Positions 1 to 64,000 of a stretch of 64,000 bases of DNA are shown one piece after another. The stretch covers positions 62,001 to 126,000 of the forward strand of contig CACBAM010000006.1 of NCBI GenBank assembly GCA_902537215.1. Reading direction: 5' to 3'. The DNA comes from an uncultured Alphaproteobacteria bacterium (GTDB lineage: Bacteria; Pseudomonadota; Alphaproteobacteria; Rhodobacterales; Rhodobacteraceae). Numbering within the stretch: the stretch's first letter is position 1; each line of letters begins with the position of its first letter. The position numbers were made by a program, and so were the translations under genes. The notes under the pieces are model-generated. The model saw only the letters and a program-made list of their open reading frames with translations, ran no database searches and had not been told where the DNA came from.

Positions 1-1
1 G

Positions 2-1723
2 TGGTTTAAAGGAGCAAATGTAAACATAGTTTACGAAATTTTTAATAATTATCAAGAGATTAGAGATAATACTGCCATTTCCTTTCGCTCTGAGACCCTA
101 GGTGACGGAGTATTGACCTGGGAGGAGTTAATATCAAAGACAAATTCGCTTGTTGTAAAGTTTAAAGAACTTGGAGTCCAAAAAGGGGATCGCGTTGTCG
201 CAATACTTCCAAACACGCCCCATTCCCTGATTTCTTTTTGTGCAACTGCAAGCATAGGTGCAATTTGGTCTCTCTGTGCTCCAGACATGGGCGAAAACGC
301 AATTTTAGATCGATTCAAGCAAATAAAGCCCAAAGTGCTTATCTGTCAGGACAGCTATGTATATGCGGGTAAAATTATTAATAAAGTCAATAGTTTACGG
401 AATATAATAAAAAAATTACCATCGCTATCTGATACAATTCTAGTTAAAATTAAGGATAATTCATTAACTAAAAAGCAATTAGAATGGAACAATATAATGC
501 GTCTCAGGGGAGAAACCGAAATAGAGATGCTACCTTTTGATCATCCTCTTTGGATAGTATATTCCTCCGGTACTACTGGCAATCCAAAACCTATAGTTCA
601 TGGTCACGGAGGGATATTGATAGAGATGACAAAGCAATCTCTCCACATGGACATCACTAAAAATGACCATTTTTGTTGGCTTACATCCTCAGGTTGGATA
701 ATGTGGAATGTTCAGTTATTGGCTTTACTTAGAAAATGCTCAATTGCAATGTTTGACTTTGCTCCAAATTATCCAGATTTTTTAGAGGTATGGAGAAAAG
801 TTGATGAAGAAAAACTCACTTATTTTGGTGCTGGAGCAGCTTTCTTTACGGCTTGCATGAAATCGAACATTGTACCGAAGAATAAGTTTAATTTTGATAA
901 ACTTAGATCTTTGGGAGCAACTGGCTCGCCATTAAGTCAAGAAGGGTACAACTGGATATACCAGAAAGTTAAATCAGATATTTGGTTAGCACCTTTATCC
1001 GGAGGAACAGACTTCGCTGGCGCATTTGTAATCGGCAACCCGCTTTTAGATGTTAGAGAAGGAGAAATGCAATCGAAGTCCTTGGGTTGCTCAGTATATG
1101 CGTTTGATGACAATGGAAATTCTGTGGTAGGGAAGGTAGGAGAGTTAGTGTGCACAAAGCCTTTGCCTTCCATGCCACTCTATTTTTGGGGTGATAAACA
1201 AAATAAAAGATTAAAAGAAAGTTATTTTGAAACATTTCCAGGTGTCTGGAAACATGGAGATTGGATAGAATTCACTGATTACGGAGGGTCAGTAATATAT
1301 GGACGATCAGACGCAACAATAAATAGGAGAGGTCTTAGATTAGGGTCATCTGAGATTTATCGAGCTGTAGAAGCACTTTCAGAAGTAATGGATAGCGTTG
1401 TTGTTGACCTGGAATACTTAAACAGAGAAAGTAATATGACACTGTTTGTAGTTTTATATCCCGAAATCGCATTGTCTAACAGTTTAAAAGAAAAAATCAG
1501 TGGTGCGATAAAGAACTCCATATCAGCTAGGTTTATACCAGATAAAATCATAAAAATTAATGAAGTGCCAAGAACCTTATCTGGCAAAAAGTTGGAGGTT
1601 CCTATTAAAAAACTTCTACTTGGTTCAGACCCCAAAACTGTTGTAAACAGAGAATCTATGGCTAATCCTTCAAGTTTTGAGTTCTTTGTCACATATGCCA
1701 AAAACCAAACCTTTAAAGTTTAA
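2..1723 (+). CDS. Acetoacetyl-CoA synthetase, 3' part (5' end outside window)
   Basis: ANL-superfamily adenylating enzyme that would activate acetoacetate to acetoacetyl-CoA with ATP in the cytoplasm, feeding ketone-body or polyhydroxybutyrate carbon into acetyl-CoA. The frame is open from base 2, and upstream residues such as WFKGANVN match the family N-terminus, so the TTG at 113 is not the true start. 573 residues are visible against a usual length near 650. The phosphate-binding P-loop SSGTTGNPKPIVHGHGG is typical of acetoacetyl-CoA synthetases rather than acetyl-CoA synthetases. The C-terminal acceptor-lysine region reads PRTLSGKKLEVP, intact. The downstream genes are on the other strand. 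Family call is firm; substrate is inferred from family. Confidence 0.9.
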   Translation, partial: WFKGANVNIVYEIFNNYQEIRDNTAISFRSETLGDGVLTWEELISKTNSLVVKFKELGVQKGDRVVAILPNTPHSLISFCATASIGAIWSLCAPDMGENAILDRFKQIKPKVLICQDSYVYAGKIINKVNSLRNIIKKLPSLSDTILVKIKDNSLTKKQLEWNNIMRLRGETEIEMLPFDHPLWIVYSSGTTGNPKPIVHGHGGILIEMTKQSLHMDITKNDHFCWLTSSGWIMWNVQLLALLRKCSIAMFDFAPNYPDFLEVWRKVDEEKLTYFGAGAAFFTACMKSNIVPKNKFNFDKLRSLGATGSPLSQEGYNWIYQKVKSDIWLAPLSGGTDFAGAFVIGNPLLDVREGEMQSKSLGCSVYAFDDNGNSVVGKVGELVCTKPLPSMPLYFWGDKQNKRLKESYFETFPGVWKHGDWIEFTDYGGSVIYGRSDATINRRGLRLGSSEIYRAVEALSEVMDSVVVDLEYLNRESNMTLFVVLYPEIALSNSLKEKISGAIKNSISARFIPDKIIKINEVPRTLSGKKLEVPIKKLLLGSDPKTVVNRESMANPSSFEFFVTYAKNQTFKV

Positions 1724-1754
1724 AATTATTGTATTGTAGGTAGATGGGTTACTA

Positions 1755-2669
1755 TTACACTCTTAATATTGGTCTCGTTAAACAGGTAGGACCTCCTTCA
1801 CAACCAATGCACAAAGCGTCACCGTCGAACGTATAAACAGTAACTCCGTTTTTTTCTAGAGCCTTTTTTGTTCTAGGGCAGCCAGAGATCATCACACAAA
1901 TTCCAGGTTTAATAGCAAGCACATTAATATTTAGGCCTTCACTAGAAATGAACTCATCTTCTGGTGCTTCAATTAGCTCGTAACCTTTTTTCTCAAGTAA
2001 TTGTACTAAACCTACAGGCATAAGAGAAATGTACGCAAGAGCTTTTTTTTCATCAACTATACTGATGAGAGACATCATGTGTAGACAAGCCTCTCGTCCA
2101 AAAAAGAAAGGAAGATCAAAGGATACAACCTCCACATTAATTTCGCTTAAAATGCTTTTCATTTGTTCAATTGCAATTTGATTAGTTCTGAAGCCTTTTC
2201 CTATCACTAGGGTCTCTCTATCTAACCAAAACATATCTCCACCTTCAGCAATTGCCAATTCAGATAATTTTCCTATTATAGGAATATTATTATTTTTGTA
2301 GAACTCCTCATGGATTTTTTCTTCCCCTTTTCTAAGTGATTTCCCGGGTGATAACAAAATTGCTCCTTTTTGTGTCATAAATGATGGGTCATAAGTAAAT
2401 ATAGAGTCAGCGGTTTCATTGTGTTTGGGCGTCATCCATAAGATTTCTACATCCAAGCTAGTTAAGATTTTTATAAACGAAGAATAGTTGCTTTCTATCT
2501 TTGCGGGATCAAATGCTTGGCCATAGTGCCATTTATTAGGATCAGCTCTTTTTAAAGCCTCCATGGGTTTTAACATCCCTACAGTTTTAAGCCTACTAAC
2601 CATTGAAGAGACGCCAAATTCAGTTTTTCTGGAATATTGAGTTTTAATATTTTTCTTACCACGGAGCAT
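1755..2669 (-). CDS. Dimethylargininase / arginine deiminase-like amidinotransferase-fold hydrolase
   Basis: Member of the guanidine-modifying superfamily (COG1834-like), which hydrolyses arginine or methylated arginines through a cysteine thiol. Visible catalytic elements are EGGD at residues 142-145, the histidine of CLHMMS at residue 197, and the nucleophilic cysteine at 296 in GGPTCLTRPI near the C-terminus. The length of 304 residues is somewhat longer than classical DDAH (about 260). The substrate could be dimethylarginine, arginine or another guanidino compound; the sequence alone does not decide. It lies 46 bases downstream of a thioesterase gene on the same strand and may be co-transcribed with it. 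Confidence 0.8.
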   Translation of the reverse strand: MLRGKKNIKTQYSRKTEFGVSSMVSRLKTVGMLKPMEALKRADPNKWHYGQAFDPAKIESNYSSFIKILTSLDVEILWMTPKHNETADSIFTYDPSFMTQKGAILLSPGKSLRKGEEKIHEEFYKNNNIPIIGKLSELAIAEGGDMFWLDRETLVIGKGFRTNQIAIEQMKSILSEINVEVVSFDLPFFFGREACLHMMSLISIVDEKKALAYISLMPVGLVQLLEKKGYELIEAPEDEFISSEGLNINVLAIKPGICVMISGCPRTKKALEKNGVTVYTFDGDALCIGCEGGPTCLTRPILRV

Positions 2670-2715
2670 TTGTGCAACCTTAATTTCGGATTTGGTATTT
2701 CTTAAAATTCGTTAG

Positions 2716-3138
2716 TTACAGTCTAGCATACGTACAACTTATTTCTGCTGCTGATTTATTGGTCTCAATATCTTTTATGGTAATTCGACCTACGACAAGG
2801 CGCTGACCAAGCTTCAATATTTCTGTTTCTATTGAACCTCCTCCTCTTAGCAACGGTCGTAAATATTTACAAGAAATATCTACTGTGGTTATTTCTTGGT
2901 ACTTTCCGATTGCACTGATAACAGCTACGATCATTGCTGTATCTGCTGCACTAACTATAGCTTGGCCACAAATAATGTTACCTGCTCTTACTAGTTTTTC
3001 ACTGTAATTCAGAGTAAACTTACACTTTAATTCTGAGATACTATTAATTTGAAGATCTAAAGCTTGGATCCAGGGAGCAGTTACGCTAGACAACAAATTT
3101 TGCGCCTCCTTAACTCCAAAAGTTTTTTGTTTTTCCAA
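2716..3138 (-). CDS. PaaI-family hotdog thioesterase
   Basis: A 140-residue single-hotdog protein of the PaaI/YbgC type, expected to hydrolyse acyl- or aryl-CoA thioesters. The family pattern is visible in the segment RAGNIICGQAIVSAADTAM (the substrate-binding helix region) and in the later beta-strands beginning DISCKYLRPL. The start used is a TTG at 3136-3138; no better ATG lies upstream in frame. The substrate is unknown. It is the first gene of a possible two-gene reverse unit with the amidinotransferase-fold hydrolase. Confidence 0.75.
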   Translation of the reverse strand: MEKQKTFGVKEAQNLLSSVTAPWIQALDLQINSISELKCKFTLNYSEKLVRAGNIICGQAIVSAADTAMIVAVISAIGKYQEITTVDISCKYLRPLLRGGGSIETEILKLGQRLVVGRITIKDIETNKSAAEISCTYARL

Positions 3139-3377
3139 TCTATTAGGCCCGATCCATATTAGTTATTAAGTGTAGACTCAAAATTATTACTTCATTTATT
3201 TTTTTTTTAATATACTTGAATACGAGGATAGTGATATTTCGGCAAAAAGAAAAAGAATTTTTTTTGAAAATCTATTGCAAAAAAACTTTTAATCTTGCAT
3301 AAAACGTTATCGGATTGGCAATTATTATCTTATAGGTTTTTTATGACAACCTGTCTGATCAAGAGCTTGAGGCAAAA

Positions 3378-4694
3378 ATGAAATTCAAAGAAATTATTAA
3401 TGAAAAACTTAAAAGAAAGTACGAGTTCACGCTGAAAGCGTCAGATCTGAATAAAGAAGTCGATCAGCAGTTAGAAAAAGAGCAACCGTCTATTCAGATG
3501 AAAGGTTTTAGAAAAGGAAAAGTTCCCATAAGCCTATTGAAGAAAATGCATGGTGAGGCCCTTTTATCAGAAGCTATGAAAAGTGCTACTGACACAGCGG
3601 TGAAAGATCATTTTGAGAAAAAGGGAGATAAGCCAGCCTATGAGCCAAAGATAGATCTCATTAATAAAAAGTGGAAATCAGGAGATGATGTAGAGCTTTC
3701 TATTGAATACGAGTGTATGCCGGAGATTCCAAAGTTTGACCTTTCAAAGTTGGTTCTAGACAACTTGGTTGTAGAACCAGACAGGAAGTCTTTAGATGAT
3801 GCAATGAAGAGTGTACAAGAAAGTAGCCCCGAATATAAAGCAAAAAAGGAGGGTGCAAAATCTAAGAAGAAGGATCAAGTTATTTTAGATTTTGAGGGAT
3901 TTATAGAGGGTGAGTCTTTCGAAAATGGTTCTGGTAAAGACTTTCCCTTGGTCCTAGGCTCAAATAGTTTTATCCCCGGCTTTGAAGATCAATTGATTGG
4001 TGTACAAAAAAATGACGAAAAAACTGTGAAAGTTACTTTTCCAAAAAATTATGGTAACCAAGAGCTTTCAGGCAAAGACGCAGAGTTCAAATGTAAAATT
4101 AAAGAAATTTCAAGCCCAGTTTTGCCGAAGGTTAATGACGAATTAGCAAAGAAGTTTGGACTTGAAAGTCTTAAACAGCTTCAAGAAAACCTCGAGAAGC
4201 AAGTTAGAGACGAATTTGAATATGGTTCAAGAGTGTTACTGAAAAAACAATTAATGGATAAGCTTGAGAAAGAGCTAAAATTTGAATTGCCTGAGTCATT
4301 AGTGACAACTGAAGCTAATTCAATAGCTATGCATCAAGACAATAACAAAAAGAGCAATGACACAGATGAAATACCTAAGGTTTCAAAAGAAGACAAAAAA
4401 ATAGCTGAGCGTCGGGTAAGGGTAGGTTTATTTTTTGCTGAGTTTGGAGTGCAAAATAAGTTAGATTTATCCGAAACCGAATTGAACGCTGCGTTTGAGA
4501 AAGAGTCTATGAGATATCCTGGTCAGGAACAAGAGTATCTTAAGTTTATTAAATCCAATCCCCAAGCTCAGCAAGCCTTAAGAGGGCCCCTTTTTGAAGA
4601 AAAAGTAGTAAACAGCATACTTGAAGCTGTTACCCTAAAGGAAAAAAAGCTGTCTGTTGTTAAGTTCAAAGAACAAATGGAAAAGCTTAATTGA
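3378..4694 (+). CDS. tig: Trigger factor, ribosome-associated chaperone
   Basis: Cotranslational chaperone and peptidyl-prolyl isomerase bound at the ribosome exit tunnel. The N-terminal ribosome-binding signature GFRKGKVP is present near residue 43, followed by an FKBP-type PPIase domain (VILDFEGFIEGESFENG, roughly residues 165-250) and a helical C-terminal substrate-cradle domain. The length of 438 residues is normal. The start is supported by GAGG eight bases upstream. It heads a tig-clpP-clpX block, the usual order, so folding and degradation of nascent chains are encoded together. Confidence 0.97.
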   Translation: MKFKEIINEKLKRKYEFTLKASDLNKEVDQQLEKEQPSIQMKGFRKGKVPISLLKKMHGEALLSEAMKSATDTAVKDHFEKKGDKPAYEPKIDLINKKWKSGDDVELSIEYECMPEIPKFDLSKLVLDNLVVEPDRKSLDDAMKSVQESSPEYKAKKEGAKSKKKDQVILDFEGFIEGESFENGSGKDFPLVLGSNSFIPGFEDQLIGVQKNDEKTVKVTFPKNYGNQELSGKDAEFKCKIKEISSPVLPKVNDELAKKFGLESLKQLQENLEKQVRDEFEYGSRVLLKKQLMDKLEKELKFELPESLVTTEANSIAMHQDNNKKSNDTDEIPKVSKEDKKIAERRVRVGLFFAEFGVQNKLDLSETELNAAFEKESMRYPGQEQEYLKFIKSNPQAQQALRGPLFEEKVVNSILEAVTLKEKKLSVVKFKEQMEKLN

Positions 4695-4723
4695 ATTTTA
4701 GAGGATAAATACAAGGAGTAGTA

Positions 4724-5356
4724 ATGAAAGACGTTAATGATATATACATGAATACATTAGTTCCAATGGTTGTTGAACAAAGTGCTAGAGGTGAACGTGC
4801 TTATGATATTTTTTCAAGACTCTTGAAAGAAAGAATTATATTTATTTCAGGTCCTATACATGATGGAATGTCTACTCTGGTTGTAGCTCAGTTGCTTTTT
4901 TTAGAAGCAGAAAACCCAAAAAAAGAGATTTCTATGTACATTAATTCGCCAGGAGGAGTGGTGTCATCTGGCCTATCTATATATGATACTATGCAGTACG
5001 TGAGACCAAAAATAGCGACGATGTGCGTAGGTCAAGCAGCTTCAATGGGATCTCTTTTGTTGGCTGCCGGAGAACAGGGTATGAGATTTTGTTTACCAAA
5101 CAGTAGGGTTATGGTTCATCAGCCTTCAGGAGGTTTTCAGGGGCAAGCGTCAGATATTGCTCTTCATGCTCAAGAAATACTGGATCTTAAAAAGAGACTG
5201 AATATGATTTACGTAAAACATACTAATCAAAAAATAAGTTCAGTAGAAAAGGCGTTAGATCGAGATAATTTCATGACGCCAGAGCAATCTCTTGATTGGG
5301 GTATTATTGATAAGATTATTGACCGGAGAGAAATTGATCCTTCAGATAAGGGATAG
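4724..5356 (+). CDS. clpP: ATP-dependent Clp protease proteolytic subunit ClpP
   Basis: Serine peptidase forming the double-heptamer chamber that degrades proteins unfolded by ClpX or ClpA. The catalytic triad is complete: Ser107 in GQAASMGS, His132 in MVHQPSGG and Asp181 in DRDNFMT. The oxyanion loop SPGG is at residues 75-78. The 210-residue length is typical. An AAGGAG ribosome-binding site at 4713-4718 fixes the ATG at 4724. It lies 29 bases after tig and 62 bases before clpX. Confidence 0.98.
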
Positions 5357-5418
5357 TGAAAATTGAATTTTGATAAAAAAACTTGGCAGAATATATAAAC
5401 GTATTAATATGATTAATT

Positions 5419-6687
5419 ATGAGTAAGTCCGGATCAACATCTAATAAAAATACACTCTTTTGCTCTTTCTGTGGTAAGAGCCAGCACGAAGTGAAAAAAC
5501 TTATAGCGGGGCCAACAGTCTTTATATGTGATGAATGTGTAGAATTATGCATGGATATCATCAAAGAAGAAGTTAGGACAAATGAGGGTAAGGGTGCAAA
5601 GTCATCAATTCCAGCTCCAAAAGAAATTTTTGAAGTATTAAATGACTATGTAATTGGGCAGACTTCTGCAAAGAAAATTTTATCTGTTGCTGTTCATAAC
5701 CATTACAAACGAATAGGGTACTCACCGAAAAAGGGAGACGTTGAGCTTCAAAAATCTAACATTATGTTGATAGGGCCAACGGGGTGTGGCAAAACCCTCC
5801 TAGCTCAAACATTAGCTCGAATTTTAGATGTTCCTTTTACTATGGCAGATGCTACCACTCTCACAGAGGCGGGATATGTAGGAGAGGATGTAGAGAATAT
5901 TATTCTTAAGTTATTACAACAAGCTGATTATAATGTAGAGAAGGCGCAAAGAGGAATTGTCTATATCGATGAGATTGATAAAATAAGCCGTAAAACAGAT
6001 AATCCATCAATTACAAGAGATGTATCTGGTGAAGGCGTTCAACAAGCTCTTTTGAAAATTATGGAGGGTACTGTTGCGTCTGTGCCACCTCAGGGTGGGC
6101 GAAAACATCCTCAACAGGAATTTCTACAAGTTGATACTACAAATATTTTATTTATTTGTGGAGGTGCTTTTGCTGGTCTTGAAAAAGTTATTACTTCAAG
6201 AGGAGAAACCAAGAGTATAGGTTTTGGAGCTGACGTTAGTGGCCCAGACAGCAGGAAAATTGGAGATATTATCTGTGATGTTGAGCCCCAAGACCTATTA
6301 AAATTTGGGCTTATTCCTGAGTTCGTAGGAAGGTTACCTGTTGTGGCAACGTTGAATGATTTGAATATTGAAGCTATGATCAAAATACTAAACGAACCAA
6401 AGAATGCGCTTGTTAAACAATTTAAAAAATTATTTGAATTAGAGGGTGTAAAGCTAACTTTTACCGAAGAGGCCCTTAAAAGCATAGCAAATAAGGCAAT
6501 AAAGCGCAAAACTGGTGCTAGAGCTTTACGTTCGATATTGGAAAAGATTCTGTTAGACTCTATGTTTGATCTACCTTCATTACAGTCAGTAGAAGAAGTG
6601 GTGGTAAACGAGGATACTGTTGATAAAGACACTGAGCCATTAATGATATATAGCGAAAGTTCTGAAGAGCCCGCTTCTGCGTCTTAG
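5419..6687 (+). CDS. clpX: ATP-dependent Clp protease ATP-binding subunit ClpX
   Basis: AAA+ unfoldase that delivers substrates to ClpP. The N-terminal zinc-binding domain has four cysteines (CSFCGK and CDECVELC). Then come Walker A GPTGCGKT, the pore loop GYVGED, Walker [10 protein letters not shown] and the C-terminal small AAA domain. The 422-residue length is normal. In many alphaproteobacteria lon follows clpX; here the next gene is an NDUFA12-like gene 11 bases later, so gene order is rearranged at this point. Confidence 0.98.
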
Positions 6688-6698
6688 GATCGAAACAA

Positions 6699-7091
6699 AT
6701 GGTTTTAAAAAGATTATTAAGGTTTTTATTTACTTGGTGGAATGGAACTACCGTTGGAACCAAATTGCACACATTTTTCAAAGGAAAAAAAGTTGGGGAA
6801 GATTATTTTGGTAATTTTTATTATGAGAGTAGAGATAAAAAAAATCGCTGGTGCATTTATTCTAATGAATCTGAGGCTTCAAAAATTAGTCCTGAATGGA
6901 ATAGCTGGCTTAGATTTATTTCAGCTGAAAGTCCAAAAGATAACTATACGACTTATAAGTGGCAGAAGCTTTTTAATGGTAACTTAACTGGCCTAGACAG
7001 TGCCTATAAGCCACGGTTACTGAGAACTAGTAGTTCAGAAGAAGTTTCGGATAGTTATCAATCTGACTATAAAGCATGGAAACCAGAGTAA
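6699..7091 (+). CDS. NDUFA12/B17.2-like accessory subunit of NADH:quinone oxidoreductase
   Basis: A 130-residue homologue of the mitochondrial complex I accessory subunit NDUFA12, found in alphaproteobacteria and thought to sit on the peripheral arm at the cytoplasmic face of the membrane. The family signature is clear: GTKLHTFFKGKKVGEDYFGN near the N-terminus, RWCIY with EASKISPEWNSWL in the middle, and WQKLFNGNLTG before the end. It sits 6 bases upstream of mlaD and downstream of clpX, away from any nuo genes in this window. Confidence 0.92.
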   Translation: MVLKRLLRFLFTWWNGTTVGTKLHTFFKGKKVGEDYFGNFYYESRDKKNRWCIYSNESEASKISPEWNSWLRFISAESPKDNYTTYKWQKLFNGNLTGLDSAYKPRLLRTSSSEEVSDSYQSDYKAWKPE

Positions 7092-7097
7092 TCAAAA

Positions 7098-7544
7098 ATG
7101 AAAGTTAATTTTCTTGACGCTTTTCTTGGGTTTTTGGTTTTGTTAATTACAGGTTTATTTCTTTTTTACGTATATGCAACTGTTGATAGTAGATTTTTCA
7201 AGAGTCATAACTTTCAGTTACATGCTCGCTTTGATAACGTTGATGGTATAGTGACTGGTAGCAAGGTGAAGATGTCTGGAGTAAATATTGGAACTGTTAA
7301 AAGTGTTTCTTTGGAACCAGATAATTTTTATGCCTCAATAACGATGGACTTTGATAAGGAATATAAATTTCCGGATGATACGGAAGCTTCTGTGCAACTT
7401 GAGGGTCTATTAGGAGGGAGCTATATATCGATCCTACCTGGAGGATCAGATGTCTTGTTATTGAACAATCAAGAGATCATTTATACTCAGGGCTCGACAA
7501 GCCTTTTAAATTTGATGCTTAAGTTTGCTAACACCGATCAGTGA
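7098..7544 (+). CDS. mlaD: MlaD-like MCE-domain lipid transport protein
   Basis: Periplasmic MCE protein anchored by one N-terminal membrane helix (about residues 8-28). In the Mla pathway MlaD hexamers bind the inner-membrane MlaFEDB complex and move phospholipids between the membranes. The MCE core is visible as ARFDNVDGIVTGSKVKMSGV followed by GTVKSV and later EGLLGGSYISILPGG. At 148 residues it is of the short type. No mlaE, mlaF or mlaC lies beside it. Its 3' end overlaps the convergent aat gene by 39 bases. Confidence 0.88.
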   Translation: MKVNFLDAFLGFLVLLITGLFLFYVYATVDSRFFKSHNFQLHARFDNVDGIVTGSKVKMSGVNIGTVKSVSLEPDNFYASITMDFDKEYKFPDDTEASVQLEGLLGGSYISILPGGSDVLLLNNQEIIYTQGSTSLLNLMLKFANTDQ

Positions 7545-8192
7545 CTTCATTTCTGCTTTGTAAATCAGCATTTCATCGATTATTACGCTATTAGGTTTGT
7601 TAAATTGTACTTTTTCAGAAGTTGACTTTTCAATTAAATTTAAAAACAGAGCTCTCGATATCTCTTTTGCTCCCATAGTTCTGAGATGATCAGTCATAAA
7701 TTGAACATCTAATAATAAAAATTGGTTCAAAGCTAACGTTCCCATTAATGCAATTAATGCTAATTTTGATCCATTTGAACTTGTTGAAAACATACTTTCT
7801 GCGAAAAAAACCTTGCCAATTGCTACTCCATATAGGCCTCCTTTTAATTTTTTATCTTCCCAAACTTCTATTGAATGAGCGTATCCTAGATCATGCAAGG
7901 TATTATAAGTAGATTTAATTGATTCATTTATCCAAGTCTCTTCTCGGTTTGCGCATTTTGAGATAGTCGATAAAAAATCATGATTTATGGAAAATTCATA
8001 TTTTTTTTTGCGGCATAATTTTTTAAGGCTTCTAGATATATGTAATTTTGAAATTGGTATTATTGCTCTTACTATTGGATTACACCAAAAAATCTGATTA
8101 TCATCATTATGGTTTCCCATTGGGAAAATACCATTCCTGTAAAGATTCATTAAGGTACTTGGGTTTATTTCGTTATGAGAGGAAGTAATCAA
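7506..8192 (-). CDS. aat: Leucyl/phenylalanyl-tRNA--protein transferase
   Basis: Adds Leu or Phe from aminoacyl-tRNA to proteins with N-terminal Lys or Arg, creating N-degrons for ClpS/ClpAP. Family marks include a WCNP segment near residue 36, EVWEDKKLKGGLYGV, FAESMFS and the C-terminal LLDVQFMTDHLRTMGA. The 228-residue length is typical. It starts immediately after the accC stop, with no spacer, so accB-accC-aat form one reverse transcription unit; this association is common in alphaproteobacteria. Confidence 0.93.
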   Translation of the reverse strand: MITSSHNEINPSTLMNLYRNGIFPMGNHNDDNQIFWCNPIVRAIIPISKLHISRSLKKLCRKKKYEFSINHDFLSTISKCANREETWINESIKSTYNTLHDLGYAHSIEVWEDKKLKGGLYGVAIGKVFFAESMFSTSSNGSKLALIALMGTLALNQFLLLDVQFMTDHLRTMGAKEISRALFLNLIEKSTSEKVQFNKPNSVIIDEMLIYKAEMKSLIGVSKLKHQI

Positions 8193-9539
8193 TTATTGAA
8201 CCTTTTTGGAAAGCCAGTGCTCAAGCCAATGTATATTATACTCCCCAGTCTTAAAGTCTTCTTCATCTATAATTTCTTTGAAAAGGTCCACTGTTGTATG
8301 GACTCCGTCTATAATAAGTTCGTCTAGAGCTCTTGATAACCTACTAAGGGCCAATGACCTGCTATCAGCATGCACAATCAATTTTCCAATAAGACTGTCG
8401 TAGAAGGGAGGAACCCTAAAACCATTATAAATGGCGCTATCCATTCTAATCCCAATACCTCCGGGAGAGTGGAATTCTTTTATATTTCCTGGTGATGGTG
8501 AAAAAGATGGAAGGCGTTCAGCGTTAATTCGACATTCTATTGCATGACCTTGCGGTTTAAGAGTTTCTTGAGAAAGGGACATACCCATTCCGGAAGCTAC
8601 ACGTATTTGTTCTTTTACTAAGTCGATACCAAAAACAGCCTCGGTTATTGGGTGCTCAACTTGTAGCCTAGTATTCATTTCAATAAAGAAAAACTCTCTA
8701 TTTTCATATAAAAACTCTATTGTTCCTGCACCTTCATACTTCATTTTACTCACTGCATCGGAACAAATTTTTCCAATTTTCGTTATCTCGTCTGGAGTAA
8801 CTCCTGGGCTTGGTGCCTCCTCTAGTACTTTTTGGTGTCTTCTTTGGAGGGAACAGTCTCTTGCTCCTAAATGTACAGCATTTCCTTTTCCATCTCCAAA
8901 GATTTGGATTTCAATGTGCCTTGGTTTTTTTAAGTACTTTTCCATATATATTGTATCATCATTAAAGCTCTTTTTTCCCTCTGATTTTGCTTGCAAAAAC
9001 AATGTCTCTAGTTGATCATCACTAGATATTATCTTCATCCCTATTCCACCGCCCCCGGCTGCGGCTTTTAATAGAACAGGAAAGCCTATTTTTTTTGCAG
9101 TAATATAAGCACTACCAACATCTTTGACTTCACCACTAGAGCCTGGAACACAAGGAATATTGAATGTTTCCATTTGGGCTTTTGCATTTATTTTGTCACC
9201 CATCGTATTAATGTGAGAGACAGAGGGACCAATAAATTTTATTCCATGATCTGCCACAATTTCTGCAAAATTTGCATTTTCTGATAAGAATCCATAGCCA
9301 GGATGTACAGCTTCACTTCCAGTAATTTCACATGCAGATATAATTGAAGGAATAGAAAGGTAACTTTTTGCGCTCTCTGCTGGCCCAATACACACACTTT
9401 CATCAGCCATTCGTACATGCATTGCATTTACATCGGCTTGGGAATAAACCGCTACAGTTTTTATACCCATTTCCTTACAAGTCCTTATTACTCGAAGAGC
9501 AATTTCACCTCTATTGGCAATCAAAATTTTCTTAAACAT
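8193..9539 (-). CDS. accC: Acetyl-CoA carboxylase, biotin carboxylase subunit
   Basis: ATP-grasp enzyme that carboxylates the biotin carried by AccB, the first step of fatty-acid synthesis. The N-terminus MFKKILIANRGEIALRVIR is canonical. The glycine-rich ATP lid KAAAGGGGIGMK and the biotin/ATP site MNTRLQVEHPITE are intact, as is the C-terminal domain containing ECRINAE. 448 residues is standard. It directly abuts accB upstream and aat downstream without spacer, suggesting translational coupling. The carboxyltransferase genes accA and accD are not in this window. Confidence 0.97.
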   Translation of the reverse strand: MFKKILIANRGEIALRVIRTCKEMGIKTVAVYSQADVNAMHVRMADESVCIGPAESAKSYLSIPSIISACEITGSEAVHPGYGFLSENANFAEIVADHGIKFIGPSVSHINTMGDKINAKAQMETFNIPCVPGSSGEVKDVGSAYITAKKIGFPVLLKAAAGGGGIGMKIISSDDQLETLFLQAKSEGKKSFNDDTIYMEKYLKKPRHIEIQIFGDGKGNAVHLGARDCSLQRRHQKVLEEAPSPGVTPDEITKIGKICSDAVSKMKYEGAGTIEFLYENREFFFIEMNTRLQVEHPITEAVFGIDLVKEQIRVASGMGMSLSQETLKPQGHAIECRINAERLPSFSPSPGNIKEFHSPGGIGIRMDSAIYNGFRVPPFYDSLIGKLIVHADSRSLALSRLSRALDELIIDGVHTTVDLFKEIIDEEDFKTGEYNIHWLEHWLSKKVQ

Positions 9540-10025
9540 TTATGGTTCTATAATTACTAGTGGTGTATCAAACTCAACAGGACTCTCATTGTTTACTAAT
9601 ATTTCTTTAACCGTTCCTTCGATTGTCGAGGGAATTTGGTTCATTGTTTTCATGGCTTCAATAATTAAAATTGTATCGCCTTTCTTCAACTTTTTCCCAA
9701 CTTGAATAAATGTGGGTTCTTCCGGTGAAGGCGACAAATAAACTGTCCCAACCATAGGAGATTTAATAATGTTGAGATTTTCCGTTGAACTTTGAGATTT
9801 TTCTTCAAAACTTAGTTTCTCGCTCTGAGTAGAACTATTATCAACTTTAAGTGTCATCCTTTCCTGTGTGTGAGCACTCGAAACGGAGTTATTGATCTTT
9901 ATTTTGAGTTTGTGTTTATCTGCTAAAAAGCGCGTTATTTCTAAAGAAGATAAGTTTTTATCTTTGATTGTTTTAACAAGGTAATCAATGAAAGATTTTT
10001 CAATTTCCAAATCATTTTTTTTCAT
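9540..10025 (-). CDS. accB: Acetyl-CoA carboxylase biotin carboxyl carrier protein
   Basis: Carrier for the covalently bound biotin of acetyl-CoA carboxylase. The C-terminal biotinyl domain carries the modified lysine in IIEAMKTMNQIPS. EAMKT in place of the enterobacterial EAMKM is usual for alphaproteobacterial AccB. The N-terminal about 80 residues form a helical and linker region. The 161-residue length is typical. It is first in the reverse accB-accC-aat unit; aroQ, often upstream of accB, is absent, and the 5' flank instead borders the end of rne. Confidence 0.95.
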   Translation of the reverse strand: MKKNDLEIEKSFIDYLVKTIKDKNLSSLEITRFLADKHKLKIKINNSVSSAHTQERMTLKVDNSSTQSEKLSFEEKSQSSTENLNIIKSPMVGTVYLSPSPEEPTFIQVGKKLKKGDTILIIEAMKTMNQIPSTIEGTVKEILVNNESPVEFDTPLVIIEP

Positions 10026-10126
10026 AGCTTGAGCTCGCAGTAATATAGAATGTGGGGTGAAAATAACATGGTTGATTATATTATCAATATAATCTTTATA
10101 AGTATGAATTTATCTATTTTTTACGA

Positions 10127-12337
10127 TTAACGGTCCCACCAACCCTTCTTACCCATTTTTGTATTTTTTACATTATCATCATTTTCTGTTGATTTTTTAT
10201 CATTAGCTTTTAGTCCCTCTATTGTCTTTTTTGCATTAGCTCTGGTGCGAGGTTTTGCCGCTTTTTCCTTTTTCATTCCAATTTTGGAATCAGTAGTTTT
10301 TGTTTGGCCTTCATTGCCTTTAACATCAGAGCTGTTCAAATTTTTGTTTCCGATTGGAGGTGATATCTCTGCCTCTTTTTCGTATGCTGAAGTTTGTTTA
10401 AAGCTTGTGTCGTTAGCTTGCAATGGTGTCTCCATATCTTTTTGGTGTCTTTTTTTTCTTTTCCTTTTTCGCTTTTTATATTCTTCAGAATCATCTCTAC
10501 CATTTCCATTAATTTTGTTATTAAATGTCTTTTGATCTTGTACGCTTGCTGAAGTTTCTTTTTCTCTCTTTTTCGCTCTTTGTTTGTTGTTCTCTGTATT
10601 TTTCTTTACTCGCGCATCATCAAGTGGTGTTTCAATTAAATAATGCGGAGAAATTAAACTAGATTCTGCATGCAATTCTAATCTAATTTGATATCGATTT
10701 TCGATTAAAATTATGTGATCTCTTTTATGATTAATCAAAAAATTTGTTGTCTGGACCGGGGCTTTTACTGTTAGAACATCTTTTATTCTTGCTACTGATC
10801 CCTCTCTATCTAGGTCTCTCAATATTTGTAAAGCTAACGACTCATCAGAACGAGTGGAGCCAGTGCCATGACAAAAGGAACAAGGCATTGTAGTGGACTC
10901 TAGCATTCCTGGCCTCAATCTTTGTCGTGACATTTCGAGCAGGCCAAAAGACGAAATTCTTCCAATTTGTATTCTCGCTCTGTCAAGGCTTATGCATTCT
11001 TTTATTTTTTTCTCTACAGCAATATTATTTTTTCTTTCCTCCATATCTATAAAATCGATAACGATAAGGCCTGCTAAATCCCTCAATTTAAGTTGCCTAG
11101 CAATTTCTGAAGCGGCCTCCAAATTTGTTTTAAGTGCAGTTTCCTCTATACTCCGTTCTTTTGTTGCTCTCCCAGAGTTTACATCAATTGCGACTAAGGC
11201 TTCCGTTATTCCAATAACGATGTAACCTCCTGATTTTAGCTGCACAATGGGATTGAACATTTCTTGAAGATAATTTTCAACTTCATAAAAAGAAAATATA
11301 GGCACCTTGCCCTCATATTTTTTGACGTACTTTGCATGTGATGGCATTAATAACTTAAGGTACGATTTGGCTTCCTTGTAAGCCTCTTCTCCTTCAACGA
11401 CTATTTCTTTGATATCTCTGTCATATAAGTCTCTAATGGCTCTTTTAATTAGGTTTCCCTCGGCATGTATAAGAGTTGGAGCTATAGAACTCAATGTTTG
11501 CTCCCTGATCGATTCCCAGCCTTTTAGTAAAAAATCATAGTCTCTCCTAATCTCTGTTTTTGTCCGATTTCCGCCAGCTGTCCGTATAATCAAACCGCTG
11601 TTGGGCTTTATATTTAAATCTTCAATAATTTTTTTAAGCTTTATACGATCTTTAAGTACAGTTATTTTTTTTGAAATTCCTCCACCCCTCGACGTATTGG
11701 GCATCAAAACGCAGTACCTTCCAGCTATAGAAAGATAAGTTGTTAAAGCGGCCCCTTTATTTCCTCGTTCTTCTTTTGTTACTTGTATCAGTAATATTTG
11801 GCGAACCTTAATTACCTCTTGAATTTTATATTTTCTTTGAAAAGGTCTTTTTGCTGGGAAAGGGTCTTCTTCTAAAATTTCAGCAGAATTATCTTTATTT
11901 CTGTCATTAACTGTAGAAATATCATTTGGATGCAACTCGTTTCCCGTCCTAAGGTTTAAAGAACCCTCTAAGCTAGGAGCTTCATTCATACCGTCGTTAG
12001 GTTCCTCTTCTTTAATTATATCCATCTCATTTTCATGAGTACTCTCTTCTTCCGCTAACTGTTCTGCCAATAAGGCCTCTTTGTCAGCTAACGGTATCTG
12101 ATAATAATCAGGATGTATTTCAGAAAATGCTAGAAAGCCATGCCTGTTGCCACCATAATCAAGAAAAGCTGCCTGTAGAGATGGCTCAACTCTAGTTACC
12201 TTAGCAAGGTATATGTTTCCCGTAATCTGTGCTTTTTCGTTACTCTCAAAATCAAAATCGTGAGTTTGAGAAGACTCTGCAACCACGACTCTGGTTTCTT
12301 CAGGATGCGCTGCATCGATAAGAAGTTTCTTTTCCAT
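10127..12337 (-). CDS. rne: Ribonuclease E/G family endoribonuclease
   Basis: Endonuclease of mRNA decay and rRNA/tRNA maturation. The S1 RNA-binding domain starts near residue 37 (ITGNIYLAKVTRVEPS) and is split by an acidic low-complexity insertion at about residues 83-170. It resumes at KYKIQEVIKVRQILLIQ. The catalytic DNase I-like domain has the magnesium aspartates in AIDVNSGR and VIDFIDME. The zinc-link cysteines appear as PCSFCHG. A basic low-complexity tail (after about residue 560) ends in KKGWWDR, the typical alphaproteobacterial C-terminus. The total of 736 residues is at the short end for RNase E. Confidence 0.95.
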   Translation of the reverse strand: MEKKLLIDAAHPEETRVVVAESSQTHDFDFESNEKAQITGNIYLAKVTRVEPSLQAAFLDYGGNRHGFLAFSEIHPDYYQIPLADKEALLAEQLAEEESTHENEMDIIKEEEPNDGMNEAPSLEGSLNLRTGNELHPNDISTVNDRNKDNSAEILEEDPFPAKRPFQRKYKIQEVIKVRQILLIQVTKEERGNKGAALTTYLSIAGRYCVLMPNTSRGGGISKKITVLKDRIKLKKIIEDLNIKPNSGLIIRTAGGNRTKTEIRRDYDFLLKGWESIREQTLSSIAPTLIHAEGNLIKRAIRDLYDRDIKEIVVEGEEAYKEAKSYLKLLMPSHAKYVKKYEGKVPIFSFYEVENYLQEMFNPIVQLKSGGYIVIGITEALVAIDVNSGRATKERSIEETALKTNLEAASEIARQLKLRDLAGLIVIDFIDMEERKNNIAVEKKIKECISLDRARIQIGRISSFGLLEMSRQRLRPGMLESTTMPCSFCHGTGSTRSDESLALQILRDLDREGSVARIKDVLTVKAPVQTTNFLINHKRDHIILIENRYQIRLELHAESSLISPHYLIETPLDDARVKKNTENNKQRAKKREKETSASVQDQKTFNNKINGNGRDDSEEYKKRKRKRKKRHQKDMETPLQANDTSFKQTSAYEKEAEISPPIGNKNLNSSDVKGNEGQTKTTDSKIGMKKEKAAKPRTRANAKKTIEGLKANDKKSTENDDNVKNTKMGKKGWWDR

Positions 12338-12684
12338 TGTGAAATCTCGCCCTTAAAGGAAAGAAAATAAATTTTTATTATTTTTTCCTGTTTAAACAAA
12401 TGTTTATCCTAATGTCTCTTTTTATTATTCTGAAAAATACAGATCAAAAAAATAGACAATATTTAATTCTTAAATTTTTTTGCCAAATTTTGTAATTATC
12501 ATTACTCTGGCAACTACCGTTAAGGTAAACAATTGAGACAAAATATACAAGTGATTTAGTTTTATTTTTAATTTTTGTATCAGAGTATGGAATATACAAA
12601 TGATAGATTTTTATTGGTTTCCATTGTAATACTAAAGTTTATTGACTAATCATTCTTATAATTATTTTGCTACCGAGCTTTTTT
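12338..12684. other. Long divergent intergenic region between rne and prfB, with a stem-loop
   Basis: This 347-base AT-rich stretch holds no ORF or tRNA that I can see. It contains the 5' leader of rne on the minus strand and the promoter of prfB on the plus strand. A perfect 6-bp inverted repeat TTGCCA/TGGCAA (12480-12485 and 12508-12513) encloses a second 5-bp pair GTAAT/ATTAC (12492-12496 and 12501-12505). A further TACC/GGTA pair lies at 12515-12527. A structured rne leader could serve the autoregulation known for RNase E in other bacteria; that is inference. Confidence 0.5.
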
Positions 12685-13782
12685 ATGAGTGCAGAAATAC
12701 AAAAATATATTTCAGAGATCTCCAACTCCTTAAATTTAATCTCAAGAAGAATTGAGTTTGAGACACTTCAAGATAGAATATCCAGTAAGACTTCAGAGTG
12801 TGAGAACCCAGAAATATGGAAAGATCAAGCTGCAGCCAAATCTTTAATGAGAGAGAGACAGGGATTATTGGAACAGTTTGAAACCTTTAGTAAACTCCAA
12901 AATGAGTTGGATGATATCAAGACGCTTTTTGAGATTGGATCCGAAGAAAAAGATGAGTCGTTTATAATTGAATTAGAAAATTCGTTTTCCAAATTAAAAA
13001 ATGAGGTTGCAGAGGTAGAGGTACTATCTTTGCTTGATGGAGAAGCAGACGCAAATGATGCTTTCTTAGAAATAAACTCTGGTGCTGGAGGCACCGAAAG
13101 CTGTGACTGGGCACAAATGCTTGCTAGAATGTATTTTAGGTGGGCTGAAAAGAAAAAATACAAAATTGAGCTAATTTCTGAGAGCCAAGGTGATGAAGCT
13201 GGTATTAAATCGTGTTGTTATAAGATTGTTGGAAATAATGCATACGGTTGGTTGAGAGCAGAAAGCGGGGTCCATCGTCTGGTTCGTATTTCCCCCTTTG
13301 ATAGCTCATCTAGAAGGCATACCTCATTTTCTTCCGTTTGGGTATATCCAGTGGTAGATGATAATTTTGACATAGAAATTAATCCCTCAGATTTGAGAAT
13401 AGATACTTTTAGATCTTCAGGCCCAGGTGGGCAGCATGCTAATAAAACAGATTCTGCTGTTAGAATAACTCATTTGCCGACCGGAATTGTCGTTACAAGT
13501 TCTGAGAAATCTCAACATCAAAATAGAGCAAATTGCATGTCTGCTCTAAAGTCTAGATTATATGAATTGGAGATGCGTAAAAGGAATGAAAGCATTCAAG
13601 AAAGTCATAACCAGAAAGGTGAGGCAGGTTGGGGAAATCAAATAAGGTCTTATGTTCTTCACCCATATCAAATGGTTAAGGATTTAAGAAGTGGTGAAGA
13701 AAGTAGCGATACTCAAAAGATTCTGGATGGTGATTTGGACAGTTTTATGTCTTCAGTATTATCTTTAAATTCTTCTAGATAG
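12685..13782 (+). CDS. prfB: Peptide chain release factor 2
   Basis: Class I release factor terminating at UGA and UAA. The catalytic GGQ is in SGPGGQHANKTDSAVR, and the RF2-specific SPF tripeptide for stop recognition is in ISPFDSSSRRH. I chose ATG 12685 (MSAEIQKYISEI) over the TTG at 12667 because it matches the family N-terminus; this gives 365 residues. The N-terminal region reads straight through in one frame, so the programmed +1 frameshift known from enterobacterial prfB is absent. It is divergent from rne and abuts the convergent bactofilin gene. Confidence 0.95.
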   Translation: MSAEIQKYISEISNSLNLISRRIEFETLQDRISSKTSECENPEIWKDQAAAKSLMRERQGLLEQFETFSKLQNELDDIKTLFEIGSEEKDESFIIELENSFSKLKNEVAEVEVLSLLDGEADANDAFLEINSGAGGTESCDWAQMLARMYFRWAEKKKYKIELISESQGDEAGIKSCCYKIVGNNAYGWLRAESGVHRLVRISPFDSSSRRHTSFSSVWVYPVVDDNFDIEINPSDLRIDTFRSSGPGGQHANKTDSAVRITHLPTGIVVTSSEKSQHQNRANCMSALKSRLYELEMRKRNESIQESHNQKGEAGWGNQIRSYVLHPYQMVKDLRSGEESSDTQKILDGDLDSFMSSVLSLNSSR

Positions 13783-14262
13783 TTATTTCTTTTTATCTGG
13801 TAAATTTTCAAAGGGATTATCTGAACGCTGAACTGTTCCTTCAAAATGTGCACCACTTTCAATTGCTATTGCTTTATGAATTATGTCGCCTTGTACTCTC
13901 GCTTTATTTGTGAGGCGCACCTTTAGACCGCGCACGCAACCAATCACATTTCCATTGATTATAACATCGTCTGCTACTATTTCTCCTTTTATCCTGGATG
14001 TTTCTCCAACGGTAAGCAAGTGAGCTTGAATATCGCCTTCTATGATACCTTCTATCTGAATATCTCCAGAGGTGAGGAGGTTTCCTTTCACTTTAAGATC
14101 ACTTGACAAAACTGATGGGGGAACTTTTGTAAAAACCTTGTCATCTGTGGCCATACCAGCAGGTTCTTTTCTAGGTGTATCTGGATCTGGGTCTTTCGGC
14201 GGCACTGGGACAGGAGCCACTACCATATTTTTACTTTCAGGTTTTTTTGATTTGTTAAACAT
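13783..14262 (-). CDS. Bactofilin (polymer-forming cytoskeletal protein)
   Basis: A 159-residue bactofilin that would polymerise into cytoplasmic filaments, often membrane-bound and scaffolding local cell-wall synthesis. A basic, proline-rich N-terminus (about residues 1-50) precedes a right-handed beta-helix core with the repeated pattern of short hydrophobic strands, seen in VKGNLLTSGDIQIEGIIEGD and DDVIINGNVIGCVRGLKV. A charged tail ends in KKK. The stop touches the convergent prfB stop with no spacer. No M23 peptidase, a frequent bactofilin neighbour, is next to it. Confidence 0.9.
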   Translation of the reverse strand: MFNKSKKPESKNMVVAPVPVPPKDPDPDTPRKEPAGMATDDKVFTKVPPSVLSSDLKVKGNLLTSGDIQIEGIIEGDIQAHLLTVGETSRIKGEIVADDVIINGNVIGCVRGLKVRLTNKARVQGDIIHKAIAIESGAHFEGTVQRSDNPFENLPDKKK

Positions 14263-14585
14263 ATCGGTGCCTCTAAATTTGATTACTATAATTAAATGTC
14301 TTCGCTATTTCTTTAGAAATCATAGTTTTTGTGTCTCTTATGATGTTATCTTGTAAATTAGGTGGTGTATTAAAAACTCAAAATTTTGCTAATGTTTCTT
14401 TCTATTTAGTTTTGTTACAGCGCTTAAATGAAAAATTCATCTTTTATGGCCGACAAAAGAAAGTTAAACTATCTTTTTCTTGGATACAATTTATTTTTGG
14501 ACAAAAAAGAAATAAGAGGTCCTTTGATCATTTTTTTACATTTTCTAAAACTACTTTCATAAAAAAGTAATTGCGTGCTTGTAAA
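14263..14585. other. 323-base region with no supportable gene
   Basis: It lies between the start of the bactofilin gene and the end of the bcp gene. It contains the presumed bactofilin promoter (minus strand). One open frame on the plus strand (from GTG 14331 or ATG 14340 to 14570, 76-79 codons) is basic, rich in Phe and Lys, has no visible ribosome-binding site and matches nothing I recognise. No inverted repeats or tRNA are visible. I do not call a gene here. Confidence 0.5.
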
Positions 14586-15068
14586 TTAAAGATCGATGGT
14601 CAATTCTTTATACTTATTAAATACCTCATCAACGTGCCCTGCAACCTTAACTTTTCTCCAGATATATTTTACGGTCAAGTTCTCATTAATTAAGAAAGTT
14701 GACCTTTCTGCACCCATATATTTTTTGCCATACATTGATTTTTCTTTCCAAGCATTTAGGCTCTGAATAAGTTGTATCTTAGGGTCAGATATCAATGGAA
14801 ATTGTAAATTAAGTTTTTTGGAAAATGATGTATGGCTTGCCACAGTATCTTTTGATATCCCAAAAATTCTTAACCCTGCAGACTCGAACTCGCTGAATCG
14901 TTCATTGAATTCTCTTGCTTCTCTAGTGCATCCAGAAGTATTGTCTTTGGGGTATATAAATAAAACAGACCACTGCCCGAGCAAATCGCTATTTCCACAT
15001 GTATTCAACTTTGTCGCCTCCAAGCTAAAACTCGGGAGCTGCTCATTTAAACTTATCTCTTTAACCAT
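14586..15068 (-). CDS. bcp: Bcp/PrxQ-type peroxiredoxin
   Basis: Thiol peroxidase reducing hydrogen peroxide and organic peroxides in the cytoplasm, using thioredoxin. The peroxidatic cysteine is Cys47 in DNTSGCTREA; the usual context is TPGCT, so Pro is replaced by Ser. The resolving cysteine expected five residues later in E. coli Bcp is missing (an Arg-Glu-Phe stretch lies there). The only other cysteine is Cys24. The enzyme may therefore be 1-Cys or use Cys24. The 160-residue length is normal. AAGGA upstream supports the ATG start. Confidence 0.9.
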   Translation of the reverse strand: MVKEISLNEQLPSFSLEATKLNTCGNSDLLGQWSVLFIYPKDNTSGCTREAREFNERFSEFESAGLRIFGISKDTVASHTSFSKKLNLQFPLISDPKIQLIQSLNAWKEKSMYGKKYMGAERSTFLINENLTVKYIWRKVKVAGHVDEVFNKYKELTIDL

Positions 15069-15155
15069 ATCTGTCTATATCCTTACTTTTTGATAGGTTA
15101 GCGAATTTATGTAGTTTATATTGGAACTATGTTTCGCGACTAACCAAGGATATAA

Positions 15156-18100
15156 GTGAATAAATTAAATAAACAAGGGATCAATATTTTGAAAATTATT
15201 TTTTCGAATATAGTAAGACGCATTTCTTTGTTTGTTTCGCTAATTCTAATACTGGTTCTTTCCGGTTCAATAGTATCATCATTTTTCCTATCGGACTCAA
15301 CGCTCAACAAGTTGGCGCAATCCAATTATTTGCAAAATAAAATTGCGCAAGTCCTAGAAGATAACGATATATCCTCAAATGGGCCTATATCAATTACGTT
15401 CAATAATTTTAGCAGCGCTGATATTACCTTAGAGCAAGGTAAACTTTCCAGTCTCCATAACTTGGTTGGGTATGATATCAGTTTAAAAGTCGATTTTATA
15501 AAATATTGGCTCGGCAAACGTTACATAGATGAAGTCTTTATAAAGACAGTAGTTTATCACCTACCAAATAATTTAAGTGAAAACCTTAACAACATAAATA
15601 GCGTAGGTTTCAAATCCTTTCCTCAGACTATGTACATTTCCCTCAACAAAATTAATTCAGACTCAATTGTAATCGATAAAGCAACGCTAAAATTACAAAA
15701 TCAAATATTTAATTTCGAAAAAGTCTTTCTTTTCAAAGACAAAAAATCATTAAATGCAAGAGCAATATTGAAAGTAAAGCCAAATGGCAATGAAATGACT
15801 TTTGCAGCAAAAGTTAATTTTTCACTAAATCCTGAAAACATTCTTGCGTTTAATATTGATCTGCAAGGGTATAATTACAAAGAATTTTTTCCTTTGAAAA
15901 ATATTCCAAAAGCTCTTCATTTATTTTTAGGTAGGCTTAGGGAAATCTCAAATTTATCTGAAAAAAAGAGGAATACAATTAAATTTGTGGGTAGCTATAA
16001 TTTGGACTCCGCTACCCTCAGTTTAGAAGCAACTGACACTTATAATCAATTTAAGTTAAACTCAAGTATCAATATTTTAGAGTCATTTGAAAACAGCGAC
16101 CTATCATTCAAAAATACTGAGCTAGTATTTGGAGATTACGCTTTGTTTGCGTCTAATTTGAGTTTTGATTTGGTTGAACGAAAATTTGAGGTTAACGTCA
16201 CAAAATTTTTAATACCGTATGAAAACGCCTCTTTTTTCTTACAAAAGTTTAAAATTTTCGGTATTTTTCCTTTTAAAGATGGAGTTATATCCAAAATAAA
16301 TATTCTAGGAGAGAACCCTTCTGATTTTAAAGCTAGCTTGGAGATAATACAATCTTCAGATGCATCAGATATTGAACAGACATCTTTTGATTTCTTTGTA
16401 AAGTTGGATGCATCACAAAAAATAAGAATTAATGATTTCGGAGGTCTATTAGATTTTTTTTCCACAGAAAAAAAGAAAGATATAAGTTTGTCCAGAGCAG
16501 ATGCAAAAATCGGCCTAAGGTTTGGTGAAAAGAATGTTGAATTAAATTCGTTTAATGGAAAGATCAATAACCTTGTTTATTTCGAAAATAACAAGCCGTT
16601 GGTAGAATTAGAAAATATCGATTTTAAGGGAAACCTAATACAAGGTTATGTCGCAATTAGTTCGGTTACTAAAATAGAGCCTCTAATTAATTCATATAGA
16701 GATGTTAAAGTAGAATTAAGTTCAACTGGGAATATTGAGAGTGATAAGGAAATCACTGTGTCTTTTAAGTCAAATATTAATGATCTCATTCCTTTGCTAC
16801 CAAAGATAAAACCTAATTTAACATGGCTTAATTCTCTTACTCGTTCTCAGGGAGAAAAGGAAGTTTCATTTATATACTCAAAAGCAATTGCTTTAAACGA
16901 GATTGAAAAGTTTTTCACTCCTGAAGAGAATATGTTTGAACTCAAATTGAAAAATCTATCAATGCCCTTCACTGCTAAGAATTTTGTTAATTTTGTTTCA
17001 TTGGATCTTAAGGGGAAAGGAAATACGATTTTTTTCGAAGGATTCTTGGCAAACAATAAGAAGAAAGTCAGTGGTTCAGTTATTAATTGGCTTTCAAATA
17101 TTCCCAGTGAAGATGAAAATGGTGATCCTATCATCTTATTTGATAATCTCAATTCTGAAATGCTTTTCCCCAAGTTTTCAACCTTCAAGATCAAAGGCCC
17201 ACTGAAAATAACTTTTTCTCCTGTTGGAAAAGATGATAACATATTAATTCGAAGCAGTATTGACCTTACAAAGGCAGAAGTTTATATCCCAGCCCTTGCT
17301 CTGAAAAAAGTCAGAGGCACGAATGGTCAATTAAAAATAGATTTTATAAAAGATAATAAATCTGTATTTAAATATTCCCAAGTCGGCGTTTTGGTGTCTG
17401 GAACTGCATCACATAAATCGAGTTTTGAAATTAATAAGGTTAATTATTCAAGTATAAAAACGCCTGATATTCTCATAGAACGAGCAACTTTTCAAAATTT
17501 TGGTGAGTATAAACAATTTAAAACTGATGGAGGAACTATTAGTTCAGAATTCTTAATGAGCTTGAGCTTTAAGAAGAAGGATATACCTCTGGATTTTATT
17601 TTTAGCGATATTGTTGTAACTTTAAAAAAGAATAAATTTTTGGACTCTCTAAAAGGTGAAATTAGATCTTTTGATGGTCTACGAGGGTATGCTATGGCAA
17701 AACTTTCACCAAACTCAAATCTTGAAATCATTATCAGCCCTAATAAGAATAGCGGCATAAATCTGGTTGTTTCAGGAAATGATGCCGGTGAGTTACTTCG
17801 AAGAGGGAAATACTATAGAAACGGCTATGGAGGCATGTTTAAGGCATCGATTTTTTACAAGAATAGAATGAAAATCTCGGGATCTTTGCAAATTGAGGAT
17901 TTTCGGATAAGGAATGCTCCTGTCCTAGCTCAGATTATTTCCTCTGCCAGTATTATAGGATTGCTTGACAACCTAAATGGTAATGGACTGCTGTTTACCA
18001 AAATAGAGGGGTCCTTTGCTTATAAGGATGGGGAGCTAACCCTAAATGACGGCATAGCAGTTGGCCCAGCGCTAGGACTAACAATGGCTGGATACGAAAG

Positions 18101-18353
18101 ATATGGAAAAAAGCAAAATACCGTTAACGTAAATGGCCTCGTTTCACCTGTATATATAATTAACGGAGTAGTAAAAGCTATTCCTTTGATAGGGAAAGTT
18201 TTAGGTGGCGAAAAAGGTGAGGGTGTATTTGGAGTTTCATATAAAGTTCAGGGCAACTCAAGCAAACCAACAGTTTCAGTTAACCCACTGTCGATATTTA
18301 CGCCAGGTGTATTCAGAAAAATATTTAATATCGAAGAAAATGGTAATAGGTAA
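15156..18353 (+). CDS. Large AsmA/YhdP-like envelope protein (DUF3971 and AsmA-like C-terminal domain)
   Basis: A 1065-residue protein with one N-terminal membrane helix (about residues 22-48) and a very long periplasmic beta-rich repeat body, the build of AsmA/YhdP-family proteins thought to bridge the envelope and help phospholipids reach the outer membrane. The C-terminal AsmA-like region is recognisable at about residues 930-1055 (LTKIEGSFAYKDGELTLNDG, then FGVSYKVQGNSSKPTVSVNP). The GTG start at 15156 has AAGGA seven bases upstream. Its stop overlaps the queA ATG by one base (TAATG), so the two are translationally coupled. Confidence 0.85.
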   Translation: MNKLNKQGINILKIIFSNIVRRISLFVSLILILVLSGSIVSSFFLSDSTLNKLAQSNYLQNKIAQVLEDNDISSNGPISITFNNFSSADITLEQGKLSSLHNLVGYDISLKVDFIKYWLGKRYIDEVFIKTVVYHLPNNLSENLNNINSVGFKSFPQTMYISLNKINSDSIVIDKATLKLQNQIFNFEKVFLFKDKKSLNARAILKVKPNGNEMTFAAKVNFSLNPENILAFNIDLQGYNYKEFFPLKNIPKALHLFLGRLREISNLSEKKRNTIKFVGSYNLDSATLSLEATDTYNQFKLNSSINILESFENSDLSFKNTELVFGDYALFASNLSFDLVERKFEVNVTKFLIPYENASFFLQKFKIFGIFPFKDGVISKINILGENPSDFKASLEIIQSSDASDIEQTSFDFFVKLDASQKIRINDFGGLLDFFSTEKKKDISLSRADAKIGLRFGEKNVELNSFNGKINNLVYFENNKPLVELENIDFKGNLIQGYVAISSVTKIEPLINSYRDVKVELSSTGNIESDKEITVSFKSNINDLIPLLPKIKPNLTWLNSLTRSQGEKEVSFIYSKAIALNEIEKFFTPEENMFELKLKNLSMPFTAKNFVNFVSLDLKGKGNTIFFEGFLANNKKKVSGSVINWLSNIPSEDENGDPIILFDNLNSEMLFPKFSTFKIKGPLKITFSPVGKDDNILIRSSIDLTKAEVYIPALALKKVRGTNGQLKIDFIKDNKSVFKYSQVGVLVSGTASHKSSFEINKVNYSSIKTPDILIERATFQNFGEYKQFKTDGGTISSEFLMSLSFKKKDIPLDFIFSDIVVTLKKNKFLDSLKGEIRSFDGLRGYAMAKLSPNSNLEIIISPNKNSGINLVVSGNDAGELLRRGKYYRNGYGGMFKASIFYKNRMKISGSLQIEDFRIRNAPVLAQIISSASIIGLLDNLNGNGLLFTKIEGSFAYKDGELTLNDGIAVGPALGLTMAGYERYGKKQNTVNVNGLVSPVYIINGVVKAIPLIGKVLGGEKGEGVFGVSYKVQGNSSKPTVSVNPLSIFTPGVFRKIFNIEENGNR

Positions 18354-19405
18354 TGAGCATTGATTTAGACTCATATAACTTTTCTTATCCTGATGAGTTA
18401 GTTGCCTTGGATCCTTTAGCAGCTAAAGATCAGGCTAATATGCTTGTATTAAAAAAAAATAGTTTTTTTCATCAAAGAGTAAGTGATCTACTAAAATACG
18501 TGTCTGCAAACGATTTGTTGGTATTTAACAATACGAGGGTTATACCAGCAAGGCTTATAGGCCAAAGAGTGAGGGCATCCTCAGCGAATATTAAACCAAT
18601 AGTCAGCGTTACTCTCAACAAAGCGATTGATGGTAATGTATGGACTACCTTTTGCAAACCATTGAAAAAACTAAAAAAAGGCGATAAAGTAATTTTTTCA
18701 AAAAATTTGTCTGCTGAGGTTGTCTCAATAAAATTTGCACAATGTGTAATGAATTTTGAGACTGGTAGGAAAGAGTTAATAGCCTGCTTAAAAGAAATAG
18801 GAAATATGCCTTTACCACCATATATAATCAAAAAACGCGGACCCAAAAAAGCAGATTTTGAAAGTTATCAAACTCCTTTTGCTGAAATTGATGGATCAGT
18901 TGCCGCGCCAACAGCATCTTTGCATTTTCCAGACGATTATCTACTGAGCTTGAAGAGAAAAAATATTCCCTATTGCTTTATAACATTGCATGTTAGTGGA
19001 GGAACTTTTTTACCAATCCGCGAGAAAAACATAGATAAACACAAAATGCATTCTGAATTTGCTAGTGTGGATGAAAATGCTGCATTAAAAATACGTGAAA
19101 CGCTGAAAAAAGGAGGAAAATTAATTGCAGTCGGTACAACGGTAATGAGAGTTTTAGAGAGCTCTATTTTTGTTGATAACGGTTTTAAGGCATTTAATGG
19201 GTCTATTGATACTTTTCTTAAGCCTGGTCACGATTTTAAAGTATGTTCTGGATTATTTACCAATTTTCATCTGCCTAAATCAACCCTATTCATACTTGTA
19301 AATGCCTTTTTAGGTGTCAAAAAGGCAAATGAGCTATATAAGTTGGCAATAGAAAAAAGATACAGACTTTTTTCATATGGTGATTGTTGTCTCTTGTTTC
19401 CGTAA
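18353..19405 (+). CDS. queA: S-adenosylmethionine:tRNA ribosyltransferase-isomerase
   Basis: Penultimate enzyme of queuosine synthesis; it transfers and rearranges the ribosyl part of SAM onto preQ1 in the tRNA anticodon to give epoxyqueuosine. Family motifs include VFNNTRVIPARL near residue 57, HVSGGTFLPI, and KPGHDFKVCSGLFTNFHLP near the C-terminus. The 350-residue length is standard. It overlaps the preceding AsmA-like gene by one base. The usual partner tgt does not follow; lpd comes next after a 53-base gap. Confidence 0.96.
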   Translation: MSIDLDSYNFSYPDELVALDPLAAKDQANMLVLKKNSFFHQRVSDLLKYVSANDLLVFNNTRVIPARLIGQRVRASSANIKPIVSVTLNKAIDGNVWTTFCKPLKKLKKGDKVIFSKNLSAEVVSIKFAQCVMNFETGRKELIACLKEIGNMPLPPYIIKKRGPKKADFESYQTPFAEIDGSVAAPTASLHFPDDYLLSLKRKNIPYCFITLHVSGGTFLPIREKNIDKHKMHSEFASVDENAALKIRETLKKGGKLIAVGTTVMRVLESSIFVDNGFKAFNGSIDTFLKPGHDFKVCSGLFTNFHLPKSTLFILVNAFLGVKKANELYKLAIEKRYRLFSYGDCCLLFP

Positions 19406-19458
19406 AGTTTTAATTTAAATTTATGCTTTAGGTGTTATATATATGAGTAGGGGTTTTC

Positions 19459-20844
19459 ATGGATTTTGATTTGGTAATAATTGGCTCGGGGCCAGGCGGT
19501 TATGTAGCTGCAATTAGAGGCGCTCAATTGGGGCTAAAAGTCGCTATAGTTGAAAAGGAATCTTTGGGGGGAGTATGCCTTAATTGGGGGTGTATTCCTA
19601 CAAAGTCATTTTTAAGATCTGCCGAGGTTCTTAAAATTATAAAGGGTTCAGAAAAGTACGGGATAAAAAGCAAATTAGGAGACGTAGATATCCGTGAGGT
19701 TGTTAAAAGATCTCGTTCCATTGCTAAAAAATTATCCTCTGGCGTTGAATATCTTTTAAAGAAAAATAAGGTTGCTATCTTTGATGGTGAGGCCTCACTC
19801 AAAACTTCTAAATCAATTGTAATTACGTCAAAAAATAATGTTGTTAAAGAAATCTCTTGTAAAAACATTTGTATTGCCAGTGGTGGAAGACCGCGTGATA
19901 TTAGTGGAGTTCCAAACTCTAGTAATGTGTGGTTTTATAAAGAGGCTCTGCAAGTTGATAAGATACCTAACAAGCTTTTAATTGTTGGTTCGGGAGCAAT
20001 AGGTGTCGAATTTGCAAGTTTTTTTGCTCAAATGGGATCAGAAGTTTCTGTTTTAGAATCAAAACCGAATATTCTTCCAAATGAAGACTTGGAAGTATCA
20101 AACTTTGTAGAAAAACAGTTTTTAAATAGAGGAATTAAGATATATACAAACCACTCTCTTTTATCTCTAAAACAAAAAGGAAGCTTATTTGAGGCTGAAT
20201 TGAAAAGCGAAAACAAAATGCTTTCACTGGATTTTGAAAAGGCTATTTTAGCTATAGGTATTGTTGGAAATATAGAAAATCTTAATCTTGAAAGTGTAAA
20301 TATTAACTGCTCTAATGGAAGTATTGTAGTTGACGAGTATTGTAAAACGAATGTAGATAATATTTATGCTATCGGTGATGTAGCAAGCCCCCCTTGGCTT
20401 GCTCATAAAGCAAGTCACGAAGGCATATCTGTTGCTGAACAAGTCGCCGGTATGGAAGTTCATCCAATAATAAAAGACCGAATTCCAGCTTGTACCTATT
20501 GCGATCCAGAAGTTGCTAGTATTGGGCTTACTGAAGACGAAGCAGTAGAAAAGGGTATCGAATTTAATGTTGGCAGGTTTCCCTTTAGCGCTAATGGTAA
20601 AGCGTTGGCTATGGGATATGAACACGGTTTTATTAAGACAATAATTCATAAAGCAACCGGAGAATTTTTGGGTGTGCATATGGTTGGAATGGGTGTTACC
20701 GAGTTAATTCATAATTATGCTTTGGCTAAGGAAGCGGAAATTATAAAGGAAAATATCGAGAACACTATTTTTCCTCACCCAACGTTATCGGAGGCAATTC
20801 ATGAAAGCGTTTTAAAAGCGTCCGATAGAGAGATACACATATAA
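19459..20844 (+). CDS. lpd: Dihydrolipoyl dehydrogenase (E3)
   Basis: FAD enzyme that reoxidises dihydrolipoamide with NAD+ in the 2-oxoacid dehydrogenase and glycine-cleavage complexes. The FAD Rossmann motif IIGSGPGGYVAA is followed by the redox disulfide GGVCLNWGCIPTKS. The NAD motif is VGSGAIGVEFA. The C-terminal His-Glu active-site pair is in FPHPTLSEAIHE. The 461-residue length is typical. It is followed by lipA 12 bases later, the pairing usual in alphaproteobacteria; the E1 and E2 genes are not in this window. Confidence 0.96.
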   Translation: MDFDLVIIGSGPGGYVAAIRGAQLGLKVAIVEKESLGGVCLNWGCIPTKSFLRSAEVLKIIKGSEKYGIKSKLGDVDIREVVKRSRSIAKKLSSGVEYLLKKNKVAIFDGEASLKTSKSIVITSKNNVVKEISCKNICIASGGRPRDISGVPNSSNVWFYKEALQVDKIPNKLLIVGSGAIGVEFASFFAQMGSEVSVLESKPNILPNEDLEVSNFVEKQFLNRGIKIYTNHSLLSLKQKGSLFEAELKSENKMLSLDFEKAILAIGIVGNIENLNLESVNINCSNGSIVVDEYCKTNVDNIYAIGDVASPPWLAHKASHEGISVAEQVAGMEVHPIIKDRIPACTYCDPEVASIGLTEDEAVEKGIEFNVGRFPFSANGKALAMGYEHGFIKTIIHKATGEFLGVHMVGMGVTELIHNYALAKEAEIIKENIENTIFPHPTLSEAIHESVLKASDREIHI

Positions 20845-20856
20845 TAATAGGAAAAG

Positions 20857-21825
20857 ATGAATAAAAGATTTGAAGTTAGGCATCCCGAAAAGCTTAAAAA
20901 CCATTCCATAGCTATGGCAAAAAAGCCTTCATGGATAAAGGTGAAGGCACCATTATCAGAAGGCTATAAGGAGACTAAGAGGATTGTAAAAAAAAATAAT
21001 CTTAAAACAATCTGTGAAGAGGCTAGCTGCCCTAATATAGGTGAATGTTGGTCTAAAGGGCATGCGACGTTTTTAATAATGGGAGACATCTGTACCAGAG
21101 GTTGTGCCTTTTGCAATGTTAAGACGGGCGTGCCATTTAAGCTAGACGTTTCAGAGCCAGATCGAATAGGGCGAGCAGTTTCAAAAATGAAACTTAGCCA
21201 TGTAGTCGTTACTAGTGTTGATAGAGACGATCTACCAGACGGTGGAGCTCAACACTATGTACAGACAATTGACGCCATTAAAAAGTATTCTTCTTCAACT
21301 ACAATCGAAATTTTGACACCAGATTTTTTGAAATGTGATGATAACGTTATAGTTCAAATACTTGACGCAGGACCAGATGTATTTAATCATAACTTAGAGA
21401 CTGTACCAAGTCTTTATCCCGTGGTAAGGCCTGGTGCTAGATATTTCACTTCGTTAAGACTCTTAAGTAGAGTTAAGGAAGAAAAGCGATCTATTTTTAC
21501 CAAATCAGGTATTATGGTAGGGATGGGCGAAACAAGAATTGAAGTAAGTCAATTAATGGATGACTTGAGAGCAGCAGAGGTGGATTTCTTAACCATTGGT
21601 CAATACTTACAACCGACGCCTAAGCATTTTCCAGTTAAGGAGTTTGTACCACCTGAAACATTTGAACATTACAAAAAGTTGGCACTAGGCAAAGGTTTTT
21701 TGCTTGTCTCGTCATCGCCACTAACAAGATCATCTTTTCATGCTGATGATGATTTTGAACTTTTAAAAGAAGCTAGAAGAAAAGCCTTGGATGCTCAAAA
21801 AAACGTTAACAAAAAACGTATATAA
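20857..21825 (+). CDS. lipA: Lipoyl synthase
   Basis: Radical-SAM enzyme inserting two sulfurs into protein-bound octanoyl groups. The radical-SAM cysteines are in CTRGCAFCN. The auxiliary Fe-S cluster cysteines are in [13 protein letters not shown], and the C-terminal auxiliary-cluster serine motif is RSSFHAD. The 322-residue length is normal. The ATG is preceded by a modest AGGAAAA. It lies between lpd and ratA, and its end overlaps the ratA start by 35 bases. Confidence 0.97.
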
Positions 21826-22237
21826 TTGCAGAGCAAATGATTTGCTTAATGTAGTAGCTGATGTAAAATCTTATACAAAATTTATTCCTTTTTGTTCTGA
21901 TGTAGAAATATATGATAGGTATATTTCAGATGAAATAGAGTATTTTTCTGCTCTTCTATCAATTAACTTTAAATTCACTTATGAAAGTTTTGAAACAAAG
22001 GTAGCAGTAGATCGGAAATTAAACACTATCTCAATTTCCGGTGACACTAACCCATTTAAATTTATGATTGCAGATTGGACGTTCATCGAAAAAGATAATT
22101 TTTGTGAAGTTACTTTTTCTTTAGCGGTGTCTTTTAGTTCATTTATTAAGGAGAAAATAGTTTCTATCAGTTTTGAAAAAATAGCATTAAATGTTATTGA
22201 TGCTTTTGAAAGTAGGGCCAGAGAAAAAAATTTTTAA
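21791..22237 (+). CDS. RatA/Coq10-type START-domain protein
   Basis: A 148-residue polyketide-cyclase/START-domain protein. In alphaproteobacteria and mitochondria this family (Coq10) is linked to ubiquinone handling; the E. coli homologue RatA was reported to act on 70S ribosome assembly. The opening [20 protein letters not shown] is the family signature. The ATG at 21791 lies inside lipA and gives only a short leader before the first strand, which fits the family. It meets the convergent cinA gene with a 4-base overlap at the stops. Confidence 0.88.
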
Positions 22238-22728
22238 ATTTCGCTCACTATATTTAGACTTAATCTAAGCGCTTCATTCACACTTTTTTGTTGAATTTTA
22301 ATTCTTTCAATATTTCCAAAGTTATGTTCAGTAATCACTTCAGTATCATTAGACGATATTTTAACCCCAATAAAAACTAAACCAACTGGTTTAGACTCTG
22401 ATCCACTTGGTCCAGCAACACCTGATATAGCTATAGTTAAAGTTTTTGATTCCACCTGGTTGCATAAACCAGCTAACATTTCTCTAACAGTCTCATAACT
22501 CACTGCACCGTAGGACTTTAAGGTTTTATCATCAACATTTAAAAATTTTCTTTTCGATTCATTTGAATAGCAAATGACCCCATATGAAAAAACAGTTGAA
22601 GATCCGGGAATTGCCGTGATATTTGCACTTAATAAACCACCCGTGCAGCTTTCAGCAGTGATTAATTTTATATCGTTGTTTAAGCAAGATTCTAAGAGTT
22701 TTTTGGATAATTTTTTGGATTTTTGCAT
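22234..22728 (-). CDS. CinA C-terminal family protein, nicotinamide-nucleotide amidohydrolase
   Basis: Stand-alone CinA C-domain (PncC type) that deamidates NMN to NaMN in pyridine-nucleotide recycling. The signature TAESCTGGLLSANITAIPG is followed by a YSNESK segment and by GVAGPSGSESKPVGLVF. The 164-residue length is normal for the single-domain form. It is the last gene of the reverse ispD-ispF-pgpA-cinA unit and follows pgpA with no spacer. Confidence 0.92.
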   Translation of the reverse strand: MQKSKKLSKKLLESCLNNDIKLITAESCTGGLLSANITAIPGSSTVFSYGVICYSNESKRKFLNVDDKTLKSYGAVSYETVREMLAGLCNQVESKTLTIAISGVAGPSGSESKPVGLVFIGVKISSNDTEVITEHNFGNIERIKIQQKSVNEALRLSLNIVSEI

Positions 22729-23193
22729 TTAAAAACTCAATGCAAATATTAAGAAAAGTGCAGAAAAGATGCCCGCTAAAATATCATCAAATATCACACC
22801 AAAAGTATTATTCATTTTATCAAACTTATTTATTGGGTAAGGTTTGACAATGTCAAAAAACCTAAAAAAAAGCAATGAGATTATACACATGAATAACTGT
22901 AGGGGTTTAGTTTGTTCAAAAAGTAATAAAGGTAATAAAGCAATTTGTTGTCCAATAACCTCATCTATTACAATCTCACTTCGATCTTTTTCTAATGACT
23001 TATAGTTATAGACACTAACAGCAAAAAATGCTGCGATGGTGGTTAGAAAAATAATAATAACAAATAAGTGAAAAGTTAAATGCCTAGCAAATAAATAAAA
23101 GATCACTGTAGTAACTATGCTTGCAATTGATCCAGGAGCTATCTTAGCATGTCCAATATAAAAAAAAGTTACTATTAATTTAGCTAGTCTCAT
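22729..23193 (-). CDS. pgpA: Phosphatidylglycerophosphatase A
   Basis: Inner-membrane enzyme that dephosphorylates phosphatidylglycerol phosphate to phosphatidylglycerol. Family motifs are KIAPGSIAS near the N-terminus, VIDEVIGQQIAL with the acidic catalytic residues, and FDIVKPYPI. About four hydrophobic segments are visible. I prefer ATG 23193 (MRLAKLIVTFFYIG) to the longer frame from 23220 because it matches the family N-terminus and shortens the overlap with ispF to 14 bases. It is sandwiched between ispF and cinA in one operon. Confidence 0.9.
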   Translation of the reverse strand: MRLAKLIVTFFYIGHAKIAPGSIASIVTTVIFYLFARHLTFHLFVIIIFLTTIAAFFAVSVYNYKSLEKDRSEIVIDEVIGQQIALLPLLLFEQTKPLQLFMCIISLLFFRFFDIVKPYPINKFDKMNNTFGVIFDDILAGIFSALFLIFALSF

Positions 23194-23659
23194 ATAATAG
23201 GATCGAACATATCGATGCAATCCCTTCCTCTCGTCCAGTGAACCCTAATCGTTCTGTAGTTGTTGCTTTTACATTTATTTTATCATTTTCCAGTGAACAT
23301 ATTTTCGAGAGATTAGCTACTAGCTTTTCTCTAAAAGTACTTATTTTAGGTTTTTCACATATGATAGTTAAGTCAATATTAGACAATCTTAAGTTTCTTT
23401 GTTTCGCTTTTTTAATAGACCAGTTTAAAAAAATTATAGAGTCTGTATTTCTCCATTTTTCTTCTGTGTCAGGGAAATGGAGTCCTATATCGCCAAGCGC
23501 TAGAGCGCCCAATATTGCATCCGTCAGGGCGTGGAGAGCTACATCAGCGTCTGAGTGTCCGGCTAGACCTCTATCGAATGGTATTTCAACTCCACACAAA
23601 TATATTTTATTTCCTGGTTCGAATGCATGAACATCAAATCCAGTACCTATTCTAAACAT
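23180..23659 (-). CDS. ispF: 2-C-methyl-D-erythritol 2,4-cyclodiphosphate synthase
   Basis: Fifth step of the MEP isoprenoid pathway; it cyclises CDP-ME 2-phosphate with release of CMP. The metal-binding pair is in GTGFDVHAF (Asp and His). The signature GHSDADVALHALTDAILGAL is complete, and TTERLGFTGR stands near the C-terminus. The 159-residue length is standard. It overlaps ispD upstream by 8 bases; in many alphaproteobacteria the two are fused as ispDF, but here they are separate reading frames. Confidence 0.97.
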   Translation of the reverse strand: MFRIGTGFDVHAFEPGNKIYLCGVEIPFDRGLAGHSDADVALHALTDAILGALALGDIGLHFPDTEEKWRNTDSIIFLNWSIKKAKQRNLRLSNIDLTIICEKPKISTFREKLVANLSKICSLENDKINVKATTTERLGFTGREEGIASICSILLYETS

Positions 23660-24350
23660 TTAAAAGAAGTTTCTTTGCAATTTCAATATCCTCTGGAGTG
23701 GTGATTTTAAAATTATACTCGCTGCCAGAAACAATATCGATTTTTTTTTTGTCAATGAGAGCTAAGTAAACATCATCCGTATGATGTTCATCGCAGTTCA
23801 TATGGGTTTGATAAATATAGTCAAAGTGGAAGGCTTGAGGTGTTTGCGCTCTTAAAAGAAAGTCACGATTAAGACCAAGAGCATCAATTGTACTTTGATT
23901 ATTTTCTTTTACTTCAATGTAGAGAGTATCTGGAATTTTTATTGCGGGAAATACTACATCGAATTTATCTAATCCCTCAATGCAATTTTTTATAATTTTA
24001 TTGCTTGTAAAAGGTCTTGCTCCATCTTGAATAAGTATTTTTTTACAACCTATCTCTGATATCGCTTTAAGACCATTCTTAACGGACTCAGACCTTGTTT
24101 TACCCCCAAAACATTTTGGTAAGAGTTTTGGGTTATTTATTTTAGCGATGGCTTTTTCATAAAACTCTAAGTGAGCTTCATTTATAACAACAACAACAAA
24201 ATCTATCAGAGGTTCGTCCATAAAATTCTCAATATTTCTTTCTAAAACGTATTTATCCCCCAAATGTAGATATTGTTTTGGAACTATTGATTTAGACCTT
24301 ATCCCTTTTCCTGCTGCAACAATTAATGCACCTGTAGATTTTTTTTTCAT
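23652..24350 (-). CDS. ispD: 2-C-methyl-D-erythritol 4-phosphate cytidylyltransferase
   Basis: Third step of the MEP pathway; it joins MEP to CTP to form CDP-methylerythritol. The nucleotide-binding loop is ALIVAAGKGIRSKS, then PKQYLHL; later come QDGARPF and the CTP/Mg site. I set the start at ATG 24350 (MKKKSTGALIVAAG), giving 232 residues, rather than 24380, because the extra ten residues are not family-like. It is first in a reverse operon and divergent from ntrB. The usual dusB between ispDF and ntrB is absent. Confidence 0.95.
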   Translation of the reverse strand: MKKKSTGALIVAAGKGIRSKSIVPKQYLHLGDKYVLERNIENFMDEPLIDFVVVVINEAHLEFYEKAIAKINNPKLLPKCFGGKTRSESVKNGLKAISEIGCKKILIQDGARPFTSNKIIKNCIEGLDKFDVVFPAIKIPDTLYIEVKENNQSTIDALGLNRDFLLRAQTPQAFHFDYIYQTHMNCDEHHTDDVYLALIDKKKIDIVSGSEYNFKITTPEDIEIAKKLLLNV

Positions 24351-24430
24351 AAAGAATTTATTGTAATTAGTGTAGTTCAAGTTTAAATTGATAATCTCGA
24401 CAATTGCAATAATAATTACGCTCTTATTTT

Positions 24431-24439
24431 TGTTATGAT
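24431..24439 (+). promoter_or_regulatory. Possible extended -10 promoter for ntrB
   Basis: The bases read TGTTATGAT, an extended -10 element (TG, one base, then TATGAT) 22 bases before the ntrB ATG. No good -35 hexamer lies 16-18 bases upstream, which is tolerated in extended -10 promoters. It lies in the 110-base divergent gap between ispD and ntrB and would drive the ntr operon. This is a pattern match only. Confidence 0.3.
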
Positions 24440-24460
24440 ATTTACGGTCTGAGTAGGAAA

Positions 24461-25534
24461 ATGGATTTTAGAGACTTATGGGAATCTGTGCCATATCCAG
24501 CATTTGTATTAAATGTAAAAAATGAAATTAAGTTAGCTAATCCGTTATCTCAGCAATATTGTGAAACCTCTCTACACCGTTTAGTAGGCAAAAAGCTAAG
24601 TAGCTACATTGGGCCGAACAGTGCCGTTTTCGAAGTGCTTGATAAAATAACCAGTAATTCGTCCGCAATTGTAAAGTTCGATGTGCCAATAAATTGGAAA
24701 AATAAGGGAAATCAAGTTTTTGATATGTACGCGGTCAGTGTCGAAACCGGTTTGAGCAATTTAATTTTCTTTCATCCAAAACGCCTCAAGGGTAAGATGG
24801 AGCAGGCTCTATTAAATCAAAGTTCTATTAAATCGGTGAGTGCTATGGGATCAGTGCTATCTCATGAGATCAAAAATCCACTTGCGAGTATAATTGGTGC
24901 AGCGCAATTGCTTGAAAGTTCAAATGTAAAAAACAAGAAAGCTTTAACACAAATCATTCTTGAGGAAGCTAAGAGAATTGAAAGCATTGTTGATAGAGTT
25001 CAACTGTTAGGAGAGATTAATAGGCTGGACTTTGACTTATTAAATATTCATGACGTGATTGACAAAGTAAAAAGAAGTGCCTCGCAGGGATACGGTTCGC
25101 ACGTATTATTTGAAGAAAATTATGACCCTTCTATACCAGACGTAAATGGGGACTTTGAATTGCTCACGCAAGCTTTTCATAACATAATTAAAAATTCTTG
25201 TGAGGCAGTTGGCAAAAAGGGCGGGCGGATCGCTATAAAGACCTCTTTCTATTCTGGGTTAGCTCTGAGCTCTATTGGAGAAAAAAATAAAAAGCTTCAG
25301 TTAATGATAAGCTTTTCTGATAATGGCCCAGGTGTTTCAAAGAGTATTATATCTGATATATTTGATCCCTTTAGCACTACAAAAATGAGTGGATCTGGTC
25401 TTGGGCTACCTCTAGTCGCTAAGATAATATCTGAACATGGAGGCTTTGTTGAACTAGACGATATGGCCGAAGGAGCATGTTTTAAAATTTACCTTCCGGC
25501 TGGTGATACATCCTCGTCAGAAAGGATACACTAG
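24461..25534 (+). CDS. ntrB: Nitrogen regulation sensor histidine kinase NtrB
   Basis: Cytoplasmic PAS-type histidine kinase that phosphorylates or dephosphorylates NtrC according to PII/glutamine signals. An N-terminal PAS domain (about residues 1-110) is followed by the phosphorylated-histidine motif LSHEIKNPLASIIGAAQLLE. The ATPase domain has the N box NIIKNSCEAV, the G1 box FSDNGPGVS and G2 GSGLGLPL. The 357-residue length is normal. ATG is preceded by TAGGAAA. The stop overlaps the ntrC GTG by one base, so the pair is translationally coupled. Confidence 0.95.
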   Translation: MDFRDLWESVPYPAFVLNVKNEIKLANPLSQQYCETSLHRLVGKKLSSYIGPNSAVFEVLDKITSNSSAIVKFDVPINWKNKGNQVFDMYAVSVETGLSNLIFFHPKRLKGKMEQALLNQSSIKSVSAMGSVLSHEIKNPLASIIGAAQLLESSNVKNKKALTQIILEEAKRIESIVDRVQLLGEINRLDFDLLNIHDVIDKVKRSASQGYGSHVLFEENYDPSIPDVNGDFELLTQAFHNIIKNSCEAVGKKGGRIAIKTSFYSGLALSSIGEKNKKLQLMISFSDNGPGVSKSIISDIFDPFSTTKMSGSGLGLPLVAKIISEHGGFVELDDMAEGACFKIYLPAGDTSSSERIH

Positions 25535-26946
25535 TGGAGGGAAATATTATAATTGCAGATGATGATAGATCACTGAGAATGATATTAGCTCAAGCATTAT
25601 CGCGTGCTGGCTGTAAAGTAAGAGCTACAGGTACTTTAAGTACTTTATGGCGTTGGCTTGAAGATGGTGAGGGTGAAGTTTTAGTTACAGATGTCATGAT
25701 GCCTGATGGAGATACTTTAGAGCTTATTCCGAGAATAAAAAGGAAACGACCAGATATGCCAATAATTGTAATGTCTGCAAAAAATAATCTAAATACTGCT
25801 ATGCGGGCAAATCAATTTGGTGCTTATCAATATTTACCAAAACCATTTGATTTAAAAGAGCTAATTTCATCTGTGAATACAGCAATTAAGTTGAGGTCAA
25901 ACTACTCACCAAATTTAAAAAACAACTTGATAAGAGACGATAATCATTTGGAAGATAATTTGCCAATAGTTGGTAGTTCACCCGTGATGCAAAATATTTA
26001 CCGTATTTTGTCAAAAGTAATCGATACGGATTTTAATATTCTAATAGAGGGTAAATCAGGCACCGGAAAAAATTTAATAGCAAAAGTTCTTCATGATTTT
26101 GGAACTAGAAAAGACAAGAGTTTTTTAGGAGTCAATCTTTCGCTTATGTCGTTAAAGGAATTACAAGATATTTTCTTAGAAAATTTTGAAGGTCAAAGTG
26201 ACATAACCGTTGGTACATTGTTTTTGGATGAAATAAGTAATGCAAATATCGAGGTGCAAAACTTTATTCTTTCTGTACTGAATAAAAGGGAAACTTCTAA
26301 GAACGCGTACAAAGACTTAAAAATTGTAAGTTCTTCAAAACAAGATCTTAAAGAGGCTATCGAAAACGGCAGATTTCGTGAGGACTTATATTATAGACTA
26401 AATGAGGTTTCACTTGTGATCCCACTACTTGAGGAAAGATTGGGAGATATTCCAGACCTTGCTAGACATTTTTTAAAAGAGTTTTCAAATAATGATATTG
26501 AGACTAAATCGCTTACAAAAGGTGCAGTAGAACTTATTAAAAAGAAAAAATGGTCAGGGAATGTTAGGGAATTAAAAAATTTTATTGGCCGACTTTCACT
26601 AGTCTCAAATACTGACACTATCGATGAGAAAATAACAAAGCATGAACTAGCAATGATTACGCCCGAAGAATCTGATTTAAACCCACTAGAGGGGTCAAGA
26701 ATATCAAAGTCCCTTGAAATTCATTTATCCCATTATTTTCGATCACTTGGAGATAGCTCGCCTGCTCCAGGCTTGTATCAAACGGTTTTAAAGGAAGTAG
26801 AAGTACCTTTGATAAACTTGACCCTTGCCTCATGTGACGGCAATCAAATAAAAGCGGCTAAGTTACTGGGAATTAATAGAAATACATTAAGAAAAAAAAT
26901 TAAAGACTATGATTTAGTTGTTACACGTGGTAAAAAATTGATGTAA
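25534..26946 (+). CDS. ntrC: Response regulator NtrC, AAA+ type lacking GAFTGA
   Basis: Transcription regulator of nitrogen assimilation genes, phosphorylated by NtrB. The receiver domain (residues 1-120) has the acidic pocket IADDD and phospho-Asp in VTDVMMPDG. The AAA+ domain (about 145-370) keeps Walker A GKSGTGKN and Walker B GTLFLDEIS. The L1 loop GAFTGA that contacts sigma-54 is missing: the region between the two Walker motifs is shortened and reads NFEGQSDITVGTLF. The C-terminal Fis-type helix-turn-helix is NQIKAAKLLGINRNTLRKK. It should act without sigma-54, as in Rhodobacter capsulatus NtrC. The start codon is GTG. Confidence 0.93.
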   Translation: MEGNIIIADDDRSLRMILAQALSRAGCKVRATGTLSTLWRWLEDGEGEVLVTDVMMPDGDTLELIPRIKRKRPDMPIIVMSAKNNLNTAMRANQFGAYQYLPKPFDLKELISSVNTAIKLRSNYSPNLKNNLIRDDNHLEDNLPIVGSSPVMQNIYRILSKVIDTDFNILIEGKSGTGKNLIAKVLHDFGTRKDKSFLGVNLSLMSLKELQDIFLENFEGQSDITVGTLFLDEISNANIEVQNFILSVLNKRETSKNAYKDLKIVSSSKQDLKEAIENGRFREDLYYRLNEVSLVIPLLEERLGDIPDLARHFLKEFSNNDIETKSLTKGAVELIKKKKWSGNVRELKNFIGRLSLVSNTDTIDEKITKHELAMITPEESDLNPLEGSRISKSLEIHLSHYFRSLGDSSPAPGLYQTVLKEVEVPLINLTLASCDGNQIKAAKLLGINRNTLRKKIKDYDLVVTRGKKLM

Positions 26947-26957
26947 ATTTGCAACAA

Positions 26958-29237
26958 ATGAATAGACAGATTGTAAATACTTTTAAAAATAAAGATTTTA
27001 TAAGTAATATTTTGGACAAATTTTTATTTTCTAATTTGGCAACCTTTATTGTTGTTTTCCTAGGACCCTTACTTTCAATAATAACTTTTTTAGCCTTTAG
27101 TATAATTGAGGAATCATCAAGACCTGAACTATTGTCGGCAATAATTGTATTAGATTTTTTATATATATTTATTGTAGGGATATTAATCTTGCTTAAGGTC
27201 TCAAAAGTATTCATGAACCAAAGAGCTGGTAGGGGAGGGTCTACACTTCATCTTAGAATTACCTCAGTTTTTTCGATTCTTGCGTTATCTCCTGCAATAA
27301 TTGTGGCTGTCTTTGCAACTATATCCCTAAATTTTGGGCTGGAGGACTGGTTTTCAGAAAAAGTTCAGAGAGTCGTAGGAAATTCATTGGAGTCTGCCAG
27401 GACATATAAGATGGAACATACCCAAAGCTTGAAAAATGATGCTTTCTGGTTGTCAAAAGTATTAAATGCTGAGAAGCAATTCAGACCTTTTTTGAGTGAT
27501 GGCGATCTTCGAAAGATCCTTAATGTGAACCAACAAGAAGGTATATCAAAATCATTTTTAATTAATTATTCAGGAATACTAAAGGTAAGAGGCGAGAGGA
27601 GCTACTTGTTCGATTTTAAGCCAGTCACAGATTATGATGTGCTTGTTGCAAAAAATGAAGGGATTGCAGTTATTGAAGATCTTGAAAACAATGAATTTAG
27701 AGCCATTGTGTTTATGGAAGCTTTCCCCGACAGATTGCTTTACGTGACCAGAAACGTAGATGGAGAGGTTTTATCTTTATTAGATCAAACAAAAGAGACT
27801 GTAGTACTTTATGATAAAATTGAAAAGGAGAGAGGCCAACTACTTTTTGAGTTTGGTCAGCTTTATTTAGGTTTCTCGATTGTACTAATTCTATCAGCCG
27901 TATGGTTTGCCCTATGGATTGCCGAGAGGTTAACAAAACCGGTAAGCAATTTGGTTACTGCCGTTGCAAAAGTTGCGGATGGGGATCTTACTGTAGAGGT
28001 TTCTGAAGAAAAAGGCAAAGATGAGGTCGCTATTCTTGGTAAAGTATTTAATAAAATGACTAGGCAAATTAAAAAGCAAAGAGACTCACTTTTATCAATC
28101 AATAGTAAAACAGAAGAACAAAAGAGACAATTTGAAGCTGTTCTTGATGGTGCTTCAGGTGGAATAATTGGAATAGATGCTAATAGAACGATAAAAGTTA
28201 TTAACGTAGCTGCTGAAAAAATACTTGGATTATCTGAGAATGAAGGCTTGAATGAGATCTTAAATGATGTTGTGCCAGAATTTATACCTTTATTCAATAA
28301 GGTCACTTTCCTAGATAGTGGGTCGTTAGAGGAAGAAGTTGAAATCTTTAGAGAGAATATAAAAGAAAAGATATTTTTAAAAATTTCGACAATAAAATCT
28401 GATAAAGGCCAGCTAGAGGGTTATGTTTTTACATTCGATGACTTGACCGATTTGGTTGCAGCACAGCGTTCAGCCGCATGGGGAGATGTAGCTAGAAGGG
28501 TTGCTCATGAAGTGAAAAACCCACTTACACCTATAAAATTGGCCGCAGAAAGATTAAAAAAGTATTTTTTTAATTTGAGTGAAAAAGATAAACTGTCAGC
28601 TTCTGAGTATGCAAATATGATTATCAGACAAACAGAGAGCTTAAGTCGTTTAGTAACTGAGTTTAGTAACTTTTCTAGATTACCAATGCCTAAAAAAGTA
28701 GAGCTTGACTTATGTAAGCTTACAGAGAGTGCAATCTTATTACAAAAAGTTGCTTATAAAGATGTCATATTTAAGTTTAAAAAGAGTGACGAGTCCATTG
28801 TAGTTTTGGGAGATGGTCAAATGCTTAATCAAGCATTTTTAAATCTAATAAAAAACTCTATTGAGTCAATAAATTCTGCAAAAGAAAACAAATTGATTGA
28901 TGAAATTAAGTCTTATGGTCAAGTAGAAGTAGATATCCAAACTCAAAATGATGAAGTTTGTGTAACCATCTTGGATAACGGGATAGGATTACCAAAAAAT
29001 GTTAATCGATTATTCGAACCATACGTAACCATAAAAAAAGAGGGTACCGGATTAGGGTTATCAATTGTAAAGCGGATTATCGAAGATCATTTAGGCAGCT
29101 TATTTCTTTTGCCAGGCCGTAAAATGAAAGGTAGCAATCATTTTGGAGCTGAGGCAAAAATCATATTACCTACAATTAACTCGCAAAAACTAAAAATGGA
29201 TCCAAAATTAAGCCTCAGAGGAGAGCGGATAAAATGA
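26958..29237 (+). CDS. ntrY: Membrane sensor histidine kinase NtrY
   Basis: Membrane-bound kinase partner of NtrX, implicated in nitrogen and redox signalling in alphaproteobacteria. Three or four N-terminal membrane helices and a periplasmic sensor segment (about residues 130-280) lead to a HAMP domain (LTKPVSNLVTAVAKVADGDL), a PAS domain (about 390-500), and a kinase core with VAHEVKNPLTPIKLAAERL and GTGLGLSIVKRI. The start may be the TTG at 26949 or the ATG at 26958; I use the ATG. It ends in a 4-base ATGA overlap with ntrX. Confidence 0.93.
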   Translation: MNRQIVNTFKNKDFISNILDKFLFSNLATFIVVFLGPLLSIITFLAFSIIEESSRPELLSAIIVLDFLYIFIVGILILLKVSKVFMNQRAGRGGSTLHLRITSVFSILALSPAIIVAVFATISLNFGLEDWFSEKVQRVVGNSLESARTYKMEHTQSLKNDAFWLSKVLNAEKQFRPFLSDGDLRKILNVNQQEGISKSFLINYSGILKVRGERSYLFDFKPVTDYDVLVAKNEGIAVIEDLENNEFRAIVFMEAFPDRLLYVTRNVDGEVLSLLDQTKETVVLYDKIEKERGQLLFEFGQLYLGFSIVLILSAVWFALWIAERLTKPVSNLVTAVAKVADGDLTVEVSEEKGKDEVAILGKVFNKMTRQIKKQRDSLLSINSKTEEQKRQFEAVLDGASGGIIGIDANRTIKVINVAAEKILGLSENEGLNEILNDVVPEFIPLFNKVTFLDSGSLEEEVEIFRENIKEKIFLKISTIKSDKGQLEGYVFTFDDLTDLVAAQRSAAWGDVARRVAHEVKNPLTPIKLAAERLKKYFFNLSEKDKLSASEYANMIIRQTESLSRLVTEFSNFSRLPMPKKVELDLCKLTESAILLQKVAYKDVIFKFKKSDESIVVLGDGQMLNQAFLNLIKNSIESINSAKENKLIDEIKSYGQVEVDIQTQNDEVCVTILDNGIGLPKNVNRLFEPYVTIKKEGTGLGLSIVKRIIEDHLGSLFLLPGRKMKGSNHFGAEAKIILPTINSQKLKMDPKLSLRGERIK

Positions 29238-30613
29238 GTTATGTACTTGTAGTTGATGACGAAAAAGATATCAGAGATTTAATTAGCCAGATCTTATTTG
29301 AAGAGGGTCATACAGTAAAGTTGGCTCATAACTCAACTTCTGCAATCGATTATATTAATAATGGGGAGCCAGACCTAATTATATTAGATATTTGGCTCAA
29401 AGATAGTGAAATGGATGGTATTGAGATTCTCAAATCAGTAAGGCAAAATAATCCTTTGTGTCCTGTAGTTGTGATATCTGGACATGGAAATATAGAAATA
29501 GCGGTTGCAGCTGTAAAACAAGGCGCGTACGACTTTATCGAAAAGCCATTTAATATTGATCAACTTCTGCTTGTTATTAATAGAGCTTTAGAAGCATCAC
29601 GTTTAAGAAAAGAAGTTTTTTCTCTTCAAAATAAAGAAATATATGAAAGTAGAATGGTTGGTGGAACAGGTGCTTTTAAAATATTAAAACAAAAGCTAGA
29701 TAAATTGATTAAATCGAATGGACGAATACTTATTTCAGGTCCGTCTGGGTCTGGAAAAGAAATTGCTGCAAGATATATTCATCAAAACTCGCCACGTGCC
29801 AATAATAGGTTTTTAACTGTCGCATGCGCTTCTATCCAATCTGAAAAAATGGAAGAGCTTCTCTTTGGTCAAGAGATTGATGGAAAAATTAACCCAGGTC
29901 TTTTTGAAAGAGCTCATGGAGGAACATTGTTTTTTGATGAAGTTGCAGATCTGCCCATTGGTACGCAAGCAAAAATATTAAGAATTCTTGTCGATCAAGT
30001 TTTTTTTAGGGTTGGCGGTAAAAATGTAGTCAGAGTAGATTGCAGGATAATTTCTTCCACAGCAAAGGATCTGGTAAAAGAGATAGACGAAGGCAACTTT
30101 AAAGAAGAGCTTTTTCATAGGTTTAATGTGGTACCGATAAGAATTCCATCTCTTGAAGAAAGAATTCTTGATATCCCATTATTGTCTACTCATTTTATTG
30201 ATTTGCTAGCTAAAAATGAAGGCCTGCCAAATAAGCAATTGACAGAAGCTGCAATTAGAAAATTACAAAATATGAGCTGGCCAGGAAATATTAGGCAGTT
30301 AAAAAATACTATTGAAAGAGCACTTATTTTAGGTGCCAGTAAAACCGTTGTTAATCCTGATGATATTTTTGAATTTATAGAGACTGAAAAAAATAATTTC
30401 CGAGGTAACGTATTGGACTTTAGTAGCGAGTTTTTTACAGATAAATCCCTTAGATCAGCTAGAGAAGAATTTGAAAGAGCTTACTTAAAGTACCAAATCA
30501 GTAAGTTTGGTGGAAATGTGTCAAAGACCGCGAGCTATGTTGGAATGGAAAGGTCTGCACTTCACAGAAAAATGAAATTGTTAAATATTGAAAGCACATT
30601 AAAAGAAAAATAA
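29234..30613 (+). CDS. ntrX: Response regulator NtrX, AAA+ type lacking GAFTGA
   Basis: Partner regulator of NtrY. The receiver domain has VVDDEKDIR and phospho-Asp in LDIWLKD. The AAA+ domain has Walker A GPSGSGKE and Walker B GGTLFFDEVAD. The GAFTGA loop that should lie between them is replaced by EIDGKINPGLFERAHGG, so contact with sigma-54 is unlikely. The C-terminal Fis-like helix-turn-helix is NVSKTASYVGMERSALHRK. The 459-residue length is normal. It follows ntrY with a 4-base overlap and is followed 22 bases later by trkA. Confidence 0.94.
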   Translation: MSYVLVVDDEKDIRDLISQILFEEGHTVKLAHNSTSAIDYINNGEPDLIILDIWLKDSEMDGIEILKSVRQNNPLCPVVVISGHGNIEIAVAAVKQGAYDFIEKPFNIDQLLLVINRALEASRLRKEVFSLQNKEIYESRMVGGTGAFKILKQKLDKLIKSNGRILISGPSGSGKEIAARYIHQNSPRANNRFLTVACASIQSEKMEELLFGQEIDGKINPGLFERAHGGTLFFDEVADLPIGTQAKILRILVDQVFFRVGGKNVVRVDCRIISSTAKDLVKEIDEGNFKEELFHRFNVVPIRIPSLEERILDIPLLSTHFIDLLAKNEGLPNKQLTEAAIRKLQNMSWPGNIRQLKNTIERALILGASKTVVNPDDIFEFIETEKNNFRGNVLDFSSEFFTDKSLRSAREEFERAYLKYQISKFGGNVSKTASYVGMERSALHRKMKLLNIESTLKEK

Positions 30614-30635
30614 CAAACTTATAAAGGAAAAATTA

Positions 30636-32015
30636 ATGAAAATTATAGTTTGTGGTGCCGGTCAAGTTGGATTGCAAATAGCAAAACATCTTTCTGACGA
30701 AAGAATGGACGTAATAGTTATTGATAAATCTTCAGACTTAATTAAAAAAGTAGTTGATGAGTTAGATGTTTCTGCCGTCTGTGGCTATGCTTCTTATCCA
30801 CACGTTTTGGAACGCGCTGGAGCACATGATGCAGATATGATTATCGCTGCCACATTGTCTGATGAAGTTAATATGGTTACATGCCAAATTGCACATTCTA
30901 TATTTTCTATCCCAAGAAAAATTGCCAGAATCAGATCAAATTTTTATCTTGAGGAAAATTATTCTAGCTATTACCGCTCTGATCATCTTCCAATAGACGA
31001 GATAATATCTCCTGAGAGGGAGATCGCTGAGGGCTTATTGAAACGGTTAGAGGTTCCTGTCGCTTTTGAAGCAACAGAATTTTTAGATGGGTCTGCTGCC
31101 TTGATTGGTCTCACTTTAAAAGAAGAGTGTGCTGTGTTATCAACACCTTTAAGGCAGTTATCTGAGCTTTTTTCCACTCTAAATGCTATTGTGGTTGGAA
31201 TAAGAAGGGGCAATAATCTTTTTGTTCCAGATCCTGAAGATGAATTGCAACCAAATGATAATATTTATATTTTCAGTGACAAAAAAGATCTAAGTCGGAC
31301 GATTGAGATTTTTGATAAAAAAAGCTTTATTGGTAAGTCAATAGTAATCTTAGGAATGGGTGCTGTAGGACAAAATGTAGCTAAAATGCTAGAAAATAGG
31401 AAGAACGAAGGTGTAAATGTTAAGGTTATTGAAAAATCAAAAGATAGAGCGGTTGATGCGGCTGAGTTGCTGGAGAAGACGGTTGTTTTGAATGGAGATG
31501 GTCTTGATACCGAGACCTTAGACGAGGCCAATGTTGGCCTATCAGATTTCTTTATAGCTTTAACTGATGATGATAAAACTAATTTAATAGCTTGTGCAAA
31601 AGCAAAAGCATTTGGGTGCAAGTTTACGATGGCACTAATTAATGACCCTTCATTAGATAAAATGATCTCAACGATGGGGATAGATTCTTTTATTAGCCCA
31701 AAGTCGATTACGGTTTCATCAATTTTACGCAATATTAGGCACGGAATGGTAAGGTCTGTATATTCTGTAGGTGATGGTGAGGCCGAAGTTTTGGAGTTTC
31801 GTGTGCTAGACTCTTCACCTATTACAGGTAAAACTTTAAAGGACTTAGATTGGCCAAAAGACTCCCTGGTCGGTTTATTAAAAAAAGATACTGAAGTCCT
31901 AGTGCCTAGAGGGAGTACCAGATTTGAAACAGGAGATGTATTAACAGTGTTCTGTTTAAGAGATGATATAAATAAGGTAGAAAATTTGTTTCAAGTGGGC
32001 GTAGACTTTTTTTAA
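30636..32015 (+). CDS. trkA: Trk potassium uptake regulatory protein TrkA
   Basis: Cytoplasmic NAD(H)-binding gate of the Trk potassium channel. Two tandem RCK (Rossmann) halves are visible, the first with GAGQVGLQIAKHL at the N-terminus and the second with LGMGAVGQNVAKML near residue 240; each is followed by a TrkA-C domain. The 459-residue length is normal. An AAAGGAAA site precedes the ATG. It lies between ntrX and hfq, the usual alphaproteobacterial position; no trkH gene lies nearby. Confidence 0.95.
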   Translation: MKIIVCGAGQVGLQIAKHLSDERMDVIVIDKSSDLIKKVVDELDVSAVCGYASYPHVLERAGAHDADMIIAATLSDEVNMVTCQIAHSIFSIPRKIARIRSNFYLEENYSSYYRSDHLPIDEIISPEREIAEGLLKRLEVPVAFEATEFLDGSAALIGLTLKEECAVLSTPLRQLSELFSTLNAIVVGIRRGNNLFVPDPEDELQPNDNIYIFSDKKDLSRTIEIFDKKSFIGKSIVILGMGAVGQNVAKMLENRKNEGVNVKVIEKSKDRAVDAAELLEKTVVLNGDGLDTETLDEANVGLSDFFIALTDDDKTNLIACAKAKAFGCKFTMALINDPSLDKMISTMGIDSFISPKSITVSSILRNIRHGMVRSVYSVGDGEAEVLEFRVLDSSPITGKTLKDLDWPKDSLVGLLKKDTEVLVPRGSTRFETGDVLTVFCLRDDINKVENLFQVGVDFF

Positions 32016-32057
32016 AAAAGTGCTAATTTAAACATTAATGATCAAAGGCTCTAGAAC

Positions 32058-32300
32058 ATGGCGTCATCACAATCAAGTTTGCAAGATACATTTCTTAACT
32101 CTGTAAGAAAAAATAGAAATCCTGTGACACTTTTTTTGGTAAACGGGGTTAAACTTCAGGGAGTTATTACTTGGTTTGATAATTTTTCTGTTCTCTTAAG
32201 GAGAGAGGGAACGGTACAACTGGTGTATAAACATGCTATTTCAACTATTATGCCTTCGCTTCCTATTGATCTTTTAGGGGAAGACAGTGAAGAAGAGTAG
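32058..32300 (+). CDS. hfq: RNA chaperone Hfq
   Basis: Sm-like hexameric RNA chaperone that pairs small RNAs with mRNAs. Sm1 includes [22 protein letters not shown] and Sm2 the YKHAISTI motif that forms the proximal RNA-binding pore. The 80-residue length with a short acidic tail is typical for alphaproteobacteria. It is followed 10 bases later by hflX, as in most proteobacteria. The 42-base gap after trkA shows no clear promoter or terminator. Confidence 0.97.
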
Positions 32301-32310
32301 AAGCTAGAGT

Positions 32311-33570
32311 TTGCGTACTTATGTTATTTCCGTAATTCTTCAGGGCAAACAGAATAAATATTTTAAAGAAGATGAATTTTTTCAATTAGCACGATCATTA
32401 AGCGCTTTAAGTATCAAAAGAAAATCTGTTATACGTTTAACTAAAAGTCATCCGGCTTTTTTTCTTTCGAAGGGACACCTAAATAACATCAAAAATTACG
32501 TTGCAGATAATAATATTGGTCTTGTTTTATTAGATAATCCTTTGTCTCCTGTTCAACAAAGAAATCTTGAAAAAAAGCTTATCGCCAAAGTTCTTGACAG
32601 AACTGGTCTAGTTTTAGAGATTTTTGGGAGTAGAGCTCAATCGAAAGAGGGGATGCTTCAAGTAGAACTCGCTCATCTCTTACACCAAAAATCACGTTTG
32701 GTAAGAAGTTGGACTCATTTAGAAAGACAGAGAGGTGGGAAAGGATTTCTTGGTGGTCCCGGAGAAACACAGATTGAATCTGATAGAAGAAGTTTATCAT
32801 CTAAAATAGTTAACATTAGAAAGTCCATCAGCAAAGTTAGAAAGACAAGAAATGTACAAAGAAACCAAAGATTAAAAAATAGTATACCTTTGGTTTCCTT
32901 TGTAGGTTATACAAACGCTGGAAAATCAACACTATTTAATGCTTTTCCAAACAAAAAAACAAAAGCAGAAAACCTACTATTTTCAACTCTTGATCCTTAT
33001 TTGAAAAAATGTGGATCACACAAAAAAGAGTTTATAATTTCCGATACCGTTGGCTTTATTAGAGATCTACCTACTTCGTTAGTAATTGCTTTTAGAGCAA
33101 CGCTTGAAGAAATAACTTTTTCAGACCTTATTGTTCATGTGGTAGATGTATCAGACGAATTTGCAGATAAAAATGCGGAAGTGGTATATAATACTTTAGA
33201 GGCATTGGGTGTAGATACTGGAGATAAAAATAGAATTATAGAAGTTCATAACAAAATTGACATCGGTATTCATCAAAGGTTTCCACCCTTTTTAAAAGGA
33301 CTGGAAAAGGACAAAATTTTTTCTATTTCCGCAAAAAAAAAACAGGGTCTAGAGGATCTTTTCAAAGGAATTGAAAATAAATTGTATAAACAATCAATAA
33401 AAGAGAATATTATTTTAGATGTAACTGAGACAGAAAAGATTAAGTGGCTTTATCAAAATCAGTTAGTCAAATCCTCTGAGTTGAAAGAAAGCGATATAAA
33501 ACTTGAATTAATATGGGATGGTGAAGAGAGACAAAAATTTAATGAAACTTTTGCGGTGTCGGTTTTATAA
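32311..33570 (+). CDS. hflX: Ribosome-associated GTPase HflX
   Basis: GTPase that binds the 50S subunit and can split stalled or stressed ribosomes. The N-terminal domain (residues 1-190) contains a family segment RQRGGKGFLGGPGETQIE. The G domain has G1 GYTNAGKST, G3 DTVGFIRDLP and G4 in the HNKID stretch. The 419-residue length is normal. It begins with TTG at 32311, with no better ATG nearby. Its 3' end overlaps the convergent YiiX-like gene by 32 bases. Confidence 0.93.
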   Translation: MRTYVISVILQGKQNKYFKEDEFFQLARSLSALSIKRKSVIRLTKSHPAFFLSKGHLNNIKNYVADNNIGLVLLDNPLSPVQQRNLEKKLIAKVLDRTGLVLEIFGSRAQSKEGMLQVELAHLLHQKSRLVRSWTHLERQRGGKGFLGGPGETQIESDRRSLSSKIVNIRKSISKVRKTRNVQRNQRLKNSIPLVSFVGYTNAGKSTLFNAFPNKKTKAENLLFSTLDPYLKKCGSHKKEFIISDTVGFIRDLPTSLVIAFRATLEEITFSDLIVHVVDVSDEFADKNAEVVYNTLEALGVDTGDKNRIIEVHNKIDIGIHQRFPPFLKGLEKDKIFSISAKKKQGLEDLFKGIENKLYKQSIKENIILDVTETEKIKWLYQNQLVKSSELKESDIKLELIWDGEERQKFNETFAVSVL

Positions 33571-34210
33571 TTTTAAAGAAAGGAGAAATATCAAAATCTT
33601 TTGGCAAGCAATAAGTAGGATGGCGCAATATTATTGACTCTAGGTTATTTTTAAATGGAAGAATCGGATGGCCTATTTCCTTGAAAGCTTCCGCTATTAG
33701 AGTAGAGCAAATAGCTTTTGTTGGATCTCCAGCACCAATTCCAATTAAATTCCTTCTAAGCTTTTTTGGAACCGGTGGAGTCGGAAAAACATATCTAATT
33801 AAGTCTATAATGTTTTTTAAATCATATTTTGAACCTATTTTTTTTATTAAATAGTTAATTAAAATTTGTCTTTTTTTATTGTTTAAGAATACTGGTCTAC
33901 ATATCCTAAGATTATGATGCATATAAACATCGATATCTGTAAATATGCATCCATCAACTGCCTTAACTTCAATCAAACAGTGACTTAAAGAACCTGCTTC
34001 GCCTATAAAAATTGCAGCATGAGACCAATTAGAATTGGTAATGAATTGAATTGCATTGCTTATCCGACTCTGTCCTTCGACTAAAACTACATCACCCGGT
34101 TCTAAAGCAGATTTTATATCATCGATATTAATTCTGAAGTAATGATCTTCATATATGTGCTCCTTAGTCAGATACTTTGCCAGCTGGGTACCAATGAGTT
34201 GTAACAACAT
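33539..34210 (-). CDS. YiiX/YebB-like permuted papain-fold cysteine hydrolase
   Basis: A 223-residue protein of the permuted NlpC/P60-like (YiiX, DUF830-type) group. The catalytic histidine is in NSNWSHAAIFIG and the cysteine in AICSTLIAEAF, in the circularly permuted His-then-Cys order. An adjoining LEPGDVVLVEGQSRIS segment is also family-typical. No signal peptide is visible. The substrate is unknown; this fold cleaves amide or ester bonds of peptides and lipids. It is last in a reverse unit after tdk (9-base gap), and overlaps the hflX 3' end. Confidence 0.78.
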   Translation of the reverse strand: MLLQLIGTQLAKYLTKEHIYEDHYFRINIDDIKSALEPGDVVLVEGQSRISNAIQFITNSNWSHAAIFIGEAGSLSHCLIEVKAVDGCIFTDIDVYMHHNLRICRPVFLNNKKRQILINYLIKKIGSKYDLKNIIDLIRYVFPTPPVPKKLRRNLIGIGAGDPTKAICSTLIAEAFKEIGHPILPFKNNLESIILRHPTYCLPKDFDISPFFKIIKPTPQKFH

Positions 34211-34219
34211 TAAATTTGT

Positions 34220-34798
34220 CTAGCTCTCCATTAGCTGGCGCCAGTGTATTCTACATAAAGATTCATATAAGTCATTTCCTCCAATCTGTATTTGAGATCC
34301 ATCTTTAATAGGTTTGTTGTTAGTGGATTTTCTTACCACCATAGTAGCTTTTTTCCCGCAATGGCAAATTGTCTTTATTTCCTTTAATTCATCGGCTAAG
34401 CCAAGGAGCGCAGATGATCCTGGAAATAAATTACCCTGAAAATCAACCCTTAGTCCGTAACACAAAACTGGTAGAAAGAGGTCATCAACAGCTCTTGCCA
34501 GTTGCCATACTTGTTCTTTGGTTAAAAATTGAGATTCATCAATTAAAACACACGCTATTGGAGAACTTTTTTGCTTTGATTTCAGTAGGTTATATAAGTT
34601 TAGTCTGTCGTTAAACGTATCAGCCCGCTTCTCTATTCCTATCCTACTAGCTATTTTCCCTTCACCAGATCTATTGTCAATTTCTGCTGTTAAAAGGTAG
34701 GGCACCATACCCCTTTCCTCATAGTTATGCGCGGCTTGTAACAGAATTGTTGATTTTCCTGCATTCATAGTTGAATAATTGAAAAATAACTTTGCCAT
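34220..34798 (-). CDS. tdk: Thymidine kinase
   Basis: Salvage enzyme that phosphorylates thymidine to dTMP. The P-loop is FNYSTMNAGKST. The DExQ-type catalytic segment is LIDESQFLTKEQV (Glu as general base), and the lasso/substrate-loop region carries zinc-type cysteines (CHCGKKA and a late Cys in LCRIHW). The 192-residue length is typical. It starts 3 bases after the BKACE-type gene stop and is followed 9 bases later by the YiiX-like gene. Confidence 0.95.
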   Translation of the reverse strand: MAKLFFNYSTMNAGKSTILLQAAHNYEERGMVPYLLTAEIDNRSGEGKIASRIGIEKRADTFNDRLNLYNLLKSKQKSSPIACVLIDESQFLTKEQVWQLARAVDDLFLPVLCYGLRVDFQGNLFPGSSALLGLADELKEIKTICHCGKKATMVVRKSTNNKPIKDGSQIQIGGNDLYESLCRIHWRQLMES

Positions 34799-34801
34799 AA
34801 C

Positions 34802-35629
34802 TCATCCTAACTCTAAAATCTCACGTGCTTTTTTCCAAGAAGCAATAGGCCTATTGTACTGTTCACAAATTTCTTTCGCAATCTTTACTAAGCTAGCGTT
34901 TGAAGGTGCTAATGTCTCTTTATCAATTCTGATATTATCTTCCAACCCGGTTCTAACGTGTCCCCCCAATTTTATGCACCATTCATTCAAAATTCTCTGA
35001 TTTCTTCCAATACCTGCACCACACCATAAAGCTTTTGGCAAAAGTCGATTAACAGTCTTTATATAATATTCAAAAACATCAAAATCTGCCGGCATAGCAT
35101 TTTTTACCCCCATAACAAATTGAATATACAAATTTCCTTGTAATTTATTCTCTTTAGCTAAATTAGCTGCTTGATGAATATGAGATAAATCAAATACCTC
35201 TATTTCAGGTTTAACTGAATTTTTAATCATTTCTTCCGCGAGCCAATCAACAAGATCTGGAGGGTTCTCATAAACTCTTGTGGGAAAATTGTTTGAGCCA
35301 ACAGTTAATGAAGCCATATCTGGTCTTAGACTCAGCATTTTTCCTCGGTCAAAACCATGGCCTGAGCGACCACCTGTAGAAAGTTGGATGATCATACCAG
35401 GGCAATATTTTTCGATACCCTCTTTCAATCTTCTATATTTATCAGGGTCTATGCTAGGTGTCCCATCATCATTACGAACATGACAATGGGCTATACTAGC
35501 GCCTAACTCATAGCATTCCTGAGTGCTTTCTATCTGTTCTGCTATGCTTATTGGGACTGCAGGGTTATCTTCTTTAGTAGGGACAGAGCCTGTAATTGCG
35601 ACACATATGATACATGGATCAATCATCAT
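34802..35629 (-). CDS. BKACE-family beta-keto acid cleavage enzyme (3-keto-5-aminohexanoate cleavage-like)
   Basis: Zinc TIM-barrel enzyme condensing a beta-keto acid with acetyl-CoA to give acetoacetate or a related product and a new CoA ester. The metal-binding HxH is seen in SIAHCHVRNDDG, and the C-terminal region VRTGLEDNI carries the family glutamate. The 275-residue length is typical. The exact keto acid cannot be read from the sequence; the family acts on many substrates. It is divergent (78-base gap) from the catabolic island at 35.7 kb, and its acetoacetate product could feed the acetoacetyl-CoA synthetase at the start of the window. Confidence 0.88.
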   Translation of the reverse strand: MMIDPCIICVAITGSVPTKEDNPAVPISIAEQIESTQECYELGASIAHCHVRNDDGTPSIDPDKYRRLKEGIEKYCPGMIIQLSTGGRSGHGFDRGKMLSLRPDMASLTVGSNNFPTRVYENPPDLVDWLAEEMIKNSVKPEIEVFDLSHIHQAANLAKENKLQGNLYIQFVMGVKNAMPADFDVFEYYIKTVNRLLPKALWCGAGIGRNQRILNEWCIKLGGHVRTGLEDNIRIDKETLAPSNASLVKIAKEICEQYNRPIASWKKAREILELG

Positions 35630-35707
35630 CGTAATATAGGTTGAAATTAGGTAAATTAAAAATAAAATATCGGTGGATTATGTGTTCTTATCTTATTAAG
35701 GTTAATA

Positions 35708-36544
35708 ATGTATTGCGCTGCTTTTAACTCTAATGCCTACCTTCACCATATCGCTTTGAACACTACCCGTCCTTTGGAATTGGCTAAGTTTTATGAAAAG
35801 GCGTTATCTATAGAAAGGAAACCAATAAAAGGTGGTTGGGTTTTATCGGGAGCTAGAAGGAAAGTTCTTATATTGAGCAATAAACAAAATTGCCTGGGAT
35901 TTGCAAGTTTTGCCTGTCAAGATAGCCACTCTTTAAAAGTCTTAAAAAGAAATTTCGTGGGAAAGGGCATAGATACATTTCAAGATGATAATTCTCTATT
36001 TATTCATGATAATTTCTATATTTTTGACTGCGACGGCAATAAAATTTATTTTGGACTTTCCAAAAACAAAAAGGATCAAATTTCGAACCTTTATGCTCCT
36101 CTACAGCATATCACTTTCACCTCAGAAAACTTAGACAATTTTGTTGATTTTTATGTTAACAAACTTGGATTTAAAATTTCAGATAAAGTTATTGATAAAC
36201 GGGGTCAGCTTACAACTTGCTTTATGAGATCAAACCAAGAGCATCACACAGTTGCATGTTTTTTAAGCAACAAATCAGGTTTAGATCATTATAGTTTTGA
36301 AGCAGGAACATGGGAATGGATTAAAAATTGGTGTGATCATTTTTCCAAGCAAAATATTCAATTGATTTGGGGGCCAGGTCGTCATGGCCCCGGGAATAAT
36401 CTTTTTGCATTTATAGAAGATCTTGATGGGAATAAAATTGAGATTTCTGCTGAGTTAGAAATTGTTCATGATAGGCAAAGTAAAAAATGGCCTCATGAAC
36501 CAAAAACGTTAAATTTATGGGGTAATGCAATAATGCGCTCTTAA
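35708..36544 (+). CDS. Two-domain VOC protein, probable type I extradiol dioxygenase
   Basis: A 278-residue vicinal-oxygen-chelate protein with two betaalphabetabetabeta modules (about residues 10-118 and 130-250), the layout of catechol 2,3-dioxygenase. The iron ligands expected in the second module are all present: His134 (QHITF), His194 (DHYSF) and Glu245 (NKIEIS). His226 sits in the GRHGPGN loop. It would cleave a catechol-type ring next to the hydroxyls, opening the meta pathway. It is the first gene of a forward run ending at dctM and beyond. A single-function glyoxalase-like role is less likely given the complete ligand set. Confidence 0.75.
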   Translation: MYCAAFNSNAYLHHIALNTTRPLELAKFYEKALSIERKPIKGGWVLSGARRKVLILSNKQNCLGFASFACQDSHSLKVLKRNFVGKGIDTFQDDNSLFIHDNFYIFDCDGNKIYFGLSKNKKDQISNLYAPLQHITFTSENLDNFVDFYVNKLGFKISDKVIDKRGQLTTCFMRSNQEHHTVACFLSNKSGLDHYSFEAGTWEWIKNWCDHFSKQNIQLIWGPGRHGPGNNLFAFIEDLDGNKIEISAELEIVHDRQSKKWPHEPKTLNLWGNAIMRS

Positions 36545-36550
36545 AGGAGG
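36545..36550 (+). promoter_or_regulatory. Consensus Shine-Dalgarno for the FAH-family gene
   Basis: The sequence AGGAGG lies six bases before the ATG at 36557 and just after the VOC gene stop. It is the full consensus, stronger than most sites in this window, which suggests high independent translation of the hydrolase. Confidence 0.7.
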
Positions 36551-36556
36551 AAATTT

Positions 36557-37426
36557 ATGAAATATGCAAGTTTTGTTAGACTAGGTGAAACGTGTTTTGG
36601 AGTTTTCCATCAGGGTAAAATTTTTGACCTGACCTATCAATTAGCTGGGGGTTCTTCAAGCTTGAAGGAAGCTATTCATTTTGGAAGTATTCCAGATAAT
36701 ATACAAGAATTAGAGAGCTATTTAGCTAATGTCACAGCCTATGAACCTGCCGATATAACATTTCTACCTGTTATACCAGATCCAGGAAAAATTTTTTGTA
36801 TAGGTCTGAATTATGAAAAGCATAGGAAAGAAACAGAAAGACCAGAGGTTCAATATCCCACTATTTTTACTCGATTTGCAGAAAGCCAAGTTGCACATCG
36901 AGAAGCGGTAATCAAGCCTATCTTGTCTGATAGAGTGGACTTTGAAGGTGAGTTGGCTGTAGTTATTGGAAAAGGTGGTAAAAATATCTCTTCAGAAGAA
37001 GCTTTGCAAAGTATTGCAGGATATACTTGTTATAACGATGTATCTATTAGGGATTACCAGAGACATACCAGTCAGTTCGTTCCAGGGAAAAACTTCTCAA
37101 AAACAGGCGGTTGCGGACCATTTTTAAAATTAGCATCGTCGATAGAAAATTACCAAAGCTTAACCATTAAAACAATATTGAATGGCGAGGTTATGCAAGA
37201 AGCAAAGCTCGATCAATTGATTTTCAAAATACCTGAGATAATCTCCTATATCTCTTCTTTTACTCCTTTAATCGCAGGAGACATTATTGTCACTGGAACG
37301 CCTGGTGGAGTTGGGGATAGGCGAGATCCACCTTTATACATGAAAACTGGTGACATTGTAGAAGTTGAAATTTCGGAAGTTGGTAAGCTAGTTAACCCGG
37401 TGCTCGACGAAAATATTATCCTTTAA
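36557..37426 (+). CDS. Fumarylacetoacetate hydrolase-family protein
   Basis: A 289-residue FAH-fold enzyme (2-oxo acid hydratase, isomerase or acylpyruvase type) acting on ring-cleavage products. The metal ligands are seen in DFEGELAVVIGKGG and in YNDVSIRDYQ. The later segments TGGCGP and TGTPGGVG are family signatures. It directly follows a probable extradiol dioxygenase and precedes an aromatic hydroxylase, so it fits a step after ring opening. Which of the FAH-family reactions it does cannot be told from sequence. Confidence 0.85.
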   Translation: MKYASFVRLGETCFGVFHQGKIFDLTYQLAGGSSSLKEAIHFGSIPDNIQELESYLANVTAYEPADITFLPVIPDPGKIFCIGLNYEKHRKETERPEVQYPTIFTRFAESQVAHREAVIKPILSDRVDFEGELAVVIGKGGKNISSEEALQSIAGYTCYNDVSIRDYQRHTSQFVPGKNFSKTGGCGPFLKLASSIENYQSLTIKTILNGEVMQEAKLDQLIFKIPEIISYISSFTPLIAGDIIVTGTPGGVGDRRDPPLYMKTGDIVEVEISEVGKLVNPVLDENIIL

Positions 37427-37443
37427 ATGCTTCTCAAATTATT

Positions 37444-39036
37444 GTGACGAAAAATTTCGATGTAATTATTGTTGGAATGGGTCCTTCCGGTCTCGTTTTA
37501 GCTGGCTTGCTTGCCAGTTATGGCATTGAGGTTGGTATTTTTGAAAAGAATAAAAGTACTGTCAAAGAACCACGAGCGGTTTCTATAGATGATGAGTCAC
37601 TCCGAATTCTTCAAAGCTTTTCCTTGCATAAAGCTGTGTTAAAGAATGTTTCTCAAAATTATGGGTCTCATTACTACGATGCCAAAGGTAAGCTATTTCT
37701 GAAAGTTGAACCGAATTCATGTGAAAATGGCTTTTTTAAACGAAATGCTTTTGATCAACCAACTTTTGAAAGCACATTGAGGAAACATCTGGAGGGTAAA
37801 AAAAACATCAACATCAATTTTTCACATACACTAATTTCTATAAAAAACGAGACTAACCGTGTTATCGCGAATTTTAAGGATAGTAAAGGGATAAAAAAAA
37901 GCATTTTAGGACGGTATCTCGTAGGTTGTGATGGTGGACAATCAACTGTTAGAGACCTTATTGGCGTGGTAATGAGAGGTAGCACTTTTAATCAAAAATG
38001 GTTAGTCGTTGATATATATAATACAAAAAATTTTTTTAGGCATACGCAAGTTTATTGTAACCCCAATCGTCCATCCATAACTTTACCTGGTCCCAATGAT
38101 ATAAGGAGATATGAGTTTAAACTAAATGATGGAGAGGGATCTAAAAAATTAAGTGAAGATTTTACAAGAAAGCTTATAGCAAGTGTCGGAGTAGATGGAC
38201 AAGCAAAGATTAGAAGATCACAAGTATATCAATTTCATGCATTGATCGGTTCGGATTGGAAAAAAAAATCTGTATTTATTGCAGGTGATGCAGCGCATTT
38301 GTCTCCGCCGTTTGCTGGGCAGGGAATGAATAGCGGAATTAGAGATGTAGGGAACTTGGGTTGGAAATTAGCGTTAGCTGTTAAAATGCCACAATCAAGT
38401 AATATACTGGAAACCTATTTTCTGGAAAGAAAAGAACATTGCTGGGCCCTAATTAATTTGGCGATACGAATGGGTAAAATAATGATGCCAAAAAACAGCT
38501 TGTATTCTTTTTTTAATGCATCTTTTTTTAGGCTAATCAAGTTAAATAAAACACTGCTTAGTTATATGTCTCAAATGAAATATCGGCCCAAACCTAAATT
38601 AAAAACGGGACTTATTTTTTTTCATGGGAAAGAGACAAGGGATGATAAGAAATTAATTGGAACGCTATTTCCACAACCCTTAGTGCAAGATAAGGCTGGA
38701 AATTTGTCTAATTTAGATGAGGTTTTGGGTAACAAGTTTTCTTTAGTTTGTTATATAAAAAACCATGAAACTTACATTAGTCTGGAGAAACATCTCAATA
38801 ATTTTTCAAAAACTTGTAAGGTTGTTATTGTATTGAACCAATCATGCATGATTTTCCCGAGTAGGCATGAGGTTGTTCGAGATTTTAATAACCTTTTAGA
38901 AAAAATGGAGACAAGGGTGCCAGAGAATAGGGTTCTTTTACTCCGACCTGATAAATTAGTATCCGCAATCTATAAAAAACATAATCTTCATTATTTATCA
39001 AATTTATTAAATAATAACGAGATATTTGGTTTTTAG
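37444..39036 (+). CDS. FAD-dependent aromatic hydroxylase, MhpA-like (first copy)
   Basis: Group A flavoprotein monooxygenase of the PHBH/MhpA type that inserts oxygen into a phenolic ring using NAD(P)H. Motifs: FAD Rossmann GMGPSGLVLAGLLA near residue 12, DG motif VGCDGGQSTVRDLIG near 160, and GD motif FIAGDAAHLSPPFAGQG near 280. A C-terminal thioredoxin-like portion fills out the 530 residues. The GTG start at 37444 lies 17 bases after the preceding stop. It belongs to the catabolic run of VOC, FAH and TRAP genes. The ring substrate is unknown. Confidence 0.87.
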   Translation: MTKNFDVIIVGMGPSGLVLAGLLASYGIEVGIFEKNKSTVKEPRAVSIDDESLRILQSFSLHKAVLKNVSQNYGSHYYDAKGKLFLKVEPNSCENGFFKRNAFDQPTFESTLRKHLEGKKNININFSHTLISIKNETNRVIANFKDSKGIKKSILGRYLVGCDGGQSTVRDLIGVVMRGSTFNQKWLVVDIYNTKNFFRHTQVYCNPNRPSITLPGPNDIRRYEFKLNDGEGSKKLSEDFTRKLIASVGVDGQAKIRRSQVYQFHALIGSDWKKKSVFIAGDAAHLSPPFAGQGMNSGIRDVGNLGWKLALAVKMPQSSNILETYFLERKEHCWALINLAIRMGKIMMPKNSLYSFFNASFFRLIKLNKTLLSYMSQMKYRPKPKLKTGLIFFHGKETRDDKKLIGTLFPQPLVQDKAGNLSNLDEVLGNKFSLVCYIKNHETYISLEKHLNNFSKTCKVVIVLNQSCMIFPSRHEVVRDFNNLLEKMETRVPENRVLLLRPDKLVSAIYKKHNLHYLSNLLNNNEIFGF

Positions 39037-39040
39037 AGTG

Positions 39041-39053
39041 TATAGTTACTATA
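39041..39053. promoter_or_regulatory. 13-bp perfect palindrome upstream of dctP, operator-like
   Basis: TATAGT, one central T, then ACTATA: a perfect 6-1-6 inverted repeat in the 53-base gap between the hydroxylase and dctP, 36 bases before the dctP start. The size and place fit a repressor or activator site, but AT-rich DNA produces such palindromes by chance and no regulator gene is adjacent. Confidence 0.25.
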
Positions 39054-39075
39054 AATTTAAAAATTATTAACATCT

Positions 39076-39085
39076 GGGGAGGAAG
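39076..39085 (+). promoter_or_regulatory. Strong Shine-Dalgarno for dctP
   Basis: GGGGAGGAAG lies five bases upstream of the dctP ATG. It is the richest purine match in the operon and fits high output of the periplasmic binding protein relative to the permeases. Confidence 0.6.
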
Positions 39086-39089
39086 TTTA

Positions 39090-40118
39090 ATGAAATTATT
39101 TTTAAGATTTTTAGTCGCGTCTGCTTCTGTACTGTTTCTTTCAATATCTGCATACGCAGGAGAAGTGGTACTAAAGTTCCATTCATTTCCGCCGATGCCT
39201 GCAAATTCTAACGCAAAGTTTGTTAAGCCGTGGAGTGAAAAGGTATTAGCGGAGTCTAATGGAGAAATAAAAGTTGAGATATATCCTGCAATGCAGCTTG
39301 GTGGGAAACCACCTCAACTTGTTGATCAAGTGAGAGATGGTGTAGTAGATATCGTTTGGACTGTTGCCGGTTATACACCGGGAAGATTCCCACATTTGGA
39401 AGCGTTTGAATTACCATTTATGCCTGCGTCTGCTGAGGCGACATCTCAAGCACTACAAGAATACGTAGACACGGTAGCTGCCTCCGATCTTAAAGATTAT
39501 AAGGTTTTAGCCGTATTTTGTCATGCTCCAGGAAAAATTCATACTAAAGAAAAAGTTATTAAGTCTGCAGCTGATTTAAATGGTATGAAGATGCGTGGTC
39601 CTACAAGACTGATAACCAAAATGTTAGAAGGCTTAGGGGCAACGCCGGTAGGAATGCCTGTCCCTGCGGTGGCTGGAGCACTATCAAAGGGTGTGATCGA
39701 TGGCATGGTTGTGCCTTGGGAAATTATGCCGTCTTTTAAACTTCATGAGCTTACAAAAGCACATACCACAGTTTCGGGATCCAGAGGTTTATACACAACT
39801 CCGTTTTTGTTCTTGATGAATAAAGCGAAATACGAGTCTTTAAGTGATGAGCATAAAAAGGTTATTGATAATAATGCTGGTCTTGCCCTGGCAAAACTTG
39901 CTGGACAGCTTTGGGACGGTTTCGAAGTTCCAGCTAGGAAGTTAGCATTAGATGCTGGTGGAACAATACACTCTCTATCAGGAGGTCCTCTTGCAGAAAT
40001 GAAGGCGGCTGGTGAAGGCCTTGAGAAGGATTGGATAAAATCAGCTAATGAACGCGGCCTAGATGGTGCAATGCTTGTTAAAACTGCGAAAGACTTAATT
40101 TCAAAATATGACAAGTAA
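39090..40118 (+). CDS. TRAP transporter substrate-binding protein, DctP family
   Basis: Periplasmic solute receptor of a TRAP importer. A signal peptide (residues 1-23, cleavage probably after AYA) precedes a DctP-fold body with the segment GMKMRGPTR carrying the conserved ligand-binding arginine and later IDGMVVPWE. The 342-residue length is normal. It sits in a catabolic island with aromatic hydroxylases and a ring-cleavage candidate, so an aromatic or ring-derived carboxylate is the likely ligand; this is inference. The stop overlaps dctQ by 11 bases and is soon followed by a terminator-like hairpin. Confidence 0.93.
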   Translation: MKLFLRFLVASASVLFLSISAYAGEVVLKFHSFPPMPANSNAKFVKPWSEKVLAESNGEIKVEIYPAMQLGGKPPQLVDQVRDGVVDIVWTVAGYTPGRFPHLEAFELPFMPASAEATSQALQEYVDTVAASDLKDYKVLAVFCHAPGKIHTKEKVIKSAADLNGMKMRGPTRLITKMLEGLGATPVGMPVPAVAGALSKGVIDGMVVPWEIMPSFKLHELTKAHTTVSGSRGLYTTPFLFLMNKAKYESLSDEHKKVIDNNAGLALAKLAGQLWDGFEVPARKLALDAGGTIHSLSGGPLAEMKAAGEGLEKDWIKSANERGLDGAMLVKTAKDLISKYDK

Positions 40119-40641
40119 AAATACCTTGTTAGATCTTGAAGAAACAGAGCGCCCAAACGATATTTTTGGGCGCTTTTTACTTAAGATTGTAACTTATCTA
40201 GCGATTTGTGGAGGTATAGTACTTGTTGTAATAGTACTTATAAATTTTACTTCTATCGCAGGTAGAACAATGTTTGGCAAGCCTCTTACAGGAGACTTTG
40301 AACTTGTTGAAATGGGATGTGCAGTTGCAATGTTTTCATTTTTACCACTTTGTCAATTTAAGAATGGGAACGTCATTGTAGATTTCTTTACAATAAACCT
40401 CTCTAACAAAATTAAAAACTGCTTAAATGGTCTTGGAGCTTTCTTATTTTTTTTAGTAGCCTCTTTTTTTACGTGGAGGATGGTTTATGGAGCCTTAGAC
40501 ATGTTCAAGTACAATGAACAAACGATGTTGCTTCAAATTCCCGTCTGGATTCCATTTGTTCCAGCGGTTATTTCTTTTGGTGTTCTATCGATAACCTGCC
40601 TTTATACATCAATAATATTTTTCAAATCGGCTTTTAAATAG
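40108..40641 (+). CDS. TRAP transporter small permease subunit, DctQ family
   Basis: A 177-residue inner-membrane protein with four hydrophobic helices (about residues 25-48, 62-80, 97-118, 143-165). The family-typical GRTMFGKPLTGDFELVE segment lies between the first two. It pairs with DctM for sodium-driven uptake. The start at ATG 40108 lies inside dctP and gives a 20-residue hydrophilic leader; within that leader the DNA forms an intrinsic-terminator-like hairpin, unusual for a coding region. Confidence 0.9.
   Translation: MTSKNTLLDLEETERPNDIFGRFLLKIVTYLAICGGIVLVVIVLINFTSIAGRTMFGKPLTGDFELVEMGCAVAMFSFLPLCQFKNGNVIVDFFTINLSNKIKNCLNGLGAFLFFLVASFFTWRMVYGALDMFKYNEQTMLLQIPVWIPFVPAVISFGVLSITCLYTSIIFFKSAFK
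40148..40178 (+). terminator. Intrinsic-terminator-like hairpin inside the 5' end of dctQ
   Basis: A perfect 10-bp stem (left arm 40148-40157, right arm 40165-40174, AGCGCCCAAA and its complement) with a 7-base loop, followed by a run of five T ending at 40178. It sits 29 bases after the dctP stop, in dctQ codons about 14-24. Seven of its stem pairs are consecutive with six G:C among them, far above the local AT-rich background. It could stop most transcripts after dctP and so keep the binding protein in excess of the permeases. Confidence 0.6.
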
Positions 40642-40653
40642 AAAATATTTATC

Positions 40654-41973
40654 ATGGATAGACTCTACCTTGGCATAATAGCTTTCCCAATTCTTTTTTC
40701 TTTATTGGCTGTGAGGGTTCCCATTGGCTTAGCTATGTTGGTCGTTGGCTGTTCAGGAACAATTTTTATCGCTGGTTGGTTGCCTATTATGTCCCAAGTA
40801 AAGACAAGTGCATGGCATCTTTTTTCTAATTATTCATTTACTGTTATTCCTTTATTTTTACTAATGGGAAACTTTGCATCAAAGGCGGGAATGAGTGAAT
40901 CTCTATTTCGGTTTGCTGGTGCTTGCCTTGGACACAGACGAGGTGGGGTGGCTATGGCAGCAGTCGGTGCATGTGCTGGTTTTGGTGCTATATGTGGTTC
41001 ATCTCTTGCTACAGCCGCTACCATGGGTCGTGTGGCTCTTCCCGAGCTACGCAGAATGGGTTATTCTGGTTCTTTAAGCACTGGGGCTTTGGCCGCTGGT
41101 GGAACGTTAGGTATTTTGATACCACCATCCGTTATATTGATAATCTATTCAATTTTAACCGAACAAAATATTGCAAAAATGTTTTTAGCAGCTTTTGTAC
41201 CTGGGATTTTAGCTGCAATTGGATATCTGATAGCGATAGCTATTTTCGTAAGGATAAAACCAGATTCGGGTCCACCCACAAGCTATGTGGGATGGAGGCA
41301 AAGACTTAATTTATTTGGGCAAGTGTGGCAAATACTTGTTATATTTTTTCTTGTAATTGGAGGTATTTATCTTGGGTGGTTTACACCAACCGAGGGTGCT
41401 TCAATAGGTGCAGCCGGTACAGGTATTATGGCACTCTTTACAAAAGGCTTCAATTTTAGTGATTTAATTGATGTTATTAAGGATACAGCTGTCACGTCCG
41501 CTATGATTTTTTTAGTATTATTAGGGGCTGAGTTTTTTAATTCTTTTATTGCACTTACGCAAATAACTAATGAATTGGCAACATTTGTTATTAGCAATGA
41601 GCTCTCTCCATATCTAGTCGTATTTTGTATATTAGTCCTATACATTCTTTTAGGTTGCCTTATGGATAGTTTGGCCATGATATTACTAACTATACCCGTA
41701 TTTTTTCCTATTATCATTGAATTAGATTTTGGTATGAGTATTGAAGAGGTTGCAATCTGGTTTGGTATCCTTACTCTTATCGTTGTTGAAGTGGGGCTAA
41801 TAACTCCACCAGTGGGCTTGAATGTTTTTATAATTAATAAAATGGCAAAAAATGTTCCAATTTCAGACACCTTTATTGGAGTTTTGCCATTTTTAATAAG
41901 TGACCTTATTAGGGTCGGCATACTGTTTATCTTTCCTGGTATAAGCTTGTTTTTAATTCGGCTTTTTGGGTAA
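40654..41973 (+). CDS. TRAP transporter large permease subunit, DctM family
   Basis: A 439-residue inner-membrane protein with about 12 hydrophobic helices that forms the transport pathway of the TRAP importer. Typical segments include ICGSSLATAATMG, LAAGGTLGILIPPSV and FTPTEGASIGAAG, the repeat motifs that bind sodium and substrate, and LITPPVGLNVF near the C-terminus. It is 12 bases after dctQ and 20 bases before a VOC gene, in the same forward run. Confidence 0.94.
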   Translation: MDRLYLGIIAFPILFSLLAVRVPIGLAMLVVGCSGTIFIAGWLPIMSQVKTSAWHLFSNYSFTVIPLFLLMGNFASKAGMSESLFRFAGACLGHRRGGVAMAAVGACAGFGAICGSSLATAATMGRVALPELRRMGYSGSLSTGALAAGGTLGILIPPSVILIIYSILTEQNIAKMFLAAFVPGILAAIGYLIAIAIFVRIKPDSGPPTSYVGWRQRLNLFGQVWQILVIFFLVIGGIYLGWFTPTEGASIGAAGTGIMALFTKGFNFSDLIDVIKDTAVTSAMIFLVLLGAEFFNSFIALTQITNELATFVISNELSPYLVVFCILVLYILLGCLMDSLAMILLTIPVFFPIIIELDFGMSIEEVAIWFGILTLIVVEVGLITPPVGLNVFIINKMAKNVPISDTFIGVLPFLISDLIRVGILFIFPGISLFLIRLFG

Positions 41974-41993
41974 AGTAATTTGGAGGTTTTGTA

Positions 41994-42542
41994 ATGAAAA
42001 ATGAAGAAATAGTGGATTCATTGAAGGTCATAAAGTGTCAACATGTTTCTCTAGAAGTTAGTAATGTTGATGTTTCTTTAAAGTTTTATAGAAATTTTCT
42101 GGGATTAAAGCTCTCAGAAAGGCATTATGCCAATGAAAATCCTGCCATACCTTTCGAAATGGCGTTTATGAGACTTGGTAAGCAACATCATGATCTTGTG
42201 CTAACGCATGATCCAAAGAGAGACTACCCAGAAAAAATATTTAATTCTGGCCCTGCTGGAATTCATCATTATGCATTTGAATGTCCAAATAAAAAAAGTT
42301 TCGATATGTATTTAGAAAGGGCAAAGGAAATGTCATTAGAAATTGTAAGGGGACCCGTTCTTCATAGTGCGTATCAATCTAAAGGTGATGGAACGTGGGG
42401 AGAAAATTGGAGTTTTTACGTTTTAGATCCAGATAAGCACCGAATAGAAATTTTTTGTGAAATGGCGGAGATAGACAATGCTGGTTGCTATATAATGGAA
42501 AATGGTAAAAAGGTACCTGATAAAAAGGTAGAAGAAATTTAA
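41994..42542 (+). CDS. Single-domain VOC protein with complete metal-ligand set
   Basis: A 182-residue vicinal-oxygen-chelate protein. Candidate metal ligands are His17 (CQHVSLEV), His92 (HHYAFE) and Glu152 (HRIEIF), in the order used by extradiol dioxygenases and glyoxalase-type isomerases. It is preceded by a strong GGAGG site. Its neighbour is the second MhpA-like hydroxylase (9-base gap), so a ring-cleaving dioxygenase or an isomerase of a cleavage product are the two leading options. Confidence 0.72.
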   Translation: MKNEEIVDSLKVIKCQHVSLEVSNVDVSLKFYRNFLGLKLSERHYANENPAIPFEMAFMRLGKQHHDLVLTHDPKRDYPEKIFNSGPAGIHHYAFECPNKKSFDMYLERAKEMSLEIVRGPVLHSAYQSKGDGTWGENWSFYVLDPDKHRIEIFCEMAEIDNAGCYIMENGKKVPDKKVEEI

Positions 42543-42551
42543 TTAAAATAC

Positions 42552-44021
42552 ATGATGAAAAAGAATTTTGATTGCATCGTTATTGGTTACGGTCCAGTTG
42601 GCGCTTTACTCTCAATATTTCTATCAAAGTTAGGATTGAGTGTTGCGGTTATAGATAAAAATTTAGATGTTTATCCATTACCACGAGCAATACATTTTGA
42701 CGAAGAAGTAATGCGTATTTTCCAAATGGTTAATCTTAGCGAGCAGATTTCTAATATCTCTCGAATTGGTACAAAGGGGATGCATTTTGTTGATAAAGAA
42801 GACAATATTTTAATGGAAAGAAAAGGATCAAACTCCATAGGGGAGTATGGTTGGCAAAAAAGCTGGTATTTTCATCAACCTCAACTTGAAAGACTCTTGA
42901 GGAGTAACGCAGAGAAGGAGAAAAACTTCGTTAGCTTTTTGGGGTATGAAACCCAAAAAATAAACCAAGATAGTGATTTAGTAACTGTTACATCATATAG
43001 CAAGAGTTTAAAAAAAGAGCTTGTGCTACAAAGCAAATACCTAGTTGGTTGCGATGGAGCAAACTCAAATACGAGCGACTTTATAGGGCAAGGAGTAAAA
43101 GATTATGGATTAAAAGAAAAGTTTTTAGTCCTCGATCTAATAGTCGATAATCGATACCAAAACATTAAAAACTTGCCAGATTACACTGTTCAGCACTGTG
43201 ATAAGGTTAGGCCAGTCACGCGTTGTTTCATAAATAAAAAAAGAAGAAGGTGGGAAGTCAAAATATTGCCTAGCGATAATGAAGAAGAGTTCTTAAAAAG
43301 TAAAACTATATGGAAATTCCTAAGCAAATGGATAGACAAGAAAAGTGCAAAAATCGAGCGTAGCCAATTATATACTTTTAGATCAATACTTAAGAAGAAA
43401 TGGTTTAAAAATAGGGTAATTTTAGCAGGAGACAGCGCACACCTTTCTCCTCCCTTTCTTGGGCAAGGTATGTGTGCTGGTATTCGTGACGTTGCAGCCT
43501 TAGCATGGCGTTTAAAAGGATATGCCAGCAATAATCTGTCGGCTGATGATTTAGTAAACTATCAAGCAGAAAGGTTTCCGCATGTATCTGCTTTTATTAA
43601 GTTGGCTGCTGAAGTGGGCAAGATAATGTCCAACCCAGGCTTGCTTATGAAGTCTGAAAATTCACAAAGCATGCGATTATTTGATTTCCCGAAACCGAGA
43701 TTAAAAACTGGGTTTTTTTATAAATGTTCTTTATCTGGGACATTATTTCCACAATTTACTGAGGATAGTAAAAAAAGCGATGATACCCTTGGGTATAAAT
43801 TTATTTTACTAGTTTTAGAAAATAATGTGTGTTCCAAAGTTAATATGGATCCAAACATATTAACTAAAAAAGTCGCTAGAGGGTCTTTAAGAAATTGGAT
43901 TATTAAAAGCAAAAAAGAAGCGGTGATTATTCGACCAGATAAATATATTTTTGGCAGCGCATCCTCAAAAAAAGAGGTAAGTTCACTACTCAACTGTTTT
44001 TGTGATATGTACCGAGCTTAA
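42552..44021 (+). CDS. FAD-dependent aromatic hydroxylase, MhpA-like (second copy)
   Basis: A second group A flavoprotein hydroxylase of 489 residues. Motifs: FAD Rossmann GYGPVGALLSIFLSKLG, an arginine-bearing PLPRAIHFDEEVMR near residue 45, DG motif VGCDGANSNTSDFIG and GD motif LAGDSAHLSPPFLGQG. It is clearly diverged from the hydroxylase at 37.4 kb, so it probably acts on a different ring intermediate. It ends the forward catabolic run; the next gene is convergent. The start may be either of two adjacent ATG codons (42552 or 42555). Confidence 0.86.
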   Translation: MMKKNFDCIVIGYGPVGALLSIFLSKLGLSVAVIDKNLDVYPLPRAIHFDEEVMRIFQMVNLSEQISNISRIGTKGMHFVDKEDNILMERKGSNSIGEYGWQKSWYFHQPQLERLLRSNAEKEKNFVSFLGYETQKINQDSDLVTVTSYSKSLKKELVLQSKYLVGCDGANSNTSDFIGQGVKDYGLKEKFLVLDLIVDNRYQNIKNLPDYTVQHCDKVRPVTRCFINKKRRRWEVKILPSDNEEEFLKSKTIWKFLSKWIDKKSAKIERSQLYTFRSILKKKWFKNRVILAGDSAHLSPPFLGQGMCAGIRDVAALAWRLKGYASNNLSADDLVNYQAERFPHVSAFIKLAAEVGKIMSNPGLLMKSENSQSMRLFDFPKPRLKTGFFYKCSLSGTLFPQFTEDSKKSDDTLGYKFILLVLENNVCSKVNMDPNILTKKVARGSLRNWIIKSKKEAVIIRPDKYIFGSASSKKEVSSLLNCFCDMYRA

Positions 44022-44055
44022 TATTGCTTTAGTATAAACATGTAAAGTAATGATT

Positions 44056-44472
44056 TTATTGATATTTTACGACTTTATTTCCTTTTGAAAGCCACTCTTT
44101 TATTCCTTTAGTATTATAGATATTGGGAAAATCATTTGTTTTTTCTAATGCTTTCGCAATTGCAGTAGTTCTTCTGCCTGTTCTACAAAAAAGAATTATT
44201 CCCTTTTCAGAGTTTGTAATATTTTTAACTTTGTTAATAAATCCTTTGAAATCGTAAGTTCCATCTTTCTCGAAAAAAGTATGGTGATAGCTGTTTTCAA
44301 TTACTCCAGTTGAAACCCATTCGTCTTTACGTCTTACATCGATAAGCGGAATGCCTAGCGACATCAGTCTCTTAATTTCATCATTTCCTATATTTTTTGT
44401 CTCAGCATAACTGTTACCGGTTAAGATGAAGATAAATAAAAGTATTAAGGTTATGATGCGTTTAAGTTTCAT
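44056..44472 (-). CDS. Periplasmic rhodanese-like protein
   Basis: A 138-residue single rhodanese domain with an N-terminal signal peptide (about residues 1-23, ending NSYA), so it is exported. The active-site loop is FCRTGRRT with the persulfide-forming cysteine. The upstream DVRRKDEW motif is also typical. The role of exported single-domain rhodaneses is uncertain (sulfur transfer or redox). It is a lone reverse gene between two forward operons; its 3' end faces the second hydroxylase. Confidence 0.88.
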   Translation of the reverse strand: MKLKRIITLILLFIFILTGNSYAETKNIGNDEIKRLMSLGIPLIDVRRKDEWVSTGVIENSYHHTFFEKDGTYDFKGFINKVKNITNSEKGIILFCRTGRRTTAIAKALEKTNDFPNIYNTKGIKEWLSKGNKVVKYQ

Positions 44473-44561
44473 TTGAATACGAACAGTTGGAATCCAATTA
44501 CAATACGACTATATTCTACACTAGTCACTGAACATTAGATATCTATACAGGAAATATTCAA

Positions 44562-46406
44562 ATGGATAAACTCAAATCTTTTATAACTGCGCTATGTTTC
44601 TTTCTCACTACAAGTGTTTGTATGGCGCAAAACGAAATTATATCTCACGGTATTTCAACTTTTGGGGATTTGAAGTACGAAAAAGACTTTAAGCATTTAT
44701 CTTACGTGAATCCTGATGCTCCAAAAGGAGGTGAAATTTCTTTTTGGGCGTTTGGATCGTTCGACTCAATGCATCCATACACGAGAAAGGGAAGAGCAGG
44801 AGCGTACTCATCAATATTTTTTGAAAGCCTACTAGAAGGTACGTCTGATGAAATAGACTCAGCATACGGATTAATTGCAAAAGAGATTGAATATCCACAG
44901 GACCGTTCATGGGTTATTTTTACGCTGAGGAGTGAAGTATTATTCTCTGACGGATCGCCTTTAACTGCTAAAGATGTGCTTTTTTCGTATAAATTACTTA
45001 AAGAAAAAGGTCTTCCTTCTTTTAGAGCAGTGTTGGAAAAAGATATTCAATCGGCGGAACTTATTTCTGATCGTAAAATAAAATTTATTTTCAACGAAGA
45101 GGTACCAAAAAGAGATTTAATTAATACGGTAGGTGGATTGCCGATTTTTTCAGAAAAATACTTTACAGATAACAAAGTAGATTTTGAAGCATCAACCTTA
45201 ACTCCTGCTTTAGGCTCAGGGCCATATATTTTGGATAAAGTAGATGTCGGTAAACAGATTATATACAAAAAAAATCCAAACTACTGGGGTCATGATCTTC
45301 CAATTAATAAAGGTAGATATAACTTCGATAAATTTAGAATTGAATACTTTGCAGATTATAATTCGGCTTTCGAAGGTTTTAAAGCTGGTACATATACTTT
45401 CAGAAACGAGGCATCTTCAAAAATATGGGCCACTGGTTATGATTTTCCCGCATTGGAAAAGAATTGGGTTAAGAAAACGACACTTCCAGATGGAAACTTA
45501 TCTTCGGGGCAATCATTTGTTTTCAATTTGAGACGAGAAAAATTTCAAGATATTAGGGTAAGAAAAGCCATAGGATTAATGTTTAATTTTGAATGGTCTA
45601 ATAGCACTCTCTTTTATGGTCTCTATGAGCGGATAAATTCATTTTGGGACAATAGTGAACTCAAGGCTTCGGGAATGGCAAAAAATCGAGAGCTAGAAAT
45701 TCTTAACAAATATAAGTCTATTCTAGAAGCTGATAACTTTAGTGAAGAAGTTTTTTCATTCCCTAAATCGTCATTGAAACAACTCGATCGAAAAAACTTA
45801 AGGCAAGCATCCAGATTATTAGATGATGCAGGTTGGGAGGTTGGTGACGATGGTTTGCGAAGAAACGCTGACGGTAAAACACTTGATGTTGAGATACTGA
45901 ACGATAGTCAGGCATTTGACCGCATAATTAACCCCTATATTGAAAACTTAAAAAAGCTAGGTATCAATGCCGCAAATATAAAAATTGACAATGCGCAGAT
46001 GACTGACAGGCGTAGGAAATTTGATTTTGATATACTGGTTGGTTTTTTGAGCACTCAATTAACTCCAGGGTCTGAGCTAGAGCAATATTTTGGATCTGAG
46101 TCTGCCGATTTTTCAATTTTTAACTTAACCGGCGTTAAAGATCAGGGCGTTGATGCAATAATTAAAGAAGTAAGAGCGGCAAAGTCTAGAGAGGAATTGG
46201 GGTTCGCAATAAGGGCATTAGATAGGGTTTTAAGAAATAAAGTCATCTGGGTACCTCAGTGGTTTAAGAATAAACATACAATTGCTTATTTTGATGTGTA
46301 TGAGCATCCTAAAAACTTACCGCCATATGATATTGGTGTTCTTGATACCTGGTGGATGAATTCTGATAAATATAATGATTTAAAGGATCAGGGTGCTTTA
46401 AAATAA
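44562..46406 (+). CDS. yejA: ABC peptide transporter substrate-binding protein, YejA type
   Basis: Family 5 periplasmic binding protein for oligopeptides (YejABEF imports peptides and microcin C in E. coli). A signal peptide (residues 1-22, ending CMA) precedes the mature start, then the YejA-typical HGISTFGDLKYEKDFKHL and NPDAPKGGEISFW. The 614-residue length is typical of YejA rather than of shorter OppA/DppA proteins. It heads a compact yejA-yejB-yejE-yejF operon. Confidence 0.92.
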   Translation: MDKLKSFITALCFFLTTSVCMAQNEIISHGISTFGDLKYEKDFKHLSYVNPDAPKGGEISFWAFGSFDSMHPYTRKGRAGAYSSIFFESLLEGTSDEIDSAYGLIAKEIEYPQDRSWVIFTLRSEVLFSDGSPLTAKDVLFSYKLLKEKGLPSFRAVLEKDIQSAELISDRKIKFIFNEEVPKRDLINTVGGLPIFSEKYFTDNKVDFEASTLTPALGSGPYILDKVDVGKQIIYKKNPNYWGHDLPINKGRYNFDKFRIEYFADYNSAFEGFKAGTYTFRNEASSKIWATGYDFPALEKNWVKKTTLPDGNLSSGQSFVFNLRREKFQDIRVRKAIGLMFNFEWSNSTLFYGLYERINSFWDNSELKASGMAKNRELEILNKYKSILEADNFSEEVFSFPKSSLKQLDRKNLRQASRLLDDAGWEVGDDGLRRNADGKTLDVEILNDSQAFDRIINPYIENLKKLGINAANIKIDNAQMTDRRRKFDFDILVGFLSTQLTPGSELEQYFGSESADFSIFNLTGVKDQGVDAIIKEVRAAKSREELGFAIRALDRVLRNKVIWVPQWFKNKHTIAYFDVYEHPKNLPPYDIGVLDTWWMNSDKYNDLKDQGALK

Positions 46407-46415
46407 TTTTAAAAA

Positions 46416-47495
46416 ATGCTCAGTTATATCTTTAGAAGATTAATCCTTATTGTACCTACATTAGTTGGGATAATGTGTATAAATTTTTTCTTGGTACAGT
46501 TTGTTCCTGGTGGTCCTATCGAACAAATAATAAGTGACCTAGAAAAAAATAGCTCTTTTCTTGATAGTATTGGTGGAGGCTCTCAAGAAGTAAAAACAAG
46601 CGATGGACTTGAATCGTATAAGGGATCGGTTGGGTTGCCAAAAGATTTTATCGATGAATTGGAAGCACAATTTGGTTTTGATAAGCCGCTTTGGGAGCGG
46701 TTTTTTTCAATGATGTACGACTATATTACGTTTGACTTCGGGGATAGTTATTTTCGATCAATTTCAGTTATAGAACTTATAATAGAAAAGATGCCCGTTT
46801 CTATATCATTAGGCTTATGGACAACCCTGTTGGCGTATATGATATCTATTCCCTTAGGAATAAGAAAAGCTCTATTGGATGGTTCAAGTTTTGATAATTG
46901 GACATCTACGCTCATTATAATTGGATACTCTATTCCCGGATTTTTATTTGCAATTTTTCTTTTGGTTCTTTTTGCAGGTGGTTCCTATTTACAATTGTTT
47001 CCTATCAGAGGACTAGTATCCTCAAATTTTGAAAATATGTCCTTTTTTGGGCAAATAAAGGATTATTTCTGGCATATTGCTCTTCCAGTTATAGCATCCA
47101 CAGTTTCAGCTTTCGCTACATTGACATTACTAACGAAAAACTCGTTTTTAGACGAAATAAAGAAACAATATGTAATTACCGCAAGATCAAAAGGCTTGAG
47201 TGATCAAAGAGTTTTATATGGCCATGTTTTTAGAAACGCTATGTTGATAATAATAGCTGGGTTTCCTGGGCTTTTTATTTCAGTTTTTTTTGGATCCTCT
47301 TTAATTATTGAAACTATTTTTTCTCTAGATGGATTGGGTCGTTTGGGTTTTGAGGCTGCAGTATCAAGAGACTATCCCGTAGTATTTGGTACTCTTTATA
47401 TTTTTGGCTTATTAGGATTGTTGGTAGGGCTTCTCTCAGACTTAATGTACGTCTGGGTTGACCCAAGAATTGATTTTGAAAAGAGACAATCTTGA
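46416..47495 (+). CDS. yejB: Peptide ABC transporter permease, YejB type
   Basis: Inner-membrane permease of 359 residues with about six helices and the EAA-loop cytoplasmic motif in VITARSKGLSDQRVLYGHVFRNA. The N-terminus LSYIFRRLILIVPTLVGI and the long periplasmic insertion (about residues 35-95) are YejB-typical. It lies 9 bases after yejA and overlaps yejE by 4 bases. A terminator-like hairpin (46684-46707) lies within its coding region. Confidence 0.93.
   Translation: MLSYIFRRLILIVPTLVGIMCINFFLVQFVPGGPIEQIISDLEKNSSFLDSIGGGSQEVKTSDGLESYKGSVGLPKDFIDELEAQFGFDKPLWERFFSMMYDYITFDFGDSYFRSISVIELIIEKMPVSISLGLWTTLLAYMISIPLGIRKALLDGSSFDNWTSTLIIIGYSIPGFLFAIFLLVLFAGGSYLQLFPIRGLVSSNFENMSFFGQIKDYFWHIALPVIASTVSAFATLTLLTKNSFLDEIKKQYVITARSKGLSDQRVLYGHVFRNAMLIIIAGFPGLFISVFFGSSLIIETIFSLDGLGRLGFEAAVSRDYPVVFGTLYIFGLLGLLVGLLSDLMYVWVDPRIDFEKRQS
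46684..46707 (+). terminator. Terminator-like hairpin within yejB
   Basis: Stem CCGCT/AGCGG (46686-46690 with 46696-46700), a 5-base loop TTGGG, extended by a G-U and two A-U pairs, directly followed by seven T (46701-46707). It lies about 280 bases after the yejA stop. It encodes a conserved permease segment (DKPLWERFF), so it may be fortuitous, but the fold and U-tract match an intrinsic terminator. Confidence 0.35.
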
Positions 47496-48580
47496 GCAAA
47501 CAACTTAATTGGAAAAGATGGGAAAATTTCAAAAAAAATAGGCGTGCCTTTTATTCGGCGATTATTTTTGGAATGCTTTTTTTTCTTTCTTTATTTGCAG
47601 ATATCATAGCTAACGATAAGCCGTTATATATTAAGTCTCAAGACAAGGTATATTTCCCTATTTTTAATTTTTATTCTGAGGTCGAGTTTGGGGGTGACTT
47701 GAAAACGGAGGCAATATACGCTGATAGAGAAATACAATGTCTTATTTTAACAGAAGGCAATGATGATTGTTGGGACTCTCCTGAAACCGTTATATCTGAA
47801 GGATATAAAAATAAAACAAATGAAGGAGTAATAATTTGGCCCCTTGTTCGGTTCAATCACAATACTATTGCCGATTTAAATGTACCAGCACCATCTCCGC
47901 CGGATAGTAAGCATTGGCTCGGGACGGATGATACTGCTAGAGATGTTTTAGCAAGAATAATTTATGGGTTTCGTATCTCTGTGATATTTGGGTTAACCGT
48001 TACTTTTTTTGCAAGTATGGTTGGTATCTTTGCAGGTGCAATGCAGGGCTATTTTGGTGGGAAAACGGATTTATTCACTCAGCGTTTTATAGAAATATGG
48101 AATTCTGTGCCCTCTCTTTACGTAATAATTATTTTATCAGCTTTTTTGAGAATAGACTTTTTGATTTTAATGCTATTGATAACTTTATTTAGCTGGACGG
48201 CATTGGTAGGTGTCGTCCGAGCTGAATTTTTAAGAGCTAGAAACTTTGAGTATGTAATGGCAGCGAAGGCTCTCGGCGTATCAACGGGTTCAATTATTTT
48301 TAAGCATTTACTGCCCAATGCGATGGTTGCAACGCTCACTTTAATACCGTTTATTCTAACAGGATCGATAGGATCGTTAGCAGCGCTTGACTTTTTGGGT
48401 TTTGGTTTGCCCGCTTCGTACCCATCGCTTGGTGAACTTACTATGCAAGCAAAGCAAAATCTTCAGGCTCCTTGGTTGGGCTTAAGTGCGTTTTTTGTAT
48501 TTTCTATAATGCTGGCGCTCCTCGTTTTTATTTTTGAAGGCATAAGAGATGCTTTTGATCCAAGAAAGACTTTTGTATGA
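47492..48580 (+). CDS. yejE: Peptide ABC transporter permease, YejE type
   Basis: Second permease subunit, 362 residues. N-terminal membrane helix near residues 20-40, a periplasmic insertion (about 45-135), then a five-helix core with the EAA-type motif in YVMAAKALGVSTGSIIFKHLLPNA. The TTG start overlaps the yejB stop (TTGA), and the 3' end overlaps the yejF ATG by 4 bases, so yejB-yejE-yejF are translationally coupled. Confidence 0.92.
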   Translation: MSKQLNWKRWENFKKNRRAFYSAIIFGMLFFLSLFADIIANDKPLYIKSQDKVYFPIFNFYSEVEFGGDLKTEAIYADREIQCLILTEGNDDCWDSPETVISEGYKNKTNEGVIIWPLVRFNHNTIADLNVPAPSPPDSKHWLGTDDTARDVLARIIYGFRISVIFGLTVTFFASMVGIFAGAMQGYFGGKTDLFTQRFIEIWNSVPSLYVIIILSAFLRIDFLILMLLITLFSWTALVGVVRAEFLRARNFEYVMAAKALGVSTGSIIFKHLLPNAMVATLTLIPFILTGSIGSLAALDFLGFGLPASYPSLGELTMQAKQNLQAPWLGLSAFFVFSIMLALLVFIFEGIRDAFDPRKTFV

Positions 48581-50163
48581 GAACACATCTGTTAAGCTTA
48601 GAGAACTTATCTATTTATTTAAATAGATTTAGGGGTGACGCTAAAAAGTTAGTTTCTAACATAAATATTAGTATCCATAGAGGGGAATTTGTTGCGTTAA
48701 TAGGAGAGTCTGGCTCAGGAAAGTCTTTATCCGCACTTTCTACTGTTGGCTTGTTACCCTCTGCCATTAAAGCCTCAGGTACAGGAAAGTGGCTAAATCT
48801 GAATTATGATTTGGCAGATCATAATTCTTTAAAAATGTTTCGTGGAAAGGAAATAGGCTTTATTTTTCAAGAACCTTTAGTGTCTCTGAATCCTCTTCAC
48901 ACTATAGGCAAACAAATTGGTGAGTGTATAACAACACATGCACACATTCCAAACACAGATCTTAAGGATAAAGTTATCGCTTTATTGAAAGATGTAAAAC
49001 TTGATGATCCAGAGAGACGCTTTAATCATTATCCACATCAATTATCAGGTGGCCAACGTCAAAGAGTGATGATTGCAATGGCGCTTTCAAATAAACCAAA
49101 GCTTCTAATTGCAGATGAGCCTACTACCGCTTTAGATGTAACTATCCAAAAAGAGATCCTTGATTTGTTACACTCCTTAAGAGCCTCCTATGATCTTTCA
49201 ATATTATTCATAACGCACAATTTAAAGATTGTAAAAAATTTGGCTGATCGTTTATATATTATGAAAGAAGGGGAAATAATTGAAAGTGGTAAAACCGAAG
49301 ATGTTTTTAAAAAACCAACTCATGCATACACAAAAGACTTAATCGAGCCCAAAATTAAAATTATAAAATCAAGATTAAACACTTCAAAGATTCTATTATC
49401 AGCTGAAAACTTATCAGTTAAGTATAAAGGCCCTAGAAGCTTATTTAGAGGCTCGTCTAAAGACTTTTGTGCCTTAAATAAAGTTTTTTTAAATATTAAA
49501 TTGGGCGAGACACTTGGAGTTGTAGGCGAAAGCGGTAGTGGTAAAACAAGCTTAGCTCTATCAATACTTAAGTTGATAGATTATCAAGGAGATATAAAAT
49601 TGCATCTTCCTGAACCTCGTCTCAGAAAAAAGGAAAGACTTAAAAATTATAGACGTAATGTTCAAATTGTTTTCCAAGACCCTTTTTCTTCACTCTCACC
49701 AAGACTCTCAATTCGTGATATAGTCGGTGAGGGTGTTATTTCACATCGTATATTTTCTAAAGAACAGGTAGAAGAAAAAATACTATTAGCTCTGAGTAGA
49801 GTAGACCTTGACAAAAATACTCTCGAAAGGTATCCCCATGAGTTTTCTGGTGGACAACGACAGCGTATTGCAATTGCAAGAGCAATAATTATGGAACCGA
49901 AGCTCCTAATTTTAGATGAACCAACTTCATCATTGGACGCGGCTGTTCAAAAACAGATAATTAAGTTGTTAATTGATTTGCAAAAAGACCTTAATTTATC
50001 TTACTTATTTATAAGTCACGATTTAGAGTTAGTTTCAACTATTTCTCATAGAATGGTTGTAATGAAAGATGGTATGATTGTGGATGAGGGAACTCCGGCA
50101 AGACTATTAAGGTATTCAAAAAACGAATACACAAAAAGGTTAGTAGAAAGTTCAATTTTTTAA
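48577..50163 (+). CDS. yejF: Peptide ABC transporter ATPase with two nucleotide-binding domains, YejF type
   Basis: Fused double ATPase of 528 residues energising YejBE. Domain 1 (residues 1-265): Walker A GESGSGKS, signature LSGGQRQRV, Walker B LLIADEPTTALD. Domain 2 (about 275-528): Walker A GESGSGKT, signature FSGGQRQRI, Walker B LLILDEPTSSLD. Both sites look competent. It is the last gene of the yej operon; a HIT-family gene follows 14 bases later. Confidence 0.95.
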   Translation: MRTHLLSLENLSIYLNRFRGDAKKLVSNINISIHRGEFVALIGESGSGKSLSALSTVGLLPSAIKASGTGKWLNLNYDLADHNSLKMFRGKEIGFIFQEPLVSLNPLHTIGKQIGECITTHAHIPNTDLKDKVIALLKDVKLDDPERRFNHYPHQLSGGQRQRVMIAMALSNKPKLLIADEPTTALDVTIQKEILDLLHSLRASYDLSILFITHNLKIVKNLADRLYIMKEGEIIESGKTEDVFKKPTHAYTKDLIEPKIKIIKSRLNTSKILLSAENLSVKYKGPRSLFRGSSKDFCALNKVFLNIKLGETLGVVGESGSGKTSLALSILKLIDYQGDIKLHLPEPRLRKKERLKNYRRNVQIVFQDPFSSLSPRLSIRDIVGEGVISHRIFSKEQVEEKILLALSRVDLDKNTLERYPHEFSGGQRQRIAIARAIIMEPKLLILDEPTSSLDAAVQKQIIKLLIDLQKDLNLSYLFISHDLELVSTISHRMVVMKDGMIVDEGTPARLLRYSKNEYTKRLVESSIF

Positions 50164-50177
50164 AAAAGGATTTTGAG

Positions 50178-50600
50178 ATGAACTATGACGAACAAAATAT
50201 TTTTGCAAAAATTATCAGGGGTGAATTGCCTGCTGAAAAAATTTATGAGGACGAAAAAGTTTTGGCTTTTATGGATATAATGCCAAGGTCGCCAGGTCAT
50301 TTTCTTGTTATACCTAAAGCGAGTGTACGGAATATTCTGGATATTGATAATGAAAGTCTATGTGCAGTTATAAAAGTAGTGAAAAAGCTTGCGGTTGCAT
50401 CTAAAAAAGCAATGAATGCAACGGGTATAACTATCCAGCAATTTAGTGAGGCTGATGGAGGTCAAGAGGTATTTCACTTACATTTTCATATTATACCTAG
50501 ATATGAAGGAAAACCAATGGATAGACCTGGTCAAATGGTAAAAGATATGTCTGTTTTATCGTTGCAGGCTAACAAAATAAAGGCCGAGTTAGGGGCTTAG
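50178..50600 (+). CDS. HIT family nucleotide-binding protein
   Basis: A 140-residue histidine-triad protein that would hydrolyse purine-nucleotide phosphoramidates such as AMP-lysine or adenylated intermediates. The triad reads HLHFHIIPR near residue 98. The N-terminal FAKIIRGELPAEKIYEDE is typical of the HinT group. An AAGGA site supports the start. It follows yejF closely and may be co-transcribed with it. Confidence 0.94.
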   Translation: MNYDEQNIFAKIIRGELPAEKIYEDEKVLAFMDIMPRSPGHFLVIPKASVRNILDIDNESLCAVIKVVKKLAVASKKAMNATGITIQQFSEADGGQEVFHLHFHIIPRYEGKPMDRPGQMVKDMSVLSLQANKIKAELGA

Positions 50601-50610
50601 TTAGATAATC

Positions 50611-51294
50611 ATGTACGAATATAGTGGAAGAGCTTTAGTATTTGGTGCCAGTGGTGGTATAGGTCAAGCGTTTAGCCGGTTCTTAGAGGATAAGCTTGGT
50701 TCAGAAAATGTGGTAAATGTAAGCCGATCCTTTGATGGGTTTGAGATTTCAGATGAAGAAAAAATTTTAAAATTTTCTGAATCAATAGAAGGTTCATTCA
50801 GTTTGATTATCAATGCAACAGGGGTTTTGCAAACTACTGAAGAGGGGCCTGAGAAAACGATTAATGTGGTTAAACAAAAATCAATGATTGATATGATGAC
50901 GATTAATGCAATAGGGCCCGCCTTATTATTAAAAAATTTTTCTAAAAAGTTGGATAAAACAAAATTTAGTGTATTCGTTAATCTATCTGCCCGAGTGGGT
51001 TCCATAACGGATAATAGACTTGGGGGTTGGATTTCCTATAGGTCATCTAAAGCTGCTCTAAATCAAATTATTAAGACTTCTTCTATAGAGATAAATAGGA
51101 GAAATAAAAACGCTATTTGTGTGGGCCTTCATCCGGGTACAGTTAAAACAAGGTTCACAGAAAAATTTCAAAATACTACTGAAACCATTTCGCCAGACGA
51201 GTCTGTTAAGATGATGATGAAAGTTGTTGAAAACCTTTCTGTGGATGACAATGGGTATTGTTTTGCCTATGATGGAAAGGTAATTCCTGCGTGA
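50611..51294 (+). CDS. Short-chain dehydrogenase/reductase, C-factor-like
   Basis: A 227-residue classical SDR with the NAD(P) motif GASGGIGQAF near the N-terminus, NATG in place of NNAG, the catalytic serine in LSARVGS and the YxxxK pair in YRSSK. The build resembles C-factor/CsgA-like SDRs, whose substrates are mostly unknown. It lies 10 bases after the HIT gene. No substrate can be assigned. Confidence 0.85.
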   Translation: MYEYSGRALVFGASGGIGQAFSRFLEDKLGSENVVNVSRSFDGFEISDEEKILKFSESIEGSFSLIINATGVLQTTEEGPEKTINVVKQKSMIDMMTINAIGPALLLKNFSKKLDKTKFSVFVNLSARVGSITDNRLGGWISYRSSKAALNQIIKTSSIEINRRNKNAICVGLHPGTVKTRFTEKFQNTTETISPDESVKMMMKVVENLSVDDNGYCFAYDGKVIPA

Positions 51295-51362
51295 ACTTTC
51301 CATTCCAACTTTCAGTTTTAGGACTTGCACCGCTTCTTTGTTAATTGAAAGGTTGTTTATAG

Positions 51363-52232
51363 GTGATAAGTGAAAACACTAAGGGAGCATTTTTAATCTC
51401 TCTCGCAGCAGCTTGCTATGTAATGAGTGATATTTTCATGAAATTTCTCTCAACTGAAATCTCAATGTTTCAAATAACCTTTTTAAGAGGACTGTTAGTA
51501 ACGTTTTTTCTTTTTTCTTACTGTTATATGAGTGAAGCATCTTTTTTTATAAAAGAATGGAGAGACCGAATTGTAATAACAATTAGATCAATTTTAGAAG
51601 TTATCATGACATATGCATTTCTGGCGGCTCTTTTCAACATGAATGTAGCCAATGCTAATGCTATTCTTCAATTAATTCCTCTTATGGTTCTGTTGGGATC
51701 ATTCATTTTTTTACGACAATCACCAAAGACATACGAATGGATTGCTGTCTTGGTTGGATGTTTTGGTGCAGTTATAATTATTCGCCCGGGATCATCGGAT
51801 TTTAACTTCTTTACGATTCATGCATTAGTTGCAGTTTTTTGTTTGTCAGCACGTGATCTATTAACTGTAAGATTGAATAAAAATATACCATCAAATATTG
51901 TAGCTTTTTATAGTGCACTAATGCTGACCATGGTTAGCTTTTTATTAAGTGAAGACACCCATCTTTTTGGAAAAGTAGATAATTCTTTATTTATAGTTTA
52001 TACAGCTATATTCGTTTCTATCGGTTATACAGCCTCGGTTTCTGCCATGAGATATGGTGAAGTAACATTTGTTTCTCCATTTAGATATACCGCCTTACTA
52101 TGGGCTAGTGTCATGGGGTTTATTTTTTTTGGTGAGATACCTAAATTTAGTACACTTTTTGGAGGATCTCTAATAATCCTTGCTGGAATCTTTATTTTTT
52201 ACAAATCAAAAGACAATAAGAAAACTTTATAA
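51363..52232 (+). CDS. DMT-superfamily transporter (EamA type)
   Basis: A 289-residue inner-membrane protein with about ten hydrophobic helices in two EamA halves, the drug/metabolite transporter build. The first half starts GAFLISLAAACYVMSDIFMK. Such proteins export amino acids or other small metabolites; the substrate is not evident. The start is GTG at 51363. It is 68 bases after the SDR gene and 21 bases before a TfoX-like gene. Confidence 0.87.
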   Translation: MISENTKGAFLISLAAACYVMSDIFMKFLSTEISMFQITFLRGLLVTFFLFSYCYMSEASFFIKEWRDRIVITIRSILEVIMTYAFLAALFNMNVANANAILQLIPLMVLLGSFIFLRQSPKTYEWIAVLVGCFGAVIIIRPGSSDFNFFTIHALVAVFCLSARDLLTVRLNKNIPSNIVAFYSALMLTMVSFLLSEDTHLFGKVDNSLFIVYTAIFVSIGYTASVSAMRYGEVTFVSPFRYTALLWASVMGFIFFGEIPKFSTLFGGSLIILAGIFIFYKSKDNKKTL

Positions 52233-52253
52233 AAACTATTTATTAAACTCTAG

Positions 52254-52601
52254 ATGTCAAACCAGGAAACTCTCGAACATATTTTGGATCTTTTAGATGA
52301 CGAAGAAGGCATTTCATTTAAAAGAATGTTTGGTGGGTATGGACTGTTTAAAAATGAGCTGGCTGTTGCATTGATCCTGCGCTCAGAAATTTTCATGAAA
52401 GTTGATCAATCAAATATAAATGATTATAAATCTTCTTTTTCTAAACCATTTACATACAAGAAAAATGGAAAAGATATATCACTGTCAAATTGGTCAATTC
52501 CCTCTGAAATTTTAGAAGATAAAGATTTATTTATTGAATGGTTTTTGAAGTCCTATAAGGTTGCTCTTAATAAAAAAATAGGAAAAAAAGTTGAGTATTG
52601 A
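52254..52601 (+). CDS. TfoX/Sxy N-terminal domain protein
   Basis: A 115-residue single TfoX-N domain protein; the signature KRMFGGYGLFKNELAVALI is present. TfoX/Sxy controls competence in gammaproteobacteria, but the short alphaproteobacterial versions have no established role. There is no C-terminal TfoX domain. It overlaps the LysE-type gene by 11 bases. Confidence 0.85.
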   Translation: MSNQETLEHILDLLDDEEGISFKRMFGGYGLFKNELAVALILRSEIFMKVDQSNINDYKSSFSKPFTYKKNGKDISLSNWSIPSEILEDKDLFIEWFLKSYKVALNKKIGKKVEY

Positions 52602-53241
52602 AAGCTGGTTATATCTTATTTTAATCTGCCTTATGGGTGCTTTTTCTCCAGGTCCTAGCTTGATAGTGATTTTACGTCACGCAGTTGCTGATGGTAGAAG
52701 CGCAGGCATTAACGCCGCGGTAGGTCATGGCTTAGGCATTTTTATATATGCACTCGTCTCAGCGATCGGTTTAAGTTTTATATTAATTAGTTCACCAAAG
52801 ATATTTTCGTTTGTCCAAATTTTAGGAGCATTATTCTTGTTGTGGATAGGCTTTCAAATACTCCGGGGAGGACTATCAAAAAAAGACTTATCAAATTTTG
52901 GGGAATATAAAACACAGTCATCAGGCATTACATTAAATTATTTTAGAGATGGTTTTGGTATAGCGATTCTGAATCCAAAAATACTGGTTTTTTTCTCTTC
53001 TTTATTTAGTCAGTTTTTGTCTCCCGAGCAAAACTTTTCTGTTCATATGTTTATGGCAATTATCGCTGGGTTTATTGATGTAAGTGTCTACGTTATCATT
53101 GTTTTTCTAGTAACTCTAAAAAGCTTGCTTAAATTTTATAGAGATAAGATATTTTTTATGGAGATTGCGTTTGGGTTGTTGTTAATCCTCTTGGGTTTTT
53201 CTATATTTGTAGTAAGCTTTAATCATACTTATTTTGGTTAA
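52591..53241 (+). CDS. LysE/RhtB-family amino-acid exporter
   Basis: A 216-residue membrane protein with six hydrophobic helices. The N-terminal GAFSPGPSLIVILRHAVADG is the LysE/RhtB signature, followed by AVGHGLGIFIYAL. It would export an amino acid or homoserine-lactone-like compound; the substrate is not evident. The TTG start lies inside the tfoX-like gene, suggesting translational coupling. Confidence 0.9.
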   Translation: MSIESWLYLILICLMGAFSPGPSLIVILRHAVADGRSAGINAAVGHGLGIFIYALVSAIGLSFILISSPKIFSFVQILGALFLLWIGFQILRGGLSKKDLSNFGEYKTQSSGITLNYFRDGFGIAILNPKILVFFSSLFSQFLSPEQNFSVHMFMAIIAGFIDVSVYVIIVFLVTLKSLLKFYRDKIFFMEIAFGLLLILLGFSIFVVSFNHTYFG

Positions 53242-53246
53242 AAAGA

Positions 53247-55010
53247 ATGAATGAAGATAAAATTGATAGAAAAATTGCTGTTATTTTCGTAACGGATGTT
53301 GTTGGTTTCAGTAAGCTTATGGAGAAGAATGAGGATCAAACTCTAAAAAGTTTTCGGTCATGCAGAGAAATTCTAGATAATTTATTTAAAGAGCATGGAG
53401 GCCGAATTTTCAATACAGCAGGAGACTCGGTCCTTGCAGAATTTCAAAGTGCCGTTTCCGCAGTGGTGTGTGCATCTGAGTTTCAAAAGTTAATTTCTGA
53501 ACGAAATTCTAGTGTATCCGAGGGTAGTGAAATGCATTTTCGAATTGGTATAAATATGGGTGACGTTATAGTAGAAGGCGATAATCTTTATGGTGACGGA
53601 GTAAATGTAGCGGCGCGTTTAGAGGCACTTTCGCAACCTGGTGGGGTATGTTTATCAAAAAGCATACATGATTTTGTAAATCAAAAGACTGAGTTTTTAT
53701 TCAATGATATTGGTGAGCAACGAGTAAAAAATACAGATGTTCATGCGTTCGATTTAGCGCTTAATAATCTTGAAAAAAGAGAGGCGAAAAAAGAAGAGAA
53801 ACTTGATGATATTGATGATGGCGGCAAACCCCCAGCCATTGCCGTTCTTCCATTCAAAAATTTGAGTAATGATGAAGAGCAGGAGTATTTCGCAGATGGA
53901 ATTACAGAGGATATAATTGCTAACCTGTCATTGTGGAAAACATTTCCCGTTATCTCGCGGAATTCTAGTTTTTCTTTTAAAAACTCCACTGAGAAATCTG
54001 ATGTAATATCGAAAGCACTGGGAGCGAGGTATTTAGTTGAAGGGAGTGTTAGAAAAGCCGGAAACAAAGTTCGAATTACTGCGCAGTTAACTTCAGCAGA
54101 TGATGATAAACAAATTTGGTCAAAAAGATGGGATAGGTCGCTTGAAGACATTTTTGAAGTTCAAGATGAAGTATCACGAGATGTAGCCGCACTGATTTCT
54201 CCTGCTTTAAAGGATCAGGAGCAGGTAAAGCTAAGCACTAAAGGGAAGAAAAACTTCGGTGCTTGGGATGAGTATCTTCAAGGTCTTAACATTTATAATA
54301 CTCAAGATTTTGTTGGAACAACATTAGGTGATAAAGTTATTGAACACTGTAAGAGAGCAATAGAGCTTGATGCAAATTTTTGTGACGCATACGTTCTGTA
54401 TTGTAACGTGCTTCAGGTAAAAATTTATAGTCATGAGCACCAAGATAGTCGTGAAGAAAACACTAGGCTCTTTCATCAAATGGCTCAAAAAGCAGTCGAT
54501 ACCGATCCTGAAAACCCCGACGCTATGTCGTCATTAAGCATGTCTTATAGTATTAAAAAAGATTTGAATAAAAGGCTTGAGACAGCTGAGAAAGCATTAG
54601 AATTGAATCCAAGCCATCCACGCTCGAATTTTTCCTACGGTCAAGCCTTAACAAATTTTGGAAGAAATGAAGAAGCCTTGTCCTATGTTAAGAAAGCAAT
54701 CGAGCTAGATCCTCAATCCAAAAGAAATTATGAAGGGTTCTTCCCTCTTTTGTATATTGCTCTCAAAGACTGGGAAAACGCAATAACATGGCTGAACACG
54801 GCCCATGAGCGAAGTCCACATTCCAGATTCTTTGGCTGGAAGGCTGCGGTGTATGGAAAAATGAATGACTTAGATTCTGCTAAGGAAAATCTAAACTCTT
54901 TTCTTAAAGAACGACCTGAGATTAAGACATTAGAGGATTATGAAAAGGTTGCACCAACTATAATAAAAGATACTCTACTAGAAGGCTTGAAAATAGCTGG
55001 ATTAAATTAA
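53247..55010 (+). CDS. Class III adenylate/guanylate cyclase with TolB-like and TPR regions
   Basis: A 587-residue cytoplasmic protein in three parts. Residues 1-175 are a class III nucleotide cyclase with metal-binding aspartates in FVTDVVGFS and TAGDSVLAEF and the segment GDGVNVAARLEALSQPGG. Residues about 195-320 resemble the TolB-N-like domain (AVLPFKNLSNDEEQEYFADG) common in these cyclases. The remainder has TPR-like helical repeats (for example NPDAMSSLSMSYSIKK and GRNEEALSYVKKAIELDP). No membrane helix is visible. The TPRs may sense a protein partner. Confidence 0.88.
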   Translation: MNEDKIDRKIAVIFVTDVVGFSKLMEKNEDQTLKSFRSCREILDNLFKEHGGRIFNTAGDSVLAEFQSAVSAVVCASEFQKLISERNSSVSEGSEMHFRIGINMGDVIVEGDNLYGDGVNVAARLEALSQPGGVCLSKSIHDFVNQKTEFLFNDIGEQRVKNTDVHAFDLALNNLEKREAKKEEKLDDIDDGGKPPAIAVLPFKNLSNDEEQEYFADGITEDIIANLSLWKTFPVISRNSSFSFKNSTEKSDVISKALGARYLVEGSVRKAGNKVRITAQLTSADDDKQIWSKRWDRSLEDIFEVQDEVSRDVAALISPALKDQEQVKLSTKGKKNFGAWDEYLQGLNIYNTQDFVGTTLGDKVIEHCKRAIELDANFCDAYVLYCNVLQVKIYSHEHQDSREENTRLFHQMAQKAVDTDPENPDAMSSLSMSYSIKKDLNKRLETAEKALELNPSHPRSNFSYGQALTNFGRNEEALSYVKKAIELDPQSKRNYEGFFPLLYIALKDWENAITWLNTAHERSPHSRFFGWKAAVYGKMNDLDSAKENLNSFLKERPEIKTLEDYEKVAPTIIKDTLLEGLKIAGLN

Positions 55011-55045
55011 GAGATATCCTTTTTACTTAAAATGAGGAGAAGGTT

Positions 55046-56155
55046 ATGAAAACTAAAGCCGCCGTTGCATTTGAAGCTTCTAAGCCTTTAGAAATAGTAG
55101 AATTAGATTTAGAGGGTCCAAAAGAAGGTGAGGTTCTCGTAGAGATAAAGGCGTCTGGCATTTGCCATACAGATGCTTACACTTTATCTGGAGCAGATCC
55201 TGAAGGAATATTTCCATCTGTATTAGGGCATGAAGGAGCTGGTGTTGTTGTTGATGTTGGAAAAAATGTTACCTCTGTATCTGTTGGTGATCACGTCATT
55301 CCCTTGTATACCCCCGAATGTAGAGAATGTGAATATTGCCTTAATCCTAAAACAAATCTTTGTCAGGCAATACGGACCACCCAAGGTCAGGGATTAATGC
55401 CCGACGGAACAAGCCGCTTTAGTTATAAAGGTAAGCCTATCTTTCATTATATGGGCACCTCTACTTTTTCTCAATTTTCAGTTATGCCCGATATTGCGGT
55501 TGCTAAAATTTCTAAAAGTGCCCCTTTTGAGAAAGTTTGTTACGTAGGGTGTGGTGTTACTACTGGAATTGGTGCCGTAATTAATACTGCGAAAGCTGAA
55601 GCTGGATGTAGAGCGGTGGTATTCGGTCTAGGAGGTATTGGGCTAAATGTCATCCAGGGTCTGAAAATGATCGGCGCCGAGATGATAGTTGGTGTGGATA
55701 TAAATGCTTCTAAAGAGGAGTGGGGAAAACGTTTTGGAATGACAAACTTTGTCAATCCTTCCGAAGTAAAGGGAGATTTAGTCTCGCACCTAGTCGATCT
55801 GACCAAAGGAGGTGCCGATTACTCATTTGAGTGTATTGGTAACGTTAATATTATGAGAACAGCACTTGAATGTGCACATAAAGGTTGGGGAGAAAGCATA
55901 ATAATTGGTGTTGCAGGCTCTGGAGAGGAAATAAGTACGAGACCGTTCCAATTAGTTACTGGCAGAAGTTGGAGAGGGTCAGCATTCGGCGGGGCAAGAG
56001 GCCGAACAGATGTACCGAAAATAGTTGATTGGTATATGGATGGAAAAATTGAGATTGATCCAATGATTACGCACGTTATTGACTTTGAAAGAATTAACGA
56101 GGGCTTTGATCTATTGCACGAGGGAAAATCTATAAGATCTGTGGTTACCTATTAA
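55046..56155 (+). CDS. S-(hydroxymethyl)glutathione dehydrogenase (class III alcohol dehydrogenase)
   Basis: Zinc alcohol dehydrogenase that oxidises the glutathione adduct of formaldehyde, and often reduces S-nitrosoglutathione. The catalytic zinc site is in SGICHTDAYTLSG and LGHEGAGVV with a later VGCGVTTG cysteine. The structural zinc cysteines are CRECEYC plus NLC. The NAD motif is VFGLGGIGLNV. The 369-residue length is typical. AGGAGAAGG upstream supports the start. No S-formylglutathione hydrolase gene lies beside it. It meets the convergent DMT gene with no spacer. Confidence 0.95.
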   Translation: MKTKAAVAFEASKPLEIVELDLEGPKEGEVLVEIKASGICHTDAYTLSGADPEGIFPSVLGHEGAGVVVDVGKNVTSVSVGDHVIPLYTPECRECEYCLNPKTNLCQAIRTTQGQGLMPDGTSRFSYKGKPIFHYMGTSTFSQFSVMPDIAVAKISKSAPFEKVCYVGCGVTTGIGAVINTAKAEAGCRAVVFGLGGIGLNVIQGLKMIGAEMIVGVDINASKEEWGKRFGMTNFVNPSEVKGDLVSHLVDLTKGGADYSFECIGNVNIMRTALECAHKGWGESIIIGVAGSGEEISTRPFQLVTGRSWRGSAFGGARGRTDVPKIVDWYMDGKIEIDPMITHVIDFERINEGFDLLHEGKSIRSVVTY

Positions 56156-57049
56156 CTATTTTTGTATGTCTGATATTTTTATATAAGCAATGATGGAAAT
56201 CGTTACAATTAGAGCACCTATAATCATCTGAAGAGATGGCTGCTCATCTATCACGAGCCATACCCAAAATGATCCCAATACCAACTCTAGGAGCATAATT
56301 AAGCTAACGGTAGAAGCTCTAGTATATTTTGGCGCTATGAGTAATAAAGCGAAGGAAAATGGTAAAATGATTATCCCCATCGCTATAACACTGAAGGGTG
56401 CCGAGAAGTTTAAATTCGGTTCGTTTGATAGGTAAAAACAAAAGACACCACTTATAATACACCCTATAGACGTTGCAGGCATGACAGATAAATTTGGATA
56501 TTTTCTGACCATTGTAAACGTGAAAGAAATACCCAAAGCAGAAATTAATCCATATGAAGCACCTAGAATTACGGAACCATCAGGTGCATTTTCAGCAGTA
56601 TCTGATCCACTAACGGCAAGAGAAATGCCACACACAGCAAAAATCAATATTAACCATGAAATTAGGTTTTGTTGCTCATTCAAAAAGAAAACTGATAACA
56701 AGGCTGTTAAAAGGGGCATCGTTGCTAGCGCAGTCAAAACAACAATGACAGAAGTTTCGCTTATACCAAGCGTAAAACTTACTGAATTAACGGCCATCGC
56801 TCCAACAATTAGCAGTCCAGGAATAGAAAATGTTGTTAGAAACTCACTTTTGCGTCCCGATTTTCTTGAAAAAATCCAGATAAAAAAGAGGGTAGCACCC
56901 ATAAGCACACCTCTCCATCCTCCTAATTGCCATTTTTCAAGTTCTGATAATCTCATAAAAAGAGTATCTGGTGTTAATAAGAGTACGCCGAAAACGGCAA
57001 GTACAATGCCTTTAGATTTATTGTCTAATATATTGAATTTGTTTATCAT
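56156..57049 (-). CDS. DMT-superfamily transporter (EamA type), second copy
   Basis: A 297-residue inner-membrane protein with about ten helices and two EamA halves, only distantly similar to the one at 51.4 kb. A characteristic FMRLSELEKWQLGGWRGVLM segment follows the first helix. The substrate is unknown. It is convergent with the formaldehyde dehydrogenase gene and divergent from the photolyase gene (107-base gap). Confidence 0.87.
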   Translation of the reverse strand: MINKFNILDNKSKGIVLAVFGVLLLTPDTLFMRLSELEKWQLGGWRGVLMGATLFFIWIFSRKSGRKSEFLTTFSIPGLLIVGAMAVNSVSFTLGISETSVIVVLTALATMPLLTALLSVFFLNEQQNLISWLILIFAVCGISLAVSGSDTAENAPDGSVILGASYGLISALGISFTFTMVRKYPNLSVMPATSIGCIISGVFCFYLSNEPNLNFSAPFSVIAMGIIILPFSFALLLIAPKYTRASTVSLIMLLELVLGSFWVWLVIDEQPSLQMIIGALIVTISIIAYIKISDIQK

Positions 57050-57139
57050 TAATTGATTTTAGTGAAAAAAATACGGAACTTTCTGCTTATCCTAATCCAC
57101 ACAAGAAACGATTAAGAAAAACTTTAAAATAATCATTAA

Positions 57140-57152
57140 CAGACTATGTCTG
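57140..57152. promoter_or_regulatory. 13-bp palindrome just before the photolyase start
   Basis: CAGAC, TAT, GTCTG: a perfect 5-3-5 inverted repeat ending four bases before the ATG at 57157. It could be an operator or an mRNA hairpin limiting initiation; no Shine-Dalgarno sequence is visible next to this start. Chance occurrence is possible. Confidence 0.25.
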
Positions 57153-57156
57153 CTAT

Positions 57157-58653
57157 ATGAAGAATTTATTTGTGATTTTAGGTAATCAGCTTTTTCATCC
57201 AAAATTATTGAAGGAAAAAGGCTGCACCGATGTATTTATGGCTGAAGACTTTGGTCTGTGCACATATGTGAAGCACCATAAGTTAAAGATCTATTTTTTT
57301 CTATGCTGCATGAGAGAATATGCTGATGAACTGAGGACAGCTGGTATCAACGTTCATTATTTTAAATTAAGTGAAAGGGATGAAAACCAGACATATACAG
57401 AATTGCTTTGTTCTTTTTTGAGTGAGAAGAAGGTAGCTAATTTAAATCTATTTGAGATAGAGGATAAGTCTTTCGAGTTGCCCTTTCTTAAAGTACTTGC
57501 TAACGCGGGCATTACATATTCTATCAACGGCTCACCTATGTTTATGTTTTCGAGAAAGGATTTTTCTGATTTTCATAAAGGATTGAAACAGTTTAGGATG
57601 AATTCGTTTTATATATTTGGAAGAAAAAAATTTGATATATTACTGGATAATGATCAAAAACCAGTAGGTGGTAAGTGGTCATATGATGCTGAAAATAGAA
57701 AAAAAATTCCACCAAGTACGGTAATTCCTACGCTCCCCAAATACAAAATCTCTGCCTATCATGAAAGTGTCTCTAAGTTAATAAAACAGCATTTTTCTAA
57801 TCATCCAGGAGAACTTAATGAAATTTGGTTTCCTGTTCGAAGAAAAGATGTCTCCATTCAACTTGAAAAGTTTTTAGAGGAAAGATTAAATTGTTTTGGA
57901 GTGTATGAAGATGCTTTAGTTGAGGATAAAAACTTTCTCTTTCATAGTTGTTTGAGTTTGTTACTCAATATTGGATTAATCACTCCTGATGAAATAGTAG
58001 AAAAAACTTTAGAAGTGTATGAAAAACATCAGATTCCGCTCAACTCGGTTGAAGGTTTTTTGAGACAAATAATTGGTTGGAGAGAGTTTATTAGAGGGAT
58101 TTATCAGGAAAAAGGAGATGTTCAAGCTAAATCAAACTTTTTTAAACACAGCAGATCGTTAGCCTCTAGCTGGTATGAGGGAACAACAGGAATTCTGCCT
58201 TTAGATGACTCTATTAATAAAGCAATAAGAGATGGTTATAATCATCATATACCACGCCTAATGGTAATCAGTAACATAATGAACCTCTGCGAAATAAATC
58301 CAAAATACATCTATAACTGGTTCATGGAAATGTATGTTGACTCGTCTGATTGGGTAATGGTGCCAAATGTGTTTGGAATGGCTACTTACTCAGATGGTGG
58401 TTTGATGTCGACTAAACCTTATACATGTGGGTCCAACTACATTTTAAAAATGAGTAATTATAAAAGGGGCGATTGGTGTGATACTTTAGACGGTTTATAC
58501 TGGCGTTTTATCGAAAAGCATATTGACTTTTATAAATCGAATCCAAGATTATCATTTATTCATAAAACGTTAGAAAGAATGTCTTCCGAAAGAAAACTCC
58601 ATATATTTGAGAAGGCAAAATTATTTATTGAGAATAATACCCATGAAGGATGA
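57157..58653 (+). CDS. Cryptochrome/photolyase family protein of the FeS-BCP (PhrB/CryB) group, variant cysteines
   Basis: FAD-binding blue-light protein of 498 residues in the bacterial (6-4) photolyase/CryB-like group (COG3046). The N-terminal domain begins [14 protein letters not shown], with MREYADEL typical of the group; the catalytic domain contains [31 protein letters not shown] and [17 protein letters not shown]. In studied FeS-BCPs four cysteines, including a CxxC just after the MSDY segment, hold a 4Fe-4S cluster. Here that CxxC is absent and the loop is shorter; the nearby cysteines are 378, 424 and 441. It probably repairs UV lesions or senses light. It overlaps a DUF2256 gene by 11 bases. 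Confidence 0.88.
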
Positions 58654-58771
58654 GAAAGTTTGTAAAGTTTGCAAAAAACCTTTTACCTGGCGAAAAAAAT
58701 GGAAGAAAGACTGGGAGCAAGTTCTCTATTGTAGTGAGCGGTGTAGAAGAAATAAAAATAAAGTTAAATGA
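58643..58771 (+). CDS. DUF2256 small zinc-ribbon-like protein
   Basis: A 42-residue gene. It reads [19 protein letters not shown], then a W-rich stretch and YCSERCRRN. Four cysteines (7, 10, 30, 34) form two CxxC/CxxxC knuckles likely to bind zinc, with the TWRKKW core that defines DUF2256. Its ATG lies within the last codons of the photolyase gene, an 11-base overlap, so the two are translationally coupled. DUF2256 often neighbours this photolyase group; function unknown. Confidence 0.88.
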
Positions 58772-58803
58772 AATATTTCCTATACGTTTTGGTTAGCCTT
58801 TAT

Positions 58804-60039
58804 TTATTTTTTTTCGAAAAGTTTTTGTGTAAACAAGAGAAAAAAGGTTGAAATAGAGCATACAGAAAGTGTGAAGATAACCACAATTGGAGTTCCGTCA
58901 AAAAATGTTGATGCTGAGCCGCTAACCACCAGCGCTATAAACGTAGATAGTGCTCCAATAACAGATGATGCGTATCCGGCAATATGTCCGAAAGGATTTA
59001 TAGCTAGAGCATTTAAATTTCCAAAAATAAATCCGAAGAAAGAAAAACTTATCATTATAAATATAGAGAACCATGCCAAGTTAAAAGAGAAGTAATTGAT
59101 TTGGTACAAAAGATTGATTGACGTCCAGATCATCAATAGTAACGAAAAAATTTTAGCAAGTTTAACCGCACCAAATTGCCCAACATATCTTGAGTTTAAA
59201 TATGACGATAAACCTAGCATGGAAGCTATCAGTGCGAAATATAAGGGAAACCTAGATCCAACGTCGAAATAATTAAAATAGAGCGGTTGGCAAATGTTTA
59301 TGAAAGTGAGTAAGCCTCCCAGAAGAAGACCTAAACATGCTATGTAAATCATTGAGGTTAAATTACTCAAAACCTCTTTAAAGTGCTTTACAATAGCCAA
59401 AAAACTTATTCGTTTCTTTTCTTGCAAGGTTTCTTCAACATTAAGTAAAAGAAAGCATGTTGTTATTAAAGAAAACAAGATAAAAAACACTATGATATAT
59501 TTCCAATAAAAGAAAAATAGAATGCCTTGGCCCAATAGCGGTGCAACAATAGGAACTAAGATAAAAATACTCATAATAAATGAGTTGATGCTTGCCAACC
59601 TATTCCCACTGAATAAATCTCGGCATATAGCCTGTGAAACAACTCTAGGTCCACCGATACCAAAACCTTGAATAAATCGCCCCAACACAAATATCATATA
59701 TGAATTACTAAAAAGGCAAATAAAACACCCAAGCCAGTAAATGCTTACTCCTAGTAGAACTGAGTTTTTCCTGCCTATACGGTCTGAGATAGGTCCAAAT
59801 AGGATCTGGCCTAATGAAAAGCCAAAAAATAAAGCTGTTATAACCCAATGCAATTGATGGTCACTAATTAGAAATTTATTTTTAATTTCTGTATATGCAG
59901 GCAGTAAGGTATCTATTGAAAGAGCAACAAATGAGATCATTCCAGCAATAATAAAGCAAAAGAAAGTATTTGAAATTTTCAGAGTTGGTCTCCAGTAGAT
60001 TAAAGAAAATGTTGTAGGAATATCTATAGCGGAATACAC
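58804..60039 (-). CDS. MFS multidrug exporter, Bcr/CflA type
   Basis: A 411-residue major facilitator with about 12 hydrophobic helices. The motif between helices 2 and 3 is GPISDRIGRKNSVLLG, and the helix-1 segment IDTLLPAYTEI resembles Bcr/CflA drug exporters. It likely exports drugs or metabolites by proton antiport. The start is GTG at 60039. It is divergent from the thioesterase gene (33-base gap). Confidence 0.88.
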   Translation of the reverse strand: MYSAIDIPTTFSLIYWRPTLKISNTFFCFIIAGMISFVALSIDTLLPAYTEIKNKFLISDHQLHWVITALFFGFSLGQILFGPISDRIGRKNSVLLGVSIYWLGCFICLFSNSYMIFVLGRFIQGFGIGGPRVVSQAICRDLFSGNRLASINSFIMSIFILVPIVAPLLGQGILFFFYWKYIIVFFILFSLITTCFLLLNVEETLQEKKRISFLAIVKHFKEVLSNLTSMIYIACLGLLLGGLLTFINICQPLYFNYFDVGSRFPLYFALIASMLGLSSYLNSRYVGQFGAVKLAKIFSLLLMIWTSINLLYQINYFSFNLAWFSIFIMISFSFFGFIFGNLNALAINPFGHIAGYASSVIGALSTFIALVVSGSASTFFDGTPIVVIFTLSVCSISTFFLLFTQKLFEKK

Positions 60040-60072
60040 TTATTTTTTGATTAACACAAGAGCTTCTAGCAA

Positions 60073-60474
60073 ATGATTGAAACACTACAAAATGAAGAAA
60101 GTAACGCTGCTGAGTTCTTTAGTCTTAAATTAATTAAAGAGACTAAAGAGATGTATGTTTTTTCAGTAATTTTTCCTCAAGCTTCAAAAAATATTTATGG
60201 TGGCGTACAAGGAGGAATGATTTCTGCTGCGATGGATGAAGCAACTTTTGTAAGTATTTTGCGAAGCCAAGAAAATATTAAAAAAGTAAGCAGTACAAAC
60301 CATCACGTGTTATTCCATAAACCAGTATTGCTTGGTGAAAATAAAATCGAAACTAAATTTAAAAAAATTGGCAAAAGAGTTATTAATATTGAAGGAAATA
60401 TTTTTAGTGCTGATGGCGAGTTAGCAGCTACACTTATACATTCTACTTCAATTATTAGATCAAGTGAGGGATAA
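60073..60474 (+). CDS. PaaI-family hotdog thioesterase, second copy
   Basis: A 133-residue single-hotdog protein. The signature NIYGGVQGGMISAAMDEAT includes the acidic catalytic residue in the MDEAT helix; VLFHKPVLLGENKIE follows as the second strand set. It would hydrolyse an acyl-CoA. It is followed at once by an SDR gene and then a biotin-dependent acyl-CoA carboxylase, so it may belong to an acyl-CoA metabolic unit. Confidence 0.84.
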   Translation: MIETLQNEESNAAEFFSLKLIKETKEMYVFSVIFPQASKNIYGGVQGGMISAAMDEATFVSILRSQENIKKVSSTNHHVLFHKPVLLGENKIETKFKKIGKRVINIEGNIFSADGELAATLIHSTSIIRSSEG

Positions 60475-60475
60475 A

Positions 60476-61342
60476 ATGAACTTTAAGGAGAAAACTGTTT
60501 TTATAACTGGAGGAAGCAGGGGCATAGGGCTAGAAGTGGTAAAAAAATTGGCGATTGACGGTGCCAACATAATTATAGCTGCAAAAACAACAGAACCTCA
60601 TCCAAAACTACCTGGAACAATTTTTACTGCTGCAAAAGAGATCGAAGAATTAGGTGGCAATTGTCTTCCTTTAGAGTGTGATATTCGCTTCGAAGATAAT
60701 GTCATCGCCACAGTGGAGAAAGGCGTGAAGCAATTTGGAGGAATTGACATTTGTATAAATAACGCCAGTGCTATAGTTCCTTTCCCAACCGGATCCGTTG
60801 ACATGAAGAAGTATGACCTGATGCAAGACATCAATACTAGAGGAACTTTTTTAGTATCAAAAACGTGTTTGCCTTATCTAAGGAAAAGTGATCATGCACA
60901 CATATTAACTTTTTCTCCTCCTCTGGATCTAGATGATAAGTGGTTTGCACCACACGTTGCTTATACGATTTCTAAAATGGGTATGAGTTTGCTAACACTT
61001 GGGCATGCACGAGAGTTCAAAAAATTTGCAATCGGAGTAAACTCACTCTGGCCTTTAACTGCTATTGATACAGCAGCTGTAAGAAATGTTCTGGGTGGAG
61101 AAAATACTGCAAAAAGTAGTCGAGATGTTAGTATAATGGCCGATGCAGCATATGAAATTTTAAGTAAAGATCCAAAATCTTGTACAGGTAATTTTTTCAT
61201 TGATGAGGTTGTTTTGAGAAACGCGGGCGAAACTGATTTTGAAAAGTACCGTATTTCAGATAATGAACTAATTAGAGATTTTTTTGTTCCCGATGATGTG
61301 GCAAACGAATTACCAACAAAAACAGTTACTATCTACAAATGA
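60476..61342 (+). CDS. SDR oxidoreductase, HSDL2-like
   Basis: A 288-residue SDR resembling hydroxysteroid dehydrogenase-like 2. NAD(P) motif GGSRGIGLEV; NNASAI replaces the usual NNAG; catalytic YTISK; the serine position is in FSPPLDL. I chose ATG 60476 over GTG 60464 because GAGGG lies five bases before it and it clears the upstream stop. The thioesterase stop is one base before this ATG. Substrate unknown, possibly an acyl or lipid hydroxy group. Confidence 0.86.
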   Translation: MNFKEKTVFITGGSRGIGLEVVKKLAIDGANIIIAAKTTEPHPKLPGTIFTAAKEIEELGGNCLPLECDIRFEDNVIATVEKGVKQFGGIDICINNASAIVPFPTGSVDMKKYDLMQDINTRGTFLVSKTCLPYLRKSDHAHILTFSPPLDLDDKWFAPHVAYTISKMGMSLLTLGHAREFKKFAIGVNSLWPLTAIDTAAVRNVLGGENTAKSSRDVSIMADAAYEILSKDPKSCTGNFFIDEVVLRNAGETDFEKYRISDNELIRDFFVPDDVANELPTKTVTIYK

Positions 61343-61372
61343 TATAACAATGTATCTTTTAAAGAGTGTTCT

Positions 61373-64000
61373 ATGACTATTATAAATTCAGTTTTAATTG
61401 CTAATAGAGGCGAAATAGCAATTAGGATTTCTAAGACCTTGAACGAGATGGGGATAAAGGCTTATGGGATTTATAGTAAGGATGATAGTTCAAGTGCACA
61501 TCTTTCGTATTGCTCTGAAGTATTTGAATTAAACGGTACAGGACCTTCTGCGTACTTAAATATTGATGAGATCATATCTCTCGCAAAAAGTAAAAAAATT
61601 AAGGCTGTGCATCCGGGATATGGGTTCTTGAGTGAAAACCATGCATTTGCTGCTAGTTGTGCGAAGAATGACATCATTTTTATAGGCCCAAATGAAAAAA
61701 CATTAAAAAATTTTGGTAATAAAGAAAAAGCAAAAAAATTAGCTCAAAAATTAGGGATACCTGTATGCTCTTCATCGGGGCCAATACAAAAAAAATCAGA
61801 TATGCTGAATTTTTTTAATGAGATAAAAAAAAATAAAATAATCTTAAAAGCGAATTTTGGTGGTGGGGGAAGAGGATCAAGAATAATTCATAAAAAAGAT
61901 GATTTTTCTGAAGTATTATCTTTAGTAAAAGAAGAAGCAAAGTCATTTTCTGGCTCTAATTTGATTTTTGCAGAGGAGGTAATTGAAGAGGCTAGACATA
62001 TTGAGGTTCAAATTTTGGGTGATGGACAATCGTGTATTCATCTTTTCGAAAGAGATTGTTCCTTTCAAAGAAGTTTTCAAAAATTTATCGAATTTTGTCC
62101 CGCACCAAATCTTTCAAGCCAAGCTAAAGATAAGCTATATAATTATGCAATTAGTTTGTGCGAAAGTGTTGCTTACAAAGGTTTGGGCACAGTTGAATTT
62201 TTGGTCGACAAAAATGAAAAGATTTACTTTATGGAAGTTAATCCAAGGGTGCAGGTAGAACATACTATCACAGAAGAACTTACTGGAATTGATCTCATAC
62301 GATCCCAGATCAGCGTTTTCAATGGAAAATCTCTTAAGGATCAGAATATTAAAGCGGGACTTGTATTAGGAAAGCGTGCTTCAATACAGGCTAGGCTTAA
62401 TATGGAAAGCTATGATAACAAAAACCAACTTGTTCCAACAACCGGAACTATAAAAGAGTATGATATTGTTTCCGGTCCTGGAATACGGATTGATGGTGCA
62501 GGAAAAGTTGGTTATTTAAATAATGGTCTTTACGACTCATTGCTTGCTAAAGTTATTGCTACTAGCGAATTTGGTTTGGGTGAAGCTGTAAGAAAGCTAG
62601 ATTTTACTTTAAGAATGTCTAATGTTTCAGGGGTAGAGACAAATAAAAATTTAATTATCGAGATATTGCGACAAGAAGTCCCTCAAAACGGATCGGTAAA
62701 TATTTCTACAATTGATAATAATATCGAAGTTTATCTTCAAAAACTGAATAGAGATACCCAAATAGGCGTTAAAGAGAATAATAAAAATGAAATTCCTAAC
62801 AGGCCTCTAATAGATAGCGCTTTAACAGAGAACACAATTCAATCTGAGCTTGTTGGTACAGTAATAGACATAAAGGTATTGCCAAATAAAAAGATTAAGC
62901 AAGGAGATACTGTCCTAGTTCAGGAATCTATGAAAATGCATCATCCTATTAAAGCCAACGCGAATGGATTCGTATCAAACTTTTTTGTTGATATTGGAGA
63001 TACTGTTTCAACAGGATCACCTCTTTTTGAATTCATTCCTGAAAAAGAAAGTAGCCAAAAAAAGTTGAAGAAAGGCAAGTCAAAAAAGTCAAAAAAAATG
63101 AGAGGAGATCTCGAAAATCTTATGGAAAGAAGGAAGCTTACATTAGATGAAAGTAGGCTCATAGCAGTTAAGAAAAGGAAAAAAATTGGGAAAAGAACTG
63201 CTAGAGAGAATATAAAGTCTTTAATTGGAAATAATGACTTTTTTGAGTATGGGGATCTGGTTTATGCGGCACAACGATCGAGAAGATCGCTTGATGATCT
63301 TATAAAAAATACTCCTGCAGATGGATTAATAACAGGTTTGAGCTATGTAAACTCGGATTTGTTTGCCAAAGAACAAACTAAGACTGCAATTATGCACTAC
63401 GACTATATGGTTCTAGCAGGAACGCAGGGTATAAATAATCATAAGAAGCTAGATAGAATGATTGATGTTATTAGAGGTTTAAAAGTTCCTTTGATATTTT
63501 TCTGTGAAGGGGGAGGAGGGAGACCAGGAGATGTTGATGCGGGAGATCAAAATATCGCTGGTTTGAACATTCCTTCTTTTCATGATTTTGCGCGTCTTTC
63601 TGGAGAAGTGCCATTAGTTGGAATTGGTTCAGGTAGGCTTTTTGCGGGTAATGCTGCTTTATTGGGTTGCTGTGACGTAATTATCGCTACAAGAGATCTT
63701 AATCTGGGTATGGGTGGCCCAGCAATGATTGAGGGAGGAGGGTTAGGAGTGTACAAACCCGAAGAGGTTGGTCCAACAAGCGTTCAATATCCCAATGGTG
63801 TTATTGATATTTTAGTTGATAACGAGGATGATGCTAGTGTAATAGCAAAAAAATATTTATCATATTTTCAGGGAAACCTAGGCTCTTGGGAAGCTCCTGA
63901 AGTAGAAAATTTAAGGTACGTTATTCCTGAAAATAGGTTGGAGGTTTATGATATTCGGGAGGTTATTGATAATATTGCTGATATAGGCTCTGTATTGGAA
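61373..64000 (+). CDS. Single-chain biotin-dependent acyl-CoA carboxylase, 5' part (3' end outside window)
   Basis: An open frame of 876 codons that combines all three functions. Residues 1-450: biotin carboxylase with LIANRGEIAIRI, the ATP lid KANFGGGGRGSR and MEVNPRVQVEHTITE. Residues about 480-560: biotin carrier domain with the biotinylated Lys521 in VQESMKMHHP, using ESMKM rather than EAMKM. From about residue 600: carboxyltransferase with FFCEGGGGRPGD and LGMGGPAMIEGGG-like CoA/biotin pockets. A linker rich in Lys and Ser joins them. The layout resembles the single-chain acyl-CoA carboxylases known in Rhodopseudomonas and mycobacteria. The substrate may be acetyl-, propionyl- or longer acyl-CoA. 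It follows the SDR gene by 30 bases. Confidence 0.88.
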   Translation, partial: MTIINSVLIANRGEIAIRISKTLNEMGIKAYGIYSKDDSSSAHLSYCSEVFELNGTGPSAYLNIDEIISLAKSKKIKAVHPGYGFLSENHAFAASCAKNDIIFIGPNEKTLKNFGNKEKAKKLAQKLGIPVCSSSGPIQKKSDMLNFFNEIKKNKIILKANFGGGGRGSRIIHKKDDFSEVLSLVKEEAKSFSGSNLIFAEEVIEEARHIEVQILGDGQSCIHLFERDCSFQRSFQKFIEFCPAPNLSSQAKDKLYNYAISLCESVAYKGLGTVEFLVDKNEKIYFMEVNPRVQVEHTITEELTGIDLIRSQISVFNGKSLKDQNIKAGLVLGKRASIQARLNMESYDNKNQLVPTTGTIKEYDIVSGPGIRIDGAGKVGYLNNGLYDSLLAKVIATSEFGLGEAVRKLDFTLRMSNVSGVETNKNLIIEILRQEVPQNGSVNISTIDNNIEVYLQKLNRDTQIGVKENNKNEIPNRPLIDSALTENTIQSELVGTVIDIKVLPNKKIKQGDTVLVQESMKMHHPIKANANGFVSNFFVDIGDTVSTGSPLFEFIPEKESSQKKLKKGKSKKSKKMRGDLENLMERRKLTLDESRLIAVKKRKKIGKRTARENIKSLIGNNDFFEYGDLVYAAQRSRRSLDDLIKNTPADGLITGLSYVNSDLFAKEQTKTAIMHYDYMVLAGTQGINNHKKLDRMIDVIRGLKVPLIFFCEGGGGRPGDVDAGDQNIAGLNIPSFHDFARLSGEVPLVGIGSGRLFAGNAALLGCCDVIIATRDLNLGMGGPAMIEGGGLGVYKPEEVGPTSVQYPNGVIDILVDNEDDASVIAKKYLSYFQGNLGSWEAPEVENLRYVIPENRLEVYDIREVIDNIADIGSVLE

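Follow-up and report, generated by a model that had tools for sequence, protein, structure and literature searches.

An eight-gene cluster in an uncultured bacterium of the Rhodobacteraceae (contig CACBAM010000006.1, of which 64,000 nucleotides were analysed, here called the window) probably enables the cell to take up a hydroxylated aromatic acid and degrade it aerobically. The acid would be imported by a TRAP transporter (DctPQM), and its ring would be hydroxylated by two MhpA-like flavin enzymes (HYD1 and HYD2, as judged from their family) and opened by Fe(II)-dependent extradiol cleavage through VOC1 and VOC2, as their metal ligands suggest. An FAH-fold hydrolase would then split the fission product at a C-C bond, yielding pyruvate and another acid, and, less firmly, the product of a divergent BKACE gene may use a beta-keto acid from this route. 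A binding protein crystallised from an ocean metagenome is thereby placed in a genome and linked to a candidate pathway, and a marine genome of only 2.1 Mb appears to retain an operon for aromatic acids. The comparison of related loci also exposed a recurrent VOC1-FAH-hydroxylase cassette, the chemistry of which is directly testable.

Gene order, conservation and composition

The eight ORFs proposed in a first-pass annotation of the sequence were all recovered with the same coordinates on the forward strand (35708-44021), in the order VOC1, FAH, HYD1, DctP, DctQ, DctM, VOC2, HYD2. A ninth gene, which that annotation had overlooked, lies 78 bp upstream of VOC1 in divergent orientation. The locus comprises the following features:

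34802..35629, reverse strand: BKACE, predicted 3-oxoadipate:acetyl-CoA acetyltransferase type (NCBIfam NF053568 equivalog, 462.7 bits, cut-off 350; PF05853)
35630..35707, no strand: BKACE-VOC1 divergent intergenic region, 78 bp by coordinates, possible shared promoter
35708..36544, forward strand: VOC1, two-domain type I extradiol dioxygenase-like protein (Glyoxalase Pfam; H134/H194/E245, H180, H226, Phe235)
36557..37426, forward strand: FAH-fold putative C-C hydrolase of the HpaG / acylpyruvase superfamily (PF01557, 202.7 bits; PDB relatives)
37444..39036, forward strand: HYD1, MhpA-like FAD hydroxylase, GTG start (PF01494; GMGPSG and GDAAH motifs)
39090..40118, forward strand: DctP, predicted TRAP binding protein for aromatic acids, TarP-type (near-identity to 5i5p/5i7i/5iga/5izz)
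40108..40641, forward strand: DctQ, small TRAP membrane subunit (PF04290, 69.1 bits)
40654..41973, forward strand: DctM, large TRAP membrane subunit (PF06808, 294.1 bits; TIGR00786, 280.7 bits, cut-off 268.45)
41994..42542, forward strand: VOC2, single-domain extradiol dioxygenase-like protein (PF00903, 56 bits; H17/H92/E152, H65/H66, H124, Y142)
42552..44021, forward strand: HYD2, MhpA-like FAD hydroxylase (NCBIfam PRK06183.1-3 subfamily, 422.8 bits, cut-off 390)

All eight co-directional genes matched their Pfam families above the curated cut-offs (Glyoxalase, FAA_hydrolase, FAD_binding_3, DctP, DctQ, DctM, Glyoxalase and FAD_binding_3, in gene order). The gaps between successive genes from VOC1 to HYD2 measure 12, 17, 53, -11, 12, 20 and 9 bp, and by this spacing the set appears to form a single operon. 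Promoter-like matches between 34700 and 44600 were no more frequent than in shuffled sequences (29 against 35.6, sd 6.5), and we therefore do not claim a promoter in the gap between BKACE and VOC1. The absence of a regulator inside the locus, remarked on earlier, was borne out.

Within the genus, the set was found through to HYD2 in 10 of 12 records, the remaining two being cut by contig ends, and the same order recurred in 4 of 68 more distant loci, so that the neighbourhood is conserved in related genomes. VOC1 was present in 14 of 22 genomes of the genus. Among the eight genomes without VOC1, the neighbouring gene was absent as well in seven, and the contig of the remaining one stops 9 bases past this neighbour; sequence adjoining the operon is thus also missing from all eight assemblies. 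The locus has a GC content of 0.362, which is high but no outlier in the window (sliding mean 0.350, sd 0.007, maximum 0.365). The initial designation as an accessory island finds no support within the genus, where the 22-genome survey and the composition speak against an accessory or recently acquired element, and the operon is seemingly a general trait of the genus. All eight genes and BKACE are under purifying selection there, with median pairwise dN/dS values of 0.028-0.144 (10-13 sequences per gene).

The TRAP importer

DctP, DctQ and DctM are all present, and the ligand class of DctP rests on solved structures, because the protein is 98-99% identical over 318-319 columns (94-96% in structural alignment) to the four PDB entries 5i5p, 5i7i, 5iga and 5izz, titled 'marine metagenome TRAP solute binding protein specific for aromatic acid ligands'. 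The individual ligands in these entries are probably 3-hydroxybenzoate and m-hydroxyphenylacetate. With this near-identical crystallised protein as proxy, binding of aromatic acids by DctP is supported, which upholds the binding part of the aromatic-acid uptake proposed before; DctPQM would carry out the transport. Among the papers listed by literature searches aimed at DctP, none tied the four entries to a pathway. Next in similarity were 5im2 (50%) and then the TarP proteins of the TarPQM systems known from R. palustris, Sagittula and Chromohalobacter (43-44% to TarP_Sse and TarP_Csal). Unlike TarPQM and the four crystallised proteins, the importer described here is placed inside a hydroxylase/extradiol operon. 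Arg169 of DctP was invariant in 16 rows, and in the available part of the TarP paper Arg168 is proposed as carboxylate ligand (PMC3610893); the closeness of the two residues is one of numbering. The predicted fold of DctP reached a pLDDT of 36 from the single sequence and of 78 from 16 rows.

Ring hydroxylation, ring cleavage and hydrolysis

Both VOC proteins carry the full 2-His-1-Glu ligand set that had been read from the sequence, which suggests that they are Fe(II) extradiol ring-cleavage enzymes. In VOC1, H134/H194/E245 were invariant in ten rows (VOC1 and nine relatives) and align with the ligands of homoprotocatechuate dioxygenase; H226 is kept as well, and the position of the Tyr in that enzyme is occupied by Phe235 in VOC1 and by Phe in four and Met in six of the ten rows. 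The ligands of VOC2 (H17/H92/E152) were invariant in seven aligned rows. VOC2 has Y142, and in our reading of the alignment its H124 can be matched to the second-shell His only by admitting an insert. Neither protein reached the cut-off of the NCBIfam HpaD model (VOC1 76.3, VOC2 40, cut-off 321.4), and both scored under the cut-offs of the catechol 2,3-dioxygenase and BphC models. The Phe or Met in place of Tyr in VOC1 and its nine relatives and the scores of both VOCs below curated dioxygenase cut-offs speak against a function of the operon in aromatic degradation.

HYD1 and HYD2 lie on opposite sides of one tree branch with a support of 100, in agreement with the earlier description of two diverged hydroxylases; HYD1 stayed under the cut-off of NCBIfam PRK06183.1-5 (523.9 bits, cut-off 546). 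The FAH protein was not recognised as an HpaG isomerase/decarboxylase by the NCBIfam HpaG-C model (165.7 bits, cut-off 276.4). A putative FAH gene, lumV, is left without a role in the available part of a paper on riboflavin catabolism. Taken as a whole, the first-pass sequence of uptake, ring hydroxylation, extradiol cleavage and hydrolysis is partly supported, namely by the near-identity of DctP, the VOC ligands and the divergence of the hydroxylases.

Two separable modules

The survey of distant loci comprised 68 loci, all found through VOC1, of which 56 had enough flanking sequence and 12 were dropped; kinship of the loci and the anchoring on VOC1 inflate the following co-occurrence counts, and a Fisher test, which presupposes independent loci, was left out of account. 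VOC1-FAH-HYD1 recurs as a cassette across soil, plant-associated and marine Alphaproteobacteria, with varied transporters and often with an IclR-type regulator. Orthologous DctP occurred in 16 of the 56 flanked loci, each time together with HYD2 and a VOC partner, which was VOC2 in four and a BphC-type VOC (V11) in twelve, whereas HYD2 was absent from 37 of the 40 loci without this DctP. All 17 V11 members kept the set of extradiol residues; among the NCBIfam models, V11 matched biphenyl-2,3-diol dioxygenase best, under the cut-off. Of the 28 flanked loci that have both FAH and HYD1, 19 lacked HYD2. In Roseibium album, one locus (L102) combines VOC1-FAH-HYD1-DctPQM with HYD2-V11. Replacement of FAH by an alpha/beta hydrolase (5 of 18 flanked loci without FAH, 0 of 38 with FAH) is a weak case, because it was seen in one related group.

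The best reading of these patterns is that HYD2 and its VOC partner form a module tied to the importer and VOC1-FAH-HYD1 a second, separable cassette. The earlier picture of two sets with one hydroxylase and one VOC protein each was borne out in this respect, but the sets are not equivalent halves. Since each module occurs without the hydroxylase of the other, two related substrates or entry points are more likely than one strictly linear path. Stated more narrowly, HYD2-VOC2 and HYD1-VOC1-FAH could be parallel pathways with one substrate each behind a common importer, to which we give close to an even chance. The modules are separable across loci, the hydroxylases are split by a supported branch, and in one locus (G039) HYD2 lies beside a V11-like ORF, judged by its N-terminal letters, with no VOC1 match in its 19-kb stretch; moreover, R. 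palustris TarP binds several aromatic acids according to the available part of its description (PMC3610893). On the other hand, no separate hydrolase was seen for the HYD2-VOC2 branch, and the importer goes with HYD2, not with HYD1.

In loci of the SAR116-type layout, a V11 and VOC1 pair stands beside one hydroxylase, an arrangement that the proposed degradation route leaves unexplained. A whole-genome search for HYD1 in nine genomes of this layout returned the local HYD2 as sole match, and VOC1 is consequently not dependent on HYD1. Another locus (L085) combines V11, VOC1 and FAH with a more distantly related TRAP system (DctP 35%), and neither hydroxylase was matched.

The divergent BKACE gene

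The lower pathway had been expected to differ or to lie elsewhere; other aromatic routes are encoded on other contigs, and a candidate, BKACE, is located right next door. Of the 12 same-genus records, 10 have BKACE next to the operon, with a reading frame of only 225 aa in one of them (L068), and the other two start inside VOC1. From its family and position, it is a possible lower-pathway enzyme. An intradiol (pca) route feeding BKACE is ruled against by the absence of a PF00775 match in the genome, which is 91.9% complete.

BKACE may instead stand outside the route, as what remains of a cluster for protocatechuate 3,4-cleavage, and now act on another beta-keto acid. We regard this as plausible, with somewhat less than an even chance, and it is compatible with the rest of the proposed degradation route. 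Some relatives have the same operon beside pobA- and pca-like genes, and in one (L116) PcaC-, PcaH-, PcaG-, BKACE-, PcaB- and PobA-like genes adjoin it in this order, while the present genome carries protocatechuate 4,5-cleavage genes instead. Against a leftover speak the retention of BKACE beside the operon in the ten records, its dN/dS of 0.063 within the genus and the two other BKACE genes of the genome, which are 28-30% identical.

The two hydroxylations might also be consecutive, with BKACE as part of the route. HYD2 and then HYD1 would yield a trihydroxyphenyl acid, for example the 2,3,5-trihydroxy compound, which VOC1 would open next to its side chain, giving a 2,4,6-trioxo acid; FAH would release pyruvate and HOOC-CH2-CO-X, and BKACE would use this beta-keto acid (3-oxoadipate with a propionate side chain, 3-oxoglutarate with an acetate side chain). 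This narrower, linear version of the degradation route explains why one locus holds two hydroxylases together with FAH and a BKACE of the 3-oxoadipate type, and it agrees with a CoA-transferase-type gene near VOC1-FAH-HYD1 in three Agrobacterium vitis loci and with the lack of an intradiol dioxygenase to feed BKACE. We nevertheless consider it improbable: the 19 FAH and HYD1 loci without HYD2 and the SAR116-type combination of HYD2 and VOC1 without HYD1 speak against it, VOC2 with its own extradiol residues would be superfluous, and the chemistry is reasoning only. It is similarly unlikely that oceanic Alphaproteobacteria possess an undescribed route in which an imported meta-hydroxylated aromatic acid undergoes successive flavin hydroxylations, opening by a VOC enzyme lacking the usual Tyr and cleavage by FAH to pyruvate and a beta-keto acid that BKACE passes to central metabolism without a CoA ligase.

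Relation to known aromatic pathways

PobA, homogentisate genes and a LigA/LigB/LigK/LigU-type protocatechuate 4,5-cleavage cluster are all encoded on other contigs, and the genome's only protein matching PF02900 (LigB family) is a class III beta subunit with a LigA next to it. Because the genome can handle 4-hydroxybenzoate, protocatechuate and homogentisate there, these compounds are less likely to be the operon's own substrates, but the operon may provide an extra importer for them. A paper on 4-hydroxybenzoate in R. nubinhibens concerns, in its available part, the beta-ketoadipate pathway. An IclR regulator was sought elsewhere in the genome with the PF01614 (IclR_C) profile only, which gave no match; the regulator of one relative (L136), the one scanned, matched only the IclR HTH domain PF09339.

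The operon shares MhpA-like flavin hydroxylases and the extradiol logic with the mhp (3-hydroxyphenylpropionate) pathway. It differs in having a VOC-type instead of a LigB-type dioxygenase and FAH instead of an alpha/beta hydrolase, and in lacking a local hydratase, aldolase and aldehyde dehydrogenase. In our profile scan, which covered the ten proteins at 34802-44472 (ORFs further out were read by eye), MhpB, MhpC, MhpD, MhpF and MhpE had no match; the classical mhp pathway is therefore not encoded at the locus despite its MhpA-type hydroxylase, and the missing aldolase and aldehyde dehydrogenase had been pointed out correctly. The dnt pathway of 2,4-dinitrotoluene degraders employs an FAD hydroxylase, VOC-type cleavage of a trihydroxy ring and an FAH-family hydrolase releasing pyruvate. 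In these enzyme types it resembles the operon, with a different substrate.

Enzymes encoded on plasmid pBAM2 of Aminobacter MSH1 catabolise 2,6-dichlorobenzoate, according to the available part of PMC8460812. The bbd cluster of this plasmid uses a Rieske oxygenase and glutathione transferases, neither of which occurs among the ten scanned proteins, and not MhpA-like hydroxylases, and its DctP is only 28% identical to that of the operon over 267 residues. Common to the two are VOC1 (44%) and FAH (54%) homologues lying side by side, accompanied on pBAM2 by an IclR gene and a TRAP transporter.

Gene content of the locus

The operon comprises genes for an extradiol dioxygenase-like protein (VOC1), an FAH-fold hydrolase (FAH), an MhpA-like FAD hydroxylase (HYD1), the TRAP importer DctPQM, a second extradiol dioxygenase-like protein (VOC2) and a second hydroxylase (HYD2). 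All eight genes lie on the plus strand where the first-pass annotation had placed them (35708-44021), with intergenic gaps of -11 to 53 bp and Pfam names that agree with its description. One gene absent from that set adjoins the operon:

34802-35629, minus strand: BKACE, a 3-oxoadipate-type gene divergent from the operon, start 78 bp upstream of VOC1

BKACE passes the NCBIfam equivalog cut-off for 3-oxoadipate:acetyl-CoA acetyltransferase (462.7 bits, cut-off 350). All nine genes are under purifying selection, with median pairwise dN/dS of 0.028-0.144 among sequences of at least 95% of full length; this omits, for example, the BKACE of L068, a record from the same genus in which the frame (L068:8245 onward) has 225 instead of about 275 amino acids, possibly by truncation or assembly error. 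The GC content of the operon (0.362) lies near the top of the range without being an outlier, because sliding windows of the same length (0.350, sd 0.007) reach a maximum of 0.365. As a locus it is well supported, with putative chemistry of a known kind, aromatic uptake and extradiol catabolism. No description of the operon was found in the literature searched, which covered few subscription journals.

Both VOC proteins carry the full 2-His-1-Glu set ascribed to them earlier. A 10-row VOC1 profile aligns with homoprotocatechuate 2,3-dioxygenase across most of its length, and VOC1 keeps two His and one Glu as metal ligands and the active-site His226, whereas position 235 is Phe instead of the Tyr of that enzyme (4 Phe and 6 Met across the 10 rows). 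VOC2, a single domain of 182 residues, has H17/H92/E152 and Y142 and gives weak, partial matches to solved structures. Neither reaches an NCBIfam cut-off for a named dioxygenase, and FAH, a member of the HpaG/acylpyruvase superfamily, scores under the HpaG cut-off. The two hydroxylases had been described as diverged, and a branch of support 100 indeed separates them in an 81-row tree (built by a quick method, with several flagged long branches, labels from best BLAST matches and the same-genus records L067-L076 omitted), so that they look like old paralogues rather than a recent duplication. Judged by their families, DctPQM would import an aromatic acid, HYD1 and HYD2 would hydroxylate the ring, the VOC proteins would perform extradiol cleavage and FAH C-C hydrolysis.

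Conservation in the genus and beyond

The term accessory island, used in the first-pass annotation, does not hold within the genus. VOC1 was found in 14 of 22 same-genus genomes, the window's own counted, in two of them only in part, where a contig ends. The eight others are 58-77% complete. Seven of these also lack the thymidine-kinase-like gene adjoining BKACE (labelled by reading), and the contig of the eighth, G081, stops 9 bases past it, so the absence of VOC1 is consistent with incomplete sequence rather than loss. Across the family, the hydroxylase is rare: the HYD1 query (E <= 1e-40) matched 8 of 80 genomes, one per genus and the window's own counted. VOC1-FAH-HYD1 was seen in only one of nine stretches read from the seven other positive genomes, in G033.

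A scan with a VOC1 alignment, from which the best 80 of 537 related stretches were kept, yielded 12 genus records (L066-L077) and 68 other loci. The gene order on which the earlier reading relied proved conserved, complete through HYD2 in 10 of the 12 genus records (VOC1 start cut by the contig end in L075 and L076), the other two being cut further down, and identical in four of the 68 others (L086, L087, L116, L140). BKACE is present in 10 of the 12 genus records, and the remaining two begin inside VOC1.

Within these best 80 of 537, 56 of the 68 non-genus loci extend over 3 kb upstream and over 4 kb downstream and were kept; the other 12 were dropped. Among the 56 flanked loci, FAH occurs in 38, HYD1 in 43 and an IclR-type cluster, labelled from one scanned member, in 33, and HYD2 is missing in 19 of the 28 having both FAH and HYD1. 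An orthologous DctP is present in 16 of the 56, all of which contain HYD2, and 37 of the 40 without it lack HYD2; these counts are not independent events, as the loci are relatives of one another (many SAR116), all of them retrieved with VOC1. Of the three exceptions, L131 has a DctP piece truncated where its contig starts, and L123 has 919 bases of contig upstream of HYD2, which leaves L078 as the only clear one. Among the 12 dropped loci, L099 agrees with the pairing, L129 has DctP and no HYD2 on a short contig, and L098 and L128 have HYD2 matches at contig starts and no DctP. The VOC partner in the 16 DctP-bearing loci is VOC2 in four and V11 in 12. V11 is a BphC-type VOC protein of 323 residues that keeps H145, H187/H188, H202, H234, Y243 and E253 in 17 of 17 members; its best NCBIfam match, biphenyl-2,3-diol dioxygenase, is under the cut-off. 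In L085, V11 is accompanied by a more divergent DctP (35%), and neither HYD1 nor HYD2 gave a match.

Importer ligands and likely substrate class

The aromatic-acid ligand class proposed for the importer is supported by a virtually identical protein in four PDB entries. DctP residues 23-342 match 5i5p with 710 bits and two differences within residues 25-342 (phmmer). Foldseek, with a DctP model from 16 rows (pLDDT 78) as query, matched 5i5p, 5iga, 5i7i and 5izz at 98-99% identity across 318-319 columns, and structural alignments give 94-96%. These entries share the title 'Crystal structure of a marine metagenome TRAP solute binding protein specific for aromatic acid ligands (Sorcerer II G...'. 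Aromatic-acid binding is therefore experimentally supported for a near-identical protein, and by extension suggested for DctP. The ligands in these entries are, we presume, 3-hydroxybenzoate and m-hydroxyphenylacetate. The next structural matches are more distant: 5im2 (50%), TarP_Csal (44%; caffeate, ferulate, coumarate) and TarP_Sse (43%).

Neighbouring genes in other bacteria point to benzoate-type acids as a likely substrate class. A single stretch of plasmid pBAM2 of Aminobacter MSH1 carries homologues of VOC1 (44%) and FAH (54%) together with genes for a TRAP transporter (DctP 28%), a Rieske-type oxygenase, glutathione transferases and IclR. Enzymes encoded on pBAM2 are described as channelling 2,6-dichlorobenzoate into central metabolism (PMC8460812). 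In L116, PcaC-, PcaH-, PcaG-, BKACE-, PcaB- and PobA-like genes precede the operon; PcaH and PcaG score above equivalog cut-offs and PobA above a subfamily one, PcaC and PcaB above none. Of the 56 flanked loci among the best 80 of 537, 7 contain a PcaH-type cluster and 7 a PcaB-type cluster. A Phaeobacter gallaeciensis plasmid carries VOC1-FAH-HYD1 together, adjoined by TAXI binding proteins and IclR genes. As a side observation, in Agrobacterium vitis (L108, L113, L115), VOC1-FAH-HYD1 lie near CoA-transferase, FMN-dependent dehydrogenase and aldehyde dehydrogenase clusters (Pfam labels from L115 only). In L081, L091 and L095, which lack FAH, VOC1 and HYD1 are separated by an IclR-type gene, and the opposite strand further downstream encodes an alpha/beta hydrolase that possibly replaces FAH.

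Other aromatic routes are encoded elsewhere in the window's genome:

L154:7854-13408 (contig C10): protocatechuate 4,5-cleavage cluster, beside another TRAP transporter of its own
L167:5255-10416 (contig C2): homogentisate dioxygenase and fumarylacetoacetase, then a hydrolase-like ORF and an FAD-dependent oxidoreductase (PRK08132 subfamily)
L166:7703-8884 (contig C16): PobA (TIGR02360, 577.6 bits, cut-off 538.7)

In the C10 cluster, LigA, a class III beta subunit, LigK and 4-oxalomesaconate tautomerase pass cut-offs, and dehydrogenase-, PIG-L- and lactonase-like genes were labelled by reading. The listed ORFs neighbouring PobA include no obvious pca gene, and the genome gave no match for an intradiol dioxygenase or IclR_C. 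Because these other loci cover common aromatic intermediates, the operon probably serves a different acid or other entry compounds.

Possible routes

The genome has three BKACE genes. The one by the operon either consumes a beta-keto acid produced in the operon's route or is left over from a pca cluster such as the one in L116. A linear trihydroxy route could yield such an acid for BKACE, which is speculative. In four SAR116-type loci listed gene by gene (L122, L138, L143, L099), DctPQM is oriented divergently to V11-HYD2-VOC1. An IclR-type gene separates HYD2 from VOC1 in L122 and L138, and VOC1 is followed by FAH in all four except L143. In L122, L130, L132, L133, L136, L138 and L145, also SAR116-type, one hydroxylase (HYD2) accompanies FAH and two extradiol-type VOC proteins (V11, VOC1). 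HYD1 was searched against 10 whole genomes, small (1.2-2.2 Mb) and of unstated completeness, nine named SAR116 and one only Alphaproteobacteria. The genome of L085 gave no match; in the other nine the sole match was HYD2 adjoining VOC1, which argues against a strictly linear HYD2-HYD1-VOC1 path.
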